From Novosphingobium sp. ZN18A2 (GTDB lineage Bacteria > Pseudomonadota > Alphaproteobacteria > Sphingomonadales > Sphingomonadaceae), in assembly GCF_036784765.1 (NCBI RefSeq), contig NZ_CP136651.1:186001-250000 (forward strand): a DNA stretch of 64,000 bases. The letters run 5' to 3'. Both the position numbers and the translations under genes were made by a program. The number at the start of each line of letters is the position of its first letter. Position 1 is the stretch's first letter. Below, in pieces: positions 1 through 64,000 of the stretch. The notes under the pieces are model-generated. The model made no database searches and had not been told where the DNA came from. It saw only the letters and a program-made list of their open reading frames with translations.

Positions 1-206
1 AGCGCGGTAATCACCGCCTCATAGGTGTCGCCGCCCGGCTGGTTGGGATCGGCCCCCACGGGCTTTTCCGACAGGAACCCGTCAAGATAGTCGCGCTTGC
101 GCTCCAGCTTTTCGGCAGGCGATTCGGTCGCGTCTTCAACCTTCGCGCGCGGTGCGGTTTCCACCTTGTCCACTTCCTCGACGGCAAATTTGGGATCGTC
201 GCTCAT
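1..206 (-). CDS. sufT: SufT-like DUF59 (MIP18) Fe-S assembly protein, N-terminal part
   Basis: The gene is cut by the left edge, so only about 68 N-terminal residues are visible, starting MSDDPKFAVEEVD. This stretch is an acidic, lysine-rich leader followed by EKLERKRDYLDGFL and an approach (PGGDTYEAVITA) that in DUF59/SufT proteins of sphingomonads leads into the core domain. The core itself lies outside the window. It is the last visible gene of the suf operon: its ATG overlaps the sufS stop codon by 4 bp, so the two are likely translationally coupled. The family is known to help mature Fe-S proteins. The assignment rests on position and on the leader only. Confidence 0.75.
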   Translation of the reverse strand, partial: MSDDPKFAVEEVDKVETAPRAKVEDATESPAEKLERKRDYLDGFLSEKPVGADPNQPGGDTYEAVITA

Positions 207-1471
207 CCGAATATCCTCCTCGTGCGATCGATGCCTCGGATGAGAGCCTCGATGTCGCTTTCGTCCGAATAGATGCCGAAACTGGCGCGCGCGGTGGCCG
301 GGACGCCAAGGTGGTCCATCAGCGGCTGCGCGCAGTGGTGCCCCGCGCGGATCGCCACGCCTTCCTCGTCCAGGATCGTGCCAAGGTCGTGCGGATGCAC
401 GCTGTCCAGCGCAAAGCTGACGATGCCCGCGGCCTCGTCCGGCCCGAACAGCGTAACCGCGTTGGTCGCGCGCAGCGCATCGCGCGCTTTAGCCACCAAC
501 GCGCGTTCGTGCGCGTCGATGGCTTCCAGCCCGATGTCCGACACGAAATCCACCGCCGCGCCAAAGGCGATCGCCTCCACAATGGCGGGCGTGCCCGCCT
601 CGAAACGCTGCGGGGGCGGCGCATATGTGGTCTTTTCGAAGGTCACGCGGTCGATCATCGCGCCGCCGCCCTGCCACGGCGGCATGGCGGCGAGGATCTC
701 CTCTTTCGCCCAAAGCGCGCCGATGCCGGTCGGCCCGTAAAGCTTGTGCGCCGAAAAGGCATAGAAATCGCAGCCCAACGCCGCCACGTTCACCGGCAGG
801 CGCGGAACGGCCTGGCAGCCGTCGATCAGGATCTTCGCGCCCACGCCGTGCGCAAGGCGCACCGCGCGCTCCACGTCGAGCACAGAGCCGAGCACGTTGG
901 AAACGTGCGCCAGCGCAACCAGCTTGTGCGCCGGGGTAAGCATCGCTTCCGCCGCGTCGAGATCGATCCGCCCGTCCGCCGTCAGCGGGCAGACGTCGAT
1001 TTCTATGCCGGTGCGATCGCGCAGCATCTGCCACGGAACGATGTTGGCGTGATGTTCAAGCGTTGAAAGCAGCACGCGGTCGCCCGCCTTCAGGTTCGCC
1101 GTGCCCCACGTGTTGGCGACAAGGTTGATCGCCTCGGTCGCGCCGCGCGTGAACACCACTTCGCTTTCCGCGCCGCCGATGAAGGCCGCAACCTTCCTGC
1201 GCGCCGCCTCGTAAGCCAGCGTCATTTCGGCCGAGCGGGCATAGACCCCGCGATGCACGGTCGCATAGTCGCGCCCCATCGCGGCCGCCGCCGCGTCGAT
1301 CACCGCTTGTGGCTTCTGGGCGGTGGCGGCGGTGTCTAGGTAGTGCCAGCGGTTGCCATCCGGGGTCAGCAGGCCGGGCCATGTCATGCTGTTTCCGCTC
1401 GTGTCGAGCGCAGTCGGGACGCGCTTCTCGACTGCGCTTGACGCGAACCGAGGGGTGGAGGCTTCCGTCAT
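203..1471 (-). CDS. sufS: SufS cysteine desulfurase (PLP-dependent)
   Basis: Group II cysteine desulfurase, which takes sulfur from L-cysteine as a persulfide for Fe-S cluster assembly by SufBCD. The family hallmarks are clear: the LDTAATAQKP start of the fold (about residue 45), VHRGVY, the PLP-binding lysine in SAHKLYGP (K243) and the persulfide cysteine in RAGHHC (C380). It is 422 aa from the ATG that overlaps the sufD stop by 4 bp. Residues 6-28 are encoded by a REP-like palindrome and match nothing in the family, so the real start may be the in-frame ATG at 1387 (MTWPG, 394 aa). No sufE or sufU is seen in the window. Confidence 0.96.
   Translation of the reverse strand: MTEASTPRFASSAVEKRVPTALDTSGNSMTWPGLLTPDGNRWHYLDTAATAQKPQAVIDAAAAAMGRDYATVHRGVYARSAEMTLAYEAARRKVAAFIGGAESEVVFTRGATEAINLVANTWGTANLKAGDRVLLSTLEHHANIVPWQMLRDRTGIEIDVCPLTADGRIDLDAAEAMLTPAHKLVALAHVSNVLGSVLDVERAVRLAHGVGAKILIDGCQAVPRLPVNVAALGCDFYAFSAHKLYGPTGIGALWAKEEILAAMPPWQGGGAMIDRVTFEKTTYAPPPQRFEAGTPAIVEAIAFGAAVDFVSDIGLEAIDAHERALVAKARDALRATNAVTLFGPDEAAGIVSFALDSVHPHDLGTILDEEGVAIRAGHHCAQPLMDHLGVPATARASFGIYSDESDIEALIRGIDRTRRIFG
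1396..1451. repeat. REP-like palindrome inside the sufS 5' end
   Basis: Imperfect inverted repeat. The left arm is 1396-1416, the loop about 1417-1428 and the right arm 1429-1449, with 17 of 21 positions complementary. The arms share the core GTCGAGCGCAGTCG / CGACTGCGCTTGAC. From memory, this core resembles a dispersed intergenic repeat of sphingomonad genomes. It lies between the sufD stop and the conserved part of SufS. Confidence 0.6.
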
Positions 1472-2220
1472 CCCGCATCCCCCAGAGCTTCCAGCGCCTT
1501 GTCGAGCAACGCGGCGGCTTCGCCCTCGTCGCTCATCGCCTCGAATGCGTCGGCCACGAAAGCGCGGATCAGCAGCTTGCGCGCCGCTTCGGGCGGAAGC
1601 CCGCGCGCCGCCATGTAGAACGCGGCCGCATCGTCCAGCGCGCCGATCGCGGCGCCGTGCGCGCACTTCACGTCGTCGGCGAAGATTTCCAGTTCCGGCT
1701 TGGCGTTGGCGGTGGCGCCCGCTTCCAGCAGCATCGCCTTGAAATTCTGCGCCGCGTCGGTTTTCTGCGCATCGGGCGAAACCTCGATGCGGCCGAGGAA
1801 GTTGCCGGTGGAGCGCCCCCACTGGACCGAGCGCACGACCTGGTTCGATGTCGCGTCCGGCTCCGCATGGAGCACGCGCGTCACGAATTCCTGCGTTCCG
1901 GTGCCGCCCAGCGTCACCCCGCCGAATTCGAAATGCGCACCTTTGGCAAGCCGCACCTCCACTTCCAGCCGCAGGTAATCGGTGCCGGTGTTGATCGCGA
2001 AAATCTCTGCCCGCGCGCCTTCGCCCACGGTCAGGTGAACGCGGTGGAGTTCCGGCCCGGTGCCGTCCAGCACCAGCGTCTTCGCGCGCGTCTCGCCCGG
2101 CGCGAGCGTTACCTCTTTCCAGACGTCGAACGCTTGCGGAGCGAAGGCCGCCAGCGCATCGCCATCGGCATAACGCCAGTCCTCGTCACGCGTGGTGGGA
2201 AGGGTTGCCGCCTCTCTCAC
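1468..2220 (-). CDS. sufD: SufD, Fe-S scaffold subunit
   Basis: SufBD-family protein that pairs with SufB and the ATPase SufC to form the SufBC2D scaffold. At 250 aa it is shorter than E. coli SufD (about 420 aa), as is common in alphaproteobacteria, and keeps mainly the beta-helix core and C-terminal region. Recognisable features are the DEDWRY(A) start motif, a repetitive beta-rich middle, and a C-terminal block with KCAHGAAIGALDDAAAFYMAARG, here seen as VKCAHGAAIGALD followed by the RGLPPEAARKLL helix typical of SufB/SufD. It overlaps sufC by 4 bp upstream and sufS by 4 bp downstream, giving a fully coupled operon. Confidence 0.93.
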   Translation of the reverse strand: MREAATLPTTRDEDWRYADGDALAAFAPQAFDVWKEVTLAPGETRAKTLVLDGTGPELHRVHLTVGEGARAEIFAINTGTDYLRLEVEVRLAKGAHFEFGGVTLGGTGTQEFVTRVLHAEPDATSNQVVRSVQWGRSTGNFLGRIEVSPDAQKTDAAQNFKAMLLEAGATANAKPELEIFADDVKCAHGAAIGALDDAAAFYMAARGLPPEAARKLLIRAFVADAFEAMSDEGEAAALLDKALEALGDAG

Positions 2221-2957
2221 GCCACCGCCTCATAGCCTTCGCGCTCAAGCTCGTGCGCCAGTTCGGGGCCGCCGGACTTCACGATGCGGCCATCCGCAAG
2301 CACGTGCACGAAATCGGGCTTCACGTAGTCGAGCAGCCGCTGGTAGTGCGTGATCAGCAGCACCGCCTTGTCGGGCTTGCGCATGATCGAATTGATCCCT
2401 TCGCCCACCACGCGCAGCGCATCGATGTCGAGGCCGGAGTCGGTCTCGTCCAGAACGGCGAGCTTCGGATCGAGGATGCCCATCTGCACCATCTCGGCGC
2501 GCTTCTTCTCGCCGCCCGAAAAGCCCACGTTCACCGGGCGCTTCAGCATGTCCATGTCAAGCTTGAGCAGCCCCGCCTTCTCGCGCGCGAGCTTCAGGAA
2601 CTCGCCGCCCGAAAGCGCCTCTTCCCCGCGCGTCTTGCGCTGGGCGTTCAGGCTTTCGCGCAGGAACTGCACGAACGAGACGCCGGGGATCTCGACCGGG
2701 TACTGGAAGCCCAGGAACAACCCGGCAGCGGCGCGTTCGTGCGGTTCCATCCCGAACAGGTCCGCACCTTCGAACGTGGCCGAACCGCCGGTCACTTCGT
2801 AGCCGGGCCGCCCGCCGAGCGTATAGCCCAGCGTGGACTTGCCAGCGCCGTTCGGCCCCATGATCGCGTGGACCTCGCCCGCGTTGATGGTGAGCGAAAG
2901 CCCCTTGAGGATCGGCTTGTCGGCAACGTTCGCGGAAAGATTGGTGATTTCTAGCAT
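2217..2957 (-). CDS. sufC: SufC, ATPase of the SufBCD complex
   Basis: ABC-type ATPase that drives conformational change in the SufBCD scaffold; it is cytoplasmic and not a transporter. The 246 aa carry a Walker A at about residues 34-41 (GPNGAGKS), a Q-loop (FQYP), the SufC-type signature FSGGEKKR, a Walker B with the unusual SufC aspartate (LAVLDETDSGLD) and the H-loop (ITHYQR). Length and motifs are standard for SufC. It sits between the DUF559 gene (2 bp gap upstream) and sufD (4 bp overlap). Confidence 0.97.
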   Translation of the reverse strand: MLEITNLSANVADKPILKGLSLTINAGEVHAIMGPNGAGKSTLGYTLGGRPGYEVTGGSATFEGADLFGMEPHERAAAGLFLGFQYPVEIPGVSFVQFLRESLNAQRKTRGEEALSGGEFLKLAREKAGLLKLDMDMLKRPVNVGFSGGEKKRAEMVQMGILDPKLAVLDETDSGLDIDALRVVGEGINSIMRKPDKAVLLITHYQRLLDYVKPDFVHVLADGRIVKSGGPELAHELEREGYEAVA

Positions 2958-2959
2958 GT

Positions 2960-3481
2960 TCAGTCCTGATGCGTGCGGGCCGGGCGGGCGTCGCGCGGGT
3001 TGTGCGCGCGGCCACGGGACGGCCTGGTGTTCTGTCGGGCGCGGCGTTCGTGCCAGCGCGCTTCCATCGCGTCGCGGATATGCGCGGCCGCGCCTTCGGG
3101 ATCGGCGAGCACCTCGGCAGCGGGCAGGCGGAGCACCTGATAGCCCACTTCGGCAAGGCTCTTGTCGCGGGTGGGGGCGTAGGCCGCGTCCTCGTCGCCA
3201 TCGAGTTCGACCACCAGCATCAGCGGCTTGCAGGCGAAGTCGACGATGGCCGAACCGATCACGTCCTGGCGGCGGAAGGTGTAGCCACCGGTATCGACCT
3301 CGCCCAGCGCCTTGTTGAGCGCGGCCTGCGCCTCGGTGGGATGGCGGCGCATCTCGCGCGCACGGTCGTGCAGCACGTCGAGCCGCTTCTCGTCGATCTG
3401 CCAGCCACGCCCCTTCTTCTTGAGGCCGGAGGGCGCATCGTCACTGGGCGCGCGGGTGGAAAGGGTCTTGCGTTCGGTCAT
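2960..3481 (-). CDS. DUF559 (VSR/restriction-like) protein embedded in suf operon
   Basis: A 173-aa protein whose ATG shares one base with the sufB stop (TGATG) and whose stop lies 2 bp before sufC. After a basic leader, residues about 30-140 match the DUF559 endonuclease-like fold: RAREMRRHPTEAQ, a YTFRRQDVIG segment, IVDFACKPLMLVVELDGDE (the acidic core expected of PD-(D/E)xK-type folds) and a VLRLPAAEVLADP ending. The C-terminus is low-complexity and Arg-rich. The family is related to Vsr mismatch endonucleases, but its role in Fe-S assembly is unknown. Position implies co-expression with sufBC; whether it works with them is open. Confidence 0.85.
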   Translation of the reverse strand: MTERKTLSTRAPSDDAPSGLKKKGRGWQIDEKRLDVLHDRAREMRRHPTEAQAALNKALGEVDTGGYTFRRQDVIGSAIVDFACKPLMLVVELDGDEDAAYAPTRDKSLAEVGYQVLRLPAAEVLADPEGAAAHIRDAMEARWHERRARQNTRPSRGRAHNPRDARPARTHQD

Positions 3482-4974
3482 CACCCCACGCTCCCTTCCA
3501 GAGAGATCGCGAGCAGCTTCTGCGCTTCCACGGCAAATTCCATCGGCAGTTCCTTGAGCACTTCCTTGGCGAAGCCGTTGACGATCAGCGCCACCGCCGC
3601 TTCCTGGTCCAGCCCGCGCTGCATCGCGTAGAACAACTGGTCGTCGCTGATCTTGCTGGTGGTCGCTTCGTGCTCGATCTGCGCAGAGGGGTTCTTCACT
3701 TCGATATAGGGCACGGTGTGCGCACCGCACCTGTCGCCCAGCAGCAGCGAATCGCACTGGGTGAAGTTGCGCACGCCCTCTGCATTGGGGCCGACGCGCA
3801 CCAGCCCGCGATAGGTGTTGTTCGACTTGCCCGCGCTGATGCCCTTGGAAACGATGGTGGAACGGCTGCGCTTGCCGTTGTGGATCATCTTCGTGCCGGT
3901 ATCGGCCTGCTGGCGGTTGTTGGTGACCGCGACGGAATAGAACTCGCCCACCGAATCCTCGCCATTCAGCACGCAGCTGGGATACTTCCACGTAATCGCG
4001 CTGCCGGTTTCAACCTGCGTCCAGCTGACCTTGCTGCGCTTGCCCTGGCACAGCGCCCGCTTGGTGACGAAGTTGTAGATGCCGCCCTTGCCCTCGGCAT
4101 CGCCGGGATACCAGTTCTGCACCGTGGAATACTTGATCTCCGCATCGTCGAGCGCGACCAGTTCCACCACGGCGGCGTGAAGCTGGTTTTCATCACGCTG
4201 CGGGGCGGTGCAGCCTTCGAGGTAGGAAACGTAGGCGCCCTTGTCCGCCACGATCAGCGTGCGTTCGAACTGGCCGGTATTCTCCGCATTGATGCGGAAA
4301 TAGGTGGAGAGCTCCATCGGGCAGCGCACGCCTTCGGGCACGTAAACGAAGGTGCCGTCGGAAAAGACCGCGCAATTCAACGCCGCGAAATAGTTGTCGT
4401 GCTGCGGCACGACGCGGCCCAGCCACTTTTTCACAAGATCGGGATATTCGCGGATCGCTTCGCTGATCGAACGGAAGATCACGCCCGCGCTTTCCAGCTC
4501 CTTGCGGAATGTGGTGGCGACCGAAACGCTGTCAAACACCGCGTCCACCGCCACCTTACGCGCGCCTTCCACGCCCGCCAGCACTTCCTGCTCTGCAATC
4601 GGGATGCCCAGCTTGTCGTAAACCGCCTTGATATCGGGATCGAGTTCGTCGAGCGATTCGAGCTTCTTCTTCGGCTTGGGCGCGGCGTAGTAATAGGCGT
4701 CCTGATAATCGATCGGCGGCACGTCCAGCTTCGCCCAGTCGGGCGGCGTCATCGTCAGCCAGTGACGATAGGCCTTCAGGCGCCATTCCAGCATCCATTC
4801 GGGCTCACCCTTCTTGGCGCTGATGAATCGCACGGTGTCTTCGCTCAACCCCTTGGGCGCGAATTCCTGGTCGATCTCGGCCGACCAGCCGTGCTCGTAC
4901 GTCTCAAGCTTCTGCGCGGCTTCGCGCGCGGCGCGGTCGGTAATGCCGTCGGTCAGTTCCACATCTTCACTCAT
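3481..4974 (-). CDS. sufB: SufB, Fe-S cluster scaffold
   Basis: Core scaffold of the SUF pathway (497 aa, normal length). It has the N-terminal helical domain ([18 protein letters not shown]), the [14 protein letters not shown] motif, the [14 protein letters not shown] segment, and the beta-helix with [22 protein letters not shown]. The conserved cysteine/glutamate region around [12 protein letters not shown] is followed by the C-terminal [18 protein letters not shown] block found in every SufB. It is the first structural gene after the Rrf2 regulator, with a 1-bp gap, and shares one base with the following DUF559 gene. Confidence 0.98.
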
Positions 4975-4975
4975 G

Positions 4976-5419
4976 TCAGATCCCGCTCGTTTCGAGCATT
5001 CCGGTTTGTCCCGGAGTTGGCGGCGCGGCGAGGTCGCTCAGCGCGATGCCGGCGAGCGCGGCGCGCAGCGCGTTGTTCACTTGCGGCCAGTGCGGACGAA
5101 CAGTGCAGCAATCTTCCACCGAACAATCGTGCCCGCCTTCTGTGCAGGCGGAAAGCGCGATCGGCCCTTCCACCGCTTCCACGATATCGGCGAGGCTGAT
5201 TGCCGCCGCCGGGCGCGCCAGCTTCAGTCCGCCGCGCGCACCGCGCGTGGAATTGAGCAGGCCGGCGGTGGCAAGCTTGCTGACCAGCTTCTGCACGGTC
5301 GGCGCGGGCAGGCCGGTTTCGTCGGCCAGCTGCGCGGCATTGACGCGCACCCCGCCACAATGCCGGGCGGCGGCGCTCATCGTCACCACTGCATAGTCTG
5401 CCATGCTTGAAAGCCGCAT
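4976..5419 (-). CDS. Rrf2-family Fe-S-sensing regulator of the suf operon
   Basis: A 147-aa winged-helix regulator, first gene of the operon. The start [11 protein letters not shown] is typical of Rrf2 proteins, so the ATG at 5419 is preferred to an upstream in-frame one. The HTH region contains [25 protein letters not shown], then the wing [11 protein letters not shown]. Four cysteines in the pattern C-x6-C-x4-CC ([15 protein letters not shown]) could ligate a [2Fe-2S] cluster as in IscR/SufR. The likely role is feedback control of suf expression by Fe-S status. The 25-bp dyad at 5468-5492 is a candidate operator. Confidence 0.93.
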
Positions 5420-5467
5420 CGCGCGAACCCGCCTTCGGTTTGCTCCGGTAAAAACCGGCAGGCCCGT

Positions 5468-5492
5468 TAATCGGACCATTCCATTCCGATTA
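5468..5492. promoter_or_regulatory. 25-bp dyad, candidate operator of the suf operon
   Basis: Perfect 8-bp inverted repeats TAATCGGA (5468-5475) and TCCGATTA (5485-5492) are separated by 9 bp, about 50 bp upstream of the Rrf2 gene. The overall 25-bp length equals that of IscR type-1 sites, although the sequence differs. Autoregulation by the adjacent Rrf2 protein is inference. A small hairpin (CCGGT-AAAA-ACCGG, about 5444-5457) lies between it and the start codon. Confidence 0.6.
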
Positions 5493-5521
5493 TCTATTCA
5501 TGAAGGCGCATAAACGCAAGG

Positions 5522-6517
5522 TCAGTCCGGCACTTTCCGTTCGAAATCCGGGGGCAGGCCCGCGTAGCGCGGCCTGGTTTCGCGGTAATGACGCAAGGCC
5601 AGAAGCTCTGTAAGAAGCGGCGTATCGCTTTCACCCAGCCGCGAAGGCGTGCGGCCCACGAACAGGCGGATTTCGCGAATCATGTGCGGCTGGTCGTAAA
5701 ACGCGTTTTCGATGCGCACGATCTCTTCCGGCCCGGTTTCCGGGTCCGCCAGCAGCGCGGCGGCGCGAAAGGCGCGATACTTGCGGGCAAGCTGCTTTGG
5801 CGGAAGGCCGAAATACTGGTGGATCAGGCGCTGCAGCTGGCGCCGCGAATAGAGCGCACGGTCGGCAAGATCCTCAACCTTGGGCGAAAGCGATTCGCTC
5901 ATCCATTGCGTCGTCAGATCGATCAGCCGCACGTGCGGCTCCGGCACGGGCCTGATCGCCGCGGCCAATGTTTCGCTGGCGATCTCCGCCAGGTCGGCGG
6001 CAGAGGCGTCGCCGCGGTCATATCGGCGCACCAGATCCTCTCCCAGCCGGGCGAACGCCTCTCCCATCACCGCGCCGGCATCGTACATCCGGTTGCCGTG
6101 GTCCGCCGCGGAGAGGCCGGAAAGCGCTGCCCAGCCAAGCGGGGTCAGTGTGGCCGCAAAGGCGTGCCACGGCCCGTCTATCAGCAGGGGCGATGCTTCG
6201 GTCTGCGGCGTCAGCAGGTTGATTCGGCTGCTTTTCGCGATCTCTCCGCCGGGCAGGTGGATTTCCCCCGTGCCGCGCAGGAATGCGATGACCAGCCCCA
6301 TGCCCGCCGCCTGGATATCGGCGATATGCGGCTCGTCGCAGCGCAGCAGCACATACCTGAGGACAAAGGGTTCGAGCGCGGCGGGCGGAGCGACATATTG
6401 GAAATCGATAAGCGAACGGCGGACCAACGCATGATTGACCGCGCCATGCGCGGCTTGCGTCTTTCCATCCGATTTGGCGAACGTCCCCGACCCGTCCGCT
6501 TCGCTTCCCGAATCCAT
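5522..6517 (-). CDS. AraC-family transcriptional regulator
   Basis: A 331-aa protein with a variable N-terminal sensing region and a C-terminal AraC-type double HTH. The HTH begins around residue 220 (VEDLADRALYSRRQLQRL) and continues through HQYFGLPPKQLARKYRAFRAA and a degenerate second HTH (AFYDQPHMIREIRLFVGRTPSRL). The N-terminal half (AAGMGLVIAFLRG and following) looks like a small cupin-type domain, as in many AraC proteins of unknown ligand. It is transcribed toward the suf operon and ends about 100 bp before the Rrf2 gene. Its regulon cannot be inferred. Confidence 0.88.
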   Translation of the reverse strand: MDSGSEADGSGTFAKSDGKTQAAHGAVNHALVRRSLIDFQYVAPPAALEPFVLRYVLLRCDEPHIADIQAAGMGLVIAFLRGTGEIHLPGGEIAKSSRINLLTPQTEASPLLIDGPWHAFAATLTPLGWAALSGLSAADHGNRMYDAGAVMGEAFARLGEDLVRRYDRGDASAADLAEIASETLAAAIRPVPEPHVRLIDLTTQWMSESLSPKVEDLADRALYSRRQLQRLIHQYFGLPPKQLARKYRAFRAAALLADPETGPEEIVRIENAFYDQPHMIREIRLFVGRTPSRLGESDTPLLTELLALRHYRETRPRYAGLPPDFERKVPD

Positions 6518-6599
6518 CTTTATCCGTTCATTTGCCCCGCACGCCCGTCCACCAACGTGAATCCTGTGTTATCCGCGCAAATATCGCAAGTCGCGCATA

Positions 6600-6638
6600 T
6601 AAAAAAAGGGCGGCCTGTCGCGTTTGGGACAGGCCGCC
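6600..6638 (-). terminator. Rho-independent terminator (minus strand)
   Basis: An 11-bp perfect stem, GGCGGCCTGTC (6609-6619) with GACAGGCCGCC (6628-6638), has an 8-nt loop. On the minus strand it is followed directly by seven T residues (6601-6607 read as A on the plus strand). No protein gene on that strand lies just upstream, which is why a small RNA is suspected. Confidence 0.85.
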
Positions 6639-6719
6639 TTGAAGTGGAGAACTCGACACATCGCTGCACCGAGCCCTTCGGGTCGCAACACTGTCCTTAA
6701 AGGTCGATCCGATTCGGGA
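6600..6719 (-). ncRNA. Candidate small RNA with intrinsic terminator
   Basis: The roughly 350-bp gap between the AraC gene and the gamma-glutamyltransferase gene (6518-6867) has no convincing protein gene, but it ends a minus-strand transcript at a strong terminator (6600-6638). A TACAAT-like -10 element on the minus strand (6720-6725) would start an RNA of about 110 nt. The predicted RNA has a small CCC-GAA-GGG hairpin, a single-stranded CU-rich segment (UUCUCCACUUC) that could pair with ribosome-binding sites, and the terminator stem. No -35 match is clear. Family unknown. Confidence 0.45.
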
Positions 6720-6867
6720 ATTGTATGGATTCGACAAAATGACCGTTTCGCACACAACTTTGCGTCCGCGCCTGTGACGAAACCGATTAGATTTGTTTAA
6801 CTTTTGCTACAATCGTGTGCCATTCCGGGATTGCCGCGGCGCAGCATTCTCCCTAGCTTCGGCGCCC

Positions 6868-8670
6868 ATGAACATCCGTCCGCTCGCGCTCTCTGCGCTT
6901 CTCCTCGCCTCTGCCTGCGCGCAGGTTCCCGCATCGCAAACCGCACCGGCAACGGCCCCGCCGGTTGCCACCCAGGCAGCCGCCAACGAAAACCCGCAAG
7001 CCGGTGCCGCCATGGTTTCCGCGGCCGACCCGCGCGCTGCGGCGGCGGGCGTGGAAATGTTGCGGCTGGGCGGCAACGCCACCGACGCGGCAATCGCAAC
7101 GATGCTGGCGCTGAACGTGGTGGAACCGCAGAATTCGGGCATCGGCGGCGGCGGTTTCTGGGTGCGCCACGACGGGAAGTCCGGCGCGCTTTCCACTATC
7201 GACGGCCGCGAGAGCGCACCGGCCGCCGCCACGCCCGACTGGTTCTTCGGCGCGGACGGCAAGCCCATGCCGTTCCGGCAACTGGCCATCGGCGGCCGCA
7301 GCGCGGGCGTTCCCGGCGCGGTGGCGATGATGGCAAAGGCCCACGCCGAGCACGGCAAGCTTCCGTGGGCGACGCTGTTCGGCCCGGCAATCGCGCTGGC
7401 GCGTAACGGCTTTGCCGTCAGCGCGCGGATGCACAACGGCCTCAACCTCTATGGCCGCCACGTCGTCGGCTGGGCGAAACAGGTCTATTTCGAGCCCGAT
7501 GGCGACGCTGTGGCCGAGGGCAAGATGCTGAAACTGCCCGCGTTGGCCGATACGCTGGAACGGCTGGCGAAGGGCGGGCCGGACGTGTTCTACAAGGGAG
7601 AAAACCCGCAGAAGATCGCCACCGCGCTCGATACCGCGGCGACCAATCCGTCGAAGATGACCGCCGCCGATATCGAAGGCTACAAGGCGATTGACCGCGC
7701 GCCGGTTTGCGAAACCTATCGCAAATACAAGGTGTGCGGCATGGGGCCGCCGTCATCGGGCGGGATCACCGTGCTGATGATCCTGAAGCAGCTGGAACGC
7801 TTCGACCTGCACGCGCTGGGGAGCAAATCCCCGGTTGCCTGGCACCTGATCGCCGATTCGGAACGGCTCGCCTATGCCGACCGCAACATGTACATCGGCG
7901 ATCCCGGCTATGTCAGCGTGCCGGTGAAGGGTCTTCTGGACCCGACCTATCTCGCCAGCCGGTCTGCCCTGATCTCTCCCGATCACATGCTCGCCTCGAT
8001 CGAGGCCGGCCATCCCGCCGGGGCGCCGAAGCGGGCCAAGGTTCCGTACAAGGACGATCCGGGCACAACCGACCTTGCCGTGGCCGACGCCGCCGGGGAC
8101 GTGGTTTCCGTGACGACCACGATCAACGGCTATTTCGGATCGGGCATCGCGGTCGACGGCTATATGCTCAACAACGAGCTTCCCGATTTCGACGCCAACC
8201 CGTCGCCGGACGGATACCTTGCCGCCAACGCCGTGGCTGGCGGCAAGCGCCCGCGCAGCTCGATGGCGCCCACCATCGTCTATGGCCCTGACGGCAAGGT
8301 GCGCCTTGCCATCGGCGCGGCGGGCGGGGCGACGATCATCTGCCAGGTCGCCAAGGCGATCATCGGCGTGATAGACTGGGACATGACCGCGCAGCAGGCG
8401 ATCGCCACGGGGCTGATCTTCGCGCCGTCGACCAAATTCGCCGTTGTAGAGCAGGGCAGCGACCTTGAACCGCTGGTTCCCGCGCTCAGGGCGATGGGCG
8501 AGGATATCAAGGTCGCGCCGCTGGGACTGAAGGCCAACGCGGTGGAACGGGTGAACGGCAAATGGGTCGGCGCGGCCGATCCGCGCAGCGAAGGCGTGGC
8601 GATGGACACCGCCGGCAACGTGACGCAGATCGTGCGCCGGTCCAACAGCCTGAACGGCGCGCACGAATGA
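6868..8670 (+). CDS. ggt: Gamma-glutamyltransferase (GGT), exported lipoprotein-like
   Basis: A 600-aa GGT that hydrolyses or transfers the gamma-glutamyl group of glutathione in the periplasm. The ATG at 6868 gives a signal peptide ending LLLASAC, a plausible lipobox with C17. The large-subunit motif NSGIGGGGFW and the DGRESAP region are present. Autoproteolysis should occur before T400 in the DPGTTDLAV motif, giving a small subunit of about 200 aa with TTTINGYFGSG and the oxyanion-type GGKRPRSSMAPTIV motif. It stands alone between the AraC/sRNA region and an acyl-CoA ligase. Confidence 0.95.
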   Translation: MNIRPLALSALLLASACAQVPASQTAPATAPPVATQAAANENPQAGAAMVSAADPRAAAAGVEMLRLGGNATDAAIATMLALNVVEPQNSGIGGGGFWVRHDGKSGALSTIDGRESAPAAATPDWFFGADGKPMPFRQLAIGGRSAGVPGAVAMMAKAHAEHGKLPWATLFGPAIALARNGFAVSARMHNGLNLYGRHVVGWAKQVYFEPDGDAVAEGKMLKLPALADTLERLAKGGPDVFYKGENPQKIATALDTAATNPSKMTAADIEGYKAIDRAPVCETYRKYKVCGMGPPSSGGITVLMILKQLERFDLHALGSKSPVAWHLIADSERLAYADRNMYIGDPGYVSVPVKGLLDPTYLASRSALISPDHMLASIEAGHPAGAPKRAKVPYKDDPGTTDLAVADAAGDVVSVTTTINGYFGSGIAVDGYMLNNELPDFDANPSPDGYLAANAVAGGKRPRSSMAPTIVYGPDGKVRLAIGAAGGATIICQVAKAIIGVIDWDMTAQQAIATGLIFAPSTKFAVVEQGSDLEPLVPALRAMGEDIKVAPLGLKANAVERVNGKWVGAADPRSEGVAMDTAGNVTQIVRRSNSLNGAHE

Positions 8671-8841
8671 CGCGCTGACCAGCCCCTCCCCATGACCACG
8701 CGCGGCACCGGCCCGGTCGGGTCGGGCCGCGCGGCGTCTCTTCCCACAACATAGCGCACGCGCGGTTGCCGTCGCGTCTGGCGGCGATTACACCCGCTGA
8801 CACATCCGTTCCGGCAGAGAACGGCGTAGAGAGGGCAACGC

Positions 8842-10659
8842 GTGCAGCTTTCAGACTTTTCCGCCTACCCGAACCTTGTCGCCATGTTCCTCGACCGCGC
8901 ACGCGAACGGGGGGACAGCCCCTTCCTGTGGGCGAAGCGCGGCGGCCAATGGCAATCGATATCGTGGCGCGAAGCGGTGGACCGCGTGTGCCTTCTGGCC
9001 GAAGGGCTGCGCCGCCTGGGCCTGCAGGACGGCCAGCGCGTGATGCTGGTAAGCGAAAACCGGCCCGAATGGTGCCTGACGGACCTTGCGATCATGGCCG
9101 CCGGGCTGGTTTCGGTGCCAACCTACATCACCAATACCGAACGCGATCACCTGCACATCCTGGAAAACTCCGGCGCGCGCGCGGTGATCGTATCCAGCGC
9201 AAAGCTGGCCGCGCCTCTGCTTCCCGCCGCGCTGCGCGCGCCCTGTGCCGAACACGTGATCGGCATCGAACCGTTGAAGCAGGCGCAATCGGGCACGCTC
9301 AACTTTCACGACTGGGAAGGCCTGATGGAAGGCGACGCCGCGCTGGCGCGCGCGGCGGTGCACCGGCGCATCGAATCGATCGGGCGAAAGGATACCGCCT
9401 GCATCATCTACACCAGCGGCACCGGAGGCGCGCCGCGCGGGGTTATGCAGCACCACGGATCGATCCTGTGCAACGTGGAAGGCGCGGCCGAGATCCTGGC
9501 CAACGATTTCGGCTGGGAGGATGAGGTGTTCCTGTCCTTCCTGCCGCTCAGCCACGCCTATGAACACACCGGCGGCCAGTTCCTGCCGATCGGCATGGGA
9601 TCGCAGATCTATTATTCCGAAGGGCTGGAAAAGCTTGCCAGCAATATAGAGGACGTGCGCCCCACGATCATGGTCGTGGTGCCGCGCCTGTTCGAAGTGC
9701 TGCGCGCGCGCATCATGAAGCAGGTGGAAAAGCAGGGGAAGGTCGCGGGCTTCCTGATGGACAAGGCCCTGGCGATTGGCGACCGCGCGGCGCAAGGCAA
9801 CCGCAAGCTGGCCGATTACCCGATGAGCTTCCTGCTGGAACACACGCTGCGGCCCAAGATCCGCCAGCGTTTCGGCGGCCGGATCAAGGCCATGGTTTCG
9901 GGCGGCGCGCCGTTGAACCCCGATGTCGGCGTGTTCTTCGATGCGATGGGCCTCACCATGCTGCAAGGCTATGGCCAGACAGAGGCCGGGCCGGTGATCA
10001 GCTGCAACCGCCCCGCCGCCGGGCTGAAGATGGATACCGTCGGCCCGCCGATGAAGGGCGTGGAGGTGAAGATCGCCGACGATGGGGAAATCCTGGTGCG
10101 CGGCGAACTGGTGATGCACGGATACTGGCAGAACCAGGCGGAGACGGAGCGCGCGATTCCCACTTCCGGGCAGGACGCGGGCTGGCTGCACACCGGCGAC
10201 ATCGGCCATATCGACGAAAACGGCCGCATCTGCATCACCGACCGCAAGAAGGACATGATCGTCAACGACAAGGGCGACAATGTCTCGCCCCAGAAGATAG
10301 AAGGGATGCTGACGCTCCAGCCCGAAATCGCGCAGGCGATGGTGAGCGGGGACAAGCGGCCCTATATCGTCGGCCTGATCGTGCCCGATGCGGAATGGAC
10401 GGTGGAATGGTGCCGGGCAGAGGACGAGAAGTTCGACATACCCACGTTGCAGGATCTGCCCGCCTTCAGGAATGCGATCCGCACGGCGATAGACCGGGTG
10501 AACAAGGACTTGTCCGTTACCGAAAAGGTGCGCCAGTTCACCTTCGCGGACGAGGCCTTTTCCATCGAGAACGAGGAAATGACGCCAAGCCTGAAAATCC
10601 GCCGCCACAAGATCCGCGACCGCTATGGCGAGCGGGTGGATGCGCTTTACAAGGCCTGA
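8842..10659 (+). CDS. Long-chain fatty-acid-CoA ligase (AMP-forming)
   Basis: A 605-aa ANL-superfamily adenylating enzyme that activates fatty acids to acyl-CoA. The start is a GTG with a GAGAGG ribosome-binding site just upstream. Motifs in order are the ATP-binding P-loop IIYTSGTGGAPRGV, LPLSHAYEH, the A5 motif GYGQTEAGP, the A7 motif HTGDIG, and DRKKDMIVNDKGDNVSPQKIE (A8), ending with an invariant-lysine-type MTPSLKIRRHKI tail. The overall pattern is that of FadD15/ACSL-type synthetases. No beta-oxidation genes adjoin it; the nearest related gene is the acyl-CoA dehydrogenase at 40.3-41.6 kb. Confidence 0.94.
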   Translation: MQLSDFSAYPNLVAMFLDRARERGDSPFLWAKRGGQWQSISWREAVDRVCLLAEGLRRLGLQDGQRVMLVSENRPEWCLTDLAIMAAGLVSVPTYITNTERDHLHILENSGARAVIVSSAKLAAPLLPAALRAPCAEHVIGIEPLKQAQSGTLNFHDWEGLMEGDAALARAAVHRRIESIGRKDTACIIYTSGTGGAPRGVMQHHGSILCNVEGAAEILANDFGWEDEVFLSFLPLSHAYEHTGGQFLPIGMGSQIYYSEGLEKLASNIEDVRPTIMVVVPRLFEVLRARIMKQVEKQGKVAGFLMDKALAIGDRAAQGNRKLADYPMSFLLEHTLRPKIRQRFGGRIKAMVSGGAPLNPDVGVFFDAMGLTMLQGYGQTEAGPVISCNRPAAGLKMDTVGPPMKGVEVKIADDGEILVRGELVMHGYWQNQAETERAIPTSGQDAGWLHTGDIGHIDENGRICITDRKKDMIVNDKGDNVSPQKIEGMLTLQPEIAQAMVSGDKRPYIVGLIVPDAEWTVEWCRAEDEKFDIPTLQDLPAFRNAIRTAIDRVNKDLSVTEKVRQFTFADEAFSIENEEMTPSLKIRRHKIRDRYGERVDALYKA

Positions 10660-10710
10660 GCAACATAAGGACCGGCCTCGTTCGGCCGGGCGTCAGCCCC
10701 AGTCAGCCCC

Positions 10711-11238
10711 TCAAGCCGCTTCCTTCTCCACGTAGTCGGGAAAGAAGCTGGGTGCGCGGGTGGACCAGCCGGGCGCGGTCGCCGCGGCTTCGCTGATCGA
10801 CTGCAGCAGTCCCTTGCGGCGTTCAGGCCGAATCTGCGGCAAGGCGGCGGCACCGCAGAACGCGGCCGGAAGCCACGGGCGCGCATCGGCGCCCAGCAGG
10901 CGTTCGTAAAGAAAGCGATAGGCCGAAAAGCAGGAAAGCCGTTCCTGCGCCAGGTCGAAGGCCGAAACGCGCACCAGCTTGCCGATGAAATCGTCCACGC
11001 CATCGAACCCGCCGCTGCGCGGCATTGCGCGGCGCAGCGTCTTCAATTCCTGGTAGGCGACATACTGGCCGCGGATCGACGCGGCCTCCTCACTATCGCG
11101 CGCCCACAGGCGGAATGCGTCCTGCCGGCCCAGCCCGACATCCAGGCTGCGCTTGATGTAACGCTGCTCGGCAGCAGAGAAGCTGGCGAATTCACGCAGT
11201 TCGGCAATGGCCAGCGATGCGAAGTCGGTATTCGACAT
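10711..11238 (-). CDS. Conserved hypothetical protein, possibly CtrA-controlled
   Basis: 175 aa, not recognised. It starts MSNTDFASLAIAEL with a GGAGAC ribosome-binding site 6 nt upstream of the ATG. It is mostly alpha-helical and charged, without signal peptide or membrane segments; the C-terminal part (PERRKGLLQSISEA ... PSFFPDYVEKEAA) is less structured. A near-consensus CtrA box at 11297-11318 lies about 60 bp upstream in the right orientation, suggesting cell-cycle or motility-related expression. It is convergent with the acyl-CoA ligase. Confidence 0.75.
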   Translation of the reverse strand: MSNTDFASLAIAELREFASFSAAEQRYIKRSLDVGLGRQDAFRLWARDSEEAASIRGQYVAYQELKTLRRAMPRSGGFDGVDDFIGKLVRVSAFDLAQERLSCFSAYRFLYERLLGADARPWLPAAFCGAAALPQIRPERRKGLLQSISEAAATAPGWSTRAPSFFPDYVEKEAA

Positions 11239-11296
11239 GCCCCGTCTCCTGATGCCGCAAATCCCCTGTCGGCGGCAGGGAGAAGGAGACCACATG

Positions 11297-11318
11297 ATGG
11301 TTAACAAGCAGCTAACCC
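11297..11318 (-). promoter_or_regulatory. CtrA-like box upstream of the hypothetical gene
   Basis: Read on the minus strand this is TTAG-CTGCTTG-TTAACCAT, one mismatch from the TTAA-N7-TTAAC consensus of the alphaproteobacterial cell-cycle regulator CtrA. CtrA itself is encoded at 15106-15801. The same 5-bp elements form an inverted repeat (GGTTA-N9-TAACC), so another dimeric regulator is possible. Confidence 0.5.
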
Positions 11319-11362
11319 GGTGTGCGTGCCGGGGCGGAAAAGCGCCTTAATGCCCTATTCGA

Positions 11363-12097
11363 TCACCCCCGGCGGCGATAGCGAAAGTACCACACTTCAT
11401 GGCCATAGACGCTCCGCGCCTTGGCCTCGTAACGCGTTTCGGGCCAGCCCGACGGGCGCACCATGAAATCCTTCGGGCGCTTTGCCAGCCATTCGAAGGC
11501 ATCGGTATGCCGCTGCATCACCATCAGCGCATGGCGCAGGTAAACCGCGTGATCGGTGCCGAAGCGGAACTCTCCCCCCGGTTTCAGCTTGCGCGCGAAA
11601 AGCTCCACCGGCCCGTCGTTCATCATCCGCCGCTTGGCATGGCGCGCCTTGGGCCAGGGATCGGGGTGGAGCAGGTAGAGCATCGTCAGCGCACCGTCGG
11701 GAACGCGATTGAGCACTTCCAGCGCGTCGCCGTGATGGATGCGCACGTTGGCCAGCGGCGGGTGCGCGGGGGTGCCATCGGAATTGCGATCGCCATCGAC
11801 GTGCATCAGCGCCTGCGCCACGCCGTTGAGGAACGGTTCCGCGCCGATGAAGCCGTGGCTGGGCAGCATGTCGGCACGCTCCGCCATGTGCTCCCCGCCG
11901 CCGAAGCCGATCTCGAAATGCAGCGGGCAATCGTGGCCGAACAGCCGCTCTGCCGTCACCGGCCCGTCGGCGGGCACGGCGATCTGCGGCAAGAGGTTGT
12001 CCACCAGCGCCTGCTGGCCCTTGCGCAGGGGCTTGCCCTTGGCGCGGCCATAGAGACGGTTGAGCGTAGTGGGATCGCCGGGCTTGTTCGCGGTCAT
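11363..12097 (-). CDS. trmB: tRNA (guanine-N7-)-methyltransferase TrmB
   Basis: SAM-dependent enzyme making m7G46 in tRNA variable loops; 244 aa from MTANKPGDP. It shows the family's SAM-binding motif EIGFGGGEH, GAEPFLNGV, the signature LHPDPWPKARHAKRR with its catalytic aspartate, and a C-terminal TDHAVYL plus SGWPETRYEAKA. These together are specific to TrmB. In many alphaproteobacteria trmB lies beside metK; here it is about 26 kb away, next to a glycosyltransferase. Confidence 0.96.
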   Translation of the reverse strand: MTANKPGDPTTLNRLYGRAKGKPLRKGQQALVDNLLPQIAVPADGPVTAERLFGHDCPLHFEIGFGGGEHMAERADMLPSHGFIGAEPFLNGVAQALMHVDGDRNSDGTPAHPPLANVRIHHGDALEVLNRVPDGALTMLYLLHPDPWPKARHAKRRMMNDGPVELFARKLKPGGEFRFGTDHAVYLRHALMVMQRHTDAFEWLAKRPKDFMVRPSGWPETRYEAKARSVYGHEVWYFRYRRRG

Positions 12098-12143
12098 GCG
12101 CGGGCGATTGGCAGCGCGGACGCGCCAATGCAAGCCGCGCGCG

Positions 12144-13682
12144 TCACATGTACATCTTGAGCTTCGGCCACAGCTTGCCGATCGGCGGGGTCACGCCCTT
12201 GCAGAAGGCAATCACCTTGCCGTTTTCATGCGCCATCGCCCATTTCGAATAGGTCTTGCCCAGCACGGTCATCTGCCGGCAATAGGGCTTCAGGTCTTCC
12301 GGATTGTGCTGGACCACCAGCAGGTTGACCGGGTGCTGCCCCTGCAAACCCCAGAGATAGAACTGGTTATGCCCCGAAAGCGCGGGCGGCAGGCCGTGGC
12401 CGTAAAGGTCCAGCGCCGAAGCTTCGCCGTAATTGTCCACCTTGATGCCCGTCGCCGCGCGGTCTGCGGGCGGAATGCGGTTCCACGCCGCCTCCACCTG
12501 GTGCGTGAAATCGTGCCAGCCCACCTGGTCGGCAAAGACCTGCGGCAACACGGTGCCCCTGAAGCTGCGCTCCTGCTGCTGCGGCGCGATGCCGGTGCGC
12601 TGCATATAGGCGGCAAGCGCGGACGGTGAGAGGACCGGCAGGGCAACCGGCGCGGCAAGCGCCGAAACGGCGACGCCCGCCGTAACCAGCAGGCCCGCAA
12701 CCGCCTTTCCGATGGCGCCGCGCACCATGGGCGCAAGCGCGACCGCGCCGATCGCGAACAGCGTGGGATACAGCGGGGCAAGGTAATAATCCTTGCCGTG
12801 CCCCGCCCGCACGATAACGAACACCACCGCACAGGCGATGACAAGGAAACGCAGGTCTTTCAGCCGCTTGACGAAAAACGGCGCGACCAGCCCGGCGATC
12901 CACAGCGGCGCAAGGGCCGGGTTCATCACCAGCACCTGGTTGCCCAGGAACGGCAACAGGGGAACGTCCACGTTCTTGCCGTCCGCCGCGGCCCCCAGTT
13001 CAAGGAACGGGAAGCCGTGCGCCCATTGCCAGACGAACGACGGCAGCGCGACCAGCGCCGCGATCGCCGCGCCGGTCCAGAAGGCCGGACGCGCGAACAC
13101 CCGGCGTTCGGGCGTCAGCAGCAGGCCGATCGAAACGCCGGCCATCCAGAACACCATCGAATACTTTATCTGCAACGCCGCGCCCGCGACCAGCCCGGCC
13201 CAGATCAGGGCGTGGCCGTCTTCATCGCGCAGCCCGCGCACGACAAGCCAGGCCACCAGCGTCCAGGCCAGCGGATCGAAGGCCGATGTGTTGAGCGTGG
13301 CGGTAATGCCCATCAGCATGGGCGCAATCGCGGATGCCAGCGCGGCAAGACCCACGGCGAGGCCGTTGCCACCCAGCAGTCGCGCGAACCGCACCGCCAG
13401 CCACACCAGCGCGCCCGCCGCCAGCGCGGCGGGAAGGCGCACACCCCACGCGCCCAGCCCCAGCTTGTAGAGCGCGGCGGCCAGCAAGGGCACGCCGGGA
13501 GGCTGGTCGACATAACCGAACGCGGGATGCTGGCCGCAGACGATGAAATAGAGCTCGTCGCGAAACAGGTCGTACCGTCCCGCCAGGGCGGCGTGGAACG
13601 CGAATACGGCCAGCCCGCAAGCCAGCGCCGCGATGTCCCCGCGCGCGGGGACGGGCACAGTTTGCGCGCGTGTCCGGTCCAT
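12144..13682 (-). CDS. GT39-type polytopic membrane glycosyltransferase (ArnT/PMT-like)
   Basis: A 512-aa membrane protein with a strong GGAGG ribosome-binding site. The first loop carries the acidic motif RDELYFIVCGQHPAFGYVDQPP, typical of PMT/ArnT-family enzymes that take sugar from a polyprenyl phosphate donor at the periplasmic face. About ten hydrophobic helices follow, then a soluble C-terminal domain of about 130 aa (GWHDFTHQVEAAWN ... KGVTPPIGKLW). Acceptor and sugar are unknown; lipid A, a glycan or a protein are all possible. The gene ends 46 bp from the trmB start and may be co-transcribed with it. Confidence 0.85.
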   Translation of the reverse strand: MDRTRAQTVPVPARGDIAALACGLAVFAFHAALAGRYDLFRDELYFIVCGQHPAFGYVDQPPGVPLLAAALYKLGLGAWGVRLPAALAAGALVWLAVRFARLLGGNGLAVGLAALASAIAPMLMGITATLNTSAFDPLAWTLVAWLVVRGLRDEDGHALIWAGLVAGAALQIKYSMVFWMAGVSIGLLLTPERRVFARPAFWTGAAIAALVALPSFVWQWAHGFPFLELGAAADGKNVDVPLLPFLGNQVLVMNPALAPLWIAGLVAPFFVKRLKDLRFLVIACAVVFVIVRAGHGKDYYLAPLYPTLFAIGAVALAPMVRGAIGKAVAGLLVTAGVAVSALAAPVALPVLSPSALAAYMQRTGIAPQQQERSFRGTVLPQVFADQVGWHDFTHQVEAAWNRIPPADRAATGIKVDNYGEASALDLYGHGLPPALSGHNQFYLWGLQGQHPVNLLVVQHNPEDLKPYCRQMTVLGKTYSKWAMAHENGKVIAFCKGVTPPIGKLWPKLKMYM

Positions 13683-13712
13683 CTTGTTCCTCCCTGCGCC
13701 CTGAGCGACAAC

Positions 13713-13727
13713 TGTATTACAAATACA
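13713..13727. promoter_or_regulatory. AT-rich palindrome in the glycosyltransferase/mscS intergenic region
   Basis: TGTATT-ACA-AATACA, a perfect 6-bp inverted repeat in an otherwise GC-rich 132-bp divergent intergenic region, about 30 bp upstream of the glycosyltransferase ATG. It has the size of a small repressor operator, but no cognate regulator is identifiable. Confidence 0.35.
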
Positions 13728-13814
13728 ACACACCCTGTCCACCCGTGCCTGTTGCAAGCATTGAAGCGCCACAGGGGTTGAGGTTGGCCGCCCGTTCCGG
13801 CTAGCGCCGCGCGC

Positions 13815-15029
13815 ATGCAACACCTGATGTCCCTTATTGCCGAACAGCCGGCCTGGGCGCAGACCGTGATCGGCCTTGTGCTCCTTGCTGTCGCCGCGCT
13901 GGCGCTCAATTTCCTGCTCAAGCACGTGCTGCTGCGCGCCGCCGCGCCGTTCCTCGACGAACGCAGCCTGACGGCGGACAAGGCGGCGACACGGCTTGCC
14001 ACCGCGGTTCCGCTGCTGGTCATCTCGCGCGGGATCGCCTTCGTCCCCAACCTGCCGGACGAGGCGGTGACGCTGATCGCCAACGTCGCGCGCGCCACGA
14101 TCATCCTGTCCGTCGCCATGGCGGTGAGCCAGGGGCTGAATTACGTGGACGAGCTTTACCGCCGTCGCCCGGAAGCGCGCAGCCGGCCGATCAAGGGCTA
14201 TCTCCAGGTCGTCAAGATCGTGATCTATTGCGCGGCGGCGATCATGATGATCTCCGCCCTGATCGACCAGTCGCCGCTGCTGCTGCTATCCGGGCTGGGT
14301 GCGATGGCCGCCGTGCTGATGCTGGTGTTCAAGGACACGATCCTCTCGCTTGTCGCCAGCGTGCAACTGGGCAGCAATGACATGCTGCGCGTGGGCGACT
14401 GGATCACGATGCCCGACATGAACGCCGACGGCGACGTGATCGACATCGCGCTGCACACGGTGAAGGTGCAGAACTTCGACAAGACGATCGTCACCATCCC
14501 GACCTACAAGCTGATCGCGGAAAGTTTCCAGAACTGGCGTGGGATGAGCGACACGGGCGCGCGGCGGATCAAGCGGGCATTGTTGATAGACCAGAACGCG
14601 ATCCGCTTCCTGACCGGCGACGAGGTATCGGGCCTGCGCAAGTTCCGCCTGCTGGACGAATACCTGGCGGGCAAGGACGCGGAAATCCGCGCGTGGAACG
14701 AAAGCGAACTGCCGGCCGATACCGATTCGGTGAACGCGCGGCGAATCACCAACATCGGCACGCTGCGCGCCTATATTACCGCCTATCTGCGGGCGAATGC
14801 GCGAATCAGCGACGGGATGACGCTGATGGTGCGCCAGTTGCCGCCCGGGCCGCAGGGCCTGCCGCTGGAAATCTATTGCTTCGCCACGACAACCGAATGG
14901 GCGAAATACGAAGCCATCCAGGCGGACATATTCGATCACCTTCTGGCGATCCTGCCCGAATTCGGCCTGCGGCTTTACCAGCAGCCCAGCGGCATGGACC
15001 TGGCCGCACTTCGCGCGAAGGCGGCCTGA
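13815..15029 (+). CDS. MscS-family mechanosensitive channel (YbdG-like)
   Basis: 404 aa with four or five N-terminal hydrophobic segments followed by the MscS core. The conserved pore helix is seen as LLSGLGAMAAVLMLVFKDTILSLVASVQL, then the beta domain (LRVGDWITMP, VKVQNFDKTIVTIPT) and a mixed alpha/beta C-terminus. The length and the large C-terminal domain match the miniconductance YbdG branch rather than short MscS. It opens under membrane tension to release solutes. No ribosome-binding site is obvious. It is divergent from the glycosyltransferase. Confidence 0.92.
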   Translation: MQHLMSLIAEQPAWAQTVIGLVLLAVAALALNFLLKHVLLRAAAPFLDERSLTADKAATRLATAVPLLVISRGIAFVPNLPDEAVTLIANVARATIILSVAMAVSQGLNYVDELYRRRPEARSRPIKGYLQVVKIVIYCAAAIMMISALIDQSPLLLLSGLGAMAAVLMLVFKDTILSLVASVQLGSNDMLRVGDWITMPDMNADGDVIDIALHTVKVQNFDKTIVTIPTYKLIAESFQNWRGMSDTGARRIKRALLIDQNAIRFLTGDEVSGLRKFRLLDEYLAGKDAEIRAWNESELPADTDSVNARRITNIGTLRAYITAYLRANARISDGMTLMVRQLPPGPQGLPLEIYCFATTTEWAKYEAIQADIFDHLLAILPEFGLRLYQQPSGMDLAALRAKAA

Positions 15030-15050
15030 CACCCGCTTCGCGCACAACAG

Positions 15051-15078
15051 AACGGCCCGCCATCGCTGACGGGCCGTT
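15051..15078. terminator. Hairpin between convergent mscS-like gene and ctrA
   Basis: A 9-bp perfect stem, AACGGCCCG (15051-15059) with CGGGCCGTT (15070-15078), and a 10-nt loop, located 22 bp after the mscS stop and 28 bp from the ctrA stop. There is no long T tract on either strand, so its efficiency is uncertain. Confidence 0.55.
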
Positions 15079-15105
15079 CCGGGATTGTCACTTCAGGAGC
15101 GAATA

Positions 15106-15801
15106 TCAGGCGGCTTCGGCCGCATCCTCCGGATCGCGCAGCACATAGCCGCGGCCCCAGACGGTTTCGATATAGTTTTCACCGCCGCAGGCATGGGCAA
15201 GCTTCTTGCGCAGCTTGCAGATGAACACGTCGATGATCTTCAGTTCCGGCTCGTCCATCCCGCCATAAAGGTGGTTGAGGAACATTTCCTTGGTCAGCGT
15301 GGTGCCCTTGCGCAGCGAGAGCAGTTCCAGCATCGCGTATTCCTTGCCGGTCAGGTGAACGCGCGCGCTATCGACTTCCACGGTCTTCGCGTCGAGGTTC
15401 ACGGCCAGCTTGCCGGTGCGGATGACCGACTGCGAATGGCCCTTCGAACGGCGCACGACCGCGTGGATACGCGCGACAAGTTCTTCGCGGTGGAAGGGCT
15501 TGGTCACGTAATCGTCGGCACCGAAGCCGAAGCTGCGGACCTTCGAATCCATCTCGGCAATGCCCGACAGGATCAGCACCGGCGTCTGCACCTTGGCGAC
15601 GCGCAGCTTCTTCAGCACGTCATACCCGTGCATGTCGGGCAGATTGAGATCCAGAAGGATAATGTCGTAATCATAGAGCTTGCCGAGATCGAGGCCTTCT
15701 TCCCCGAGATCGGTCGAATAGACGTTGAAGCCTTCGGCGGTGAGCATAAGCTCGATTGCCCGCGCAGTGGTCGGCTCGTCCTCGATCAGTAGAACCCGCA
15801 T
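15106..15801 (-). CDS. ctrA: CtrA, essential cell-cycle response regulator
   Basis: A 231-aa OmpR-type response regulator. The receiver has the acidic pocket IEDEP (7-8), phosphoacceptor D51 ([13 protein letters not shown]), and YVTKPF with the switch lysine. The DNA-binding domain has the near-invariant CtrA sequence [28 protein letters not shown] and [11 protein letters not shown] with WGRGYVLRD. In alphaproteobacteria CtrA binds TTAA-N7-TTAA sites and controls division, flagella and, in some lineages, gene transfer agents. Such half-sites and a GANTC methylation site occur in its own upstream region. Confidence 0.98.
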
Positions 15802-15865
15802 CGAATTGACCCCCTGTTTACCTGTCCCCGTGGCTTAACCCCAACGCAATGGGTCTTGCCCGTCA

Positions 15866-15929
15866 TTAACCATATGACCAATGAAGAAGAAAGGTTAATT
15901 CTTCGTAAATCCTTGAATTGCGGCGAGTC
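15866..15929 (-). promoter_or_regulatory. ctrA: ctrA control region: CtrA half-sites and a GANTC site
   Basis: On the minus strand 15893-15909 reads TTTA-CGAAGAA-TTAACC, one mismatch from TTAA-N7-TTAAC. An inverted TTAACCAT half-site lies at 15866-15873, another TTAACC at 15835-15840, and a CcrM-type GAGTC at 15925-15929. Caulobacter ctrA is known to be autoregulated and controlled by GANTC methylation; the same arrangement is inferred here. Confidence 0.6.
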
Positions 15930-15974
15930 GTTGTTTGAGGATCACACCCGGCCGGGGAAACCGCTGGCCTGAAC

Positions 15975-16973
15975 CTATGCCCCCGGCACACCCAGGCTCT
16001 GGCCCGCTTCCTTGATGCGGCGCGTCTGGGCGGTGTCGTTCCGGAACGCGGCGAGCGCGTCTTTCAGCGCCTGTGCGGCCTTGCCCGTCTCGCCCAGTTG
16101 CATGCGGCTGCGCATCAGCATGATCCAGCCGTCGGCGTTATCGGGGTTGGCCTTCAGCTTGGCTTCCAGCCCGTCGACCATACCGTGCACCATCGCGTCC
16201 TGCTGGCCCTTGGGCAACTGCGCGGCGGCCTGCATTTCGTCGCGGCTCGGACCGGGGATCGCCGCCGATGCCTTTTCGGCGCCGTCCGTCACCATGCCGC
16301 CCTTCGGCGCGGCGAACTGCGTTTCGGCCAGCCGTTTGGAAACGTCGATATCGTTCTTCTTCGCGACCGTTTCGATCACGTCGCGGATATCCTGCGCATA
16401 GGGCGCATCCTCTGGCGTATCCTTCAACAGCGCGAACCACGCGTCGATCGCCTTGCGGTGCTGCCCCTTCAGGTCCATCGCCACCGCCTTGAAATATCGC
16501 GCGCGCGCATCCTTGGGGTCCAGCTTCAGCGCGCGATTGAAAGCGCGCATCGCATCGGCGGGAATCTTGCCCTCTTCCTTGCTGGCCAGAACCAGCGACT
16601 CTCCCAGGAAAGAAAACGTCTGCGCGTTATCGGGGTCCAGCGTGGTCGAACGCTTCAGCGCGGTCGCCGCTTCGGCATATTGTTCGGTCTGGAAATAGGA
16701 CCAGCCCAGCATCCGCCAGCCTTCGGCATCGTCGGGGTTGTCCTTCAGCTTGGCTTCCAGCTTCGCGATCACCTCGTCCACCGAGGGCTGCGCCGATGCG
16801 CTGGCCGTGTCGGCGGGCGGCGGGGGAGGCGGCGCTTCCGACGAACTGCCGCGATTGATGGCAATGCCCGCGGCAACGACCGCCACGACTGCCGCCAGGC
16901 CCAGCAGGATGCGCCCCGCCAAGGACCCTCCGCCCGCACCCGATGCCGCCGGTGTGGGGGTCGGTTCGCTCAT
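15975..16973 (-). CDS. CcmI/NrfG-like TPR protein (cytochrome c maturation type)
   Basis: A 332-aa protein with a short cytoplasmic leader, one transmembrane helix (about residues 18-37), a proline-rich linker (APPPPPP) and two blocks of tetratricopeptide repeats. The first block runs from EVIAKLEAKLKDNPDDAEGWRML through the CcmH/NrfG-type ARARYFKAVAMDLKG ... AIDAWFALL; the second is near the C-terminus. This is the layout of CcmI/CycH proteins that present apocytochrome c to haem ligase. The ribosome-binding site is AAGGAGC. It is divergent from the multihaem cytochrome locus starting at 17216 and has no ccmEFGH neighbours here. Confidence 0.8.
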   Translation of the reverse strand: MSEPTPTPAASGAGGGSLAGRILLGLAAVVAVVAAGIAINRGSSSEAPPPPPPADTASASAQPSVDEVIAKLEAKLKDNPDDAEGWRMLGWSYFQTEQYAEAATALKRSTTLDPDNAQTFSFLGESLVLASKEEGKIPADAMRAFNRALKLDPKDARARYFKAVAMDLKGQHRKAIDAWFALLKDTPEDAPYAQDIRDVIETVAKKNDIDVSKRLAETQFAAPKGGMVTDGAEKASAAIPGPSRDEMQAAAQLPKGQQDAMVHGMVDGLEAKLKANPDNADGWIMLMRSRMQLGETGKAAQALKDALAAFRNDTAQTRRIKEAGQSLGVPGA

Positions 16974-17215
16974 CTCGTGCTCCTTGCGCCTGTCGCGGCC
17001 GCGCTTCCGGCCCCTCGCAGCGCGGGCATATCCCGCTGCAAGCGCAAGTTGCAAGGCGCACGGCGAAGGCAAGCGAATGCAATCGCTGCAAAATGCGGGG
17101 TGGCAATCGCGGGCGCATTCGCTAATGTCTCGCAAAGACAGGGGTCGCTTAACAAAAATTCGGGCAGGCGCGCGCAGATGCGCCGCCCTTCGACGTTGCG
17201 GGGGGACGCGCGCCG

Positions 17216-19798
17216 GTGAGCGAAATCTACAAGGTAGCGATCATCGGGTCTGGGCCGGCGGGCATGAGCGCCGCCAGCCAGGCCGCGGTACGGGGCATGA
17301 GCCACGTGCTGCTGGAAAAGACCGACCACCTTTCGGACACGATCTTCAAATACCAGAAGGGCAAGCACGTCATGGCGACGCCCAACCAGCTCATCCTGCG
17401 GGCTGGCGGCGAACAGGCCTTCGATGCGGGCAAGCGCGAGGAGATCCTCGACAAGTGGAATTCGCGCACCAGCGAGCTTGGCGTGAACGTCAAATACAAT
17501 GCAGAGGTAAAGGCGATCCGCGGCACCGGCCCCGAAATTGCGGGCAGCGTGCAGAAGATCGTGATCCGCCGGCGCGGCAAGCCGGACGAGGTGAAGGAAG
17601 TCCAGCGGCACGAACCGCCTTACGAACTGACGCTGACCAACGGCGAGACGATCGTTGCCGAAAACGTGATCCTGGCGATCGGCACGCAGGGCAACCCCAA
17701 CCTTGTGCGCGCGCCCGGCGGCGACCTTGCGCACGTCACCTACCAGCTGGACGATCCCTACGCGATCGTGGACGAACACATCATCGTCGTGGGCGTGGGC
17801 GACGCGGGGATAGAGAACGCGCGCGGCCTGGTGGAAGACCCGGCGCAGGGCAATGTCGTCACCATCCTCAACCGCAAGCCCAAGTCGGCCAACGTGCGCG
17901 AAAGCTTCGCCACCGCGAAAGAACCCAACGCCAAGGCGCTGGTCGAGGACGACGAGGCGGGCAAGCTTACGATCCGGTACGAAACCGAAGTGAAGCAGGT
18001 TGAGCCCGAATGGGTGACGCTGGACACGCGCGACGGCGAAGAGAGGATACGTTGCGACCGGATCATCGCGCGCATCGGGTCGGCCCCGCCGCGCGCCTTC
18101 GTGGAAGGCTGCGGCATAGAATTCGCCAGCGACGACCGGCTGGCATTCCCCACGCTTTCCCCGCAGTTCGAATCCACCGCGCCCGGCGTGTTCGTAATCG
18201 GCGCGCTCGCCGGTTATCCGCTGATCAAGCACTGCATGAACCAGGGCTATGACGTCATAGAGTTCATCGCCGGCAATACGGACCTGAAACCGGCGGACGA
18301 GCCGCTGCTGGCCGAGAAGTTCGCGGACCTGCCGGGCAACCGTTCCGTCGACGAATGGCTTGAGCTGCTGCGCACCAACATCACCATCCTCGAAGGGATG
18401 ACGAGCCTGCAGATGCGCGAGTTCATGCTCGATTCGGACGCGCGCGCCTATCGCAAGGGCGATGCGATCTTCGAAAAGAACGATCCCGGATCGTCGCTTT
18501 TCGCGATCGCCGAAGGGTCGGTCCACGTGCGTATCGATCCGAACGACCCGAGCAAGGTGGTGCCGATCGGCAAGGGGTCCATCTTCGGCGAGGTGGGCCT
18601 GATCTCTGGCCGCCGCCGCGGCGCGACCATCGTGGCCGCCGAAGATGCGATCTGCGTGGAAATCAGCCGCAATGCCGCGCTGAAACTGCAAAGCCAGGTG
18701 CCCAGCGCCAAGCGCGCGATAGAGCGCATTTCCACCGAGCGTCAGTTGTTGCAGATGTTCGGCTCCGGCCTGACGACGGACGACATCCGCGAAGTGGTGG
18801 ATACCGCGAAGATCGAACAGGTGCCCGCCGGCAAGGCGATCATAAACGAAGGCGACGACGGCAAGGACATCTTCGTGATCCGCGTCGGGTCGATGATCGT
18901 GGAAAAGGAAGTGGGCGGAAAGCCCGTGTTCCTCTCATACCTGCCGGCCGGCTCATACGTGGGCGAAATGGCGCTGATCGACGGCGGCCAGCGCACCGCC
19001 ACGGTGCGCGCGGCGATCAAGTCCGAAGTGATCCACGTGGACGGCGACGCGTTCCAGCGCGTGCTCGATTCAAAACCCGCGCTGGTGGCCAAGGCGCGCG
19101 AGGACATGGAACTGCGCCGCCGAACCAACGCGCTGATCGAATCGCGCAAGGGTTCGATGTCGAGCGTGGTCGATCTCTATTCCGAACAGGCCAACTTCCT
19201 TGTCAGCCAGGGGCTGGGCGAAGCAACCGACGTGCTGCTGATCGACGAGCGGCTGTGCGTGGGCTGCGACAACTGCGAAAAGGCCTGCGCCGACAGCCAC
19301 GACGGCCTTTCGCGGCTCGACCGCGAGGCGGGCAAGAGCTTTGCGCACCTCCACGTGCCGACGTCCTGCCGCCACTGCGAACACCCGCACTGCATGGCCG
19401 ATTGCCCGCCCAACGCGATCCATCGCGGGCCGGACGGCGAAGTGTTCATCGACGATACCTGCATCGGTTGCGGCAATTGCCAGCGCAACTGCCCCTATGG
19501 CGTGATCCGCATGGACAAGGTGCCGCCGAAGAAGCCGTCGCTGCTTTCGTGGCTGTTCTTCGGGCGCGGGCCGGGACCGGGCGAACCGCCATACAAGTGG
19601 TCCAGGAAGAACACGCATTACACCGGCGATCCCGCTGTCGACGAAGCGATTGACCGCAAGAAGGCGATCAAGTGCGACATGTGCGCGGGGATAGACGGCG
19701 GCCCTTCGTGCGTGCGCGCCTGCCCCACCGGCGCGGCGATCCGCGTAAGCCCGGACGAGTTCCTCACCGTATCGCGGCTTGAGCGGGAGAGCATGTGA
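17216..19798 (+). CDS. FAD oxidoreductase / double cyclic-nucleotide-binding / 4x[4Fe-4S] ferredoxin fusion
   Basis: An 860-aa cytoplasmic fusion with a GTG start and upstream GGGGGA. Residues 1-355 form a two-Rossmann pyridine nucleotide-disulfide oxidoreductase-like module: FAD site GSGPAG at 11-16 and NAD(P) site GVGDAG at 193-198, with no CxxC redox pair. Residues about 395-505 and 520-625 are two cNMP-binding domains; their phosphate cassettes are FGEVGLISGRRRGATI (E459, R468) and VGEMALIDGGQRTATV (E584, R593). Residues 675-850 hold 16 cysteines in four HybA/NrfC-type clusters (C681, C718, C749 and C820 onward). It probably passes NAD(P)H electrons to the next protein under cyclic nucleotide control (inference). 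Confidence 0.9.
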   Translation: MSEIYKVAIIGSGPAGMSAASQAAVRGMSHVLLEKTDHLSDTIFKYQKGKHVMATPNQLILRAGGEQAFDAGKREEILDKWNSRTSELGVNVKYNAEVKAIRGTGPEIAGSVQKIVIRRRGKPDEVKEVQRHEPPYELTLTNGETIVAENVILAIGTQGNPNLVRAPGGDLAHVTYQLDDPYAIVDEHIIVVGVGDAGIENARGLVEDPAQGNVVTILNRKPKSANVRESFATAKEPNAKALVEDDEAGKLTIRYETEVKQVEPEWVTLDTRDGEERIRCDRIIARIGSAPPRAFVEGCGIEFASDDRLAFPTLSPQFESTAPGVFVIGALAGYPLIKHCMNQGYDVIEFIAGNTDLKPADEPLLAEKFADLPGNRSVDEWLELLRTNITILEGMTSLQMREFMLDSDARAYRKGDAIFEKNDPGSSLFAIAEGSVHVRIDPNDPSKVVPIGKGSIFGEVGLISGRRRGATIVAAEDAICVEISRNAALKLQSQVPSAKRAIERISTERQLLQMFGSGLTTDDIREVVDTAKIEQVPAGKAIINEGDDGKDIFVIRVGSMIVEKEVGGKPVFLSYLPAGSYVGEMALIDGGQRTATVRAAIKSEVIHVDGDAFQRVLDSKPALVAKAREDMELRRRTNALIESRKGSMSSVVDLYSEQANFLVSQGLGEATDVLLIDERLCVGCDNCEKACADSHDGLSRLDREAGKSFAHLHVPTSCRHCEHPHCMADCPPNAIHRGPDGEVFIDDTCIGCGNCQRNCPYGVIRMDKVPPKKPSLLSWLFFGRGPGPGEPPYKWSRKNTHYTGDPAVDEAIDRKKAIKCDMCAGIDGGPSCVRACPTGAAIRVSPDEFLTVSRLERESM

Positions 19799-20757
19799 TG
19801 GCGACGACCGCGCATGGCCCCGACCAGGGCGATTTCGAAACCGCGGCAACCGCGGAGGACACCACCACCACCCGCGAACCCCGGCGCGGCCGCACCCGCC
19901 GCGTGCGCCAATCGGGGCACGAAGGGTTCCTGACATATGCCGGCGGGCGCTGGTGGAAGGTTTCCGCGCTGCTCGCGATTGCGCTGATCGCGCTCTACAT
20001 CTTCGTGCCGCTGCCCCGGCAGCACTTTGGCGGAACCTGGCTGGGCTATACGCTGGGCACAGCAGGCGCGCTGCTGATCCTGTGGCTTACGATGCTGGGC
20101 GTGCGCAAGCGCGCGATCACGCCCGGCCGGTGGAGCCTGAAAGCGTGGACCAGCGCGCACGTCTGGCTGGGGCTGTGCCTGATCGTGATCGGCACGCTGC
20201 ACACCGGCTTCGACCTAGGCTGGAACGTCCACACGCTGGCCTGGGCGCTGATGATGATCGTGATCCTGTCCGGCCTGTTCGGTGTGTGGCTTTATGCCAC
20301 GGTGCCGCAGGCGCTTTCGGCGAACCGCTTCGACGAGGAAGGCGCGATCACCGAAAAGCAGATGATAGAGGCTTTGCGCTCGCTGGACCGGCAGCTGCAC
20401 GAAGCGGCCCAGCCGCTTGACCGCGAAAGCGCCGCGCTGGTGGAGGGCAGCCTTGAGGAAGATCCCTTCGCGGGCAACGTGTGGAACCGGCTGACCGGCA
20501 ATTATCCGCGCTGCGCCACGCGCGATGCCACCGTGCGGCTGCGCGAAGGGCGCGCCTATCGCCCGCGAACGGCGGACGACCCGCTGGACAAGGTCGATGC
20601 CTTGCTTGCGCGCAAGCAGGGCATGCTCGACCGGATGCGCCGGCACCTGAAGCTGAAATCATGGCTGCAGGCGTGGCTCTATATCCACGTTCCGGTCACC
20701 TTCGCGCTGATCGCCGCGCTTTCCGCCCATATCGTTTCCGTCTTCTTCTATTGGTGA
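19798..20757 (+). CDS. Five-helix cytochrome b-like membrane protein
   Basis: A 319-aa protein whose ATG shares one base with the stop of the preceding fusion gene (TGATG). After a 50-aa hydrophilic basic N-terminus there are membrane helices at about 53-71, 82-101, 119-138, 146-167 and 291-317. Between helices 4 and 5 is a soluble loop of about 120 aa. Histidines H121, H135, H145, H297 and H311 lie in or at the ends of helices 3-5 and could ligate one or two b-type haems. It has no strong family match that I recognise. By position it would be the quinone-free or haem-bearing membrane bridge between the ferredoxin module and the decahaem protein. Confidence 0.8.
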   Translation: MATTAHGPDQGDFETAATAEDTTTTREPRRGRTRRVRQSGHEGFLTYAGGRWWKVSALLAIALIALYIFVPLPRQHFGGTWLGYTLGTAGALLILWLTMLGVRKRAITPGRWSLKAWTSAHVWLGLCLIVIGTLHTGFDLGWNVHTLAWALMMIVILSGLFGVWLYATVPQALSANRFDEEGAITEKQMIEALRSLDRQLHEAAQPLDRESAALVEGSLEEDPFAGNVWNRLTGNYPRCATRDATVRLREGRAYRPRTADDPLDKVDALLARKQGMLDRMRRHLKLKSWLQAWLYIHVPVTFALIAALSAHIVSVFFYW

Positions 20758-20767
20758 GGCAAGAGAG

Positions 20768-22669
20768 ATGACCTTCCTTGTCCGCCAGATCGCCCTCAAG
20801 TCCGATGGTACGGAGATCGTCCGCGCATCGCAGGTAGAGGGTGACGAGCTTGCCATCGGGCGCGATTCGTCATGCGGCATCCACTTGCCCGACCTTGCCG
20901 TGGACCCGCGCCATGCGATGATCCGGCGCGCGGGTGACGACGCGCTGACCATCGAATCGATCGGCGAACAGCCGTTCGAACTCAACGGACGCAGCACCAC
21001 GCGCGGCGAGATCGACCTTGCCGAAGGCGCTGAACTTGCCTTCGGCGGGCACCGCATCCAGGTTTCGCGCGACGGCGAAACGGGATTTCCCGATTTCGCG
21101 GTGCGCCGCGTGTCCGCGCTTTCGGAAAGCGCCGAGGACCGCGACCTGGGATCGGTCTATACGCTGAAGGGCCTGCTGCCCGGAAAGCGTATGTCGGCAT
21201 GGACGTTCGCGATCCTGGTGCTGGTCGCCTTCCTCGCCTTCCCGGTCTGGAGCTATCTTACCTACCAGCCGCTGGCGCTGCACAAGGACGCCCGCCGCCC
21301 AGCCGGATGGCATGCGGACATGGTGTGGTCGTCGGGCCATCTTTCGGATGCGCACAAGAAGCTGAAGGGCGATTGCCAGGCCTGCCACGTCGATGCCTTC
21401 GTGGCCGTGCGCGACAATGCCTGCCTCACCTGCCACACAGACGATGCGCACCAGCACATTGCCGACCGGCCGGGGCAGAGCGCCGTCGAACGGCTTACGC
21501 TGGCACGTGGCACGCCGACCGGACTTGCCGGATTGCAGCGGTCGGTCGCGCTGATGTTCAACCGTCCGCCGGGCAGGTGTGTCGAATGTCACACCGAACA
21601 CACCGGCGCCGGTGCTATGCCCGCAACCCGCCAGAAGTTCTGCACGGATTGCCACGCCGGGATGAAGAAACGCCTGCCAGATACGACCATCGGCGACGCC
21701 GCCGATTTCGGGACGGACCACCCGCAATTCCGCCCCGCCATCGTGGTTGACCCGGCACCCGAACAGCCGCTGCTCAAGCGCGTGGCGTGGACGCCGGACC
21801 TGCGTGAGAACGACGGGCTGAAGTTCACCCACAAGCAGCACCTGTCGAAAACCAACGCGGTCGCCCAGATGGTGATTCGCCGCCCCGCACTCTACAAGGG
21901 CGAAAAGGCACTGGATTGCCAGGATTGCCACAAGGTCGACGCCACGGGCGTCCGGTACCAGCCGGTGAAGATGGAGCAGGCCTGCGAAACCTGCCACACG
22001 CTCAACTTCGACCGGGTGGACGGCACCTTCCGCAGCCTTCAGCACGGCAAGCCCGCGCAAGTGGTGGCAGACCTGCGCGCGTTCTATCGCGGCACCGGGC
22101 CGGTGCGTCCGCCGAACCTTTCGGGTCTTTCGCGCCGCCAGCCGGGCGAAGCCGCGCGGCAATCGAACGCGGCGGACTATGCGCGCGCGGTGCGCTTCTA
22201 TCCGACGCGCGCGAGCCAGGCGATCGCGGCGGTCTTTACCAAGGGCGGGATGTGCTATGACTGCCACGTGGTAACGCGCACCGGCACGGCGGCGACCGGC
22301 GGCTTCGCGGTCGAAAACGTCGCGCAGAACACGCGTTATTACCACACCGGCTGGTTCAGCCACAAAGACCACACCAAGTCCGACTGCCAGACCTGCCACA
22401 CAAAGGCGGAAACATCGAACGACGCAAACGACCTGCTGGTGCCGGGGCTTGACGGGCCGGGCGGTTGCCGCACGTGTCACGTGGGTGAGGCGGGCACGCA
22501 CCTTGCCTCGATCAAGGTGAAAGACCCGGTCGATTCAAGCTGTGCGATGTGCCATTCCTATCACATGGACAACGGCCCCCCGTGGGAACCGAAGGACAAG
22601 CGCAAGCAGCAGATGCACACCGCGGATGCCGCCACGCCAACCCGGCTGAGCCAGGCGGCGGCGCGCTGA
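20768..22669 (+). CDS. FHA domain-transmembrane-decahaem cytochrome c fusion
   Basis: A 633-aa protein joining two worlds. Residues about 25-100 form an FHA fold: GR at 31-32, S34/S35, RH at 48-49 and LNG at 72-74, although the usual SxxH serine is replaced in DPRHA. One hydrophobic helix lies at about 144-165. The C-terminal 460 residues contain ten CxxCH haem sites, starting at C203, C219, C271, C292, C384, C406, C496, C540, C567 and C592. The expected topology is FHA inside and haems in the periplasm. FHA domains bind phosphothreonine peptides, so a phosphorylation input is plausible. It follows the membrane protein by 10 bp. Confidence 0.92.
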   Translation: MTFLVRQIALKSDGTEIVRASQVEGDELAIGRDSSCGIHLPDLAVDPRHAMIRRAGDDALTIESIGEQPFELNGRSTTRGEIDLAEGAELAFGGHRIQVSRDGETGFPDFAVRRVSALSESAEDRDLGSVYTLKGLLPGKRMSAWTFAILVLVAFLAFPVWSYLTYQPLALHKDARRPAGWHADMVWSSGHLSDAHKKLKGDCQACHVDAFVAVRDNACLTCHTDDAHQHIADRPGQSAVERLTLARGTPTGLAGLQRSVALMFNRPPGRCVECHTEHTGAGAMPATRQKFCTDCHAGMKKRLPDTTIGDAADFGTDHPQFRPAIVVDPAPEQPLLKRVAWTPDLRENDGLKFTHKQHLSKTNAVAQMVIRRPALYKGEKALDCQDCHKVDATGVRYQPVKMEQACETCHTLNFDRVDGTFRSLQHGKPAQVVADLRAFYRGTGPVRPPNLSGLSRRQPGEAARQSNAADYARAVRFYPTRASQAIAAVFTKGGMCYDCHVVTRTGTAATGGFAVENVAQNTRYYHTGWFSHKDHTKSDCQTCHTKAETSNDANDLLVPGLDGPGGCRTCHVGEAGTHLASIKVKDPVDSSCAMCHSYHMDNGPPWEPKDKRKQQMHTADAATPTRLSQAAAR

Positions 22670-22689
22670 TCGATGGCCGGGGGCACGCC

Positions 22690-23571
22690 ATGCTGATCGC
22701 ACAGATCACCGACATCCACCTGGGGTTCGAACCGGATACGCCGGGCGAATTCAACCGCCAGCGGCTGGATCGCACGGTCGCCGCGCTGAAAGCGCTCGAC
22801 CCGCAGCCAGACATGCTGCTGGCCACCGGAGACCTGATCGACCGCGGCGACACCGAAAGCTACGAACGCCTGAAGGAGGCGCTGACCGGCCTGCCTTTCC
22901 CGGTGCACATGGCGCTGGGCAACCATGACGACCGTGCGAATTTCAACGCGGCCTTCCCAGAGTACGACTATGCCGACGGCTTCCTGCAATACGAGGTCGA
23001 CACGCCGGACCTGCGCATCCTGGTGCTCGATACGCTGGAAGAAGGCCGCCACGGCGGCGCTTTCTGCCCAACGCGCGCAAAATGGCTCTCGGCCCGGCTT
23101 GACGAGCAGCCGGACAGACGGACGCTGATCGTCCAGCACCACCCGCCGGTCGAAGTCGGGATTCCCTGGATGAACACCGATCCGGCAGAACCCTGGGTCG
23201 AGCAGCTCGCATCATGCCTGCGCGGCCGCGAAAACGTGATCGGGCTGGTCTGCGGGCACATCCACCGCGCGATCACGACCCACTGGGAAGGCCTTGTGGT
23301 GGCGACTTGCCCGTCCACCGCACCGCAAGTGGCGCTGGACCTTCGGCCCATTGATCCCGGCACGCCCGACCAGCGCGAACTGATCATTGCCGATCCACCC
23401 GGTTATGCGCTGCACTGGTGGAACGGGCGCGAGCTTATCACGCACTGGAACACGGCAGAGGACCATGCCGTGCTCGCCCGCTATGACGCGAACCTGCAAG
23501 GGATGATCCAGCACATGCTGGCCGAACGCCCCGACGGCGGCGCGAGCAGTGGCGCGCTGGCGCCCGAATAG
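22690..23571 (+). CDS. CpdA-like metallophosphoesterase (probable cyclic nucleotide phosphodiesterase)
   Basis: A 293-aa calcineurin-like phosphoesterase. All metal-binding motifs are present in order: TDIHLG (D8, H10), GDLIDRG (47-53), GNHDD (77-81), QHHPP and GHIHR. The sequence layout and length match class III cyclic nucleotide phosphodiesterases such as CpdA and Rv0805. It starts 20 bp after the decahaem gene on the same strand, so it is probably part of that operon. Together with two cNMP-binding domains in the first gene, this suggests local control of cAMP or a related nucleotide. Substrate is inference; other phosphodiesters are possible. Confidence 0.88.
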   Translation: MLIAQITDIHLGFEPDTPGEFNRQRLDRTVAALKALDPQPDMLLATGDLIDRGDTESYERLKEALTGLPFPVHMALGNHDDRANFNAAFPEYDYADGFLQYEVDTPDLRILVLDTLEEGRHGGAFCPTRAKWLSARLDEQPDRRTLIVQHHPPVEVGIPWMNTDPAEPWVEQLASCLRGRENVIGLVCGHIHRAITTHWEGLVVATCPSTAPQVALDLRPIDPGTPDQRELIIADPPGYALHWWNGRELITHWNTAEDHAVLARYDANLQGMIQHMLAERPDGGASSGALAPE

Positions 23572-23607
23572 GGCGGAAACCGCCGCTGCCTGCGCAAGCA
23601 TCGGAAA

Positions 23608-25119
23608 TCAGCGCACGGCAGCCAGCTTCTTCTGCCGCCGCCGCTGCACCGAGCTGCCAATGCCGATCGCTTCGCGGTACTTGGCGACGGTGCGCCGCGC
23701 GAGATCGAAGCCTTTTTCCTTCAGCAGATCGACCAGCGTATCGTCCGACAGGATCTTCTTGGGGTCTTCGGCATCGATCAACTGGCGGATCGCGGCCTTC
23801 ACCGCTTCGGCCGAAACCGCCCCGTCACCATCGGCCGACGCCACGCCCGAGGTGAAGAAATATTTCAGCTCGAACGTGCCGCGTTCGCAATGCAGGTACT
23901 TGTTCGACGTTACGCGGCTGACGGTCGATTCGTGCATTTCGATCGCCTCGGCCACCGCGCGCAGCGTCAGCGGCTTGAGGTGCGAAACGCCGTGGCGGAA
24001 GAACCCGTCCTGCTGCTTCACGATCTCCGCCGCGACTTTCAGGATCGTCTTCTGCCGCTGGTCGAGCGCCTTTACCAGCCAGTTGGCATCGGCCAGCTTC
24101 TCGCCCAGCCACGCCTTTGCGTCTTTCGCCACGCAGGCCCCGCGCATCTCGACATAATAGCTGCGGTTCACGATCAGGCGCGGCAACGTTTCCTGGTTCA
24201 GTGCGATGTCCCAGCCGCCTTCTTCCCCCGGCGATATCAGCACGTCGGGCACAACCGCGCCCGCCGGCCCGTCACCGAAACGCAGGCCGGGCCTTGGATC
24301 GTATCCGCGCAGTTCGGCCAGCATGTCGGCGAAATCCTCGTCGTCCACGCGGCACATCCGCTTCAACCGCGCCAGGTCGCCGCGCCCGATCAGGTCAAGA
24401 TTGTCGAGCAATGTCGCCATGCAGGGATCGTAGCGGTCGGCCTCGCGCGCCTGCAGGGCCAGGCATTCGCCCAGATCGCGCGCGCCCACGCCGGTGGGAT
24501 CGAGCGACTGGACCAGCACCAGCGCCTCTTCCACCTCTACCAGCGCAACGCCAAGGTTATCGGCCACTTCGCGCAAGGGCACGGTTATGTATCCGGCCTC
24601 GTCAAGCTGGTCGATCAGCCAGCGCGCGAGGAACAGCGCGCGATCATCCTTCGCGACTATGCCGATCTGCGCATGAAGGTGTTCGGCCAGCGTCTCTGCA
24701 AAGTCGCCACGCTCGTCGATATCGGGCGCTTCGCCGCCGCCCGTGCCCGCGCTGCTCCAGTCGCTGCCGCTTCCTTCCGCCCGCGCGCCGTCACCGGTAT
24801 CGCGGTCGGCGTCGATCGCACCGGCATCGATATCGAGCGGGCGATCGTCCGCCGCACGGCCTTCTCCCACCAACTGGTCAACCGGCGACGTTTCAAGATG
24901 TGTGCGGCGCGGGTCTTCGGGGGCACCCTCACCCGCATCGGCCGGCCGATCGGGTTCTTGCGGCGATATTTCCAGCAGCGGATTGGCTTCAAGCGCTTCG
25001 CCGATGAAGGTTTCGACTTCCAGGTTCGACAGCGCCAGCAGCTTGATCGCCTGCTGCAGCTGCGGCGTCATGACCAGCGACTGGGTCTGACGAATGTCGA
25101 GGCGGGGCGCGAGAGACAT
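23608..25119 (-). CDS. rpoN: RNA polymerase sigma-54 factor RpoN
   Basis: A 503-aa sigma-54. Region I begins MSLAPRLDIRQTQSLVMTPQLQQAI with the glutamine-rich activator-interacting helix. An acidic, low-complexity region II covers about residues 50-120. The core-binding domain and the HTH follow, ending with the RpoN box ARRTVAKYRE near the C-terminus. The ATG at 25119 was chosen because the family begins there; a longer in-frame extension is not conserved. It lies downstream of lptB, a frequent pairing in proteobacteria (lptB-rpoN). The hpf/ptsN genes that often follow rpoN are absent. Confidence 0.97.
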   Translation of the reverse strand: MSLAPRLDIRQTQSLVMTPQLQQAIKLLALSNLEVETFIGEALEANPLLEISPQEPDRPADAGEGAPEDPRRTHLETSPVDQLVGEGRAADDRPLDIDAGAIDADRDTGDGARAEGSGSDWSSAGTGGGEAPDIDERGDFAETLAEHLHAQIGIVAKDDRALFLARWLIDQLDEAGYITVPLREVADNLGVALVEVEEALVLVQSLDPTGVGARDLGECLALQAREADRYDPCMATLLDNLDLIGRGDLARLKRMCRVDDEDFADMLAELRGYDPRPGLRFGDGPAGAVVPDVLISPGEEGGWDIALNQETLPRLIVNRSYYVEMRGACVAKDAKAWLGEKLADANWLVKALDQRQKTILKVAAEIVKQQDGFFRHGVSHLKPLTLRAVAEAIEMHESTVSRVTSNKYLHCERGTFELKYFFTSGVASADGDGAVSAEAVKAAIRQLIDAEDPKKILSDDTLVDLLKEKGFDLARRTVAKYREAIGIGSSVQRRRQKKLAAVR

Positions 25120-25218
25120 GATCGCTAGTGGCAGTCTTGCTGACGTGTCATCCGGTGCCGATCCGGCAGCGCAACCGCCGGGCACGGTGACGCCTGTCCA
25201 GACTGCCGGAAAAGACAA

Positions 25219-26016
25219 TCACAACGTAAATCCCTCGCCCAGATAGAGCCGTCGCACGTTGGGATCGGCCACCAGCGCGTCCGGGCTGCCCGCGAACAGC
25301 ACCTGTCCGCCATAGATGATGCAGGCCCGGTCCACGATATCCAGCGTCTCGCGCACGTTGTGGTCGGTAATCAGCACGCCGATCCCGCGCTGCTTCAGGT
25401 CGCGCACCAGTTCACGGATGTCGCTGATCGAAAGCGGGTCGATGCCGGCGAAGGGTTCATCAAGGAGGATGATCGACGGTTTCGCCGCCAGCGCGCGGGC
25501 GATTTCGCAGCGGCGCCGTTCACCGCCCGAAAGCGCCATCGCCGCGCTGGTGCGCAGGCGGGTAAGCCCGAACTCGTCAAGCAACCGGTCAAGCTCCGCC
25601 TCGCGCGTTGCCTTGTCGGGCTCTACCAGTTCGAGCACGGTCATGATGTTCTGTTCGACCGTCATGCCACGGAATATCGACGTTTCCTGCGGAAGATAGC
25701 CGATCCCCAGGATAGAGCGGCGATACATCGGCAGGTTGGTGATATCGGTGCCGTCAAGCAGGATGCGGCCCGAATCCGGCCGCACCAGCCCCATGATCGA
25801 ATAGAAGCAGGTGGTCTTGCCCGCACCGTTCGGCCCCAGCAGGCCCAGCACCTCTCCCTTGGCGACGGTCAGCGAGATGTCGGTCAGCACCGCGCGCTTG
25901 TCATAGCTTTTCGCGATCGAGACGACTTCCAGCCCGCGCCCTTCCAGCGGCGGGGCGGCCTGTTCGGGCGCCGTATCTTCAGGCGCATCCTGTTCGGTAT
26001 CGGCTAAGGCGTTCAT
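25219..26016 (-). CDS. lptB: LptB, LPS export ABC ATPase
   Basis: A 265-aa ATPase that powers LPS extraction by LptFG. After an acidic N-terminal extension of about 25 aa (DTEQDAPEDTAPEQ), the core shows Walker A GPNGAGKTT, the LptB-typical IGYLPQETSIFRG, signature LSGGERRRCEIARAL, Walker B IILLDEPFAGIDP and switch TDHNVRETL. The start at 26016 (MNALAD) is preferred; an ATG 24 bp upstream is possible. lptA and lptC, usually just upstream, are not here; a divergent small membrane protein gene is. It is followed by rpoN after 99 bp. Confidence 0.97.
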   Translation of the reverse strand: MNALADTEQDAPEDTAPEQAAPPLEGRGLEVVSIAKSYDKRAVLTDISLTVAKGEVLGLLGPNGAGKTTCFYSIMGLVRPDSGRILLDGTDITNLPMYRRSILGIGYLPQETSIFRGMTVEQNIMTVLELVEPDKATREAELDRLLDEFGLTRLRTSAAMALSGGERRRCEIARALAAKPSIILLDEPFAGIDPLSISDIRELVRDLKQRGIGVLITDHNVRETLDIVDRACIIYGGQVLFAGSPDALVADPNVRRLYLGEGFTL

Positions 26017-26287
26017 CCTGGTCCTGCGGCTTGGCTTCATCTCAATGGCTCGCAATCGCCCAATAGCGGTGCGCAAAGCCGTGCGAAAGCCCGTATTGGC
26101 CGCATTTGGCAGGATTTGTGCATAGCTTGCGCGGCCGATAGCCCGAAAGCCCGGCCCGCTACCTCCCGACACTCCCCAAAACCCCCGCTGCAACGCACGT
26201 CGGGCAGGCGCGCAATGTCCTTGCTTGTGCACCGCAACCTGTGTTCTATTCGGTCAGGGATTGGAACAAAAGGGCCAGCAACAGACG

Positions 26288-26695
26288 ATGAAGGCCATCA
26301 ACAACAGCCACGCCGAAGCCGACCGGCGACACGCGCGACTTCTGCACGTAGAGCCATCGGATGCGCATCCGCTCGACTGGCGCAAGCGGATGAGCGACAA
26401 CATCGCCTACGCGCTGCTGGTCTATACCGCGTTGCAGATTTTCGTGACGATGCGCGCGATAGAGGGGACAAGCGGTTCGGCGCTTCCGCTTCTCGCGCTT
26501 GTCGTTCTGGTCGCCGCCATCATCCCGCTGTGCCGCCGCTTCGAAAACCGCTGGGACCGGATGCCCGAAGCGGCCCTCCACGATCCGGCCATGCGAACCA
26601 CATACCGTCGCGACCAGTTCGCGCTATGGGCGCTGGCGATCGGCCTGCCGTTCATCCTGACGGGGCTGTACCAGGGCGTGGCCGCGCTGGTCTGA
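26288..26695 (+). CDS. Small membrane protein of unknown function
   Basis: A 135-aa protein beginning MKAINNSHAEADRRH, with an N-terminal soluble stretch of about 45 aa and three hydrophobic segments (NIAYALLVYTALQIFV, LPLLALVVLVAAIIPL, FALWALAIGLPFILTGLY). It has an ENRWDRMPEAALHDPAMRTTYRRDQ cytoplasmic loop of mixed charge. I do not recognise the family. It is divergent from lptB across a 271-bp intergenic region in which I see no clear regulatory element. Confidence 0.72.
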   Translation: MKAINNSHAEADRRHARLLHVEPSDAHPLDWRKRMSDNIAYALLVYTALQIFVTMRAIEGTSGSALPLLALVVLVAAIIPLCRRFENRWDRMPEAALHDPAMRTTYRRDQFALWALAIGLPFILTGLYQGVAALV

Positions 26696-26870
26696 CGCGC
26701 CCGGCCCTTGCGGCCTCCTCCCCCTTATGGCGCCTCCTCTGGCCGATAGCTGCCTTCTGCCCGATAGCTGTCTGTGCATTGCCGCAACGCGCGCCACCGG
26801 CTAGAGCCCGGTTCTTCGCGGACGCGATCCCGGTTGCGTCCCTGAACCCGATGCGAAAGGCCGTTTTTCC

Positions 26871-28217
26871 ATGCTTTCTGCCGACGAAGCCCAGGAGCGT
26901 TGCCAGGCGCTGATCGCCCGAGCGCGCGCCGCCGGAGCGGACGCGGGCGACGCGGTATACCTCGCCAATTCGTCCGAAAGCGTGCAGGTGCGTCTCGGCC
27001 AGCTTGAAGATGTCGAGCGGTCGGAAGGCGAACATATCGGGCTGCGCGTCTTCACCGGCAACAGCTCCGCCTCCATCGGGTCGAGCGACCTCAGCGACGA
27101 GGCGCTGGACGAACTGGCCCAGCGCGCGGTGGCCATGGCGCGGCTGGCGCCGGCCGACAAGTATGCCGGGCTTGCCCCAGAAGATCGCCTGTTCAAGGGG
27201 CCGATGCCGCAGCTCGACCTTGTCGACGCGCACGAGCCGACGCCAGAGGAACTGCGCGAAGCCGCGCTTGCGGCGGAAGATGCGGCGCGCGCCGTTGCCG
27301 GCGTGACCAATTCCGAAGGCGCGGGCGCGGGTTCCGGGCGCGGCGTGGTCGCGCTGGCCACCAGTCACGGTTTTTCGGGCAGCTATGCCGCCACCAACCA
27401 TTCGGTCTCGGCCAGCGTCGTCGCGGGCGAAGGTTCGGGAATGCAGCGCGATTACTGCTGGCGCACGGCGCGCCACGCGACAGACCTTCTTGCCGCCGCG
27501 GAAATCGGCAGGCGCGCGGGCGATCGCGCGGTTGCCCGGTTGCATCCGGGCCGCGTGAAAAGCGCAAAGTTGCCGGTGGTGTTCGATCCGCGCGTCGGCG
27601 GGTCACTGGTCGGGCACCTGCTGGGGGCGATTTCCGGCTCCGCCATCGCCCGCCGCTCCAGCTTCCTGCTGGAAAAGCGGGGAGAGCGGATTTTCGATCC
27701 CGCGATAACGATCACCGACGATCCGCTGCGCCATCGCGGGTTGCGTTCGCGCCCGTTCGACGGCGAAGGCCTGCCGACCGCGCCGCGCACCATCATCGAA
27801 AAGGGCGTGCTTACCGGCTGGCTGATGGATTCGGCCTCTGCCCGACAGCTGGGCGAACAGCCCACCGGCCACGCCGCGCGCGGCGCATCGGGCGCGCCGG
27901 GCGTCAGCGCGTCCAACGTGGTGCTGGAAGCCGGGGCCGTCAGCCGCGAAGACATGATCGCCGACATTGCCGACGGCATCCTGGTGACCGAACTGATCGG
28001 CCAGGGCGTGAACGGCGTGACCGGCGATTACAGTCGCGGCGCATCGGGCTTTCGCATCGTGAACGGCGAAATCGCCGGGCCGGTTGCCGAATTTACGGTT
28101 GCCGGAAACCTGATCGACATGTTCGCCGCGATGACCGCCGCGAACGACCTCGACATCCATCGCGGGATCGACGTGCCGACCCTGCGCATCGACGGTATGA
28201 GCGTTGCGGGCGACTGA
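26871..28217 (+). CDS. pmbA: PmbA/TldE, subunit of the TldD/TldE metalloprotease
   Basis: A 448-aa TldD/PmbA-family protein. The family region is evident from YLANSSESVQVRLGQLEDVERSEGEHIGLRV, the central EGSGMQRDYCW segment, VVFDPRVGGSLVGHLLGAISGSAIARRSSFL, and the C-terminal GVNGVTGDYSRGASGF motif that is diagnostic of PmbA/TldE. The HExxxH zinc motif of TldD is absent, as expected for the TldE partner. The complex degrades unstructured peptides and matures certain modified peptides. tldD is not in the window. Confidence 0.94.
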   Translation: MLSADEAQERCQALIARARAAGADAGDAVYLANSSESVQVRLGQLEDVERSEGEHIGLRVFTGNSSASIGSSDLSDEALDELAQRAVAMARLAPADKYAGLAPEDRLFKGPMPQLDLVDAHEPTPEELREAALAAEDAARAVAGVTNSEGAGAGSGRGVVALATSHGFSGSYAATNHSVSASVVAGEGSGMQRDYCWRTARHATDLLAAAEIGRRAGDRAVARLHPGRVKSAKLPVVFDPRVGGSLVGHLLGAISGSAIARRSSFLLEKRGERIFDPAITITDDPLRHRGLRSRPFDGEGLPTAPRTIIEKGVLTGWLMDSASARQLGEQPTGHAARGASGAPGVSASNVVLEAGAVSREDMIADIADGILVTELIGQGVNGVTGDYSRGASGFRIVNGEIAGPVAEFTVAGNLIDMFAAMTAANDLDIHRGIDVPTLRIDGMSVAGD

Positions 28218-28290
28218 ACCCGGCGGGAACCCGGCGCATGGCGCGCGGGTTTATCCTGTGGTTGATCGTATCACGGGGAAACATGGCTTC

Positions 28291-29652
28291 ATGCGTGTGT
28301 TGTGTGCCGTTCTGTGCGCGCTTGGTGCCGCTTGCCTGACGCTCGCCCCGCCCGCGTTGGCGCAAGCAAGCCTGATCCCCGCGCCCTCGCCCGCGGCGAC
28401 CGAAACACCCGCGCCCGCACCCGCGATCTCGGCCACGTCGGCCGCGGAAGACGATGCGCAGATCGCCGCGCGGCTGCGTGGCATCTATGCGGCGATATCG
28501 GACCTGTCGGACGTGAAGGTTTCCGTCTCGTCGGGCGTCGTCACCTTGACCGGAGAGGTGCCCAGCGCAGAAGCGATCGGGCAGGCGGGCTCCATCGCGC
28601 AGCGGCTTGCCGGGGTTGTGACGGTGCAGAACCGGCTGACCCGCAACCTTGCGGTAGAACGCAACCTCGACCCGGCGCTCAGCGGGGTATCGTCACGCGC
28701 GCAGCAAGTTGTGCAGGCGCTGCCGCTGATCGGCGTCGCGGCGCTGGTTGCGCTGATCGTGGGCGCGCTGGGCTATTTCATTGCCGCGCGCGACGGATTG
28801 TGGCGGCGGCTTGCGCCCAACCCTTTCCTGGCGGAACTGGTGGCCAGCGCGATCCGCTTCGTCTTCGTCGTCGGCGGCATCGTGCTCGCGCTCGATATCC
28901 TGGGCGCAAGCGCGCTGATCGGCGCGGTCCTTGGCGGCGCGGGCGTTGTGGGCATCGCCATAGGCTTCGCGGTCAAGGACACGATCGACAATTACGTATC
29001 GTCGCTGATGTTGTCGCTGCGCCAGCCGTTCCGCGCGAACGACCACGTGCTGATCGACACCTATGAAGGCCGCGTGATCCGCCTGACCAGCCGCGCCACC
29101 GTGCTGATGACGCTTGACGGGAACCACCTGCGCATCCCCAATTCCACGGTGTTCAAGGCAGTGATCCTGAACTTCACCACCAATCCGCAGCGCCGCTTCG
29201 ACTTTTCCTATCCAATCGACCACGGGGTGGAGCCGCAAGCCGCGCGGGCGCTGGCCCTGCAGGCGATAAAGTCGCTCGATTTCGTGCTCGACGATCCCGA
29301 ACCGCTGGTCCTGGTCGATTCGATGACCGGGCCCACGATGGTGCTGGAAGCGTTCGGCTGGATCGACCAGACCGCGACCGATTTCTACAAGGCGCGAACC
29401 CGCGCATTGCAGGCGGTGCGCGCCGCGCTGCGCGATGCGGGAATCGTTTTTCCCGATACCAGCTATCGCGTCGTACTCGATCGCGAGGCGCAGGCGCCGC
29501 AACCGGTGGCGGAACCCGCCGCGCCCGCGCGCGAAGAGGCCGAAGCGCAGGATGTTGCGCCCGAAGACCATATCGCCGGACTGGTCGAGCGCGAACGCGC
29601 CGGCCAGGAAGGCGGGCGCGACCTGCTCGATCCGTCGCGCCCCGTGGAATAG
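28291..29652 (+). CDS. BON-domain MscS-type mechanosensitive channel
   Basis: 453 aa: a signal peptide (about 1-24), a proline/alanine linker, and a periplasmic BON domain around residues 50-115 (SDVKVSVSSGVVTLTGEVPSAEA). Membrane helices follow from about residue 140, then an MscS core with the pore-helix pattern GASALIGAVLGGAGVVGIAIGFAVKDT and the beta domain LRQPFRANDHVLIDTYEG. The C-terminus is acidic and disordered. Channels of this group release solutes during hypo-osmotic shock; the BON domain may contact lipid or cell wall. It is co-directional with pmbA and convergent with ppa. Confidence 0.9.
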   Translation: MRVLCAVLCALGAACLTLAPPALAQASLIPAPSPAATETPAPAPAISATSAAEDDAQIAARLRGIYAAISDLSDVKVSVSSGVVTLTGEVPSAEAIGQAGSIAQRLAGVVTVQNRLTRNLAVERNLDPALSGVSSRAQQVVQALPLIGVAALVALIVGALGYFIAARDGLWRRLAPNPFLAELVASAIRFVFVVGGIVLALDILGASALIGAVLGGAGVVGIAIGFAVKDTIDNYVSSLMLSLRQPFRANDHVLIDTYEGRVIRLTSRATVLMTLDGNHLRIPNSTVFKAVILNFTTNPQRRFDFSYPIDHGVEPQAARALALQAIKSLDFVLDDPEPLVLVDSMTGPTMVLEAFGWIDQTATDFYKARTRALQAVRAALRDAGIVFPDTSYRVVLDREAQAPQPVAEPAAPAREEAEAQDVAPEDHIAGLVERERAGQEGGRDLLDPSRPVE

Positions 29653-29693
29653 CCGTCGGTCTAGAATAGCCGTCAGTGTAGAATAGCCGTCAG
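29647..29693. repeat. 17-bp tandem repeat spanning two convergent stop codons
   Basis: About 2.8 copies of a 17-bp unit, GAATAGCCGTC(A/G)GT(C/G)TA, at 29647-29663, 29664-29680 and 29681-29693. The first copy contains the TAG stop of the BON-MscS gene and the last contains the TGA stop of ppa on the other strand. Confidence 0.85.
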
Positions 29694-30229
29694 CCGGCCT
29701 TCGCGGCCTTGGCGCGCTCTATCGCTTCGATCACGATCTGCCGCGCTTCCGCCGCATCTCCCCAGTTGCCGATACGCACCCACTTTTCGGCTTCCAGGTC
29801 CTTGTAGTGGGTAAAGAAGTGCTCGATCTGCTTGAAGATGATCGAGGGCAGATCCTTGGTTTCGCCCACGTCCGAATAATACGGGAACGTGGTGTCCACC
29901 GGCACGCAGATCAGCTTTTCGTCGCCGCCGTGTTCGTCTTCGAGGTTGAGGACGCCGATCGGCCGGGCGCGCACCACGCATCCGGGGATGAAGGGCGAAC
30001 GCGCGATCACCAGCGCGTCCAGCGGGTCGCCGTCGGGCGAAAGGGTGTGCGGCACAAAGCCATAGTTCGCCGGATAGCGCATCGGCGTGTGCAGGATGCG
30101 GTCGACGAACAGCGCGCCCGATGCCTTGTCGAATTCATACTTCACCGGCTCTCCGCCGGTCGGAACCTCGATAATGACATTCAGGCTTTCGGGCGGATTG
30201 TCGCCGGTCGAAATCTTGTCGATGCGCAT
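29690..30229 (-). CDS. ppa: Inorganic pyrophosphatase (family I)
   Basis: A 179-aa soluble pyrophosphatase that hydrolyses PPi to phosphate and pulls biosynthetic reactions forward. It has VIIEVPTGGEPVKYEFDK, the substrate loop ILHTPMRYPANYGFVPHTL, and the family signature DGDPLDALV with its metal-binding aspartates, then VRARPIGVLNLEDEHGGDEK. Length and motifs are canonical for the prokaryotic hexameric type. It is convergent with the BON-MscS gene. Confidence 0.98.
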   Translation of the reverse strand: MRIDKISTGDNPPESLNVIIEVPTGGEPVKYEFDKASGALFVDRILHTPMRYPANYGFVPHTLSPDGDPLDALVIARSPFIPGCVVRARPIGVLNLEDEHGGDEKLICVPVDTTFPYYSDVGETKDLPSIIFKQIEHFFTHYKDLEAEKWVRIGNWGDAAEARQIVIEAIERAKAAKAG

Positions 30230-30346
30230 GGGGTATGGCCCTGTGATCTATGGATGGTGAGCTGTGGATTTGCGCGTGCCTCTAGCCCGCACCGTGCTGC
30301 ACCGCAATAAGGCGATGCAGCGGGCGGGCCGAAAGTAGCAGACGCC

Positions 30347-32305
30347 CTATCGGCGGGGCGCCATCAGGCGGTCGAGCGGGGCGGTGCCTTTCACCGCCTT
30401 TTCCAGCCACGGATAGCGCAGCCCCCCGTGCCAATCGACCGGCACGGTAAGGAAGCGGTCCCCGCGCTGGACCAGCAGGTCGATCTGCGTCTTGCCGCCC
30501 TTCGCCGCGGTGATCGCGCGCGTCATGCGATCCTTCGAATATTTTTCACCGTTCACCGCGACAATCCTTGCCCCGTTGACGAGCCCGGCATTGAACGCCG
30601 GCCCGTCCCAGCGCGTCGAAACGACGGTGCCGTTTCCGTTCAGGTCCACGCCCAGCGAATAGAACAGGTTCAGGTTGCCGCTATGCCCCATGCGGCCCTT
30701 CTCATAGCTGTTGGGCGTTTCCTTCCACACCAGCTTGTAACCCGCCATTTCGATGCCCTTCAGCGGCGCGGGCTGGCCCGGCGCATAGAGCCGGGTTTTC
30801 AGGAACGTGGCCCAGTCATAGGCCGGATATACGCCTTTCAGCGCCTTCACCACGTCATCGAAGGTATAGGTCAGCTCGCCCCAGTCGCCGTCGCGCATGC
30901 CGAAGAAGGCTTTCGCGAAATCGTCCAGCCCCTTCCTGCCCTTCGTGCCTTCGCGAATGATCTGGTCGGCTTCGAGCCAGACCAGCGCTCCTTCGGAGTA
31001 ATAGTCCTCGTTGCGCGACAATGAGCCGTATGGTTGCGGGCGGCGTCCGTCGATGATCGGGTCGAACGTGGTATCCTCGACAGAGCGCCACGCGCGGCCC
31101 GGCTGACCTTCGGAATATTTCGCGGCGGTGACGGCGAAGGCATCGAGCACGGTCTGCGGCGTCTGGATGCCCGAGCGCGCGGCCAGCACATAGCCCCAGA
31201 ACTGCGTCTGCCCTTCATAGACCCACAAAAGGTTATCCTGCATCGGCACGCTGTAGGCGGGCGTCCACAACCCGGCGGGGCGGCGGAACTTGCCGTTCCA
31301 GCTATGTACGAATTCGTGGGCGATCACGTTGCGGTCCCAGTCCATCCTGTCCCAGTCGATGAACGTGCCGGGTTCGTACTGGTTTTCGCTCGACCGGTGA
31401 TGTTCCAGCCCGATGCCGCCCATCCGGTCGGTCAGCGCCAGCAGGAAATCGTAGTGATCGAAGTGCCGCGCGCCGAACAGCCTGACGGCCTGGTCGGTCA
31501 GGTTCCGATAGACTTTCAGATGGTCCGGCGCGATCGCCAGCAACCGCGCCTCGTCGGCCACCGCGTCAAGATGCACGCCGTTGCCGATGTCCCACCGCCG
31601 GGCATACTTGCCCGCGAAGATCGGCGAATCGACCAGTGTTTCATAATCGGTCGCGGCCCACGTCACGCGGTTGCCGCTCTGCGCCTTCCCGTCGAGCGCG
31701 GTGAACACCGTCCAGTCGTTCGGGAAGGCGACGGTCGGCTTGAACGTGATGAGGCGGGTGTAGTGCCCGGCGGGATAGAGGCTCATCTTCTCCCACTGCA
31801 GGTTCAGCATCTCGCGCGTCATGGTGATGCGCCCCTCGCGCCCGGTCAGCGGGGACGTGTGGACGAACCGCGCGACAAGGCTGGTCGTGCCCTTGGGCAG
31901 CGAAACGTGGAACGCACGCACGTCTATCGGGTCGCGCTCCCAAACCACCGGCTTCCCGTCGACAAAGAAGCGCACGTCGGCCAGCAGGTTGATCGGCCCG
32001 CGCGCCGCGTGGTTGCCCGGAAGCCAGGCCGGCAGAAGCAGGGTGATCGCATCGGTGCCGGCCGCGACGGGGATCGTTTCGGTCACGCGATAGACGCCGC
32101 GCGTCACGTCCGTGGCATCGATGTCGAGCGCGATCGTGCCGGCATAGGGCACGTTCTGCGGATCGGGCACGCGATATTGGATCGGCGTTGCCACGGGCAT
32201 CGAACGCGCTGCCGCGTCCTGGGCCTGGGCGAGAGCGGGAGTGGAAACGGAAAGCGCGAGAAAGAGCGGGGCGACCGCAAGGATTTTTGGCATACGCGCG
32301 CTCAT
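30347..32305 (-). CDS. M61 family metallopeptidase with PDZ domain, exported
   Basis: A 652-aa glycyl-aminopeptidase-type M61 enzyme. It starts MSARMPKIL with a signal peptide cleaved near ALAQA; an alternative ATG four residues on is equally likely. An N-terminal beta-rich domain is followed by the zinc motif HEFVHSW with a downstream glutamate in [17 protein letters not shown]-like domain occupies the last 100 residues ([29 protein letters not shown]). It should act on peptides in the periplasm. It is divergent from hisS across a gap of only 86 bp. Confidence 0.93.
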
Positions 32306-32391
32306 GGCGGGCGAAAGTAACAATGGCAACCGCCCGCCTGCACCAAACGGCGGCTTTCCCGATGCGCGCAATCGGGCTATCGGCGCGACGC

Positions 32392-33636
32392 ATGAGCAAG
32401 ATCGAAACGCCAAAGGCCATTCGCGGCACGCAGGATATCTTCGGGGCCGACGCAGAAGCCTTCGCCTTCGTGGTCGAAACCTTCGAACGTGTGCGCAAGC
32501 TCTATCGCTTTCGCCGCGTGGAAATGCCGGTGTTTGAAAAGACCGCGGTGTTCAGCCGTTCGCTGGGCGAAACCACCGATGTCGTTTCCAAGGAAATGTA
32601 TTCGTTCGACGATCGCGGCGGCGAATCGCTGACCCTGCGGCCGGAATTCACCGCCGGGATCGCGCGGGCCTACCTCACCGACGGCTGGCAGCAATATGCG
32701 CCGCTGAAAGTGGCCACGCACGGGCCGCTGTTTCGTTACGAACGCCCGCAAAAGGGCCGCTATCGCCAGTTTCACCAGCTTGACGCCGAAATCCTTGGCG
32801 CTGCCGAACCGCAGGCGGACGTGGAACTGCTGGTGATGGCCGACCAGTTGCTGAAAGAACTGGGCATCGCGGACGGCGTGACGCTGCAACTCAATACGCT
32901 GGGCGATGCCGACAGCCGCGAGGCATGGCGCGCCGCGCTGGTGGAATACTTCCGCGCGCACAAGGATTCGCTGAGCGAGGATTCGCAAGACCGGCTGGAG
33001 CGCAACCCGCTGCGTATCCTCGATTCGAAAGACCCGCGCGACAAGCCCTTCACCGTCGACGCGCCGAAGATCGACGATTTCCTGAACGGCGAAGCGCAGG
33101 ACTTTTTTGGCAAGGTCACAAGCGGGCTGGATGCGGCAGGCGTGGCATGGACCCGCGCGCCATCGCTGGTGCGCGGCCTCGACTATTATCGCCACACCGC
33201 GTTTGAATTTGTAACAGACCAGCTGGGCGCGCAAGGCACCGTGCTGGGCGGCGGGCGCTATGACGGGCTGATGGAAGCCCTGGGTGGACCGCACACGCCC
33301 GCGGTGGGCTGGGCCGCGGGGATCGAGCGGCTGGCGATGCTGGTGGGGGATGCACAATCCGCCGGGCTTGAGGTCGCCATTGCGGCCGAGAACGCTGAGC
33401 GCGAAGCCGAAGCCTTGGCCCTTGTCGCCGCCTTCCGGCGTTCCGGGTTCAGCGCGGAGGCGTTTACTACCGGCAGCGTTCGCAAACGCTATGACCGCGC
33501 ACGAAAGGCCGATCCTGCGGTGCTGATTTCGCTGGACGTTCGCGACAGCGTGCCCTCGAACGGCCTCAACCTTCTCGACAACGGCTATGCCCGTGCTGCG
33601 GATGCTTCCGCCGTATTTGACCAGTTCGGACTGTAG
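32392..33636 (+). CDS. hisS: Histidyl-tRNA synthetase
   Basis: A 414-aa class II synthetase that charges tRNA-His. It starts [17 protein letters not shown]. Motif 2 is seen as [25 protein letters not shown]; the histidine-specific motif is [14 protein letters not shown], and motif 3 is [10 protein letters not shown]. The C-terminal anticodon-binding domain covers about the last 90 residues. It precedes prfA by about 100 bp, with a REP element between them. Confidence 0.97.
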
Positions 33637-33657
33637 CTCCGCTATTCCCGATAATCT

Positions 33658-33745
33658 CGTCACCCCGGACTTGATCCGGGGTCCAGCTTTCTTTCCCGCG
33701 ACTGTCCGATAAGAAGCGGGATCCCGGCTCAGGGCCGGGATGACG
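33658..33745. repeat. REP doublet between hisS and prfA
   Basis: An 88-bp element bounded by near-perfect 11-bp inverted ends (CGTCACCCCGG ... CCGGGATGACG). It holds two hairpins: CCCCGGA/TCCGGGG at 33663-33681, and ATCCCGGC/GCCGGGAT at 33721-33741 with a 5-nt loop. This is the common alphaproteobacterial type of dispersed palindrome. The candidate ATG of prfA at 33740 falls inside its right end. Confidence 0.8.
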
Positions 33746-34834
33746 AACGTAGAGTGTAACGCATTGACCGTCTCCGACGACCGCCTTTCCCAGATCGCGC
33801 ACCGCTTTGCAGAGCTTGAAGCGCGGCTTGCCAGCGGCACGCTGGAAGGCGGCGATTTCGTTGCCGCCAGCCGCGATTATGCCGAACTGGAACCCGTCGC
33901 CCGCGCCGCCGAAGCGGTGCGCGAAATGCGCGGGGAACTGGCGGAACTGGAAGCGCTGAACGATGCCGACCCCGAAATGCGCGCGCTCGCCGAAGAGGAA
34001 GCGGCGCGGATCAGGGGCGACCTTCCCGACGCGGAACACAAGCTCGCCATCGCCATGCTGCCGCGCGACAGTGCCGACAGCCGGCCCGCCATGCTGGAAA
34101 TCCGCGCGGGCACCGGGGGCGATGAAGCCGCGCTGTTCGCGGCCGACCTGTTCCGCATGTATGAACGCTTTGCCGCCGAGCAGGGCTGGCGGGTGGAAAC
34201 GATCAGCGTCAACGCCAACGATCTGGGCGGCTTCAAGGAAGTGGTTGCCAACATCGCCGGCAGCGGCGTGTTCGCCAAACTGAAGTTCGAATCCGGCGTC
34301 CACCGCGTGCAGCGCGTGCCGGTGACGGAAAGCGGCGGGCGCATCCACACCAGCGCGGCGACCGTGGCGGTCCTGCCCGAGCCGGACGAAGTGGACGTTG
34401 CGATCGAGGACAAGGATCTGAAGATCGACATCTACCGCGCCAGCGGCGCGGGCGGGCAGCACGTCAACACCACCGATTCGGCGGTGCGCATCACGCACTT
34501 GCCCAGCGGCATCGTCGTCACCCAGCAGGATGAACGCAGCCAGCACAAGAACAAGGCCAAGGCCATGCAAGTGCTGCGCGCGCGGCTTTATGAAAAGATG
34601 CGCGACGAAGCGCAGGGCGAGGAAGCCGCCGCGCGCAAGGCGATGGTGGGTTCGGGCGACCGTTCCGAGCGCATCCGCACGTATAATTTCCCGCAAGGCC
34701 GCGTGACCGATCACCGCATCAACCTGACGCTGCACCGCTTGCCCGAAGTGCTGGAAGGGCCGGGGCTTGGCGAACTGATCGACGCGCTGACGGCGGAGGA
34801 CCAGGCCAAGCGGCTGGCCGCGATCGGCGCATGA
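33740..34834 (+). CDS. prfA: Peptide chain release factor 1
   Basis: RF1, which terminates translation at UAG and UAA. The 364-aa frame contains the [22 protein letters not shown] region, the [21 protein letters not shown] segment and the invariant GGQ loop (SGAGGQHVN) that triggers peptide release. The ATG at 33740 lies within a REP palindrome and adds an unconserved MTNVECNA leader; a TTG at 33764 ([14 protein letters not shown]) is a credible true start. It overlaps prmC by 4 bp. Confidence 0.96.
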
Positions 34835-35703
34835 CCGTTGCGGAACGGCTGCGCGCAGCCACCGCCGCGCTTGGCCCCGGCGCATCGACCGCGCGGCTGG
34901 ACGTGGAACTGCTGATGGCGCACGCGCTGGGCGTTTCGCGTTCCGACCTGTTGCTGCGGCACATGGCCGATCCCGCGCCGCACGCGTTCGAAGCGCTGAT
35001 GGCAAGGCGCATCGCGCACGAACCTGTCGCCTATATCGTCGGCCATACCGAATTCTGGAGCCTCGACCTTGCGGTAACGCCCGCCGTGCTGGTGCCGCGC
35101 GCGGATTCCGAAACGCTGATCGAAGCCACCTGCGCGGCCTTCACCAATCGCGAACCACCGCGGCGCGTGCTCGATTGCGGCACCGGATCAGGCGCATTGC
35201 TGCTGGCCGCGCTGAGCGAGTTTCCCGGAGCCGAAGGGATCGGGATCGACCGGTCCGAAGCGGCGCTGGCCGTCGCGCGGGAAAACGCCCGACGCACCGG
35301 CATCGCCGCGCGCGCGACGATGATGGCGCGCGATTGGGACGAACCCGGCTGGGCGCGGGGCCTTGGCCGGTTCGACCTTGTTCTGGCCAACCCGCCCTAT
35401 GTGGAAGACGACGCGCCGCTGGAACGCGTGGTGCGCGATCATGAACCCGGCGGCGCGCTGTTTGCGGGGCCGGAAGGGCTTGATGCCTATCGCGTGCTGG
35501 TCCCGCAATTGCCCGCCCTGCTGACGCCGGAAGCCATAGCGCTGGTAGAGATCGGCGCGCGCCAATCCGACGCGGTCAGCGCAATAGCCGCCGAATCGGG
35601 TCTTTCCACACGGCTCCATCGCGACCTTGCCGGAAGGCCGCGTGCACTGGAAATGCGCGTTCAAGGCAATATTTCGCTTGGCAAGGCGGCAAGCGGTCAC
35701 TAG
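34831..35703 (+). CDS. prmC: PrmC, release factor glutamine methyltransferase
   Basis: A 290-aa SAM-dependent enzyme that methylates the GGQ glutamine of release factors. It has the N-terminal five-helix substrate domain ([14 protein letters not shown] ... [12 protein letters not shown]), the [10 protein letters not shown] motif, SAM site [12 protein letters not shown] and catalytic NPPYVEDD. Its ATG overlaps the prfA stop, the standard prfA-prmC arrangement, so enzyme and substrate are co-translated. Confidence 0.97.
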
Positions 35704-35908
35704 TTATGTCCTCAGGCAGGGCGACGGACGAAGGCTTCCCGTCCCGGCCAACTCCACCATTTGCGCAAGCGACCGGACGGGATCCGGCCTGAAGCAGATG
35801 CTGGAAACACCACGGTCCGTGGGGACCCGTGGCGGAGGGTTGCGCGGCCACGCGGAGAGAAAGTCAGTACAAACCGCATGGGCCGCCCCAGACAAGGAAG
35901 TGCCTGAG

Positions 35909-36667
35909 TTGAATAACAATCGTGGCAACAACCGCCGGCGCGGCCGCGGCAACAACCGCGCGCAAGGCGGCCAGCAGCTTAACCGGATAGACAGTCGTGC
36001 GCGCGGCAATGCGCCCCAGCTGCTCGACAAGTACAAGAAGCTGGCGCACGACGCGCATCTGAACGGCGATCGGGTTCAGGAGGAATATTACCTCCAGTTC
36101 GCGGACCATTATTTCCGCGTGATCGCCGACCAGCGCGCCCGCCAGGACGAACAGCGCCAGCGCAACAACCCCAACAGGGAAGGCGGCGGCAACGATCGCT
36201 GGCAGGATTCGGATTCGGACGACGACAGCGACGAAAACGAATCCGAAACCGAAAGCCGTGGCTCTTCGGGCCGCGAACAGCGCGAGCAGCGTGCCCCCCG
36301 GCGCGAGCGCGGCAGCGGCAACCGCCGCGAACGCGACGATACGCGCAGCGAACAGGGCGCCATCGTTTCGGAAGGCGATCCGATCGATTCCGAAGACGAC
36401 AAGAACCCCTTCGTCCGCGAAACGCGCCCGGCGCGCGGCCGCCGCACGCGGAGCGACCGTTCCGAAGCAGCGGAAGGCGGCGAAAGCAGCGATAACGGAC
36501 TCGATCCGTCAAGCCTGCCGCCCGCGCTTTCTTCTTCGCGCGAGGAAGATTCTTCGCGCGACGAAGAAACGCTGGAAGTGCCGAGCGAAGCCCCCGCACC
36601 GAAGCGGCGCGGCCGCCCGCGCAAGAATCCGGCCAAGGACGAAGCGTCAGCCACGGTCGAGAGCTGA
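35909..36667 (+). CDS. DUF4167 protein (basic N-terminus, acidic/disordered tail)
   Basis: A 252-aa protein starting at a TTG (NNNRGNNRRRGRGNNR) with AAGGAAG upstream; earlier in-frame ATGs encode sequence that is not conserved. The N-terminal half holds the DUF4167 domain: an RNA-binding-like Arg/Asn-rich stretch, then RIDSRARGNAPQLLDKYKKLAHDAHLNGDRVQEEYYLQFADHYF, shown here only in part. The C-terminal half is low-complexity (Asp/Glu/Ser/Arg) and ends in an AT-hook-like KRRGRPRKNP. Function unknown; it follows prmC, as in many sphingomonads. Confidence 0.88.
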   Translation: MNNNRGNNRRRGRGNNRAQGGQQLNRIDSRARGNAPQLLDKYKKLAHDAHLNGDRVQEEYYLQFADHYFRVIADQRARQDEQRQRNNPNREGGGNDRWQDSDSDDDSDENESETESRGSSGREQREQRAPRRERGSGNRRERDDTRSEQGAIVSEGDPIDSEDDKNPFVRETRPARGRRTRSDRSEAAEGGESSDNGLDPSSLPPALSSSREEDSSRDEETLEVPSEAPAPKRRGRPRKNPAKDEASATVES

Positions 36668-36688
36668 CGCGGCGGCACGCAAGCCGCA

Positions 36689-38344
36689 ATGCTTGCCACC
36701 CGCGCCGCGAACGGCCACAAGCCGCGCGTGATCGCGCACCGCCTCTCGCGCCTCGGCAGCTTCGTTTCCGCGCGTCCGATGTGGATCGCGCCCGTTGCCG
36801 GCGCAATCGGCGCGACCGGGTTTCAGCCGCTTGAAGCATGGCCATTCACGCTGCTTGCGATAGGCTGGCTGATGGCCGCCACGCGGAACGCGAACGGATG
36901 GCGCCATGCCGCGCTGATCGGCTGGCTGTGGGGCGTCGGCCATTTCACCGCTGGCAACAACTGGATCGCCACCGCCTTTACCTATCAGGCCAAGATGCCC
37001 GCATGGCTTGGCGGGATCGCCGTTGTCCTGCTTTCGCTGTATCTGGCGATCTTCCCGGCGCTTGCGGCGCTTGCCGCGCGCGCGGTCGCCCGGCGCCGCA
37101 CCGCCCGTCCCGCGCTGGCGCATGCGCTGGCCTTCGCCGGGGCGTGGATCGTAACCGAATGGATTCGCGGATGGCTGTTCACCGGCTTTCCATGGAACCC
37201 GCTCGGCGCGGTGACGCTGGGCGGCTTCGGCCGTCCGGGCCTGGCGCGTATTCTGCCCTGGACCGGCACATACGCGCTGTCCGGCCTTGTGGTGCTGCTT
37301 TCCGCGGCGTGGCTTGCCGGCTGGCGCAAGACGCAAGACCGGCATTTTCCCGCCGCCGCAGCCCTGTTCGCGATTCCGGGCGCGTTGATGCTGCTTCCGC
37401 TTGGCGGGGATTCGCACCAGGGGAAACTCCCCTTCACCCTCGTCCAGCCGGACATCCCGCAGGACGAGATCGACGATCCGACCAAATACGAGGAGCAATT
37501 CCGGCGCATCGCGCGGCTGACATTGCCCCGAAAGCCGGGTGAACACCGGCTGGTGCTCTGGCCCGAATCGGCAATCCCGGACTACCTGCGCACCGGCTAT
37601 CCCGCTTACTTTTACGAAGAGACGACTTACGCCGCCGATCCGGTTCTGGCGCGGGAGCGGATTGGCCGGGTGATCGGGCCGGGCAGCCTGCTGCTCACCG
37701 GCTCGGTGGATCTGGCGATGAAACAAGGTGCGGTGATCGGCGCGTGGAACGTCGTGTCCGCGATCGACCCCAGCGGCGCGTTCCGTGGCAGCTATGCCAA
37801 GGCGCATCTTGTTCCCTATGGCGAATACCTGCCAATGCGCAGCCTGCTGGCGCCGCTCGGCCTTTCGCGGCTGGTCGCGGGGTCGCTGGACTTCTTTCCC
37901 GGCCCCGGCCCGAAGACGATCGATTTCGGCAGGATCGCGGACGGCGGCTGGGGCAGGATCGGCTTCCAGATCTGCTATGAAATCGTCTTTTCCGGAGAGG
38001 TCGTGGACGAAGCGGACCGGCCGGATTTCCTATTCAATCCGTCGAACGATGGCTGGTTCGGCGCATGGGGCCCGCCGCAGCACCTCGCCCAGGCGCGGAT
38101 GCGCGCGATAGAGGAAGGGTTGCCCATCCTGCGCGCAACCACGACCGGCATCAGCGCGGTGATCGACGCGGACGGCGCGGTGGTTTCGCACATCGGACGC
38201 AACGCTCCCGGCCGGATCGACGGACTGGTTCCGCCCCCGCACGATCCCACGCTCTTTTCACGGCTTGGAAACCGGCTTCCGCTTGGCTGGGCGATAGTAC
38301 TTCTTGTGCTCAGTCTTGTTGCCACGCGCCGTCGCGCCCGCTAG
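36689..38344 (+). CDS. lnt: Apolipoprotein N-acyltransferase Lnt
   Basis: A 551-aa inner-membrane enzyme that adds the third acyl chain to lipoproteins. Six or so N-terminal membrane helices precede a periplasmic nitrilase-like domain with the catalytic triad in WPESAIP (Glu), KAHLVPYGEYLP (Lys) and ICYEIVF (Cys). One C-terminal helix (LGWAIVLLVLSLV) follows. It relates functionally to the predicted lipoproteins at 44454 and 6868. It is 21 bp after the DUF4167 gene and 42 bp before metK. Confidence 0.97.
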   Translation: MLATRAANGHKPRVIAHRLSRLGSFVSARPMWIAPVAGAIGATGFQPLEAWPFTLLAIGWLMAATRNANGWRHAALIGWLWGVGHFTAGNNWIATAFTYQAKMPAWLGGIAVVLLSLYLAIFPALAALAARAVARRRTARPALAHALAFAGAWIVTEWIRGWLFTGFPWNPLGAVTLGGFGRPGLARILPWTGTYALSGLVVLLSAAWLAGWRKTQDRHFPAAAALFAIPGALMLLPLGGDSHQGKLPFTLVQPDIPQDEIDDPTKYEEQFRRIARLTLPRKPGEHRLVLWPESAIPDYLRTGYPAYFYEETTYAADPVLARERIGRVIGPGSLLLTGSVDLAMKQGAVIGAWNVVSAIDPSGAFRGSYAKAHLVPYGEYLPMRSLLAPLGLSRLVAGSLDFFPGPGPKTIDFGRIADGGWGRIGFQICYEIVFSGEVVDEADRPDFLFNPSNDGWFGAWGPPQHLAQARMRAIEEGLPILRATTTGISAVIDADGAVVSHIGRNAPGRIDGLVPPPHDPTLFSRLGNRLPLGWAIVLLVLSLVATRRRAR

Positions 38345-38352
38345 GGGAAACG

Positions 38353-38376
38353 CGACATAAAGATTCCTTTATATCG
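38353..38376. promoter_or_regulatory. Palindrome before metK, candidate methionine/SAH-regulator operator
   Basis: CGACATAAAG (38353-38362) and CTTTATATCG (38367-38376) pair with one mismatch around ATTC. The AT-rich core ACATAAAG-N4-CTTTATAT, in a GC-rich context directly before metK, resembles operators I recall for ArsR-family SAM/SAH-responsive regulators in alphaproteobacteria. It is too short and too close to the start to be a SAM riboswitch. Confidence 0.5.
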
Positions 38377-38386
38377 GATGGACCGC

Positions 38387-39604
38387 ATGCGCAGCGAATA
38401 CCTCTTCACCTCTGAATCCGTGTCCGAAGGCCACCCCGACAAGGTGTCCGACCAGATTTCCGACGCGATTGTCGACCTGTTCCTGTCAAAAGACCCCTAT
38501 GCGCGCGTCGCCTGTGAAACGCTGACCACCACCGATCTTGTGGTTCTGGCCGGCGAAGTGCGCGGCGAAGGCATGATCGACCGCGACGGCAACTGGGCGC
38601 CCGGCGCACCGGAAGAAATCCAGAAGCGCGTTCGCGAGGTCGTGCGGGACATCGGCTACGAACAGAAGGGCTTCCACTGGCAGAACCTGACGTTCGAGAA
38701 CCACCTGCACCCGCAGTCTTCCGACATTGCGCAGGGCGTGGACGCAGCCGGCAACAAGGACGAGGGCGCCGGCGACCAGGGCATCATGTTCGGCTTCGCC
38801 TGCGACGAGACGCCCGACCTGATGCCGGCGACGCTCGATTACAGCCACAAAATCCTGCAACGCATGGCGAAAGACCGCCATTCCGGCGCCGCGCCTTTCC
38901 TTGAACCCGACACCAAGAGCCAGGTGACGCTTCGCTTCAAGGACGGCAAGCCCGCGGCGGCGACCGCGATCGTCGTCTCCACCCAGCACAAGCCGGGCTA
39001 TCACGAAGGCGCGAAAGAGGCCGAACTGAAGGCCTATGTGAAGAAAGTCGTGGCCGAGATCATCCCGGCAGAGCTGCTTTCGGACCAGACCGTCTATCAC
39101 ATCAACCCGACCGGCAAGTTCGAGATTGGCGGCCCCGACGGTGACGCCGGGCTTACCGGGCGCAAGATCATCGTCGATACCTATGGCGGCGCGGCTCCGC
39201 ACGGCGGCGGCGCGTTCTCGGGCAAGGACCCCACCAAGGTCGACCGCTCGGCCGCATACGTAACGCGCTACCTTGCCAAGAACATCGTTGCCGCCGGGCT
39301 GGCCAAGCGTTGCACGATCCAGGTCGCCTATGCGATCGGCGTATCGGAACCGCTGTCGCTCTATGTCGATACGCATGGCACCGGCACGCACGCGGATGAC
39401 AAACTGGAAGCGGCAGTTGCCTCCGTCGCGCGCGAAAAGCTGGGCGGGCTGACCCCGCGCGGCATCCGCGAAGGACTGGGCCTCAACAAGCCGATCTATT
39501 ACCGCACGGCGGCCTATGGCCACTTTGGCCGCGAGCCGGACGGCGAGCATTTCCCGTGGGAGCGCACCGACCTTGCCGATGCGCTGAAGGCCGCGCTGGC
39601 CTGA
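38387..39604 (+). CDS. metK: S-adenosylmethionine synthetase
   Basis: A 405-aa enzyme making SAM from methionine and ATP. It begins [22 protein letters not shown]; the ATG at 38387 is preferred to one 9 bp upstream, which abuts the palindrome and lacks a ribosome-binding site. The methionine/ATP motifs are [12 protein letters not shown] and [16 protein letters not shown], with the C-terminal [14 protein letters not shown]. An insertion around residues 110-130 ([13 protein letters not shown]) is normal for the alphaproteobacterial type. Confidence 0.98.
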
Positions 39605-39615
39605 TCATGTGCGAC

Positions 39616-39660
39616 CCCATCCGACCTCCCGCCTATGCGGCGGGGGGCCGATGGGTTTCA
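39616..39660 (+). terminator. Terminator after metK
   Basis: A two-level stem: inner CCCGCC/GGCGGG (39628-39633 and 39639-39644, loop TATGC), extended by CCT/GGG, and outer CCCATC/GATGGG (39616-39621 and 39650-39655). It is followed by TTTCAGTTTC on the plus strand, consistent with intrinsic termination 12 bp after the metK stop. Confidence 0.7.
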
Positions 39661-39721
39661 GTTTCGCTGTCCTACAGCGCACAAGGCAAGGAATGTACGC
39701 GGCTTTTGCAGGAGCCGCACA

Positions 39722-40321
39722 TTGCGCAGCCTTACCCCCCGAATCGTTCTCGAGCTGCTGGCGCAGGAAGGGCTGGTTCGCGAAGCCTATCGCGACAGCC
39801 AGGGCATATGGACGTGGAGCGTGGGCATCACCGGCGCATCCGGACACCGCGTCTATCCCCGATACAAGGACAATCCCCAGCCGGTTTCGCGCTGTCTGGA
39901 AGTCTATATCTGGCTGCTGCGCGAACGTTATCTGCCGCCGGTACTCGATGCCTTCGCAAGCCACGATCCGGCCGAACACGAATTGGCAGCCGCGCTTTCC
40001 TTCCACTGGAACACCGGCGCGATCCGCCGGGCAAGCTGGGTGGCCAGGTTCCTGCGCGGAGAGCGCGAGGCGGCGCGCAGTGCATTCCTCCGGTGGAACA
40101 GGCCACCCGCCATCGTCGCACGGCGGCGGCGCGAAGCCGCGCTGCTGTTCGAAGGCGCATGGTCGAATAACGGCACCGCGCCGGTCTATTCCGTCGCCAA
40201 GCCTTCATACCGGCCGATCCGACCCGTGTGGCAAGACCTGTCCGAAACCGTCGCAGACCTGATCGAACCCGGCCGGCCCGACGAATCGATGCAAGTCAGG
40301 CGCCCGGCTGCGCGCGCCTGA
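39722..40321 (+). CDS. GH24 lysozyme-like (phage endolysin-type) protein
   Basis: 199 aa from a TTG start (RSLTPRIVLELL) that has an ideal AGGAG seven bases upstream; upstream ATGs encode unrelated sequence. The N-terminus shows the T4-lysozyme triad with exact spacing: E16 in QEGLVREAY, D25 in RDSQG, T31 in WTWSVGIT (E-x8-D-x5-T). The helical middle (HELAAALSFHWNTGAI) fits the rest of a muramidase. No signal peptide, holin or phage genes are nearby. It could be a relic of a phage or gene transfer agent, or a domesticated peptidoglycan hydrolase. Confidence 0.82.
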   Translation: MRSLTPRIVLELLAQEGLVREAYRDSQGIWTWSVGITGASGHRVYPRYKDNPQPVSRCLEVYIWLLRERYLPPVLDAFASHDPAEHELAAALSFHWNTGAIRRASWVARFLRGEREAARSAFLRWNRPPAIVARRRREAALLFEGAWSNNGTAPVYSVAKPSYRPIRPVWQDLSETVADLIEPGRPDESMQVRRPAARA

Positions 40322-40327
40322 CTTGCA
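40290..40327. terminator. Perfect 14-bp hairpin between convergent genes
   Basis: TGCAAGTCAGGCGC (40290-40303) and GCGCCTGACTTGCA (40314-40327) with a 10-nt loop. It overlaps the stop codon of the lysozyme-like gene and lies 13 bp from the end of the convergent acyl-CoA dehydrogenase gene. No T tract follows; it is probably a bidirectional terminator. Confidence 0.65.
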
Positions 40328-40340
40328 CGGGGCCGCGCGC

Positions 40341-41642
40341 CTAGCCGATCTTGCCCTTGCGCGGTCCGATATAGCCGAACAGGTACGCGCCCACCTTGCG
40401 CATCTGGATCTCTTCCGCGCCTTCGGTGATGCGATAGCGGCGGTGGTGGCGATAGATATGCTCGAACGGTTTGTGCCGCGAATAGCCGATCCCGCCGTGG
40501 ACCTGCATCGCACGATCCGCCGCCTGGCAGACAAGGCGGTTCGCCCAGTAGTTGCACATGGAAATCTTGTCCGAAAGCTCGCGCTCTATCGCCTTGTGCC
40601 CGCCTTCGCCCCGCTCCAGCTTGTCCATCTGCCACGCCGTCTTGTAGATCATCATGCGCAGCATCTCGCACTGGGTGGCAAGTTCGACCAGCGGGAACTG
40701 GATCGCCTGGTTCTTTGCCAGTTCCTCACCGAACGGCTTGCGCTGGCGGGCGTATTTCACCGATTCCTCCACGCAGAACGTCGCCGCACCCAATGAGCTT
40801 GCCGCCTGGCGGATGCGGTTCTGGTGGACGAAGCTCTGCGCGATGGCGAGCGCGCCGCCTTCCGGCCCAAGCATCGCGGTTTCGGGAACCCAGCAGTTTT
40901 CGAAGTGCATGCGCGGATGGTCGGTCGGCATGTTGAAGGTCCACATGTATTCGTCGACCACCATGCCCGGCGTTCCCGCCGGCACCAGAAGGCAGGTGAT
41001 GCCGCGCGCGTCGCCGTCCTCGCCGGCCGTGCGGCAGAACGCGGCGCAGTGCGTGGCGACGTGCATACCGGTGATCCACATCTTTTCGCCGTCGATGCGC
41101 CAGCCGGGCACGCCATCGCGCGTTTCGCGCACCGCGCGCGTCTCCATGTGCGTGGCGTCCGATCCGTGGTGCGGTTCGGTCAGGCCGAAGGCAACGCGGC
41201 GCGTGCGCTCGAACCCGCCGAGGATGAATTCCTGCTGCTGGGCCTCTGTGCCGAAATGTTCGAACATGTTCACGAAGGGGAAATTGCCGACGATCGAATG
41301 TTCGTTCTGCAGGTCGTTGTGCAGGCCCAGGCCCTTTTGCGTGAAGTGATCGCGAATCACCGCCATCCACAGGTTGGACCCGTCCTTGCCGCCGTATTTC
41401 TTCGGGGCGGAAAAGCGCCAGTGCCCGGCCTTGTCCGCGCGCTGCTGCGCTTCGCGAAGCAGGTCTTCCCATTCGTGGCGGGGCAGGCCGTCATTGTCGA
41501 AATCGGTGCGCGCCCATTCGCGGCGGTGATCGAAGAAGCGGATGTTGTCGTCCGCATCCTCAAGCGGTTTGATCTCTTTCTCGATGAAAGTATCGAGTTC
41601 GGCGAGATAGGCGACAAGCGCCTCGGGCAGGTCGAAGTCCAT
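40341..41642 (-). CDS. Acyl-CoA dehydrogenase (ACAD10/11-like)
   Basis: A 433-aa FAD-dependent dehydrogenase. Motifs are NLWMAVIRDHF, the FAD/substrate segment VAFGLTEPHHGSDATHMETRA, KMWITGM, and near the C-terminus MQVHGGIGYSRHKPFEHIYRHHRRYRITEGAEEIQ with the FAD-binding glycines. The GLTEP-H-GSD form and the partner gene place it with enzymes similar to eukaryotic ACAD10/11, which act on long or 4-hydroxy acyl-CoAs. Its ATG shares one base with the stop of the preceding kinase-like gene, so the pair is coupled. Confidence 0.95.
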   Translation of the reverse strand: MDFDLPEALVAYLAELDTFIEKEIKPLEDADDNIRFFDHRREWARTDFDNDGLPRHEWEDLLREAQQRADKAGHWRFSAPKKYGGKDGSNLWMAVIRDHFTQKGLGLHNDLQNEHSIVGNFPFVNMFEHFGTEAQQQEFILGGFERTRRVAFGLTEPHHGSDATHMETRAVRETRDGVPGWRIDGEKMWITGMHVATHCAAFCRTAGEDGDARGITCLLVPAGTPGMVVDEYMWTFNMPTDHPRMHFENCWVPETAMLGPEGGALAIAQSFVHQNRIRQAASSLGAATFCVEESVKYARQRKPFGEELAKNQAIQFPLVELATQCEMLRMMIYKTAWQMDKLERGEGGHKAIERELSDKISMCNYWANRLVCQAADRAMQVHGGIGYSRHKPFEHIYRHHRRYRITEGAEEIQMRKVGAYLFGYIGPRKGKIG

Positions 41643-42994
41643 CAGTTTCCTTCCCATTCCTCCCGCGCGCGCGGAAGCGCCGGGTATTTCGGCTGATCGG
41701 ATGCCAGCGTGTCGAGAACCGTGCGGCGCAGCCGCGCAAGCAGGCCGGGCGTGGCGAGCGTGGCCCGCCCGGAAAGCAGATCTTCCACCAGCACGCGGTC
41801 ATGCGGATCGGGGCGGCCCGCCAGTTCGCGCCGCACGATGCCGAGCGCGTTCTGTGCAACCGCAAGGTCGAACCGGTCGCGCCCTTCCAGCTTCGGCTTT
41901 ACCGCCGCGGCGAGCCATTCGGATATGGCGGTCAGGATTTCGCCTGCTGACGGCTCGCCCTGGCGCTCGCCCTCCGGCTGCGGCGCAGGGGCAAGGCGGC
42001 GCTGCCGCTCTTCTTCGGGCGCATCGGATTCAAGCAACAGCAACAGGTCCAGTTCCTGCTCCGCCGCGCGGCGGGCAACGACCACGCGTTCAAGCGAACG
42101 GTCCGTGCCGCCGCGCCAATAGGTGCCCATGCCAAGGCAGCCGAGCGCCCACCACACCGTGCGATAGACCAGCCAGAACCGGAAACGCGCGCGATCGACA
42201 GGCGCACCGCCCGCCGCCTCATAGGCCGCGAAATAGGTTTCCAGGTCGGTAAAACCGAAGGCTGGCGCATCGAGCTTGCCGAAACGCCACACGGTCATGC
42301 AGCCATAGGCAAGATCCTCGTGCGGGTCGCCGGTATGCGCCAGTTCCCAGTCGAGAACGCCGGAAAGGCGGCCATCGTGCGCCATGACGTTGCCGATGCG
42401 CAAGTCCCCATGCACCAGCCGGGGCGCGGCGGGCGGCGGCACGTTGGCGCGCAGCCACGCAAGGCCCAGCGCGATAACCGGCCGGTCGCCGCCATAACTT
42501 TCGAATTGTTCGGCCAGCGATTCCACCCCGGATGCGGGGTCGAGCACGGGAAGGAAGTCCAGCCCTTCCGGATCGAGCGCGTGAATCCGGGCCAGCGCGG
42601 TCGCAAGATCGCCGATCATCGCCTGCGGATCGCCCGCCAGCACAGCCTTGGGATCGGCCGTACCGGGGATCGCCCGCATCACGAAGCCGATGCCGATCCC
42701 GTCGGACGGCGTCAGTTCCTCGATCACTTCGGGCGCCATGACGCCGCCCGCCACCGCGCGGCGGATTACTGCGGCTTCTTGCGCAAGCGCGACGGGGCGC
42801 GCTTCGATCCATTCCTGCGACGGCGCACGGCGAAGCACGAAATCCTCGTCCCCGCAGGAAAAGCGCCAGCTCTGCATATTGGCGCCGCCCGAAAGGCGGT
42901 GAGGCGTGCCCAATTCGCCGCGAAAGCCCGCCCGCGCCATCACGCGGCGCAGGCCATCCGCCAGGTCGGCCGTGTCGCTGCCCGGCTCCGTCAC
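41642..42994 (-). CDS. Aminoglycoside phosphotransferase-fold protein with C-terminal DUF6285-like domain
   Basis: 450 aa. Residues 1-330 form an APH/ACAD10-type kinase fold: RLSGGANMQSWRF (nucleotide loop), the catalytic LVHGDLRIGNVM (HGD-N) and DWELAHTGDPHEDLAY (the metal-binding D in place of DFG). The last 110 residues (ILTAISEWLAAAVKPKLEGRDRFDLAVAQNALGIVRREL) match the small helical domain often attached to these proteins. In human ACAD10/11 a similar kinase domain is fused to the dehydrogenase and phosphorylates 4-hydroxyacyl-CoAs; here the two are separate, adjacent genes, which suggests that role. Confidence 0.9.
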   Translation of the reverse strand: MTEPGSDTADLADGLRRVMARAGFRGELGTPHRLSGGANMQSWRFSCGDEDFVLRRAPSQEWIEARPVALAQEAAVIRRAVAGGVMAPEVIEELTPSDGIGIGFVMRAIPGTADPKAVLAGDPQAMIGDLATALARIHALDPEGLDFLPVLDPASGVESLAEQFESYGGDRPVIALGLAWLRANVPPPAAPRLVHGDLRIGNVMAHDGRLSGVLDWELAHTGDPHEDLAYGCMTVWRFGKLDAPAFGFTDLETYFAAYEAAGGAPVDRARFRFWLVYRTVWWALGCLGMGTYWRGGTDRSLERVVVARRAAEQELDLLLLLESDAPEEERQRRLAPAPQPEGERQGEPSAGEILTAISEWLAAAVKPKLEGRDRFDLAVAQNALGIVRRELAGRPDPHDRVLVEDLLSGRATLATPGLLARLRRTVLDTLASDQPKYPALPRAREEWEGN

Positions 42995-43085
42995 CGTGCC
43001 GCCGCCGTGTCGAGAATTGCCGCGCCGTGCCTTGTTTCGCCCATCACCTCGCCCATTTCTTGCGCACCGATTGCCCCGATGTCCG

Positions 43086-43105
43086 GTTTAATCGCTTGAT
43101 TAAAC
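43086..43105. promoter_or_regulatory. TetR-like operator candidate upstream of the acyl-CoA dehydrogenase operon
   Basis: GTTTAATC-GCTT-GATTAAAC is a perfect 8-bp dyad about 90 bp upstream of the phosphotransferase ATG, within the roughly 300-bp divergent intergenic region (42995-43298). The size and AT-rich dyad fit TetR-family regulators of fatty-acid genes. No such regulator is encoded in the window. I see no gene in the rest of this gap; TTAACC/CTAACC repeats lie at 43251-43264, close to the next gene. Confidence 0.5.
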
Positions 43106-43298
43106 GGCCTGCACCGCGATGCAACAGGTAATCGGGGCGAAACCGCATGAATCGGCCGCAACCCCGCCGATTCGCGCAATAGCTGGCCAAGTTGCGCCAG
43201 ATTGGCGATAAACCGATGGCAGGCGTGCTTTCCCGCCGCTTTGCAATAAGTTAACCTGCTAACCACGGGTAAACTGCCGGTATGGTATGTGGGGTCTC

Positions 43299-44267
43299 AT
43301 GAAAAAGCGTTTCGCAAAGCTCTCTCTCGGGCTGCTGCTGGCGGTGCCGATGCTGGCGGCCACTGCGCCGGTGCGCAGCCAGGAACCGGCGACGGTAAAC
43401 CAGCAGCGCGACATGGTGCTGCAACAGGCGGTGGAATCGATCGTTGCCGACGCGCGCGGCCGGGTCGGCATCGCGGCGATGGATCTTGACGGCGGCGGGC
43501 AGGTGATGATCGACGCCGATCAGCCTTTCCCGATGGCCAGCACGGCAAAGATCGCCATCGCGGCAACCTATCTCAGTCAGGTCGAGGACGGGTCGAAGAC
43601 GCTGGGCGAAAAGTTCCCGATGCTGATTCCCGTGCGCCAGTCCAGGGCGGATTGGGGACCGGTCGCCAAAGTGCGCGAAGGCAATGTCCTGACCGCGCAA
43701 GGCCTGATGGAGCTTTCCATCACCCGCAGCAACAACGAGGCAACCGATGGCCTGCTGCGCGCGGTTGGCGGGCCGAAGGCCGTCAACGCATGGCTGGCCA
43801 GCCGCGGCATCACCGGCCAGCACCTGGATGGCGATATCGCGACGCTGGTGCGCGACGACGGCCAGGTCGATCCCGCCGTAACGATCAACGTGCCGACCAC
43901 CAGCACGCCGCGCGCCATGCTGGCGCTGCTGGCCGCGATCGATCGCGGAAACGCGCTTTCGCCCAAGAGCCGCGCCGTTCTGCTCGACACGATGACGCGG
44001 ACGGTGACCGGCAAGCGCCGCATTCGTGCCGGGCTGCCCGAAGGGGTGCTGTTCGCGCACAAGACCGGCACATTGCACGATGTAACCTGCGACGTTGGCA
44101 TCGTGCGCCTGCCCGACGGGCATCATCTTGCGATGGTGATGTATTTCGCCGGTCCGGACGGCCACGCCGCGCACGGCCGGATGATGGCCGAGATCGGGCG
44201 CACGCTTTACGACGGGTTCTCCGCCTCGTCCTCCGGACGCGGAAATATCGCGATGGGCCGTCGCTGA
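43299..44267 (+). CDS. Class A beta-lactamase-fold serine hydrolase, exported
   Basis: 322 aa with a signal peptide (MKKRFAKLSLGLLLAVPMLAATA, cleaved near 22-28). It carries the active-site motifs of the serine beta-lactamase/PBP fold: S81-T-A-K84, S144-N-N146 (SDN equivalent) and K255-T-G257. The region that should carry the class A general base (Glu166, omega loop, about residues 175-200) has no glutamate; none occurs between residues 148 and 247. Hydrolysis of beta-lactams by the usual class A route is therefore doubtful, and a peptidoglycan-related or other acyl-serine role is possible. Divergent from the kinase/dehydrogenase operon. Confidence 0.85.
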   Translation: MKKRFAKLSLGLLLAVPMLAATAPVRSQEPATVNQQRDMVLQQAVESIVADARGRVGIAAMDLDGGGQVMIDADQPFPMASTAKIAIAATYLSQVEDGSKTLGEKFPMLIPVRQSRADWGPVAKVREGNVLTAQGLMELSITRSNNEATDGLLRAVGGPKAVNAWLASRGITGQHLDGDIATLVRDDGQVDPAVTINVPTTSTPRAMLALLAAIDRGNALSPKSRAVLLDTMTRTVTGKRRIRAGLPEGVLFAHKTGTLHDVTCDVGIVRLPDGHHLAMVMYFAGPDGHAAHGRMMAEIGRTLYDGFSASSSGRGNIAMGRR

Positions 44268-44301
44268 CGGGTTACCCCACAGCCTGAAAGACCGGGAAAC
44301 G

Positions 44302-44325
44302 AAGGGGCGCTGCGGCGCCCCTTTT
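44302..44325 (+). terminator. Terminator after the beta-lactamase-fold gene
   Basis: AAGGGGCGC (44302-44310), loop TGCG, GCGCCCCTT (44315-44323), followed by TT and preceded by A residues. It is 35 bp after the stop codon. Confidence 0.8.
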
Positions 44326-44395
44326 GCCGTGCGCTGCGCCGGCAACTGGGGCGGCCCCGGCTTGGGCGCAGAGAGGGCTACGCTTCGCGCAAAGA

Positions 44396-44430
44396 GAAAG
44401 GGCGCGCCCTGCAAGAGGGCACGCCCTTTC
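44396..44430 (-). terminator. Terminator after the small lipoprotein gene
   Basis: Two 15-nt arms (44396-44410 and 44416-44430) pair with one mismatch around a 5-nt loop. On the minus strand the stem is followed by a T-rich TTTCTCTTT tail. It is 24 bp beyond the stop of the lipoprotein gene. Confidence 0.8.
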
Positions 44431-44453
44431 CTGAAATCAAGCCTTTCGGCTGA

Positions 44454-44696
44454 TTACATCGCAGCGTCCGAAGCAGCGTCGGTCGCAGCGTCGGAAGCCG
44501 AAGCAGCGGCGTCCATCGCGGCGTCCGAAGCCGAAGCAGCGGCGTCAGCGGCGGTCGAAGCGGCGTCGTCCATGGTGGCGGCAGCGTCCGAAGCGGCCGA
44601 GTCAGCAGCCGTACCGGCGGCGTCTTCGGTCTTCTGCGAGCAGCCCGCGAGGGCGAAGGCGGTGCCGACAGCGGCGGCGAGGATGAGCTTGCGCAT
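44454..44696 (-). CDS. Small Ala/Asp/Ser-repeat lipoprotein
   Basis: 80 aa starting MRKLILAAAVGTAFALAGC, a textbook lipoprotein signal with lipid-modified C19. The mature part consists almost only of Ala, Asp, Ser and Thr in imperfect repeats (ASDAA, DAAASASDAA), predicted to be a helix with regularly spaced Ala and Asp, like Lpp-type or entericidin-type surface helices. The repetitive DNA (GCGTCCGAAGCCGAAGCAGCG units) makes length variation likely. It has its own terminator and so is probably monocistronic and strongly expressed. Function unknown. Confidence 0.8.
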   Translation of the reverse strand: MRKLILAAAVGTAFALAGCSQKTEDAAGTAADSAASDAAATMDDAASTAADAAASASDAAMDAAASASDAATDAASDAAM

Positions 44697-44835
44697 TTGG
44701 TTTACAATCCCTGGATTGAAGTGAACCACGCCGGACAGGTAGCCCGGCGCAAAGCCTACTCAACCGGTAGACTTCGACGCCCCAATTAAAGGGCATTTGA
44801 ACGCCATGCAAGCCAAAGTGCGAACCGGACATTTT

Positions 44836-44906
44836 CCGGCCACCATACCGCAAGGCTTGTGTCAGGCATGTGACCGGCACCTGTACGGTACTGAAAAGGT
44901 GGCCGG
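44836..44906. other. Nested inverted repeats in the polA upstream region
   Basis: In the 300-bp gap between the lipoprotein gene and polA (44697-44996), CCGGCCACC (44836-44844) pairs with GGTGGCCGG (44898-44906), TACCG (44846-44850) with CGGTA (44886-44890), and CAGG (44863-44866) with CCTG (44880-44883). These nest into one branched hairpin. It could be a leader structure or small RNA. I see no other features in the gap. Confidence 0.3.
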
Positions 44907-44996
44907 ACCGTGCCTCGCGCGGGCACGAAACGCGCAAATGCGATAGGGTCGCAAAGCCGCATGACGGCGCGGCGCGCGGCTGCTAGACCCGCGCGA

Positions 44997-47843
44997 ATGG
45001 ACGCCAAACAGCACCTCTATCTGGTCGACGGATCGGCCTATATCTTCCGCGCCTATCACCGCCTTCCGCCGCTTACGAATCCGCAGGGGACGCCCGTGGG
45101 CGCGGTCTATGGCTATACAACAATGCTGTGGAAACTTGCCGACGATCTGCACAAGGCGGACGGTCCCACGCACCTTGCGGTGATCCTGGATGCCGGGTCG
45201 AAAAGCTTTCGCAACGATCTCTACGACGAATACAAGGCCAACCGCCCGCCCCCGCCCGAAGACCTGGTGCCGCAGTTCCCGCTGATTCGCGACGCGACGC
45301 GCGCGTTCAGCCTGCCCTGCATAGAGGAACAGGGCCTTGAGGCGGACGACCTGATCGCCAGCTATGCCCGCGCCGCCACGCTGCGCGGCTGGGACGTGAC
45401 CATCGTCAGTTCGGACAAGGACCTGATGCAGCTTGTCGGCACCTGCGTGGGCACGAATGGCGACGAGGCCTGCATCGATATGCTGGACACGATGAAGAAC
45501 CAGCGCATCGATGTGCCGCAGGTGATCGAGAAATTCGGCGTACCGCCCGAAAAGGTGGGCGACGTGCTGGCGCTGATGGGCGATTCGGTCGACAACGTGC
45601 CCGGCATCCGCGGGATCGGCCCGAAAACGGCCAGCAAGCTGATCAACGAATATGGCGACCTTGAAAGCGCGCTGGCCGCCGCGCCGGACATGAAGCCTTC
45701 GAAGATGCGTGAAAGCCTGATCGAACAGGCAGACATGGCGCGGTTGAGCCGCGTGCTCGTCGCGCTGAAGGAAGATGCGGCGCTGCCTTTGCCGCTCGAC
45801 GATTTCAAGCTGGGCGAGATTCCGCCCGACCCACTGAAATCCTTCCTCTCGGAACACGGCTTTTCCAGCCTTTTGCGCAAACTTGGCGCCGAGCCGCCCG
45901 CCACGCCGCCGACGGGGGACGGGGCCGCGCCCGATGCCGCCGCCACGCCGCAGGGCAACCGCCAGCCGCTACCCGAATGGCCGGCGGTCGACCGCGAAGC
46001 CTATGCCTGCGTGCAGGCGATGGGCGAGCTTGAGCAATGGATCGCCCGCGCGTTCGAAGCGCGCGTCGTCGCCATCGATACCGAGACGAGCAGCCTCGAT
46101 TCGATGCGCGCGGACCTTGTCGGCATCAGCCTTGCGCTTGGTCCCAACGATGCGTGCTATATCCCGCTGGGCCACGGCGGCAGCGACATGTTCGCGGAAA
46201 AGCCCGTGCAGGTGGACAAGGCCGCCGCGCTCTCCGCTCTGAAGCCGTTGCTGGAAAGCGACGCGGTCCTGAAGATCGGGCAGAACATCAAGTATGACCT
46301 GACCGTGCTGGCCCGCGCCGGCGAATCGGTGGGCGGCATCGCCGTGTCGCCGATGCAGGACACGATGGTGATGAGCTTCTGCCTTGATGCCGGACGGTCC
46401 GAAACCGGCATCAACGGCCACGGCATGGACGAGCTTTCAGCCACGCACCTCGGCCACCAGCCGATGACGTTCAAGGAAGTGTGCGGCACCGGCAAGAAGG
46501 CGATCTCCTTCGCCGAAGTGCCGCTGGCCGATGCCACGCGCTATGCCGCAGAGGACGCGGACGTGACATGGCGGCTTTACCACCTTTTCGCGCCGCGCAT
46601 GGCCGATGAGGGCGCAACGCGAATCTACAACCGGGTCGACCGGCCGCTGGTCCCCGTCGTCGCCGCGATGGAGCGGCACGGAATCAAGGTGGACCGGGAG
46701 CGACTGGCCGCGCTCTCCGCCGAATTCGCGCGCGAGATAGAGGCGCTGGAAACGCAGATCCACGAAGCGGCGGGCGGCCCCTTCACCATCGGCAGCCCCA
46801 AGCAACTGGGCGAAGTGCTGTTCGACAAGCTGGGGTACAAGGGCGGCAAAAAGGGCAAGAGCGGCCAGTATTCCACCGACCAGTCGGTGCTGGAACGGCT
46901 TGCGGACGAAGGCGCCGATGTCGCGCGGCTGGTGCTCGACTGGCGGCAGTTGTCCAAGCTGAAGTCCACCTATACCGACGCGCTGCAGGCCGCGATCAAT
47001 CCGGACACGGGACGGGTGCATACCAGTTATTCGCTGGTGGGCGCGCAGACCGGGCGCCTTTCCTCCACCGATCCCAATTTGCAGAACATCCCGGTGCGCA
47101 CCGAGATCGGCCGCCAGATCCGCGATGCCTTTGTCGCGGAAGAGGGCAATGTTCTGCTTGCCGCCGACTATTCGCAGATCGAACTGCGGCTTGCCGCGCA
47201 CATCGCAGACGTGCCCGCATTGAAGGAAGCCTTCGAAGCGGGCGAGGACATCCATGCCCGCACCGCGACGGAGATGTTCGGCCATGTCGACCGCGATACG
47301 CGCGGCCGCGCCAAAACGATCAACTTCGCGATCCTTTACGGCATCAGCCGCTGGGGTCTGGCCGGGCGCCTTGGTGTGACGCCGGAAGAAGCGCAGGAAA
47401 TGATCGACCGCTATTTCGAACGCTTTCCCGGCATCCAGCGCTATATCCACGAAACGCTCGAATCGGTGCGCGAATGCGGCTTTTCGCAGACGCTGTTCGG
47501 CCGCAAGACGTGGTTCCCGCGCATCGGATCGAAGAACCAGGCCGAACGCCAGGGCAGCGAACGCGCGGCAATTAACGCGCCGATCCAGGGCACCAGCGCC
47601 GACATCATCAAGCGCGCGATGGCCCGCATGATGCCCGCGCTGGAAGACGCGGGGCTGGGCCACGTGCGCATGCTGTTGCAGGTGCACGACGAACTGGTGT
47701 TCGAACTGCCGCAGGCGGACGTGGACGCGGCGAAACCCGTGATCGAACGCGTGATGGCCCAGGCCGCCGCGCCGTCGGTAAGGCTGACCGTCCCGCTGGG
47801 GATCGACATCGGGACGGGCAAGTCATGGGGCGAGGCCCACTAG
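44997..47843 (+). CDS. polA: DNA polymerase I
   Basis: A 948-aa repair and Okazaki-processing polymerase. The N-terminal 5'-3' exonuclease begins LYLVDGSAYIFRAYHRLPPL, with FDSVDNVPGIRGIGPKTA-like helix-hairpin-helix (seen as DNVPGIRGIGPKTA). The 3'-5' exonuclease domain is intact at its DxE motif (VAIDTETSSLDS). The polymerase domain carries motif A (LAADYSQIELRLAAH), motif B (RGRAKTINFAILYG) and motif C (QVHDELVFE). The ATG at 44997 was chosen because conserved sequence starts there. It is convergent with the ClpP-fold gene, 18 bp apart. Confidence 0.98.
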   Translation: MDAKQHLYLVDGSAYIFRAYHRLPPLTNPQGTPVGAVYGYTTMLWKLADDLHKADGPTHLAVILDAGSKSFRNDLYDEYKANRPPPPEDLVPQFPLIRDATRAFSLPCIEEQGLEADDLIASYARAATLRGWDVTIVSSDKDLMQLVGTCVGTNGDEACIDMLDTMKNQRIDVPQVIEKFGVPPEKVGDVLALMGDSVDNVPGIRGIGPKTASKLINEYGDLESALAAAPDMKPSKMRESLIEQADMARLSRVLVALKEDAALPLPLDDFKLGEIPPDPLKSFLSEHGFSSLLRKLGAEPPATPPTGDGAAPDAAATPQGNRQPLPEWPAVDREAYACVQAMGELEQWIARAFEARVVAIDTETSSLDSMRADLVGISLALGPNDACYIPLGHGGSDMFAEKPVQVDKAAALSALKPLLESDAVLKIGQNIKYDLTVLARAGESVGGIAVSPMQDTMVMSFCLDAGRSETGINGHGMDELSATHLGHQPMTFKEVCGTGKKAISFAEVPLADATRYAAEDADVTWRLYHLFAPRMADEGATRIYNRVDRPLVPVVAAMERHGIKVDRERLAALSAEFAREIEALETQIHEAAGGPFTIGSPKQLGEVLFDKLGYKGGKKGKSGQYSTDQSVLERLADEGADVARLVLDWRQLSKLKSTYTDALQAAINPDTGRVHTSYSLVGAQTGRLSSTDPNLQNIPVRTEIGRQIRDAFVAEEGNVLLAADYSQIELRLAAHIADVPALKEAFEAGEDIHARTATEMFGHVDRDTRGRAKTINFAILYGISRWGLAGRLGVTPEEAQEMIDRYFERFPGIQRYIHETLESVRECGFSQTLFGRKTWFPRIGSKNQAERQGSERAAINAPIQGTSADIIKRAMARMMPALEDAGLGHVRMLLQVHDELVFELPQADVDAAKPVIERVMAQAAAPSVRLTVPLGIDIGTGKSWGEAH

Positions 47844-47861
47844 GGTCGCGGCGGGCGGAAC

Positions 47862-48590
47862 TCAATCCAGCGCGGCATATCGCGCAACGTCCGCCCGGTG
47901 CAGCCACAGCACCTGGCTGTAGGGCACCGAATTGGTCATCGCATAGAAGCCGCGCGCTTCGGTCGGCGTCAGCCCCATGTCGCGATAGTAATCGAGATAG
48001 GCCGCGTTTACCGGATCGGTCGGCGCATAGTCCTTTGCCTGCTTGCCCTGATCGTCGAGCCAGGAATGCACCGCGAACTCCGCATCGGGCGCTGCGTGGC
48101 GCGTCTTGCCCGCAAGAAACAGGTCGACCGCGCCCGAACGCACAGAGCCGCCGGGCGGCACGTCTGTGGCAATGCCGCGCGCGCGGATCATCCGGCCGAG
48201 CCGCAGGTTGGCGGTATCGTCCACCGTGCCCGGGCAATCGGGCATCTCCAGCATGCGGATGCCCGGAAAGGCGCGCAGCATCGCTTCGAAGTCAGCGGGC
48301 GAATAGCTGTCGGTTTCCGCCACCAGCGCCGCGCGGCGCCTGTCCAGCACGGTAAAGGGGCCGAAACTGGCGATTCCCGCGCGATGACCGGCCCCGGCGC
48401 GCTGGCCCGAGCCGCCGTCTGCCACGAACCGTTCCGCGCCCGGCGCTTCATCGACCACTTCGACCGTTGTCGTTTCCGTCCACTGGACACCGTCGGCATC
48501 GGTCCACGTGCGGGTGGAAACCTCGCGCGCCGCGGCTGGCGTGGCGATTGCCGCGGCGGCGAGGCAGACAAGGGCGAACATGCGTCGCAT
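47862..48590 (-). CDS. Periplasmic ClpP/crotonase-fold protein (COG3904-like)
   Basis: A 242-aa exported protein: signal peptide MRRMFALVCLAAAAIATPAAA, a small N-terminal domain (VSTRTWTDADGVQWTE), then a region resembling the COG3904 periplasmic ClpP-like family: PGIRMLEMPDCPG, IATDVPPGGSVRSGAVDLFLAGKTRHA (GG-S oxyanion segment and nucleophile-like serine) and FAVHSW (candidate catalytic His). A protease or peptidase activity is possible but undemonstrated. A start three codons further on is also possible. Confidence 0.7.
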   Translation of the reverse strand: MRRMFALVCLAAAAIATPAAAREVSTRTWTDADGVQWTETTTVEVVDEAPGAERFVADGGSGQRAGAGHRAGIASFGPFTVLDRRRAALVAETDSYSPADFEAMLRAFPGIRMLEMPDCPGTVDDTANLRLGRMIRARGIATDVPPGGSVRSGAVDLFLAGKTRHAAPDAEFAVHSWLDDQGKQAKDYAPTDPVNAAYLDYYRDMGLTPTEARGFYAMTNSVPYSQVLWLHRADVARYAALD

Positions 48591-48736
48591 TGGGCGGCTA
48601 TCGCCCCCGCGCACTTGCCGCTTCGCCAAGAAAGGCGGTTAAGAATTGCTTGCCATGTTTCGCTTCCGTTTTGGCGGCATCGGCTTGGCAGCCCCTCTCC
48701 CTACCCTAATGTCGTCCCGATTCAGGGGGTTGCATC

Positions 48737-50245
48737 ATGGTCGCGCTGGTATCGACGGTTGCCTATCTGGGCCTGGAGGCCCGCAGCGTGGAGGTGCAGT
48801 GCCAGGTTGCACCGGGCATGCCCGCATTCAAGCTGGTCGGCCTGCCCGACAAAGCGGTGGGCGAAAGCCGCGAACGGGTGCAGTCCGCGCTTTCGGCGCT
48901 GGGTCTGGCCCTGCCGCCAAAACGCATCACGGTAAACCTGTCTCCGGCCGACCTGCCCAAGGAGGGTTCGCATTACGACCTGCCGATCGCGCTTGCCCTG
49001 CTGGCGGCGATGGGCGTGGTCGATCGCGAACAGATGGCGGACTATGTGGCGGTGGGCGAACTGGCGCTGGACGGCCGGATCGTGGGATCGCCCGGCGTGC
49101 TGCTGGCGGCACTCCATGCCGGCGGCGAGGAAAAGGGCCTGATCTGTCCCGCCGCGCAAGGCAGCGAGGCCCGCTGGGCCAGCGGGATAGACGTTGTGGC
49201 CGCGCCCGACCTTGTCAGCCTGCTCAACCACCTGAAGGGCACGCAGCGGCTGCCCGCGCCCGCACAGGGCGAAGCCGCGCCCGTGCGGCGCGCGGCGGAC
49301 CTGAAGCAGGTGAAGGGACAGGAAACCGCAAAGCGCGCGCTGGAGATCGCGGCGGCGGGCGGGCACAACCTGCTGATGATCGGGCCGCCGGGCGCGGGCA
49401 AGTCCCTGCTGGCATCCTGCCTGCCGGGAATCCTGCCCGAACTGACGCCGGCAGAGGCGCTGGAAGCCTCTATGGTGGCGTCGGTCGCGGGGCTGCTGGA
49501 AGACGGGAAGATCAGCCGCCAGCGCCCGTTCCGCGCGCCGCACCATTCGGCCTCGATGGCCGCGCTGACGGGCGGCGGGCTGCGGGTGAAACCGGGCGAA
49601 GTCTCGCTCGCCCACCTTGGGGTGCTGTTCCTTGATGAGCTGCCCGAATTCCAGCGCGCGGTGCTCGATTCGCTGCGCCAGCCGCTGGAAACAGGCGAAG
49701 TCAGCGTGGCGCGCGCCAATGCCCACGTCACCTTCCCCGCGCGCGTCCAGTTGGTCGCGGCGATGAATCCGTGCCGCTGCGGGCATCTGGGCGATCCGGC
49801 GCTGGGCTGTTCGCGCGCGCCCAAATGCGCCGCCGATTACCAGAGCCGCGTCTCCGGCCCGCTGCTCGACCGGATTGACCTGCACGTGGAAGTCGATCCG
49901 GTCAGCGCGATGGACCTTGCCCTGCCGCAGCCCGCAGAAGGCTCACACGAAGTCGCGGCGCGGGTCGCGCGTGCCCGCGCGGTCCAGACCCGCCGGCTGG
50001 ACGGCACCGGCAAGCGCAGCAATGCCGAACTCGACGCGGATTTGCTGGAACAACACGCGACGCCCGACGAAGCCGGCCGCAAGCTGCTGATGCAGGCCGC
50101 AGAGGCGATGCGCCTGTCCGCGCGCGGCTATACCCGGATGCTGCGCGTGGCGCGCACGATTGCCGACATGGCGGGAGCGGAAGGCGTGGGGCGTGTGCAC
50201 ATCGCAGAGGCGCTGAGTTACCGGAGAATGGCGCCGCGGGCGTAA
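48737..50245 (+). CDS. YifB/ComM-family Mg-chelatase-like AAA+ ATPase
   Basis: A 502-aa protein with an N-terminal Lon-protease-like ChlI domain (VSTVAYLGLEARSVEVQCQV), an AAA+ domain with Walker A GPPGAGKS and Walker B VLFLDELPEF, a four-cysteine cluster (NPCRCGHLGDPALGCSRAPKCA shown in part: NPCRCGH) and a C-terminal helical Mg-chelatase domain (SARGYTRMLRVARTIADM). In naturally competent bacteria the homologue ComM is a branch-migration helicase needed for integrating foreign DNA; the same role is likely. The ribosome-binding site is AGGGGG. Confidence 0.94.
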   Translation: MVALVSTVAYLGLEARSVEVQCQVAPGMPAFKLVGLPDKAVGESRERVQSALSALGLALPPKRITVNLSPADLPKEGSHYDLPIALALLAAMGVVDREQMADYVAVGELALDGRIVGSPGVLLAALHAGGEEKGLICPAAQGSEARWASGIDVVAAPDLVSLLNHLKGTQRLPAPAQGEAAPVRRAADLKQVKGQETAKRALEIAAAGGHNLLMIGPPGAGKSLLASCLPGILPELTPAEALEASMVASVAGLLEDGKISRQRPFRAPHHSASMAALTGGGLRVKPGEVSLAHLGVLFLDELPEFQRAVLDSLRQPLETGEVSVARANAHVTFPARVQLVAAMNPCRCGHLGDPALGCSRAPKCAADYQSRVSGPLLDRIDLHVEVDPVSAMDLALPQPAEGSHEVAARVARARAVQTRRLDGTGKRSNAELDADLLEQHATPDEAGRKLLMQAAEAMRLSARGYTRMLRVARTIADMAGAEGVGRVHIAEALSYRRMAPRA

Positions 50246-50279
50246 GCGGCGCGTTATCCGTCAAGCCCACAAAAGAAAG

Positions 50280-50304
50280 GCCCCAGAGCTTTGGACTCTG
50301 GGGC
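50280..50304. terminator. Terminator between yifB and the PemK gene
   Basis: GCCCCAGAG (50280-50288) and CTCTGGGGC (50296-50304), with a 7-nt loop. On the minus strand the stem is followed by CTTTCTTTTG, so it best serves the PemK-side transcript; it may also stop yifB transcription. Confidence 0.7.
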
Positions 50305-50420
50305 TATTCGAAGCTGCACCGAAGCTTGTTATCGCCAATGATGCAGCTGCCTCTTGCGAGGTCTTGAGGCCCAGAGAGCAAGCTCCTGAGCAGATCATGG
50401 CTTATATGAGTCGCGCAATC

Positions 50421-50837
50421 CTACTTGTCAACCTGGAGGCCCAATGCGTGCCGAACGGCATCTTTGATCAAGTCAAATTGCTCGTCGCTCACTCGCAAGT
50501 TGCTGAAGTATTTTCTCTTTCCATATTGATCTCTTGCAGTGTGAAACAAGTCCAACCGGTCAAGTCCGACAGTGGCAATCATGTCAGCCTTTACCCACCA
50601 GACCGTTTCGGCAAATGGTTCCGGCAATGGTTGCTTGAGTGTGATCTTGCATTGGTATCGGCACGTTGCCGCAGACTCGGTACCGCTCAGAGGTACAACG
50701 GTGTGAAGGTTGGGCCGTCCCGGCAATGCCCCCATCAATACGACTGCCGGACGCCTCTTCACCATTTCGGGAGGCTGAAATCCGCCGCGACTATAGTCGC
50801 ACAAGACGAGCGTCTTTGGTTTGACGGGGTACTTCAT
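50421..50837 (-). CDS. Orphan PemK/MazF-family toxin
   Basis: A 138-aa single-domain protein with the PemK/MazF start YSRGGFQPPEMVKRRPAVVLMG, the PLSGT strand and LRVSDEQFDLIKDAVRHAL helix. MazF-like toxins are sequence-specific mRNA endonucleases. No antitoxin gene is visible on either side: the neighbours are yifB and a LytTR regulator. The gene and its flanks (about 50.25-50.93 kb) are clearly more AT-rich than the surroundings, and codon use differs, pointing to horizontal acquisition. It could be a diverged, harmless member or be controlled by an antitoxin elsewhere. Confidence 0.85.
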   Translation of the reverse strand: MKYPVKPKTLVLCDYSRGGFQPPEMVKRRPAVVLMGALPGRPNLHTVVPLSGTESAATCRYQCKITLKQPLPEPFAETVWWVKADMIATVGLDRLDLFHTARDQYGKRKYFSNLRVSDEQFDLIKDAVRHALGLQVDK

Positions 50838-50933
50838 AGCCCGTCGGGCCTACCCGCTTGATCTTATATCCGCGAATCCAAGCCTATGGTTTTCCTCAAA
50901 ATAAATAATCAACTGCCGCCATATTGGCGTAAA

Positions 50934-51677
50934 TTACCGCCCCGCCATCGCCTTGACCTTCGAAAGATACGTGCGCCCGATGCGCAGTTGCGTGCCGTCG
51001 GCCAGTTCCACCGACCAGACGCCCAGCCCGTCGTGCTTCAGGCCCGCGATCGCGTCCTTGCGGAGGATCGTGGAGCGGTGGATGCGGATGAACTGCGCGG
51101 GGTCCAGCCGTTCTTCCAGCCCGGCGATGGTGTGCAGCATCAGATAGCTGCGGTCGCCCACGTGCAACCGCACATAATCGCGTTCGGCATCGATGCGCTC
51201 GATGTCGGCGGCAGCGATGCGGACGAGTTCCGAGCGGTGGGGCACCCAGAACTCCTCGATCCACGGACTGTCTTCCGCCCCTTCGGCGGCGGACACGCGG
51301 CGGGCCAGCGCGCGTTCTATCGCGCGCTCCAGCCGGTCTTGCGCCACGGGCTTGAGCACATAGTCCACCGCGTCGAGATCGAACGCCTCTACCGCGAAGT
51401 GATCGTGCGCGGTCACGAAGATTACCGCCGGACGCGGGTCTTGCGCGGCCAGCGACCGGGCAACCGAAAGCCCGTCCATTTCGGGCATCGTCATGTCGAG
51501 CAGCACCAGTTCCGGGGCAAGCGCATCGGCCAGGCGCATCGCGGCGGCGCCATCGGGCGCGGTGCCCACCACGTTCAGCGCGGGGATGCGCGAACACAGG
51601 ATCTGCATGCGTTCGACGGCCAGCGGCTCGTCATCGACGATCAGCGTGCGCAGGGTCTGGGTTTCAGCAACATTCAT
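50934..51677 (-). CDS. LytTR-family response regulator
   Basis: A 247-aa AlgR/LytR-type regulator. The receiver has IVDDEP and phosphoacceptor aspartate in LVLLDMTMPEMDG, with YVLKP as the switch lysine. After a linker, the LytTR DNA-binding domain covers about residues 145-245: ERIDAERDYVRLHVGDRSYLM, FIRIHRSTIL and RIGRTYLSKVKA. It overlaps the upstream kinase gene by 14 bp, forming a two-component pair. Targets cannot be inferred. Confidence 0.96.
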   Translation of the reverse strand: MNVAETQTLRTLIVDDEPLAVERMQILCSRIPALNVVGTAPDGAAAMRLADALAPELVLLDMTMPEMDGLSVARSLAAQDPRPAVIFVTAHDHFAVEAFDLDAVDYVLKPVAQDRLERAIERALARRVSAAEGAEDSPWIEEFWVPHRSELVRIAAADIERIDAERDYVRLHVGDRSYLMLHTIAGLEERLDPAQFIRIHRSTILRKDAIAGLKHDGLGVWSVELADGTQLRIGRTYLSKVKAMAGR

Positions 51678-52959
51678 TTCGCACCATCGGCATTGTCAGC
51701 ACAGTAGCATAGCCGCCCGCCGGCAGCGGACCGCTTTCAACCTTGCCCGCGTCCCCGAACCGGGCCGAAAGGCGCTGGCGCACATTGGAAAGGCCGATGC
51801 CGGTGCCGCCCTTGGGGATGCCCGGCTCGCCGCTGGCCGGACCATCGTCCGCAACGGTCAGCACCAGCATTCCGCCCGCCTCGCGCGCGGCGATGCGGAT
51901 CGTCACCGGGCGGCGCGTGGCCGAAACCGCGTACTTGATGGAGTTTTCCACCAGCGGCTGGAGGATCATGCCGGGCACACAGGCGCTTTCCAGCGCCTTG
52001 GGCACGTCGAATTCGGTCAACAGGCGATCGGGGAAGCGCACCGCCTCGATCGCGAGGTAATGGCGCTGCAACTCCATTTCGTCGACCAGCGGCACATCGG
52101 CCGTGGGATCGTTGGCAAGGCTGTGGCGATAGAAGCTGGAGATCGTCTGGATCATCCGCTCCGCCGCGTCCGTCCGGCCTGACATGACCTGGGCCGACAG
52201 CGAATTCAACGTGTTGAACAGGAAGTGCGGATTGACCTGATAACGCAGGCTGCGCAGTTCCGCCGCCTTGGCCGCGCGGCGCAATTCGCCCGCGCTGCGC
52301 TCTACCGCACGCAACCGCTCGCCATTGGCCAGCGCTAGGTACAGCGCGGCCCAGGCGATCAGCAGGAAATAACGGCCGAAGGCGATGTCCGTGAACTGGC
52401 GCAGCAGGCCTTCGCTGGCGAGCTTCCTGTTGATGATCGCGCGCTGTTCGGGAGAGATCTTTTCACCCAGTTGCTTGTCGTAATTGGCGGCCTTCCCGCT
52501 GTCGTCCACGTCGACCAGCAGGTTTCCGGCCATATCGCGGCCAAAGCGGATTCCGGCCTTGGCGGCCGCGCTGTCGGACTTGCTGTCTTCCTTCACCCCG
52601 CTGGCGTTCAACTGCTTGGCGATGGGGGCGAAGGCCTGCTGGTTCACCGCCGCAAGCAATATCGATGCCGGCAACATGATCACCAGCGCGGCAGCGACGC
52701 GCGCGCCGAAAGGACGTTCGTCGAACCGGCGCAGGATCGGCCAGGTGGCAACCGTCACCACGATTCCTGCCACGGTCACGACAACGCGCGGCAGCATGAG
52801 CTGGCCGAAAAGCTGCGGATCGATCACCAGGCTGCGCAGCGTGACAAGCACGAAATAACACAGCCACAGCGCCACGGCGGACAGCCACACCAGCCGCGCG
52901 GGCACGCGGCCGGGCGTGATTGCCCCGTTCAGGTCGTCAAGATCAAAGGCCGTCGCCAT
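51664..52959 (-). CDS. LytS/YehU-like sensor histidine kinase
   Basis: A 431-aa membrane kinase. Three or four N-terminal helices are interrupted by an extracytoplasmic segment of about 70 aa (residues about 115-190, rich in Lys/Asp/Ser) that may sense the signal. The phosphoacceptor is in the His_kinase domain motif YQVNPHFLFNTLNSL, and the ATP-binding region has LQPLVENSIKYAV (N-box), ADDGPASG and GGTGIGLSNVRQRL. It overlaps its LytTR response regulator and starts about 100 bp from the fumarase gene, which lies on the same strand upstream. Confidence 0.93.
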   Translation of the reverse strand: MATAFDLDDLNGAITPGRVPARLVWLSAVALWLCYFVLVTLRSLVIDPQLFGQLMLPRVVVTVAGIVVTVATWPILRRFDERPFGARVAAALVIMLPASILLAAVNQQAFAPIAKQLNASGVKEDSKSDSAAAKAGIRFGRDMAGNLLVDVDDSGKAANYDKQLGEKISPEQRAIINRKLASEGLLRQFTDIAFGRYFLLIAWAALYLALANGERLRAVERSAGELRRAAKAAELRSLRYQVNPHFLFNTLNSLSAQVMSGRTDAAERMIQTISSFYRHSLANDPTADVPLVDEMELQRHYLAIEAVRFPDRLLTEFDVPKALESACVPGMILQPLVENSIKYAVSATRRPVTIRIAAREAGGMLVLTVADDGPASGEPGIPKGGTGIGLSNVRQRLSARFGDAGKVESGPLPAGGYATVLTMPMVRNECC

Positions 52960-53058
52960 CGACGCCTTCTAGACTTGCAGCCCCGCCGGACGCCAGCGTG
53001 ACCGGTCGGCCCGAGTCTGTCGTTTGTCGAACAATGGCGCGGTCGAACCGCAGCAGGC

Positions 53059-54585
53059 TCACGCCTTTTGCAGCAGGTGTTCCTCGGCGATCTTCTTCTG
53101 CCAGACGAGCGGCGCAAGCTGGTGGACGTTTTGCCCTTCGGCATCGACCGCCACGGTCACCGGCATATCTTCCACGGTGAATTCGTAGATCGCTTCCATG
53201 CCAAGATCCTCGAACCCGACGACTTTGGCATCCTTGATCGCGCGCGAGACAAGGTAGGCCGCGCCGCCCACCGCCATCAGATAGGCCGATTTGTGCTTCG
53301 CGATCGATTCGGTCGCCGCCGGTCCGCGCTCCGCCTTGCCGACGCAGGCGAGCAGGCCCTGCTCCAGCATCATGTCCATGAACTTGTCCATCCGCGTGGC
53401 AGTCGTGGGGCCGGCGGGGCCGACCACTTCATCGCGCACCGGATCGACCGGGCCGACGTAATAGATCACGCGCCCCTTGAACTCGACCGGTAGCGTCTCA
53501 CCCCGGCTCAGCATGTCCTGAATGCGTTTGTGTGCCGCGTCACGCCCCGTCAGCATCTTGCCGTTCAGAAGCAGCCGGTCGCCCTGTTTCCAGCCCTGCA
53601 CCTCTTGCGGCGTCAGCGTATCCAGATTGACGCGCTTTGCTTCGGCAGAGGGCGCCCACTGCACCTTGGGCCATGCGTTGAGGTCAGGCTTTTCAAGGAA
53701 GCTGGGGCCAGAACCGTCCAGCGTGAAATGCGCGTGGCGGGTGGCTGCGCAGTTGGGGATCATGGCGATCGGCTTGTTCGCCGCATGGCACGGCGCGTCC
53801 ATGATCTTCACGTCCAGCACAGTCGCCAGACCGCCAAGGCCCTGCGCGCCGATGCCCATCGCGTTTACCGCGTCGAAGATTTCGATACGCAGCTTTTCGA
53901 TATCGTTTTGCGGGCCGCGCTGCTTCAGCTGGCCCATATCGATCGGGTCCATCAGGCTCTGCTTGGCCAGCTTCACGCAATGTTCCGCCGTGCCGCCGAT
54001 GCCGATACCCAGCATCCCCGGCGGGCACCAGCCCGCGCCCATCTGCGGCAGCATTTCCAGCACCCAGTCCACGATATTGTCGCTGGGGTTCATCATCTTG
54101 AACTTGGACTTCGCTTCGCTGCCGCCGCCCTTCGCCGCGACGTCAATCGAAACGGTATTGCCCTTCACCATCTCCACCGACAGCACGCAGGGGGTGTTGT
54201 CGCGCGTGTTGCGGCGGGTGAAGGCGGGATCGGCCAGCACGGAAGCGCGCAGCTTGTTGTCCGGGTCCATATAGGCGCGGCGCACGCCTTCATCGACCAC
54301 GTCCTGCAACGACTTGTCCGATTCGAGCCGGCAATCCTGCCCCCATTTGACGAACACGTTCACGATGCCGGTGTCCTGGCAGATCGGGCGGTGCCCTTCG
54401 GCGCACATCCGGCTGTTGGTGAGGATCTGCGCAATCGCGTCCTTGGCGGCCGGGCCTTGCTCCGCCTCATAGGCTTCGCCCAGCGCGCGGATATAGTCCA
54501 TCGGGTGGAAATAGCTGATATATTGCAAGGCGTCGGCGACGCTCTCTACCAGGTCCGCCTCGCGGATCGTCACCATTTCGGCCAT
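53059..54585 (-). CDS. Class I (Fe-S) fumarate hydratase
   Basis: A 508-aa [4Fe-4S] fumarase (FumA/FumB type) that converts fumarate to malate in the TCA cycle. The ATG at 54585 has GGAG 9 nt upstream; a longer start at 54609 is less likely. Candidate cluster cysteines are in NSRMCAEGHRPICQDTG and in IPNCAATRHAHF. The C-terminal domain has the fumarase beta signature with VVGPAGPTTATRMDKF. As an Fe-S enzyme it depends on the SUF system encoded at the left end of the window. Confidence 0.96.
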   Translation of the reverse strand: MAEMVTIREADLVESVADALQYISYFHPMDYIRALGEAYEAEQGPAAKDAIAQILTNSRMCAEGHRPICQDTGIVNVFVKWGQDCRLESDKSLQDVVDEGVRRAYMDPDNKLRASVLADPAFTRRNTRDNTPCVLSVEMVKGNTVSIDVAAKGGGSEAKSKFKMMNPSDNIVDWVLEMLPQMGAGWCPPGMLGIGIGGTAEHCVKLAKQSLMDPIDMGQLKQRGPQNDIEKLRIEIFDAVNAMGIGAQGLGGLATVLDVKIMDAPCHAANKPIAMIPNCAATRHAHFTLDGSGPSFLEKPDLNAWPKVQWAPSAEAKRVNLDTLTPQEVQGWKQGDRLLLNGKMLTGRDAAHKRIQDMLSRGETLPVEFKGRVIYYVGPVDPVRDEVVGPAGPTTATRMDKFMDMMLEQGLLACVGKAERGPAATESIAKHKSAYLMAVGGAAYLVSRAIKDAKVVGFEDLGMEAIYEFTVEDMPVTVAVDAEGQNVHQLAPLVWQKKIAEEHLLQKA

Positions 54586-54751
54586 TGCGGCTTCTCCATT
54601 GACAGGCATATCGATGGAGGCCCCTTACGCGCCGACGAGCGTCGTGCAAAGCGCTTGGCGTAGGCAAAGCGATATTCTACAGGCCTCGCTGTAAAGGATT
54701 GCGCCAGTGTGTTGCCGGTGCAATACAGCGATGCAAGAACCGAGGGATTTC

Positions 54752-55348
54752 ATGACCGTGGTTGAAGAACGGCCGGCAGCTACCGGCATGGTGCGCGAAC
54801 GCCGGGCAATGATCGACAGCCAGCTGCGGGTAAGCGGGGTGAACGATCCCGCCATTCTCGCCGCATTCGCCGCTGTCCCGCGCGAAGACTTCGTGCCCGA
54901 GGCGCGCCGCGCCGTCGCCTATGCCGACCGGCTGGTTCCTTTGGGAGAGGGCCGCACGCTCGCCCCCGCGCTCAGCTATGGCCAGTTGCTTACCGCCGCA
55001 GAGGTGCACGGCAGCGACAGTGTGCTGGTGATCGGCAAGCCGGGCGGATACCTTTCCGCGCTGGCCGCCAGGATTGCGGGCAAGGTCGAAACGGCATCAC
55101 CCGACGATTATGCCGGCAAGGGCACGTTCTCGCTCGTGCTGGTGGACGGCGCGATGGAACAGGCGCCCGACGCGCTTGCCACGGTGCTGTCCGACGATGG
55201 CCGTATCGTGACCGGGATGGTGAATCGCGGCGTTGTCCGCCTTGCCATCGGCCGCAAGACGGCGGACGGGCTGGCCTTCGCCAACCTGTCCGAAATCGAC
55301 CTTGCGCCGCTGCCCGAATTTGCCGCGCCGCGGAGCTGGAGCTTCTGA
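54752..55348 (+). CDS. Protein-L-isoaspartate methyltransferase-like protein, degenerate SAM site
   Basis: 198 aa with GAGGGA 9 nt upstream of the ATG. The N-terminal half resembles PCMT: MIDSQLRVSGVNDPAILAAFAAVPREDFVPEARRAVAYAD and the LAPALSYGQLL helix. The SAM-binding GTGSGY motif is replaced by VIGKPGGYLSA, and the following SAM-contact region is shortened. This shorter type, directly before tolC, is common in sphingomonads. Repair methylation is doubtful. It is 5 bp upstream of the tolC gene. Confidence 0.85.
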   Translation: MTVVEERPAATGMVRERRAMIDSQLRVSGVNDPAILAAFAAVPREDFVPEARRAVAYADRLVPLGEGRTLAPALSYGQLLTAAEVHGSDSVLVIGKPGGYLSALAARIAGKVETASPDDYAGKGTFSLVLVDGAMEQAPDALATVLSDDGRIVTGMVNRGVVRLAIGRKTADGLAFANLSEIDLAPLPEFAAPRSWSF

Positions 55349-55353
55349 ATCCC

Positions 55354-56838
55354 ATGTCGAAGGCCGCCGTCCAAGCCGCGCTGCTGGGCGCGTCCCTGCT
55401 GACCCTGCCCGCCGCGGCGCGGGCAGACGACCTGCGCGATGCGCTGCTGAACGCCTATCAGACGAACCCGACGCTTCAGGCCGCCCGCGCCAACCAGCGC
55501 GCCACGGACGAGGGCGTGCCGATCGCCAAGGCGCCCGGCCTGCCTTCGCTGAACGGCACGGCAACCTATACCGAATACCTGAAGCAAAGCTCGGTCAGCT
55601 TCATCGCGCCGAAGCGCAACCTTGATGTTCAGGCGCAGGCGACCCTGCCGCTCTATTCAGGCGGTGCGGTGAAAAACTCGGTGCGGGCCGCCAAGACGCG
55701 GGTCGAAGCCGGCCGGGCCGACCTGCGCGGTTCGGAAAGCGGCGTGTTCAGCCAGGTTGTCGCGTCGTATATGGACGTGATCCTCCAGCAGGCGATCGTC
55801 GGGCTCAACCGCAACAACGTGAACGTCCTGAAGGTCAACCTGCAGGCAACCAGCGACCGGTTCGAGATCGGCGACCTTACCCGCACCGACGTTGCGCAAT
55901 CGGATTCGCGCCTTGCCATCGCCCGCGCGGGGCTGCGCAATGCGGAAGCCAGCCTGATCGGCGCGCGCGAAACCTATCTGCAGGTTGTCGGCAAGCCCGC
56001 GAAGGATCTTGCGCCGCCGCCACCGCTGACCGGCCTTCCCGCGACACCGGACGACGCGGTGCAGGTCGCGCTCGACAACAACCCGGACCTGCTTGCCGCA
56101 AAGCAGCGCAGCAAAGCGGCGGGCTATGACGTGAAAGTGGCCGGATCCGGGCGTTATCCGAAGATCAGCCTGTACACGTCTGGCGACTATTCGAACTACC
56201 TCGGCTCGCTCAGCTATCCCGGTGTCGGCACGGTTCCGGGGCAGACCACCGCGCAAGCCGGCGTGCGCGCCACGATCCCGCTGTTCCAGGGCGGCCTGCC
56301 CGCCGCGCAGCAGCGCCAGGCGCAGGCACGCGAAGGGGCGGCGCTGGAGCAGGAAATCGGCGTGGAGCGGCAGGTGATCGCGTCGGTCCGCTCGGCCTTT
56401 TCGTCGTGGCGCGCGGCGAACGACGTCATCAAGATGAACGAAACCGCCGTTTCCGCCGCGCAGCTCAGCCTTGAAGGTGTGCGGGCGGAAAACAGCGTGG
56501 GCAACCGCACGATCCTGGATATCCTGAATGCCGAGCAGGAACTGCTCAACGCACAGGTCCAGCTCGTCACCGCGCGGCGCAACGCTTATGTCGCGGGCTT
56601 CAACCTGCTGGCCGCGATGGGCAAGGCCGAAGCGCGCGACCTGGGGCTGGACGGCGGCGTGCTTTACGATCCGCAAGTCAACTATGACCGCGTGAAGGGC
56701 AAGATCTTCGACTGGGACCGCGATCCCGATCCGATTGCCAAATCCACGCGCACCGTTGACAGTCCCGCGCAAGATGCGAAAATCCCCGCTGATTCTGTAC
56801 CCGCCACATCCGGGAACAGCACAGGGGGACAAGAGTGA
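55354..56838 (+). CDS. tolC: TolC-family outer membrane channel
   Basis: A 494-aa outer-membrane efflux or type I secretion channel. The signal peptide is cleaved near ARA/DD (residue about 24). Two repeats of the OEP family follow: DDLRDALLNAYQTNPTLQAARANQ and the second half from TPDDAVQVALDNNPDLLAAKQR, each with long amphipathic helices that form the periplasmic tunnel. The C-terminal tail is polar. It overlaps the next gene by 4 bp. No inner-membrane pump partner is in the window. Confidence 0.95.
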   Translation: MSKAAVQAALLGASLLTLPAAARADDLRDALLNAYQTNPTLQAARANQRATDEGVPIAKAPGLPSLNGTATYTEYLKQSSVSFIAPKRNLDVQAQATLPLYSGGAVKNSVRAAKTRVEAGRADLRGSESGVFSQVVASYMDVILQQAIVGLNRNNVNVLKVNLQATSDRFEIGDLTRTDVAQSDSRLAIARAGLRNAEASLIGARETYLQVVGKPAKDLAPPPPLTGLPATPDDAVQVALDNNPDLLAAKQRSKAAGYDVKVAGSGRYPKISLYTSGDYSNYLGSLSYPGVGTVPGQTTAQAGVRATIPLFQGGLPAAQQRQAQAREGAALEQEIGVERQVIASVRSAFSSWRAANDVIKMNETAVSAAQLSLEGVRAENSVGNRTILDILNAEQELLNAQVQLVTARRNAYVAGFNLLAAMGKAEARDLGLDGGVLYDPQVNYDRVKGKIFDWDRDPDPIAKSTRTVDSPAQDAKIPADSVPATSGNSTGGQE

Positions 56839-57353
56839 CGTCTATGCGCCAGGCAGGAGAGCCCTCGGTCGAGGAAATCCTCCAATCGATCAAGAAGGTG
56901 ATCGCGCGTGACAATCGCGCCGATGCCGCCCAGCTGCGCGCCCGCCGTGAAGGCGCCGGCGTCGTCACCACGCATTCCCCCGAAGGTCTTGCCGCCGATG
57001 GCCAGGCTTCGGCACCCCACGGGTCACAAAAGGCGCCGCGTGTGCACGATGTGCTCGAACTGACCGACGAGGATGTCGATTCGATGGCGGACGATAGCGA
57101 AGAGGGCGAAGAAAGCCCGCTGGTCGACGATGGCGCAATTGCCTCGATGCGCGATTCGCTTGCGGCGCTGGCCATGCTGTCCGAACCCGGCGTGCCGCCA
57201 CAGATCGTGCGCTCGGGCGAAACGTCGCTTGAAGGCCTGGTGCGCGAAATGCTCCGCCCGATGCTGTCCGACTGGCTGGACAAGAACCTTCCCGCCATGG
57301 TCGAAAAGATGGTTGCGGCAGAGATCGCGCGGATCGCCGGCAAGAAGGGCTAG
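56835..57353 (+). CDS. popZ: PopZ-like DUF2497 polar organising protein
   Basis: A 172-aa protein with a GTG start in the tolC stop (GTGA) or an ATG at 56844. The N-terminal helix EPSVEEILQSIKKVIARD is the partner-binding helix of PopZ/DUF2497. An acidic disordered linker follows (DEDVDSMADDSEEGEE), and the C-terminal oligomerisation helices are LEGLVREMLRPMLSDWLDKNLPAMVEKMVAAEIARI, shown in part. PopZ forms a cell-pole hub that tethers the chromosome origin; it pairs biologically with CtrA, encoded in this same window. In related genomes valS often follows; here an S9 peptidase does. Confidence 0.92.
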   Translation: MTSMRQAGEPSVEEILQSIKKVIARDNRADAAQLRARREGAGVVTTHSPEGLAADGQASAPHGSQKAPRVHDVLELTDEDVDSMADDSEEGEESPLVDDGAIASMRDSLAALAMLSEPGVPPQIVRSGETSLEGLVREMLRPMLSDWLDKNLPAMVEKMVAAEIARIAGKKG

Positions 57354-57385
57354 AACTCGCGCCCGCCGGGGGCTACCCCCTGCAT

Positions 57386-59560
57386 ATGCATCTGAAATTC
57401 CCCGCTGCCGCGCCGGTTGCGCTGGCTTTCGCCTGTTCGCTTCCTGCCCTCGCCCTTGGCGCCACCGCGCATGCCGAAGCCGCGCCGATGAGCGCGCAGG
57501 ATATCGTCACCCTGCCCCGGCTGGGCGGTGTGGCCGTATCGCCCGACGGGCGGACGGCGGCCTATGTCGTTACCACGACCAACCCCGAGACATACGAACG
57601 CACGCGTTCGCTGCGGATCGTCGCGCTGAACGCGAAAGGCACGCCCGTCCGCGCACTGCCGTGGGACGGGGTGAGCGATCCGGCCTTCGCGCCCGACGGC
57701 AGCCTTTACCTGCTCTCCACCCATGCGCCCGGCACGGACGCTGCGGACGGTGCAACGACGCAGGTATGGGCCATCCCCGCCGCACGGATCGCGTCGGCCG
57801 ATGCAAGCGAGGCTATCCCGGCCATTCAGGTCACGGCCTTCAAGGCCGACGTCGCCGGCTTCAAGCTATCGCCGAACGGGAAACGCATCGCCGTTTGGGG
57901 CGACATCGCGCGCGATTGCCCGACGTTCGGCGGCTGCAAGGATGACGGCAACACCGCGCTGCCCGGCCCGGGTACCGGCCGCCTTTACAAGGACGGGGCC
58001 GGTTTCATCCGGCACTGGGACAAGTGGGAGACGCCGGGCAATTACAGCCGCGTGTTCGCGTTCGACCTCGATCCCCGGGGCAAGGTCATGGGCGCGGGAC
58101 ACGCGCTTGACGGCGATCCGGCCAATGGGGGGCTGACCGGCGATTCGCCTACGAAGCCCTTTGGCGGCGGCGAGGAAATCGCGTGGAGCGCCGATTCGAA
58201 CGCCGTGGTCTATGCCGCGCGGCAAGCAAACCGCGACGAACCGCTTTCCACCAACCTGGACCTGTGGTGGGCGCCGGTCGACGGATCGGCCCCGAAGAAC
58301 ATTACCGCCGCCAACAAAGCCACGGATACCCTGCCCGCGCTCTCGCCCGACGGTCGCTGGCTCGCCTATGCGGCGATGGCCCGGCCCGGATACGAATCCG
58401 ACCGGCTGGTGGTGCAACTGGTCGACCTAAAGACGGGCCGGCACCGCGCGCTGGCGCAGGACTGGGACCGTTCGCCGGGATCGTTGACGTGGACGAGGGA
58501 TTCGAAGGCCCTGATCGCGACCGCGGGTGACGTGCTGGACACGCCCGCCTTCCGGATCGACATCGCGACCGGCAAGGTCACGCGCCTGAAGCTTTCGCCC
58601 ACCCCCCGCGAGGGCCATATCGGCAATGTGACTCCGCTCAACGGTGGCGGCATGGTGTTCACCCGCGACACGATCGATGCGCCGGCGGAAATATATGTCG
58701 CAGGGGCGGGCAAGCGCGGGCGCAGGGTAACGGACATCGATGCAAGCCTGATGGCCGGCATGGCACGGGTCGTCACCACGCGCTTCAGCTTCGCCGGAGC
58801 GAACGGCGATACCGTGTGGGGCCAGATCACCAAGCCTGCGTGGATCAAGGGGCAGATGCCGGCCATCCTCTATGTCCACGGCGGGCCGCAAGGCTCGTTC
58901 AACGATGGCTGGTCATGGCGCTGGAATCCGCGCGTAACCGCCAGCCAGGGCTATGCGGTCGTCTCGGTCGATTTCCACGGCAGCACCGGATACGGCCAGG
59001 CCTTCACCGACAGCATCAACCGCGACTGGGGCGGCAAACCGCTGGTCGACCTGCAAAAGGGCTTCGCGGCGGCAGCGGCCATGGACCCGCAAGTGGACAC
59101 GGCCAACGCCTGCGCCATGGGCGCAAGCTATGGCGGGTACATGATGAACTGGATCGAAGGCATGTGGCCGGACAAGTTCAAGTGCGAGATCCAGCACGAC
59201 GGCGTGTTCGATGCGCGGGCGATGGCCTATGAAACCGAGGAATTGTGGTTCGACGAATGGGAGCACGGCGGCCACCCCTATTACGAGGCGCCGCAGGAAT
59301 ACGAGAAGTGGAACCCGGTGAACCATGTCGACCAGTGGAAGACCCCGATGCTGGTCGTCACCAGCCAGCATGACTTCCGCATCCCCTATACGCAGGGCAT
59401 CGCCGCCTTTACCGCACTGCAGCGCCGCCATGTGCCCAGCGAACTGCTGGTATTCCCGGACGAGAACCACTGGGTTCTGAAGCCGAAGAATTCGCTGCAA
59501 TGGCACGAGACGGTGTTCGCCTGGCTGAAGCGCTGGCTGCGCCCGCAGGAGGACAAATGA
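57386..59560 (+). CDS. S9 prolyl-oligopeptidase-type serine peptidase, exported
   Basis: A 724-aa acylaminoacyl-peptidase/DPP-like enzyme. A signal peptide (about 1-34) precedes an N-terminal beta-propeller built from TolB/WD40-like blades ([31 protein letters not shown]). The catalytic alpha/beta hydrolase starts around residue 470 with [10 protein letters not shown]; the nucleophile is in [11 protein letters not shown], the Asp is probably in [10 protein letters not shown], and the His is in FPDENHWV. It trims peptides in the periplasm. Its stop overlaps the start of the ferredoxin gene by 4 bp. Confidence 0.95.
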
Positions 59561-59973
59561 GCGACGGGGCCAAGGAGCGCGGAACCGCGGACGCGCGCGA
59601 AGTTGCTGAAGCGGAAGAAAAGCTGGCCCGGCTGGGCGGATTCGCCACCCGGCGGCACATCTTCCTTTGCGTCGATCCCGAAAAGCCCAAGTGCTGCGAT
59701 CTTGAGACCGGACACAGGGCGTGGAAGTTTCTGAAAACCCGGCTGGGCGAGCTGGGCCTTGGCAGCCACAACGGCGTCTTGCGCAACAAGGCGGGATGCC
59801 TGCGCGTGTGCGGCGCGGGACCGATCGCGGTCGTCTATCCCGAAGGCGTCTGGTACCATTCGGCGACTGAACCCGTGCTTGAGCGGATCATCCGGGAACA
59901 TCTTGTCGGCGGCGTGCCGGTCGAAGAATTCCGCCTGCATCCGCCCGAAGCCAAGGCCATGCGCGCGGACTGA
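59557..59973 (+). CDS. Thioredoxin-like [2Fe-2S] ferredoxin
   Basis: 138 aa with an N-terminal charged leader and a thioredoxin-fold [2Fe-2S] ferredoxin domain. The cluster cysteines are in [14 protein letters not shown] and in [13 protein letters not shown] (C-x10-C(C) ... C-x3-C). The domain ends [20 protein letters not shown]. This family (shethna II/NuoE-like) carries electrons or acts in Fe-S metabolism; the partner is unknown. An ATGA overlap couples it to the S9 peptidase, with which there is no obvious functional link. Confidence 0.93.
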
Positions 59974-59980
59974 TCCCGGC

Positions 59981-60280
59981 CTACCAGTCGTGCTGGTCGG
60001 ACAGCGGGTCTTCCACTGCTTCGTCGTGGCCTGTGCCGCTCGACAGGAAGGCAAGGCCCATAAGTGCGCCGCCCAGCATCATGGTAAGGCCGATGCCCAG
60101 CCCGGTCGCGATGTAGAAGTGGATAGAGATCATGCCGAAGGCGGCATAGAAGTACGCCCAGATCGCCAGCACGACGCCCAGCGAGACCCAGGCCATCAGC
60201 TTCATCAACCGGCGAAAGCGCGCCCAGGCGTGCGCGGCATTCGCGGGATCGTCGAGAGGGGACGGGATCGGCACATCCAT
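59981..60280 (-). CDS. Small two-helix membrane protein of unknown function
   Basis: 99 aa from the ATG at 60280 (MDVPIPSPLDDP); an upstream TTG would add ten residues. A soluble N-terminus of about 25 aa (DPANAAHAWARFRRLMKLM) precedes two hydrophobic helices (WVSLGVVLAIWAYFYAAFG and ATGLGIGLTMMLGGALMGLAFL) and a short acidic tail. Proteins of this shape are widespread in sphingomonads, but I know no function. It is convergent with the ferredoxin gene at 7 bp and divergent from the CBS gene. Confidence 0.8.
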   Translation of the reverse strand: MDVPIPSPLDDPANAAHAWARFRRLMKLMAWVSLGVVLAIWAYFYAAFGMISIHFYIATGLGIGLTMMLGGALMGLAFLSSGTGHDEAVEDPLSDQHDW

Positions 60281-60396
60281 CAAGATGGTGCTTCGCGGCC
60301 CTTCTGGCAATGCGCTTTCGCCAAATCGCGTTTGGTGGCATCATTCGGCAGATCGAATGGGGAGATAAGGGCGCAACAGGCCGAAAGGAGGATGCC

Positions 60397-60828
60397 ATGA
60401 CGATAGCAAGGCTTATTGCCGACAGGAGCAGCGACGTCTGGAGCTGTCACGCGGACGACAGCGTGGCCGACGCGGTTGCGATCCTGGCGACGAAACGGAT
60501 CGGCGCTCTGCCTGTGCGCGACGGGAACGAAGACGTTGCCGGCATCTTTTCCGAACGCGACGTACTCTATTCGCTGAAACAGCACGGAGCCGACGCGCTG
60601 GGCATGAAAGTGCGCGACACGATGACCGCGCCCGCGGTGACGATCGCCCCCGAAACCCCCGTTCTGGAAGCGCTGGCGCTGATGACACGGCGCAGGATTC
60701 GCCATTTGCCGGTGATCGAGAACGGCCGCATGACGGGGTTTGTTTCCATCGGCGACCTGGTGAAATACCGGATCGACCATATCGAGGCGGAAGCCAGCGC
60801 GCTGCGCGACTATATCCAGATGGCCTGA
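60397..60828 (+). CDS. CBS-pair domain protein
   Basis: A 143-aa protein made of two CBS motifs (about residues 10-65 and 75-135) with the repeated pattern AILATKRIGALPVRDG and LMTRRRIRHLPVIENG. It has an excellent AAGGAGG ribosome-binding site. CBS pairs bind adenosine nucleotides (AMP, ATP, SAM) or NAD and regulate partner proteins. There is no attached effector domain and no obvious partner gene, so only a sensing role can be stated. Confidence 0.94.
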   Translation: MTIARLIADRSSDVWSCHADDSVADAVAILATKRIGALPVRDGNEDVAGIFSERDVLYSLKQHGADALGMKVRDTMTAPAVTIAPETPVLEALALMTRRRIRHLPVIENGRMTGFVSIGDLVKYRIDHIEAEASALRDYIQMA

Positions 60829-60920
60829 TTCCGGCTGGCCGCACCTGCGAGGGTGCGAATTTCGCGCGACTGCCCGGCCGCAACTTGAGAGCAGGGGCAC
60901 AAGCCCCTATCTTGCATGGC

Positions 60921-61253
60921 ATGAGCGAAGCCCAGGTCACCCTAGCCCCCAGCGCCGCCGCGCGCGTCGCCGTTATCGCCGCCAAGCAGGGCAAGCCCGC
61001 GATCCTGCGGCTTGCCGTGGAAGGCGGCGGATGTTCGGGCTTCCAGTACCGCTTCGGGCTGGACGAGGCACCGCAGGACGACGACACGATCGCCGAAACC
61101 GACGGAGTGAAGCTTCTGGTCGATTCGGTGAGCCTGGACCTTGTTGCCGGAAGCACGGTGGAATTCGTCGAATCGCTGGGCGGATCGGCTTTCCAGGTAA
61201 CCAATCCCAACGCCAGCGCCGGATGCGGATGCGGCAGCAGCTTCGCCGTTTGA
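60921..61253 (+). CDS. erpA: ErpA/IscA-type (HesB) Fe-S carrier protein
   Basis: A 110-aa A-type carrier that receives Fe-S clusters and hands them to target proteins. The three ligand cysteines are in place: EGGGCSGFQYRFGL, and GCGCGSSF at the C-terminus; NPNASAG precedes them as in the family. The length is standard. It lies far from the suf operon, standing between the CBS and xthA genes. IscA, SufA and ErpA cannot be told apart with certainty from sequence alone. Confidence 0.93.
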   Translation: MSEAQVTLAPSAAARVAVIAAKQGKPAILRLAVEGGGCSGFQYRFGLDEAPQDDDTIAETDGVKLLVDSVSLDLVAGSTVEFVESLGGSAFQVTNPNASAGCGCGSSFAV

Positions 61254-61371
61254 CCTTGCGGGCCTTGTAGGCGGTGGCTCCCGGCCTCCCTGTCGGTAGC
61301 CGGCCCGGTCCGCCGGTCAGCAACGCAGGGATGACCCGACGCGACGATTCTCCAGACGGCCGGAAACAGAC

Positions 61372-62145
61372 ATGAAAATCGCATCGTTCAACATCAACGG
61401 CATCAAGGCGCGTCTGCCGCGCCTGCTGGAATGGCTGGAGGAAACGCGCCCGGCCGTTGCCTGCCTGCAGGAAATCAAGACGCAGGACGAAGGCTTCCCC
61501 GCCGCCGAGTTCGAGAAGATCGGCTACAAGGCGATCTGGCATGGCCAGAAGAGCTTCAACGGCGTGGCTATCCTTGCCGATGGCGAGGAACCGGTTGAAG
61601 TGCAGCACGGGCTGGACGGCGATCCGGAAGACGATCATTCCCGTTACCTGGAAGCCGATGTGAAGGGCGTTCGCGTTTCCTGCATCTATCTGCCCAACGG
61701 CAATCCCCAGCCCGGCCCGAAGTTCGATTACAAACTGCGCTGGATGGAACGGCTGCGCGCCCGCATGGCGCGGATTTCGGCCGAGGAAGTGCCCGCCGTT
61801 GTGATCGGTGATTATAACGTGATCCCCCAAGACAAGGACGTCTGGTCGCCCAAGGCCATGGCGAGCGACGCCCTGATGCAACCCGAATCGCGCGATGCCT
61901 ATGCCCGCCTGCTGGGCGACGGCTGGACCGACGCGATCGACCTGCTCAACCCGCGCGGCGGAGTGTGGACGTTCTGGGATTACCAGGCGGGCGCATGGCA
62001 GCGCGATCACGGGTTCCGTATCGACCACGCGCTGCTCTCGCCCGAACTGGCGGACCGGCTGGTGGCGGCGGGCGTGGACAAGGAATACCGGGGCCGCGAA
62101 AAGGCGAGCGATCACGCACCGATCTGGATCGACGTGCGCGACTGA
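61372..62145 (+). CDS. xthA: Exodeoxyribonuclease III / AP endonuclease
   Basis: A 257-aa base-excision repair enzyme that cuts at abasic sites. It has the family start MKIASFNINGIKARLPRLLEWLEE (shown in part), LQEIKTQDEGFP with the metal-binding glutamate, IYLPNGNPQPGPKFDYKLRW, the catalytic GDYNVIP and the C-terminal SDHAPIW. All are diagnostic of XthA. The preceding 118 bp contain GC-rich inverted repeats but no identified gene. Confidence 0.97.
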   Translation: MKIASFNINGIKARLPRLLEWLEETRPAVACLQEIKTQDEGFPAAEFEKIGYKAIWHGQKSFNGVAILADGEEPVEVQHGLDGDPEDDHSRYLEADVKGVRVSCIYLPNGNPQPGPKFDYKLRWMERLRARMARISAEEVPAVVIGDYNVIPQDKDVWSPKAMASDALMQPESRDAYARLLGDGWTDAIDLLNPRGGVWTFWDYQAGAWQRDHGFRIDHALLSPELADRLVAAGVDKEYRGREKASDHAPIWIDVRD

Positions 62146-62262
62146 CCGTCAGGCGCGCGCTGTGCGCCCGTTCACAGCATGGCAAGCGCACCTGTGGCAC
62201 AAGCGCCGCCGATGCAGGACGAAAACCATGCCCTGCCGGCACCTGTTACCAAGAGAATCATC

Positions 62263-62388
62263 ATGCGACTGTTTGGCCCAGACCTTATCCGCTCTTTCGT
62301 CATCGGCTTCCTGATCGGTGCCGCCGGACTGGCGGTTACGGCAAGCGTCGAAGCCCATGCGCATCCCGTTTCAGCCATTTCGCCATGA
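62263..62388 (+). CDS. 41-residue single-helix protein upstream of msrA
   Basis: A very small frame starting MRLFGPDLIRSFVIGFL with AAGAGAA nine bases upstream, one membrane helix (about 9-28) and a His/Ala/Ser tail. Its TGA overlaps the msrA ATG (ATGA), which argues for translation and coupling. A longer start at 62179 is possible but poorly supported. Proteins of this shape are found in other sphingomonads. Function unknown. Confidence 0.55.
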   Translation: MRLFGPDLIRSFVIGFLIGAAGLAVTASVEAHAHPVSAISP

Positions 62389-63059
62389 CACGCGCGGCCC
62401 GCATCCCGCTCGCCGCGGTAATGCTCACCGCCGCCTGTCACCAGCCGGCCTTTGCCGAATCCGCGGTCGCCACGCCTGCGGCGGTGGTCAAAGCACACGA
62501 ATCGTCTGGACCGAAGGCGGCGATCTTCGCGGGCGGTTGCTTCTGGGGCGTCGAAGCGGTTTTCAGCCACGTAAAGGGCGTATCCAGCGTCGTTTCGGGC
62601 TATGAAGGCGGGGCGAAGGCCGATGCGCGGTACGAACGCGTCAGCCGGGGCGATACCGGCCTCGCCGAATCGGTGCGGGTTACCTACGATCCGTCCGTCG
62701 TGCGTTACGACCAGCTTTTGCAGATCTATTTCGGCGTGATCGCCGATCCGACCGAACTGAACCGGCAAGGCCCGGACACCGGCACGCAATACCGCTCTGC
62801 TCTCGTGCCGCTCGACAAGGAACAGCGCCGCGCGGCAGCCGGATATATCGCGCAGTTGAAGGCGCTTAAGCTCTGGGATCGGCCGATCGTTACCGCGATA
62901 GAGCCCTATCGCGGGTTCTATCCGGCCGAACGCTATCACCAGGACTTCATGCAGAAGCACCCGGACCATCCCTATATCGTGATGTGGGACAAGCCCAAGG
63001 TCCGCGCGCTGAAGAGGCTGTTTCCCGCGCTTTACAAGGCGAGCTTCACCGGCGGCTGA
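62385..63059 (+). CDS. msrA: Peptide methionine sulfoxide reductase MsrA, exported
   Basis: 224 aa. An N-terminal signal sequence (MTRAARIPLAAVMLTAACHQPAFA) suggests export or lipidation at C18. The MsrA core follows: catalytic GGCFWGVEAVF, SGYEGG, the AESVRVTYDP segment, TQYRSA and RYHQDF with the QKHPDHPYI tail. It repairs S-forms of oxidised methionine, here presumably in the periplasm. The resolving cysteines found in longer MsrA C-termini are absent. Confidence 0.95.
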   Translation: MTRAARIPLAAVMLTAACHQPAFAESAVATPAAVVKAHESSGPKAAIFAGGCFWGVEAVFSHVKGVSSVVSGYEGGAKADARYERVSRGDTGLAESVRVTYDPSVVRYDQLLQIYFGVIADPTELNRQGPDTGTQYRSALVPLDKEQRRAAAGYIAQLKALKLWDRPIVTAIEPYRGFYPAERYHQDFMQKHPDHPYIVMWDKPKVRALKRLFPALYKASFTGG

Positions 63060-63117
63060 TCCGCGCGCACGGGCAGCGCGATTTGCCTCCCGCGCCCGGC
63101 GCGCCTATCTATCGGAC

Positions 63118-63588
63118 ATGGTCAAAGACGCCGTCCGCCATCACCACCACGAACATTCCGGTGAAGAACTGGTGAGCGCCGCGCGCCATGCGCTGATCGA
63201 CGCGGGCGAACAGTGGACCGATATGCGCGCCGACGTGTTCGATGCGCTTGTCAGCCACGACAAGCCGGCATCGGCCTATGACATTGCGGAAAGCGTCGGC
63301 GCGCTGCGTGGCAAGCGCGTTGCGGCCAACAGCGTCTATCGCATCCTTGACCTGTTCGTGCGCACGAACCTTGCCCGGCGGGTGGAAAGCGCGAACGCCT
63401 ATCTTGCCAACAGCCACCCGGGTTGCCGGCACGACTGTATCTTCCTGATCTGCGACGAATGCGGACAGGCAATCCATATCGACGACGACAGCCTTACCGG
63501 CGCGCTGCGCGATGCGGCGCGCAAGGCGGGATTTGCCGATGTGCGCCCGGTGGTGGAGATTCGCGGCCGCTGCGGCGATTGCGCCTGA
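63118..63588 (+). CDS. Fur-family metalloregulator (Zur-like)
   Basis: A 156-aa regulator. A His-rich leader (HHHHEH) precedes the winged helix (PASAYDIAESVGALRGKRVAANSVYRILDLFV). The dimerisation and metal domain has HPGCRHDCIFLICDECGQAIHI and ends CGDC, giving two CxxC pairs for structural zinc. The layout, and the lack of an extended iron-sensing site, favour Zur over Fur or PerR, but this is inference. No zinc uptake genes are present in the window. Confidence 0.88.
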   Translation: MVKDAVRHHHHEHSGEELVSAARHALIDAGEQWTDMRADVFDALVSHDKPASAYDIAESVGALRGKRVAANSVYRILDLFVRTNLARRVESANAYLANSHPGCRHDCIFLICDECGQAIHIDDDSLTGALRDAARKAGFADVRPVVEIRGRCGDCA

Positions 63589-63591
63589 CGG

Positions 63592-64000
63592 TCAGCCCAG
63601 CACTTTCCCCATGCGGGTGAGCGGCACGGCCACGCCGCCGCGCACGTCTTCCACGTCTTCGATCGGGTTATAGCCCGCCGCGCGGTACAGCGGGGCGCCG
63701 GCGCGTGTCGCCATCAGTTCGACCCGCAAAAAGCCCTCTGCCCGCGCCGCCGCTTCGCAATGCGCAAGGATCGCGCGCCCGACCCCGCGCCGCGCGAAGG
63801 GGGGCGCTGTGTACATCGCCCGCACGCGCGCTGCTTCGGTCGCGGGATCGAGCAGGCGCGGCTCTCTGAGGTCGAGCGTATGGTCCCCGCCATAAAGCGT
63901 GGCGCGGCGGCTCCACCCGCCGCATCCCGCCACTGCTCCGTCCGCGCCTTTCGCCACGAAATAGGTGCCGTCGAGGACAAGCTGGCGATCCAGCCCCATC
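63592..64000 (-). CDS. GNAT-family N-acetyltransferase, C-terminal part
   Basis: The gene runs into the right edge, so the N-terminal about 30-40 residues are probably missing; an in-window ATG at 63999 is unlikely to be the true start. The visible 135 aa hold the acetyl-CoA motif ARRGVGRAILAHCEAAAR (Q/RxxGxG/A) and the C-terminal RVELMATRAGAPLYRAAGY typical of GNAT enzymes. The substrate is unknown. It is convergent with the Fur-family gene, with stops 3 bp apart. Confidence 0.88.
   Translation of the reverse strand, partial: MGLDRQLVLDGTYFVAKGADGAVAGCGGWSRRATLYGGDHTLDLREPRLLDPATEAARVRAMYTAPPFARRGVGRAILAHCEAAARAEGFLRVELMATRAGAPLYRAAGYNPIEDVEDVRGGVAVPLTRMGKVLG

Follow-up and report, generated by a model that had tools for sequence, protein, structure and literature searches.

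In Novosphingobium sp. ZN18A2, a decahaem c-type cytochrome with an N-terminal FHA domain (FHA-decahaem) was found to be the third gene of a tight operon, in which it is preceded by a reductase and a membrane protein and followed by a phosphoesterase (MPE) (Table 1). Judged from sequence and distribution together, this inner module is one conserved unit, as shown by its parts, their order, their co-occurrence and the conservation of their residues. We propose, with about even confidence, that FHA-decahaem would be the periplasm-facing subunit of a cyclic-nucleotide-controlled NAD(P)H:cytochrome complex that feeds an outer-membrane or surface apparatus. The protein set is apparently undescribed: in our search of the open-access literature, with subscription papers and preprints outside its scope, neither the operon nor the two-locus system turned up, and a paper touching on decahaem and cyclic-nucleotide-binding proteins (PMC4999443) was unrelated in the passages concerned. 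The window referred to below is the whole stretch of 64,000 nucleotides that was analysed.

Table 1. Features of the inner module and the distant barrel-like gene (window positions unless a contig is named)
Feature	Position	Strand	Description and basis
FHA-decahaem gene	20768..22669	+	ATG start; 633 aa; FHA, one TM helix, decahaem c-type cytochrome
FHA domain, residues 1-110	20768..21097	+	cytoplasmic by topology; Pfam, AlphaFold2 model, structure matches
Single transmembrane helix (signal anchor), residues 142-160	21191..21247	+	hydropathy; model helix 142-170
Ten CxxCH haem-attachment motifs, residues 203-596	21374..22555	+	periplasmic; motif count
860-aa reductase	17216..19798	+	FAD/NAD(P) Rossmann, two CNB, ferredoxin; Pfam, NCBIfam, PDB, conservation
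320-aa membrane protein, cytochrome b561-like	19795..20757	+	PF01292 similarity; five invariant His
Calcineurin-like phosphoesterase (MPE), CpdA/SpdA-related	22690..23571	+	Pfam, NCBIfam
TPR protein, CcmH/CycH (c-type cytochrome biogenesis) type	15975..17135	-	Pfam; listed ORF limits, start unrefined
Barrel-like gene, host genome	G000:C1:1348042-1349559		1.14 Mb from inner module

Domains and topology of FHA-decahaem

The ten CxxCH motifs counted in the preliminary description were all recovered, at residues 203, 219, 271, 292, 384, 406, 496, 540, 567 and 592, and 10,000 shuffles of the protein gave a mean of 0.03 such motifs and a maximum of 3. The Cytochrome_C7 profile PF14522 matched three stretches with 58.9 bits (cut-off 24.8), and two further multihaem class III/c7 profiles were also exceeded (PF14537, 33.8 bits versus 25; PF02085, 28.2 bits versus 22.9). 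The MtrA/DmsE decahaem family TIGR03508 was absent among the seven NCBIfam matches of the protein at E<=0.1. The AlphaFold2 model was poor in the haem region, with most blocks below a pLDDT of 60 and a whole-protein pTM of 0.28, and for this reason the haem region was assigned from the motifs and Pfam alone and no decahaem fold is claimed.

The FHA fold that had been read into the N-terminus was recovered as well. PF00498 matched residues 30-93 with 26.2 bits, above its gathering score of 20.7, the block-mean pLDDT of the model was 83-96 across residues 1-110, and the best-ranked Foldseek matches of the model were mostly titled FHA domain. The best VIA-align row for this region was EmbR (Z 9.8, rmsd 2.6, 93 aligned).

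A single 19-residue stretch of the protein passed the hydropathy threshold, in agreement with the one membrane helix described earlier between the two parts, and exactly one hydrophobic stretch was likewise present in 90 of 91 distinct relatives. This set of 91 was made without exact duplicates, without sequences shorter than 85% of the length and without seven second copies (L139-L145, which repeat L117-L123). Covalent attachment of c-type haem is a periplasmic process; because a single helix separates the two domains, FHA and decahaem are placed on opposite sides of the membrane, and the earlier topology is upheld over the same-side arrangement that had been named as its test.

The inner module and its predicted electron path

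The genes of the operon are closely packed: the reductase stop and the membrane-protein start overlap by 4 bases, the gap between the membrane-protein gene and the FHA-decahaem gene is ten bases, and that between the FHA-decahaem stop and the ATG of the MPE is 20 bases. A scan of named genomes gave 278 FHA-decahaem relatives, and neighbourhoods were taken from 80 of them, which belong to Novosphingobium, Croceicoccus, Blastomonas, Sphingorhabdus, Parasphingorhabdus, Sphingopyxis, Sphingobium and Sphingomonas or to bins without a genus name. The MPE starts less than 1 kb downstream of the FHA-decahaem end in all 80 loci. Where enough DNA was available, the membrane protein was found upstream in 77 of 77 loci, the reductase in 72 of 72 and a divergent CcmH-type TPR gene in 70 of 71; a TPR gene of the same type also adjoins the plasmid copy of the module described below. 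In L142 and L143, loci from two distant genomes, a single in-frame ORF (1118 and 1123 aa) covers both the reductase and the membrane protein.

The same picture was obtained from a phylum sample of 398 genomes, in which the 15 genomes with a long FHA-decahaem match (E<=1e-35) were also the 15 with a reductase match (E<=1e-60); in 80 further genomes of the sample, the FHA-decahaem query matched only stretches of at most 39.4 bits. Inside the genus, 26 of 98 genomes gave a match, namely the host genome, 24 carriers and G045, which was left uncounted as its match was to a short haem-motif stretch only. One of these carriers (G058) has its copy split across two contigs, and another (G020) has a second, partial copy. 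No MPE was found in the short flanks of the seven sampled carriers outside the host's own family (L117-L123); in the longer stretches taken from carriers outside the family, an MPE-like gene was present in G356 only, a few kb on.

The CNB profile PF00027 matched two stretches of the 860-aa reductase (115.4 bits), sufficient for domain assignment, and over this region PKA regulatory subunits and cGMP-dependent kinases were among the PDB matches. A formate hydrogenlyase subunit was matched over the ferredoxin region. In all 80 aligned reductases, the Glu/Arg pairs of the PKA-like CNB pocket motifs (E459/R468 and E584/R593), the 16 ferredoxin cysteines, which leave room for four [4Fe-4S] clusters, and the glycines in the GxG of each of the two dinucleotide motifs were invariant.

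For the membrane protein, the cytochrome b561 profile PF01292 was matched by all 46 members scanned (E<=1, best 6e-8), the window's own copy scoring 15.0 bits against a cut-off of 30.1. Five histidines (His122, 136, 146, 298 and 312) were invariant in 84 of 84 distinct proteins, and His122/His136 and His298/His312 are each 14 residues apart with each pair on one helix. The AlphaFold model was moderate (pLDDT 74), and it gave no PDB structure match at E<=0.001, a missing match that is no evidence of a new fold. The MPE exceeded the Metallophos cut-off (PF00149, 69.3 bits versus 21.5) and stayed under both NCBIfam equivalog cut-offs (SpdA, 135.7 versus 400; CpdA, 90.6 versus 225). Its metal motifs DxH, GDxxD, GNHD and GHxH were present in 71 of 71 translations longer than 200 aa; these were the scored part of 86 distinct translations, 15 of at most 35 residues after extraction having been left out, and a narrower GHxH pattern matched 46.

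From these parts an electron path can be drawn. Electrons would pass in the cytoplasm from NAD(P)H through FAD to the four [4Fe-4S] clusters of the 860-aa protein, then to two b-haems of the 320-aa membrane protein and on to the ten c-haems of FHA-decahaem in the periplasm. From there, a c554-like cytochrome may carry them to the outer membrane, where a barrel, a giant decahaem/LVIVD protein and an HbpS-like lipoprotein would receive them. Once bound to the two CNB domains, a cyclic nucleotide would open or close this path by gating the cytoplasmic reductase, and the phosphodiesterase-like MPE would reset the signal. We infer the haem loading of the b subunit, the ligand (cAMP or cGMP), the gating itself, the docking partner of the FHA domain and the final acceptor.

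A possible source of the ligand was seen in the host genome, where PF00211 has a single match, to a CHASE2 cyclase. Its gene lies about 7.6 kb ahead of the outer-membrane locus, and the ORFs in between include one for cysteinyl-tRNA synthetase. In G356, a CHASE2 cyclase gene directly follows the MPE-like gene. Some CNB domains bind no nucleotide, and the two domains of the reductase could likewise be degenerate structural modules in an operon without second-messenger control. We consider this unlikely in view of the invariant Glu/Arg pocket pairs of both domains (80/80), the phosphodiesterase-like gene adjoining in 80 of 80 named loci and the place of the cyclase gene in G356. The visible signalling input of the operon would, as far as its sequences indicate, be a cyclic nucleotide and not phosphothreonine. 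Bacterial cAMP works mostly via transcription factors; direct allosteric control of a transmembrane electron path by a cyclic nucleotide would, if true, be an uncommon mode of second-messenger control.

The FHA pocket and the question of phosphorylation

The preliminary description had connected Ser/Thr phosphorylation to electron transfer through the FHA domain. The register of the FHA pocket was set by HMMER alignments to the FHA domains of OdhI, GarA and Rad53, and the positions in contact with phosphothreonine (pThr) we take to be the Arg of the GR motif, the Ser of SxxH and the NGT loop. All 91 distinct relatives have the GR arginine (Arg32). At the SxxH Ser position, Asn (37 relatives), Asp (34) and Glu (9) together accounted for 80, Ser was found in 3, and the rest had other residues. 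Of the NGT residues, Asn was kept in 8 relatives and Thr in 24, and Gly was absent throughout, with Phe at its position in 85; Asn and Thr occurred together in 8 of the 91, and none of those 8 had the SxxH Ser. The full pThr-binding set of GR Arg, SxxH Ser and NGT is not found in any of the 91 relatives, and the pocket residues, whose conservation among relatives had been set beforehand as the test of the phosphorylation link, are largely lost, with the arginine alone kept. The pocket Arg is perhaps satisfied by the Asp, Glu or Asn that took the Ser position. From the pattern in the alignment, the invariance of Arg32 together with the 8 relatives with Asn and Thr leaves a ligand role for the pocket possible.

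FHA-decahaem was the sole PF00498 match in the complete host genome (3.30 Mb, single contig, 99.99% complete). The earlier statement that the window encodes no Ser/Thr kinase holds, and it extends to the whole genome for the two families searched: the proposed check for PknB-type kinases returned no PF00069 match, with the FHA gene intact, and HipA_C had none either. Elsewhere in the genus (58 genomes), PF00069 was present in 12 of 24 gene carriers and 10 of 34 non-carriers (Fisher p 0.17), and so the gene and the kinase show no association inside the genus. In the phylum sample, PF00069 was present in 8 of 15 carriers and absent from 7; the five carriers that lie outside the class all encode PF00069 kinases, which counts against a phosphorylation-independent reading.

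That the FHA domain is a genuine pThr reader coupling Ser/Thr phosphorylation to the cytochrome would agree with its real FHA fold, with the invariant Arg32 and with the kinases of half of the other same-genus carriers and of the phylum-sample carriers just mentioned. It is nevertheless very unlikely given an SxxH Ser in 3 of 91, an NGT Gly in 0 of 91, a complete genome without PF00069 or HipA_C and the missing association inside the genus. As Ser and NGT are unconserved and these two kinase families are absent from the host genome, the phosphorylation reading was rejected as the main one. Of the original interpretation, the FHA fold, the helix, the decahaem part and the placement on opposite sides stand, and the link to phosphorylation is not supported.

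The FHA domain is instead, on the pattern of its residues, probably a docking surface and not a reader of phosphorylation. Anchored in the cytoplasm beside the b cytochrome, it would most likely dock the reductase to the cytochrome without phosphorylation. Domains of the YscD/PrgH type are cytoplasmic and FHA-like, are joined by one helix to a periplasmic part and have a phospho-independent role in assembly. FHA-decahaem resembles them in its cytoplasmic FHA domain, its one helix and its periplasmic part; it differs in that it scored 28.1 bits with the YscD-type FHA-like profile PF16697, under the cut-off of 33.2, and no secretion-system gene is present among its annotated neighbours.

The outer-membrane locus and the direction of electron flow

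Among the genes that follow the module in G471 and G463 are those for an HbpS-like protein and an outer-membrane-barrel-like protein of about 650 residues; by eye, the HbpS-like protein of G463 has a lipoprotein-like N-terminus. At the corresponding locus of the host, the gene order is c554-like protein (four CxxCH), HbpS-like lipoprotein, barrel-like protein and giant protein. The giant combines ten CxxCH motifs with LVIVD repeats and is a 1538-aa ORF in the host (start unrefined) and 1329-1502 aa long in relatives. The inner and outer operons are neighbours on pMSHV, a conjugative plasmid of Sphingobium herbicidovorans, with genes annotated as 'cyclic nucleotide-binding domain-containing protein', 'hypothetical', 'cytochrome c3 family' and 'metallophosphoesterase', followed by 'multiheme c-type cytochrome', 'hypothetical', 'heme-binding' and 'cytochrome c family'.

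The barrel-like protein (E<=1e-20) was found in 12 of the 398 phylum-sample genomes, all 12 among the 15 module carriers and none among the 383 others (hypergeometric p 1.6e-20, uncorrected for relatedness); inside the host's own family, all 8 carriers and none of the 11 non-carriers had it. In 60 chosen genomes, barrel and giant were present in 26 and 25 of 29 module-positive genomes, respectively, and in none of the 31 module-negative ones. These 60 comprised the 15 phylum-sample carriers (14 at least 98% complete, G250 76%), 14 of the 24 same-genus carriers (at least 98% complete) and 31 non-carriers. The co-occurrence of the c554-like and HbpS-like proteins with the module is that seen in the fetched loci. 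The outer part is not obligatory: barrel and giant are both missing from three carriers of the inner module (G098, G131 and G250), and in G251 a barrel was found without a giant, on a contig that stops 333 bases past the barrel.

Ten members of the barrel-like family, compared with Pfam at E<=0.1, gave a weak Alginate_exp match in two and nothing else, with no MtrB/PioB-type match, and the barrel-like protein had no PDB sequence match at E<=1. The last residue is aromatic in all ten, and on its sequence the protein would presumably adopt a barrel fold. The inner module could alternatively serve a purely periplasmic redox task, such as keeping a periplasmic or c554-like partner reduced, with the outer locus as a downstream enzyme and no conduit; the LVIVD region of the giant could be an enzyme or binding domain, and 3 of 15 sampled carriers lack barrel and giant. 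The confinement of the barrel-like protein to carriers (12 of 15, against 0 of 383 non-carriers) makes this improbable in our judgement, and the route to the outer membrane is kept as the preferred reading.

The system shares with the porin-cytochrome conduits (MtrAB, MtoAB, PCC3 and Uet) its multihaem cytochromes with a barrel-like partner on an inner-to-outer route. It differs in a barrel with no MtrB/PioB match, the weak Alginate_exp being the one hit among ten members, in a decahaem that is membrane-anchored with a cytoplasmic FHA domain, and in having its own NAD(P)H reductase, equipped with CNB domains. We know of no trans-envelope electron conduit with a CNB-reductase or an FHA anchor. 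Because these parts are, to our knowledge, foreign to known conduits and the tested family models miss the barrel, the system was classed with trans-envelope electron conduits as a variant. Ext cytochromes, from a selenite/tellurite reduction operon, are of Geobacter origin. The giant shows a short similarity to ExtM of the NCBIfam set ExtM/ExtN/ExtO (55.1 and 62.0 bits in two members), far under the cut-off of 800, with a best stretch of about 50 residues, and unlike ExtM it has LVIVD repeats.

A four-cluster ferredoxin and a dihaem cytochrome b are combined in the modules of formate dehydrogenase-N and DmsB-NrfC. The operon ferredoxin is similar in matching formate hydrogenlyase subunit 2 as well as proteins of the NrfC/DmsB type, and in having a partner with paired histidines on two helices, but it shares its polypeptide with two CNB domains and an NAD(P)H/FAD domain, and its electrons would exit to the decahaem and not to quinone.

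Taken as a whole, a second-messenger-gated route from NAD(P)H to the surface, present in sphingomonads and scattered members of the phylum, with export switched by cAMP or cGMP and FHA as a structural dock, is put forward tentatively, at somewhat less than even confidence. Its parts would be a cyclase (unlinked or nearby), the phosphodiesterase, the CNB-gated reductase, the cytochrome b, FHA-decahaem, the barrel and the giant. Their co-occurrence provides a defined parts list in culturable aerobes, and would give a first functional context to the apparently undescribed barrel-like family and to the giant decahaem/LVIVD protein.

Electron flow is probably outward rather than inward. Sphingomonads are in general aerobic heterotrophs. 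An inward route, from an external donor through the outer apparatus and the decahaem to the reduction of cytoplasmic NAD(P)+, would fit the parts equally well. The 80 named carriers are nevertheless sphingomonads of this general habit or bins with unresolved names, NAD+ reduction from typical external donors would be uphill, and no energy-coupling subunit was seen in the loci, so that we regard inward flow as rather unlikely. A point in its favour comes from the Gallionellaceae pangenome, in which a ten-haem 'Forkhead-associated protein' (cluster 403), possibly of the same family, is present in 27 of 87 iron-oxidiser genomes (PMC10734462). Cluster 403 is like FHA-decahaem by description only, in its FHA annotation and ten haem motifs; in the part of that paper available to us, it is filed under 'Other' and left uninterpreted, with no operon, reductase or cyclic-nucleotide link given (PMC10734462). 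The co-occurrence of the parts described here suggests a context for these uninterpreted cytochromes of iron-oxidising bacteria.

FHA pocket residues among relatives

The letters at the phosphothreonine-pocket positions of the FHA domain were read in 91 distinct relatives of the FHA-decahaem protein. The serine at position 46 was found to be kept in three relatives (L070, L079 and L120), and the asparagine and threonine at positions 69 and 71 were observed in eight (L082, L083, L085, L086, L088, L090, L093 and L095). These relatives thus carried individual pocket letters, and the full pocket set was present in none of them.

Operon neighbourhood and plasmid copies

The CcmH/CycH-type TPR gene was conserved beside the operon in 70 of 71 named loci, and it could be a dedicated cytochrome c maturation factor. 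In two carriers the reductase and the cytochrome-b-like protein form one ORF; both lacked the barrel-like and the giant decahaem proteins, and their FHA-decahaem ORFs have nine CxxCH motifs each. A second reductase copy was also seen in genome G098 (L162, G098:C17:52844-54946), on a contig different from that of its first module.

The FHA-decahaem gene was present in 12 Sphingobium plasmid records (11 typed as non-mobilizable), and the inner and outer operons adjoin on a 959-kb conjugative Sphingobium plasmid (L189, NZ_CP020539.1 800185-825948).

Outer-membrane locus and cyclases

In the strain's own genome, the outer-membrane locus encodes, in order, a c554-like protein with four CxxCH motifs, an HbpS-like lipoprotein, a barrel-like protein without family and the giant decahaem protein with LVIVD repeats.

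Coordinates of the features discussed
Feature	Position	Strand	Remark
CcmH/CycH-type TPR gene	window 15975-17135	-	divergent, adjoins operon
Reductase/cytochrome-b-like ORF	L142:3850-7206		1118 aa
Reductase/cytochrome-b-like ORF	L143:3052-6423		1123 aa
CHASE2 adenylate/guanylate cyclase	L185:2217-4244		sole PF00211 match in own genome
CHASE2 adenylate/guanylate cyclase	L140:14808-16670		genome G356; directly 3′ of MPE-like (calcineurin-like phosphoesterase) gene
Outer-membrane locus, own genome	L173:5864-16157 (G000:C1 1343863-1354156)		unlinked to FHA-decahaem operon

In the corresponding cluster of genome G471, a Glu/Leu/Phe/Val dehydrogenase gene was found with the c554-like and HbpS-like genes on either side (L139:4837-6366).
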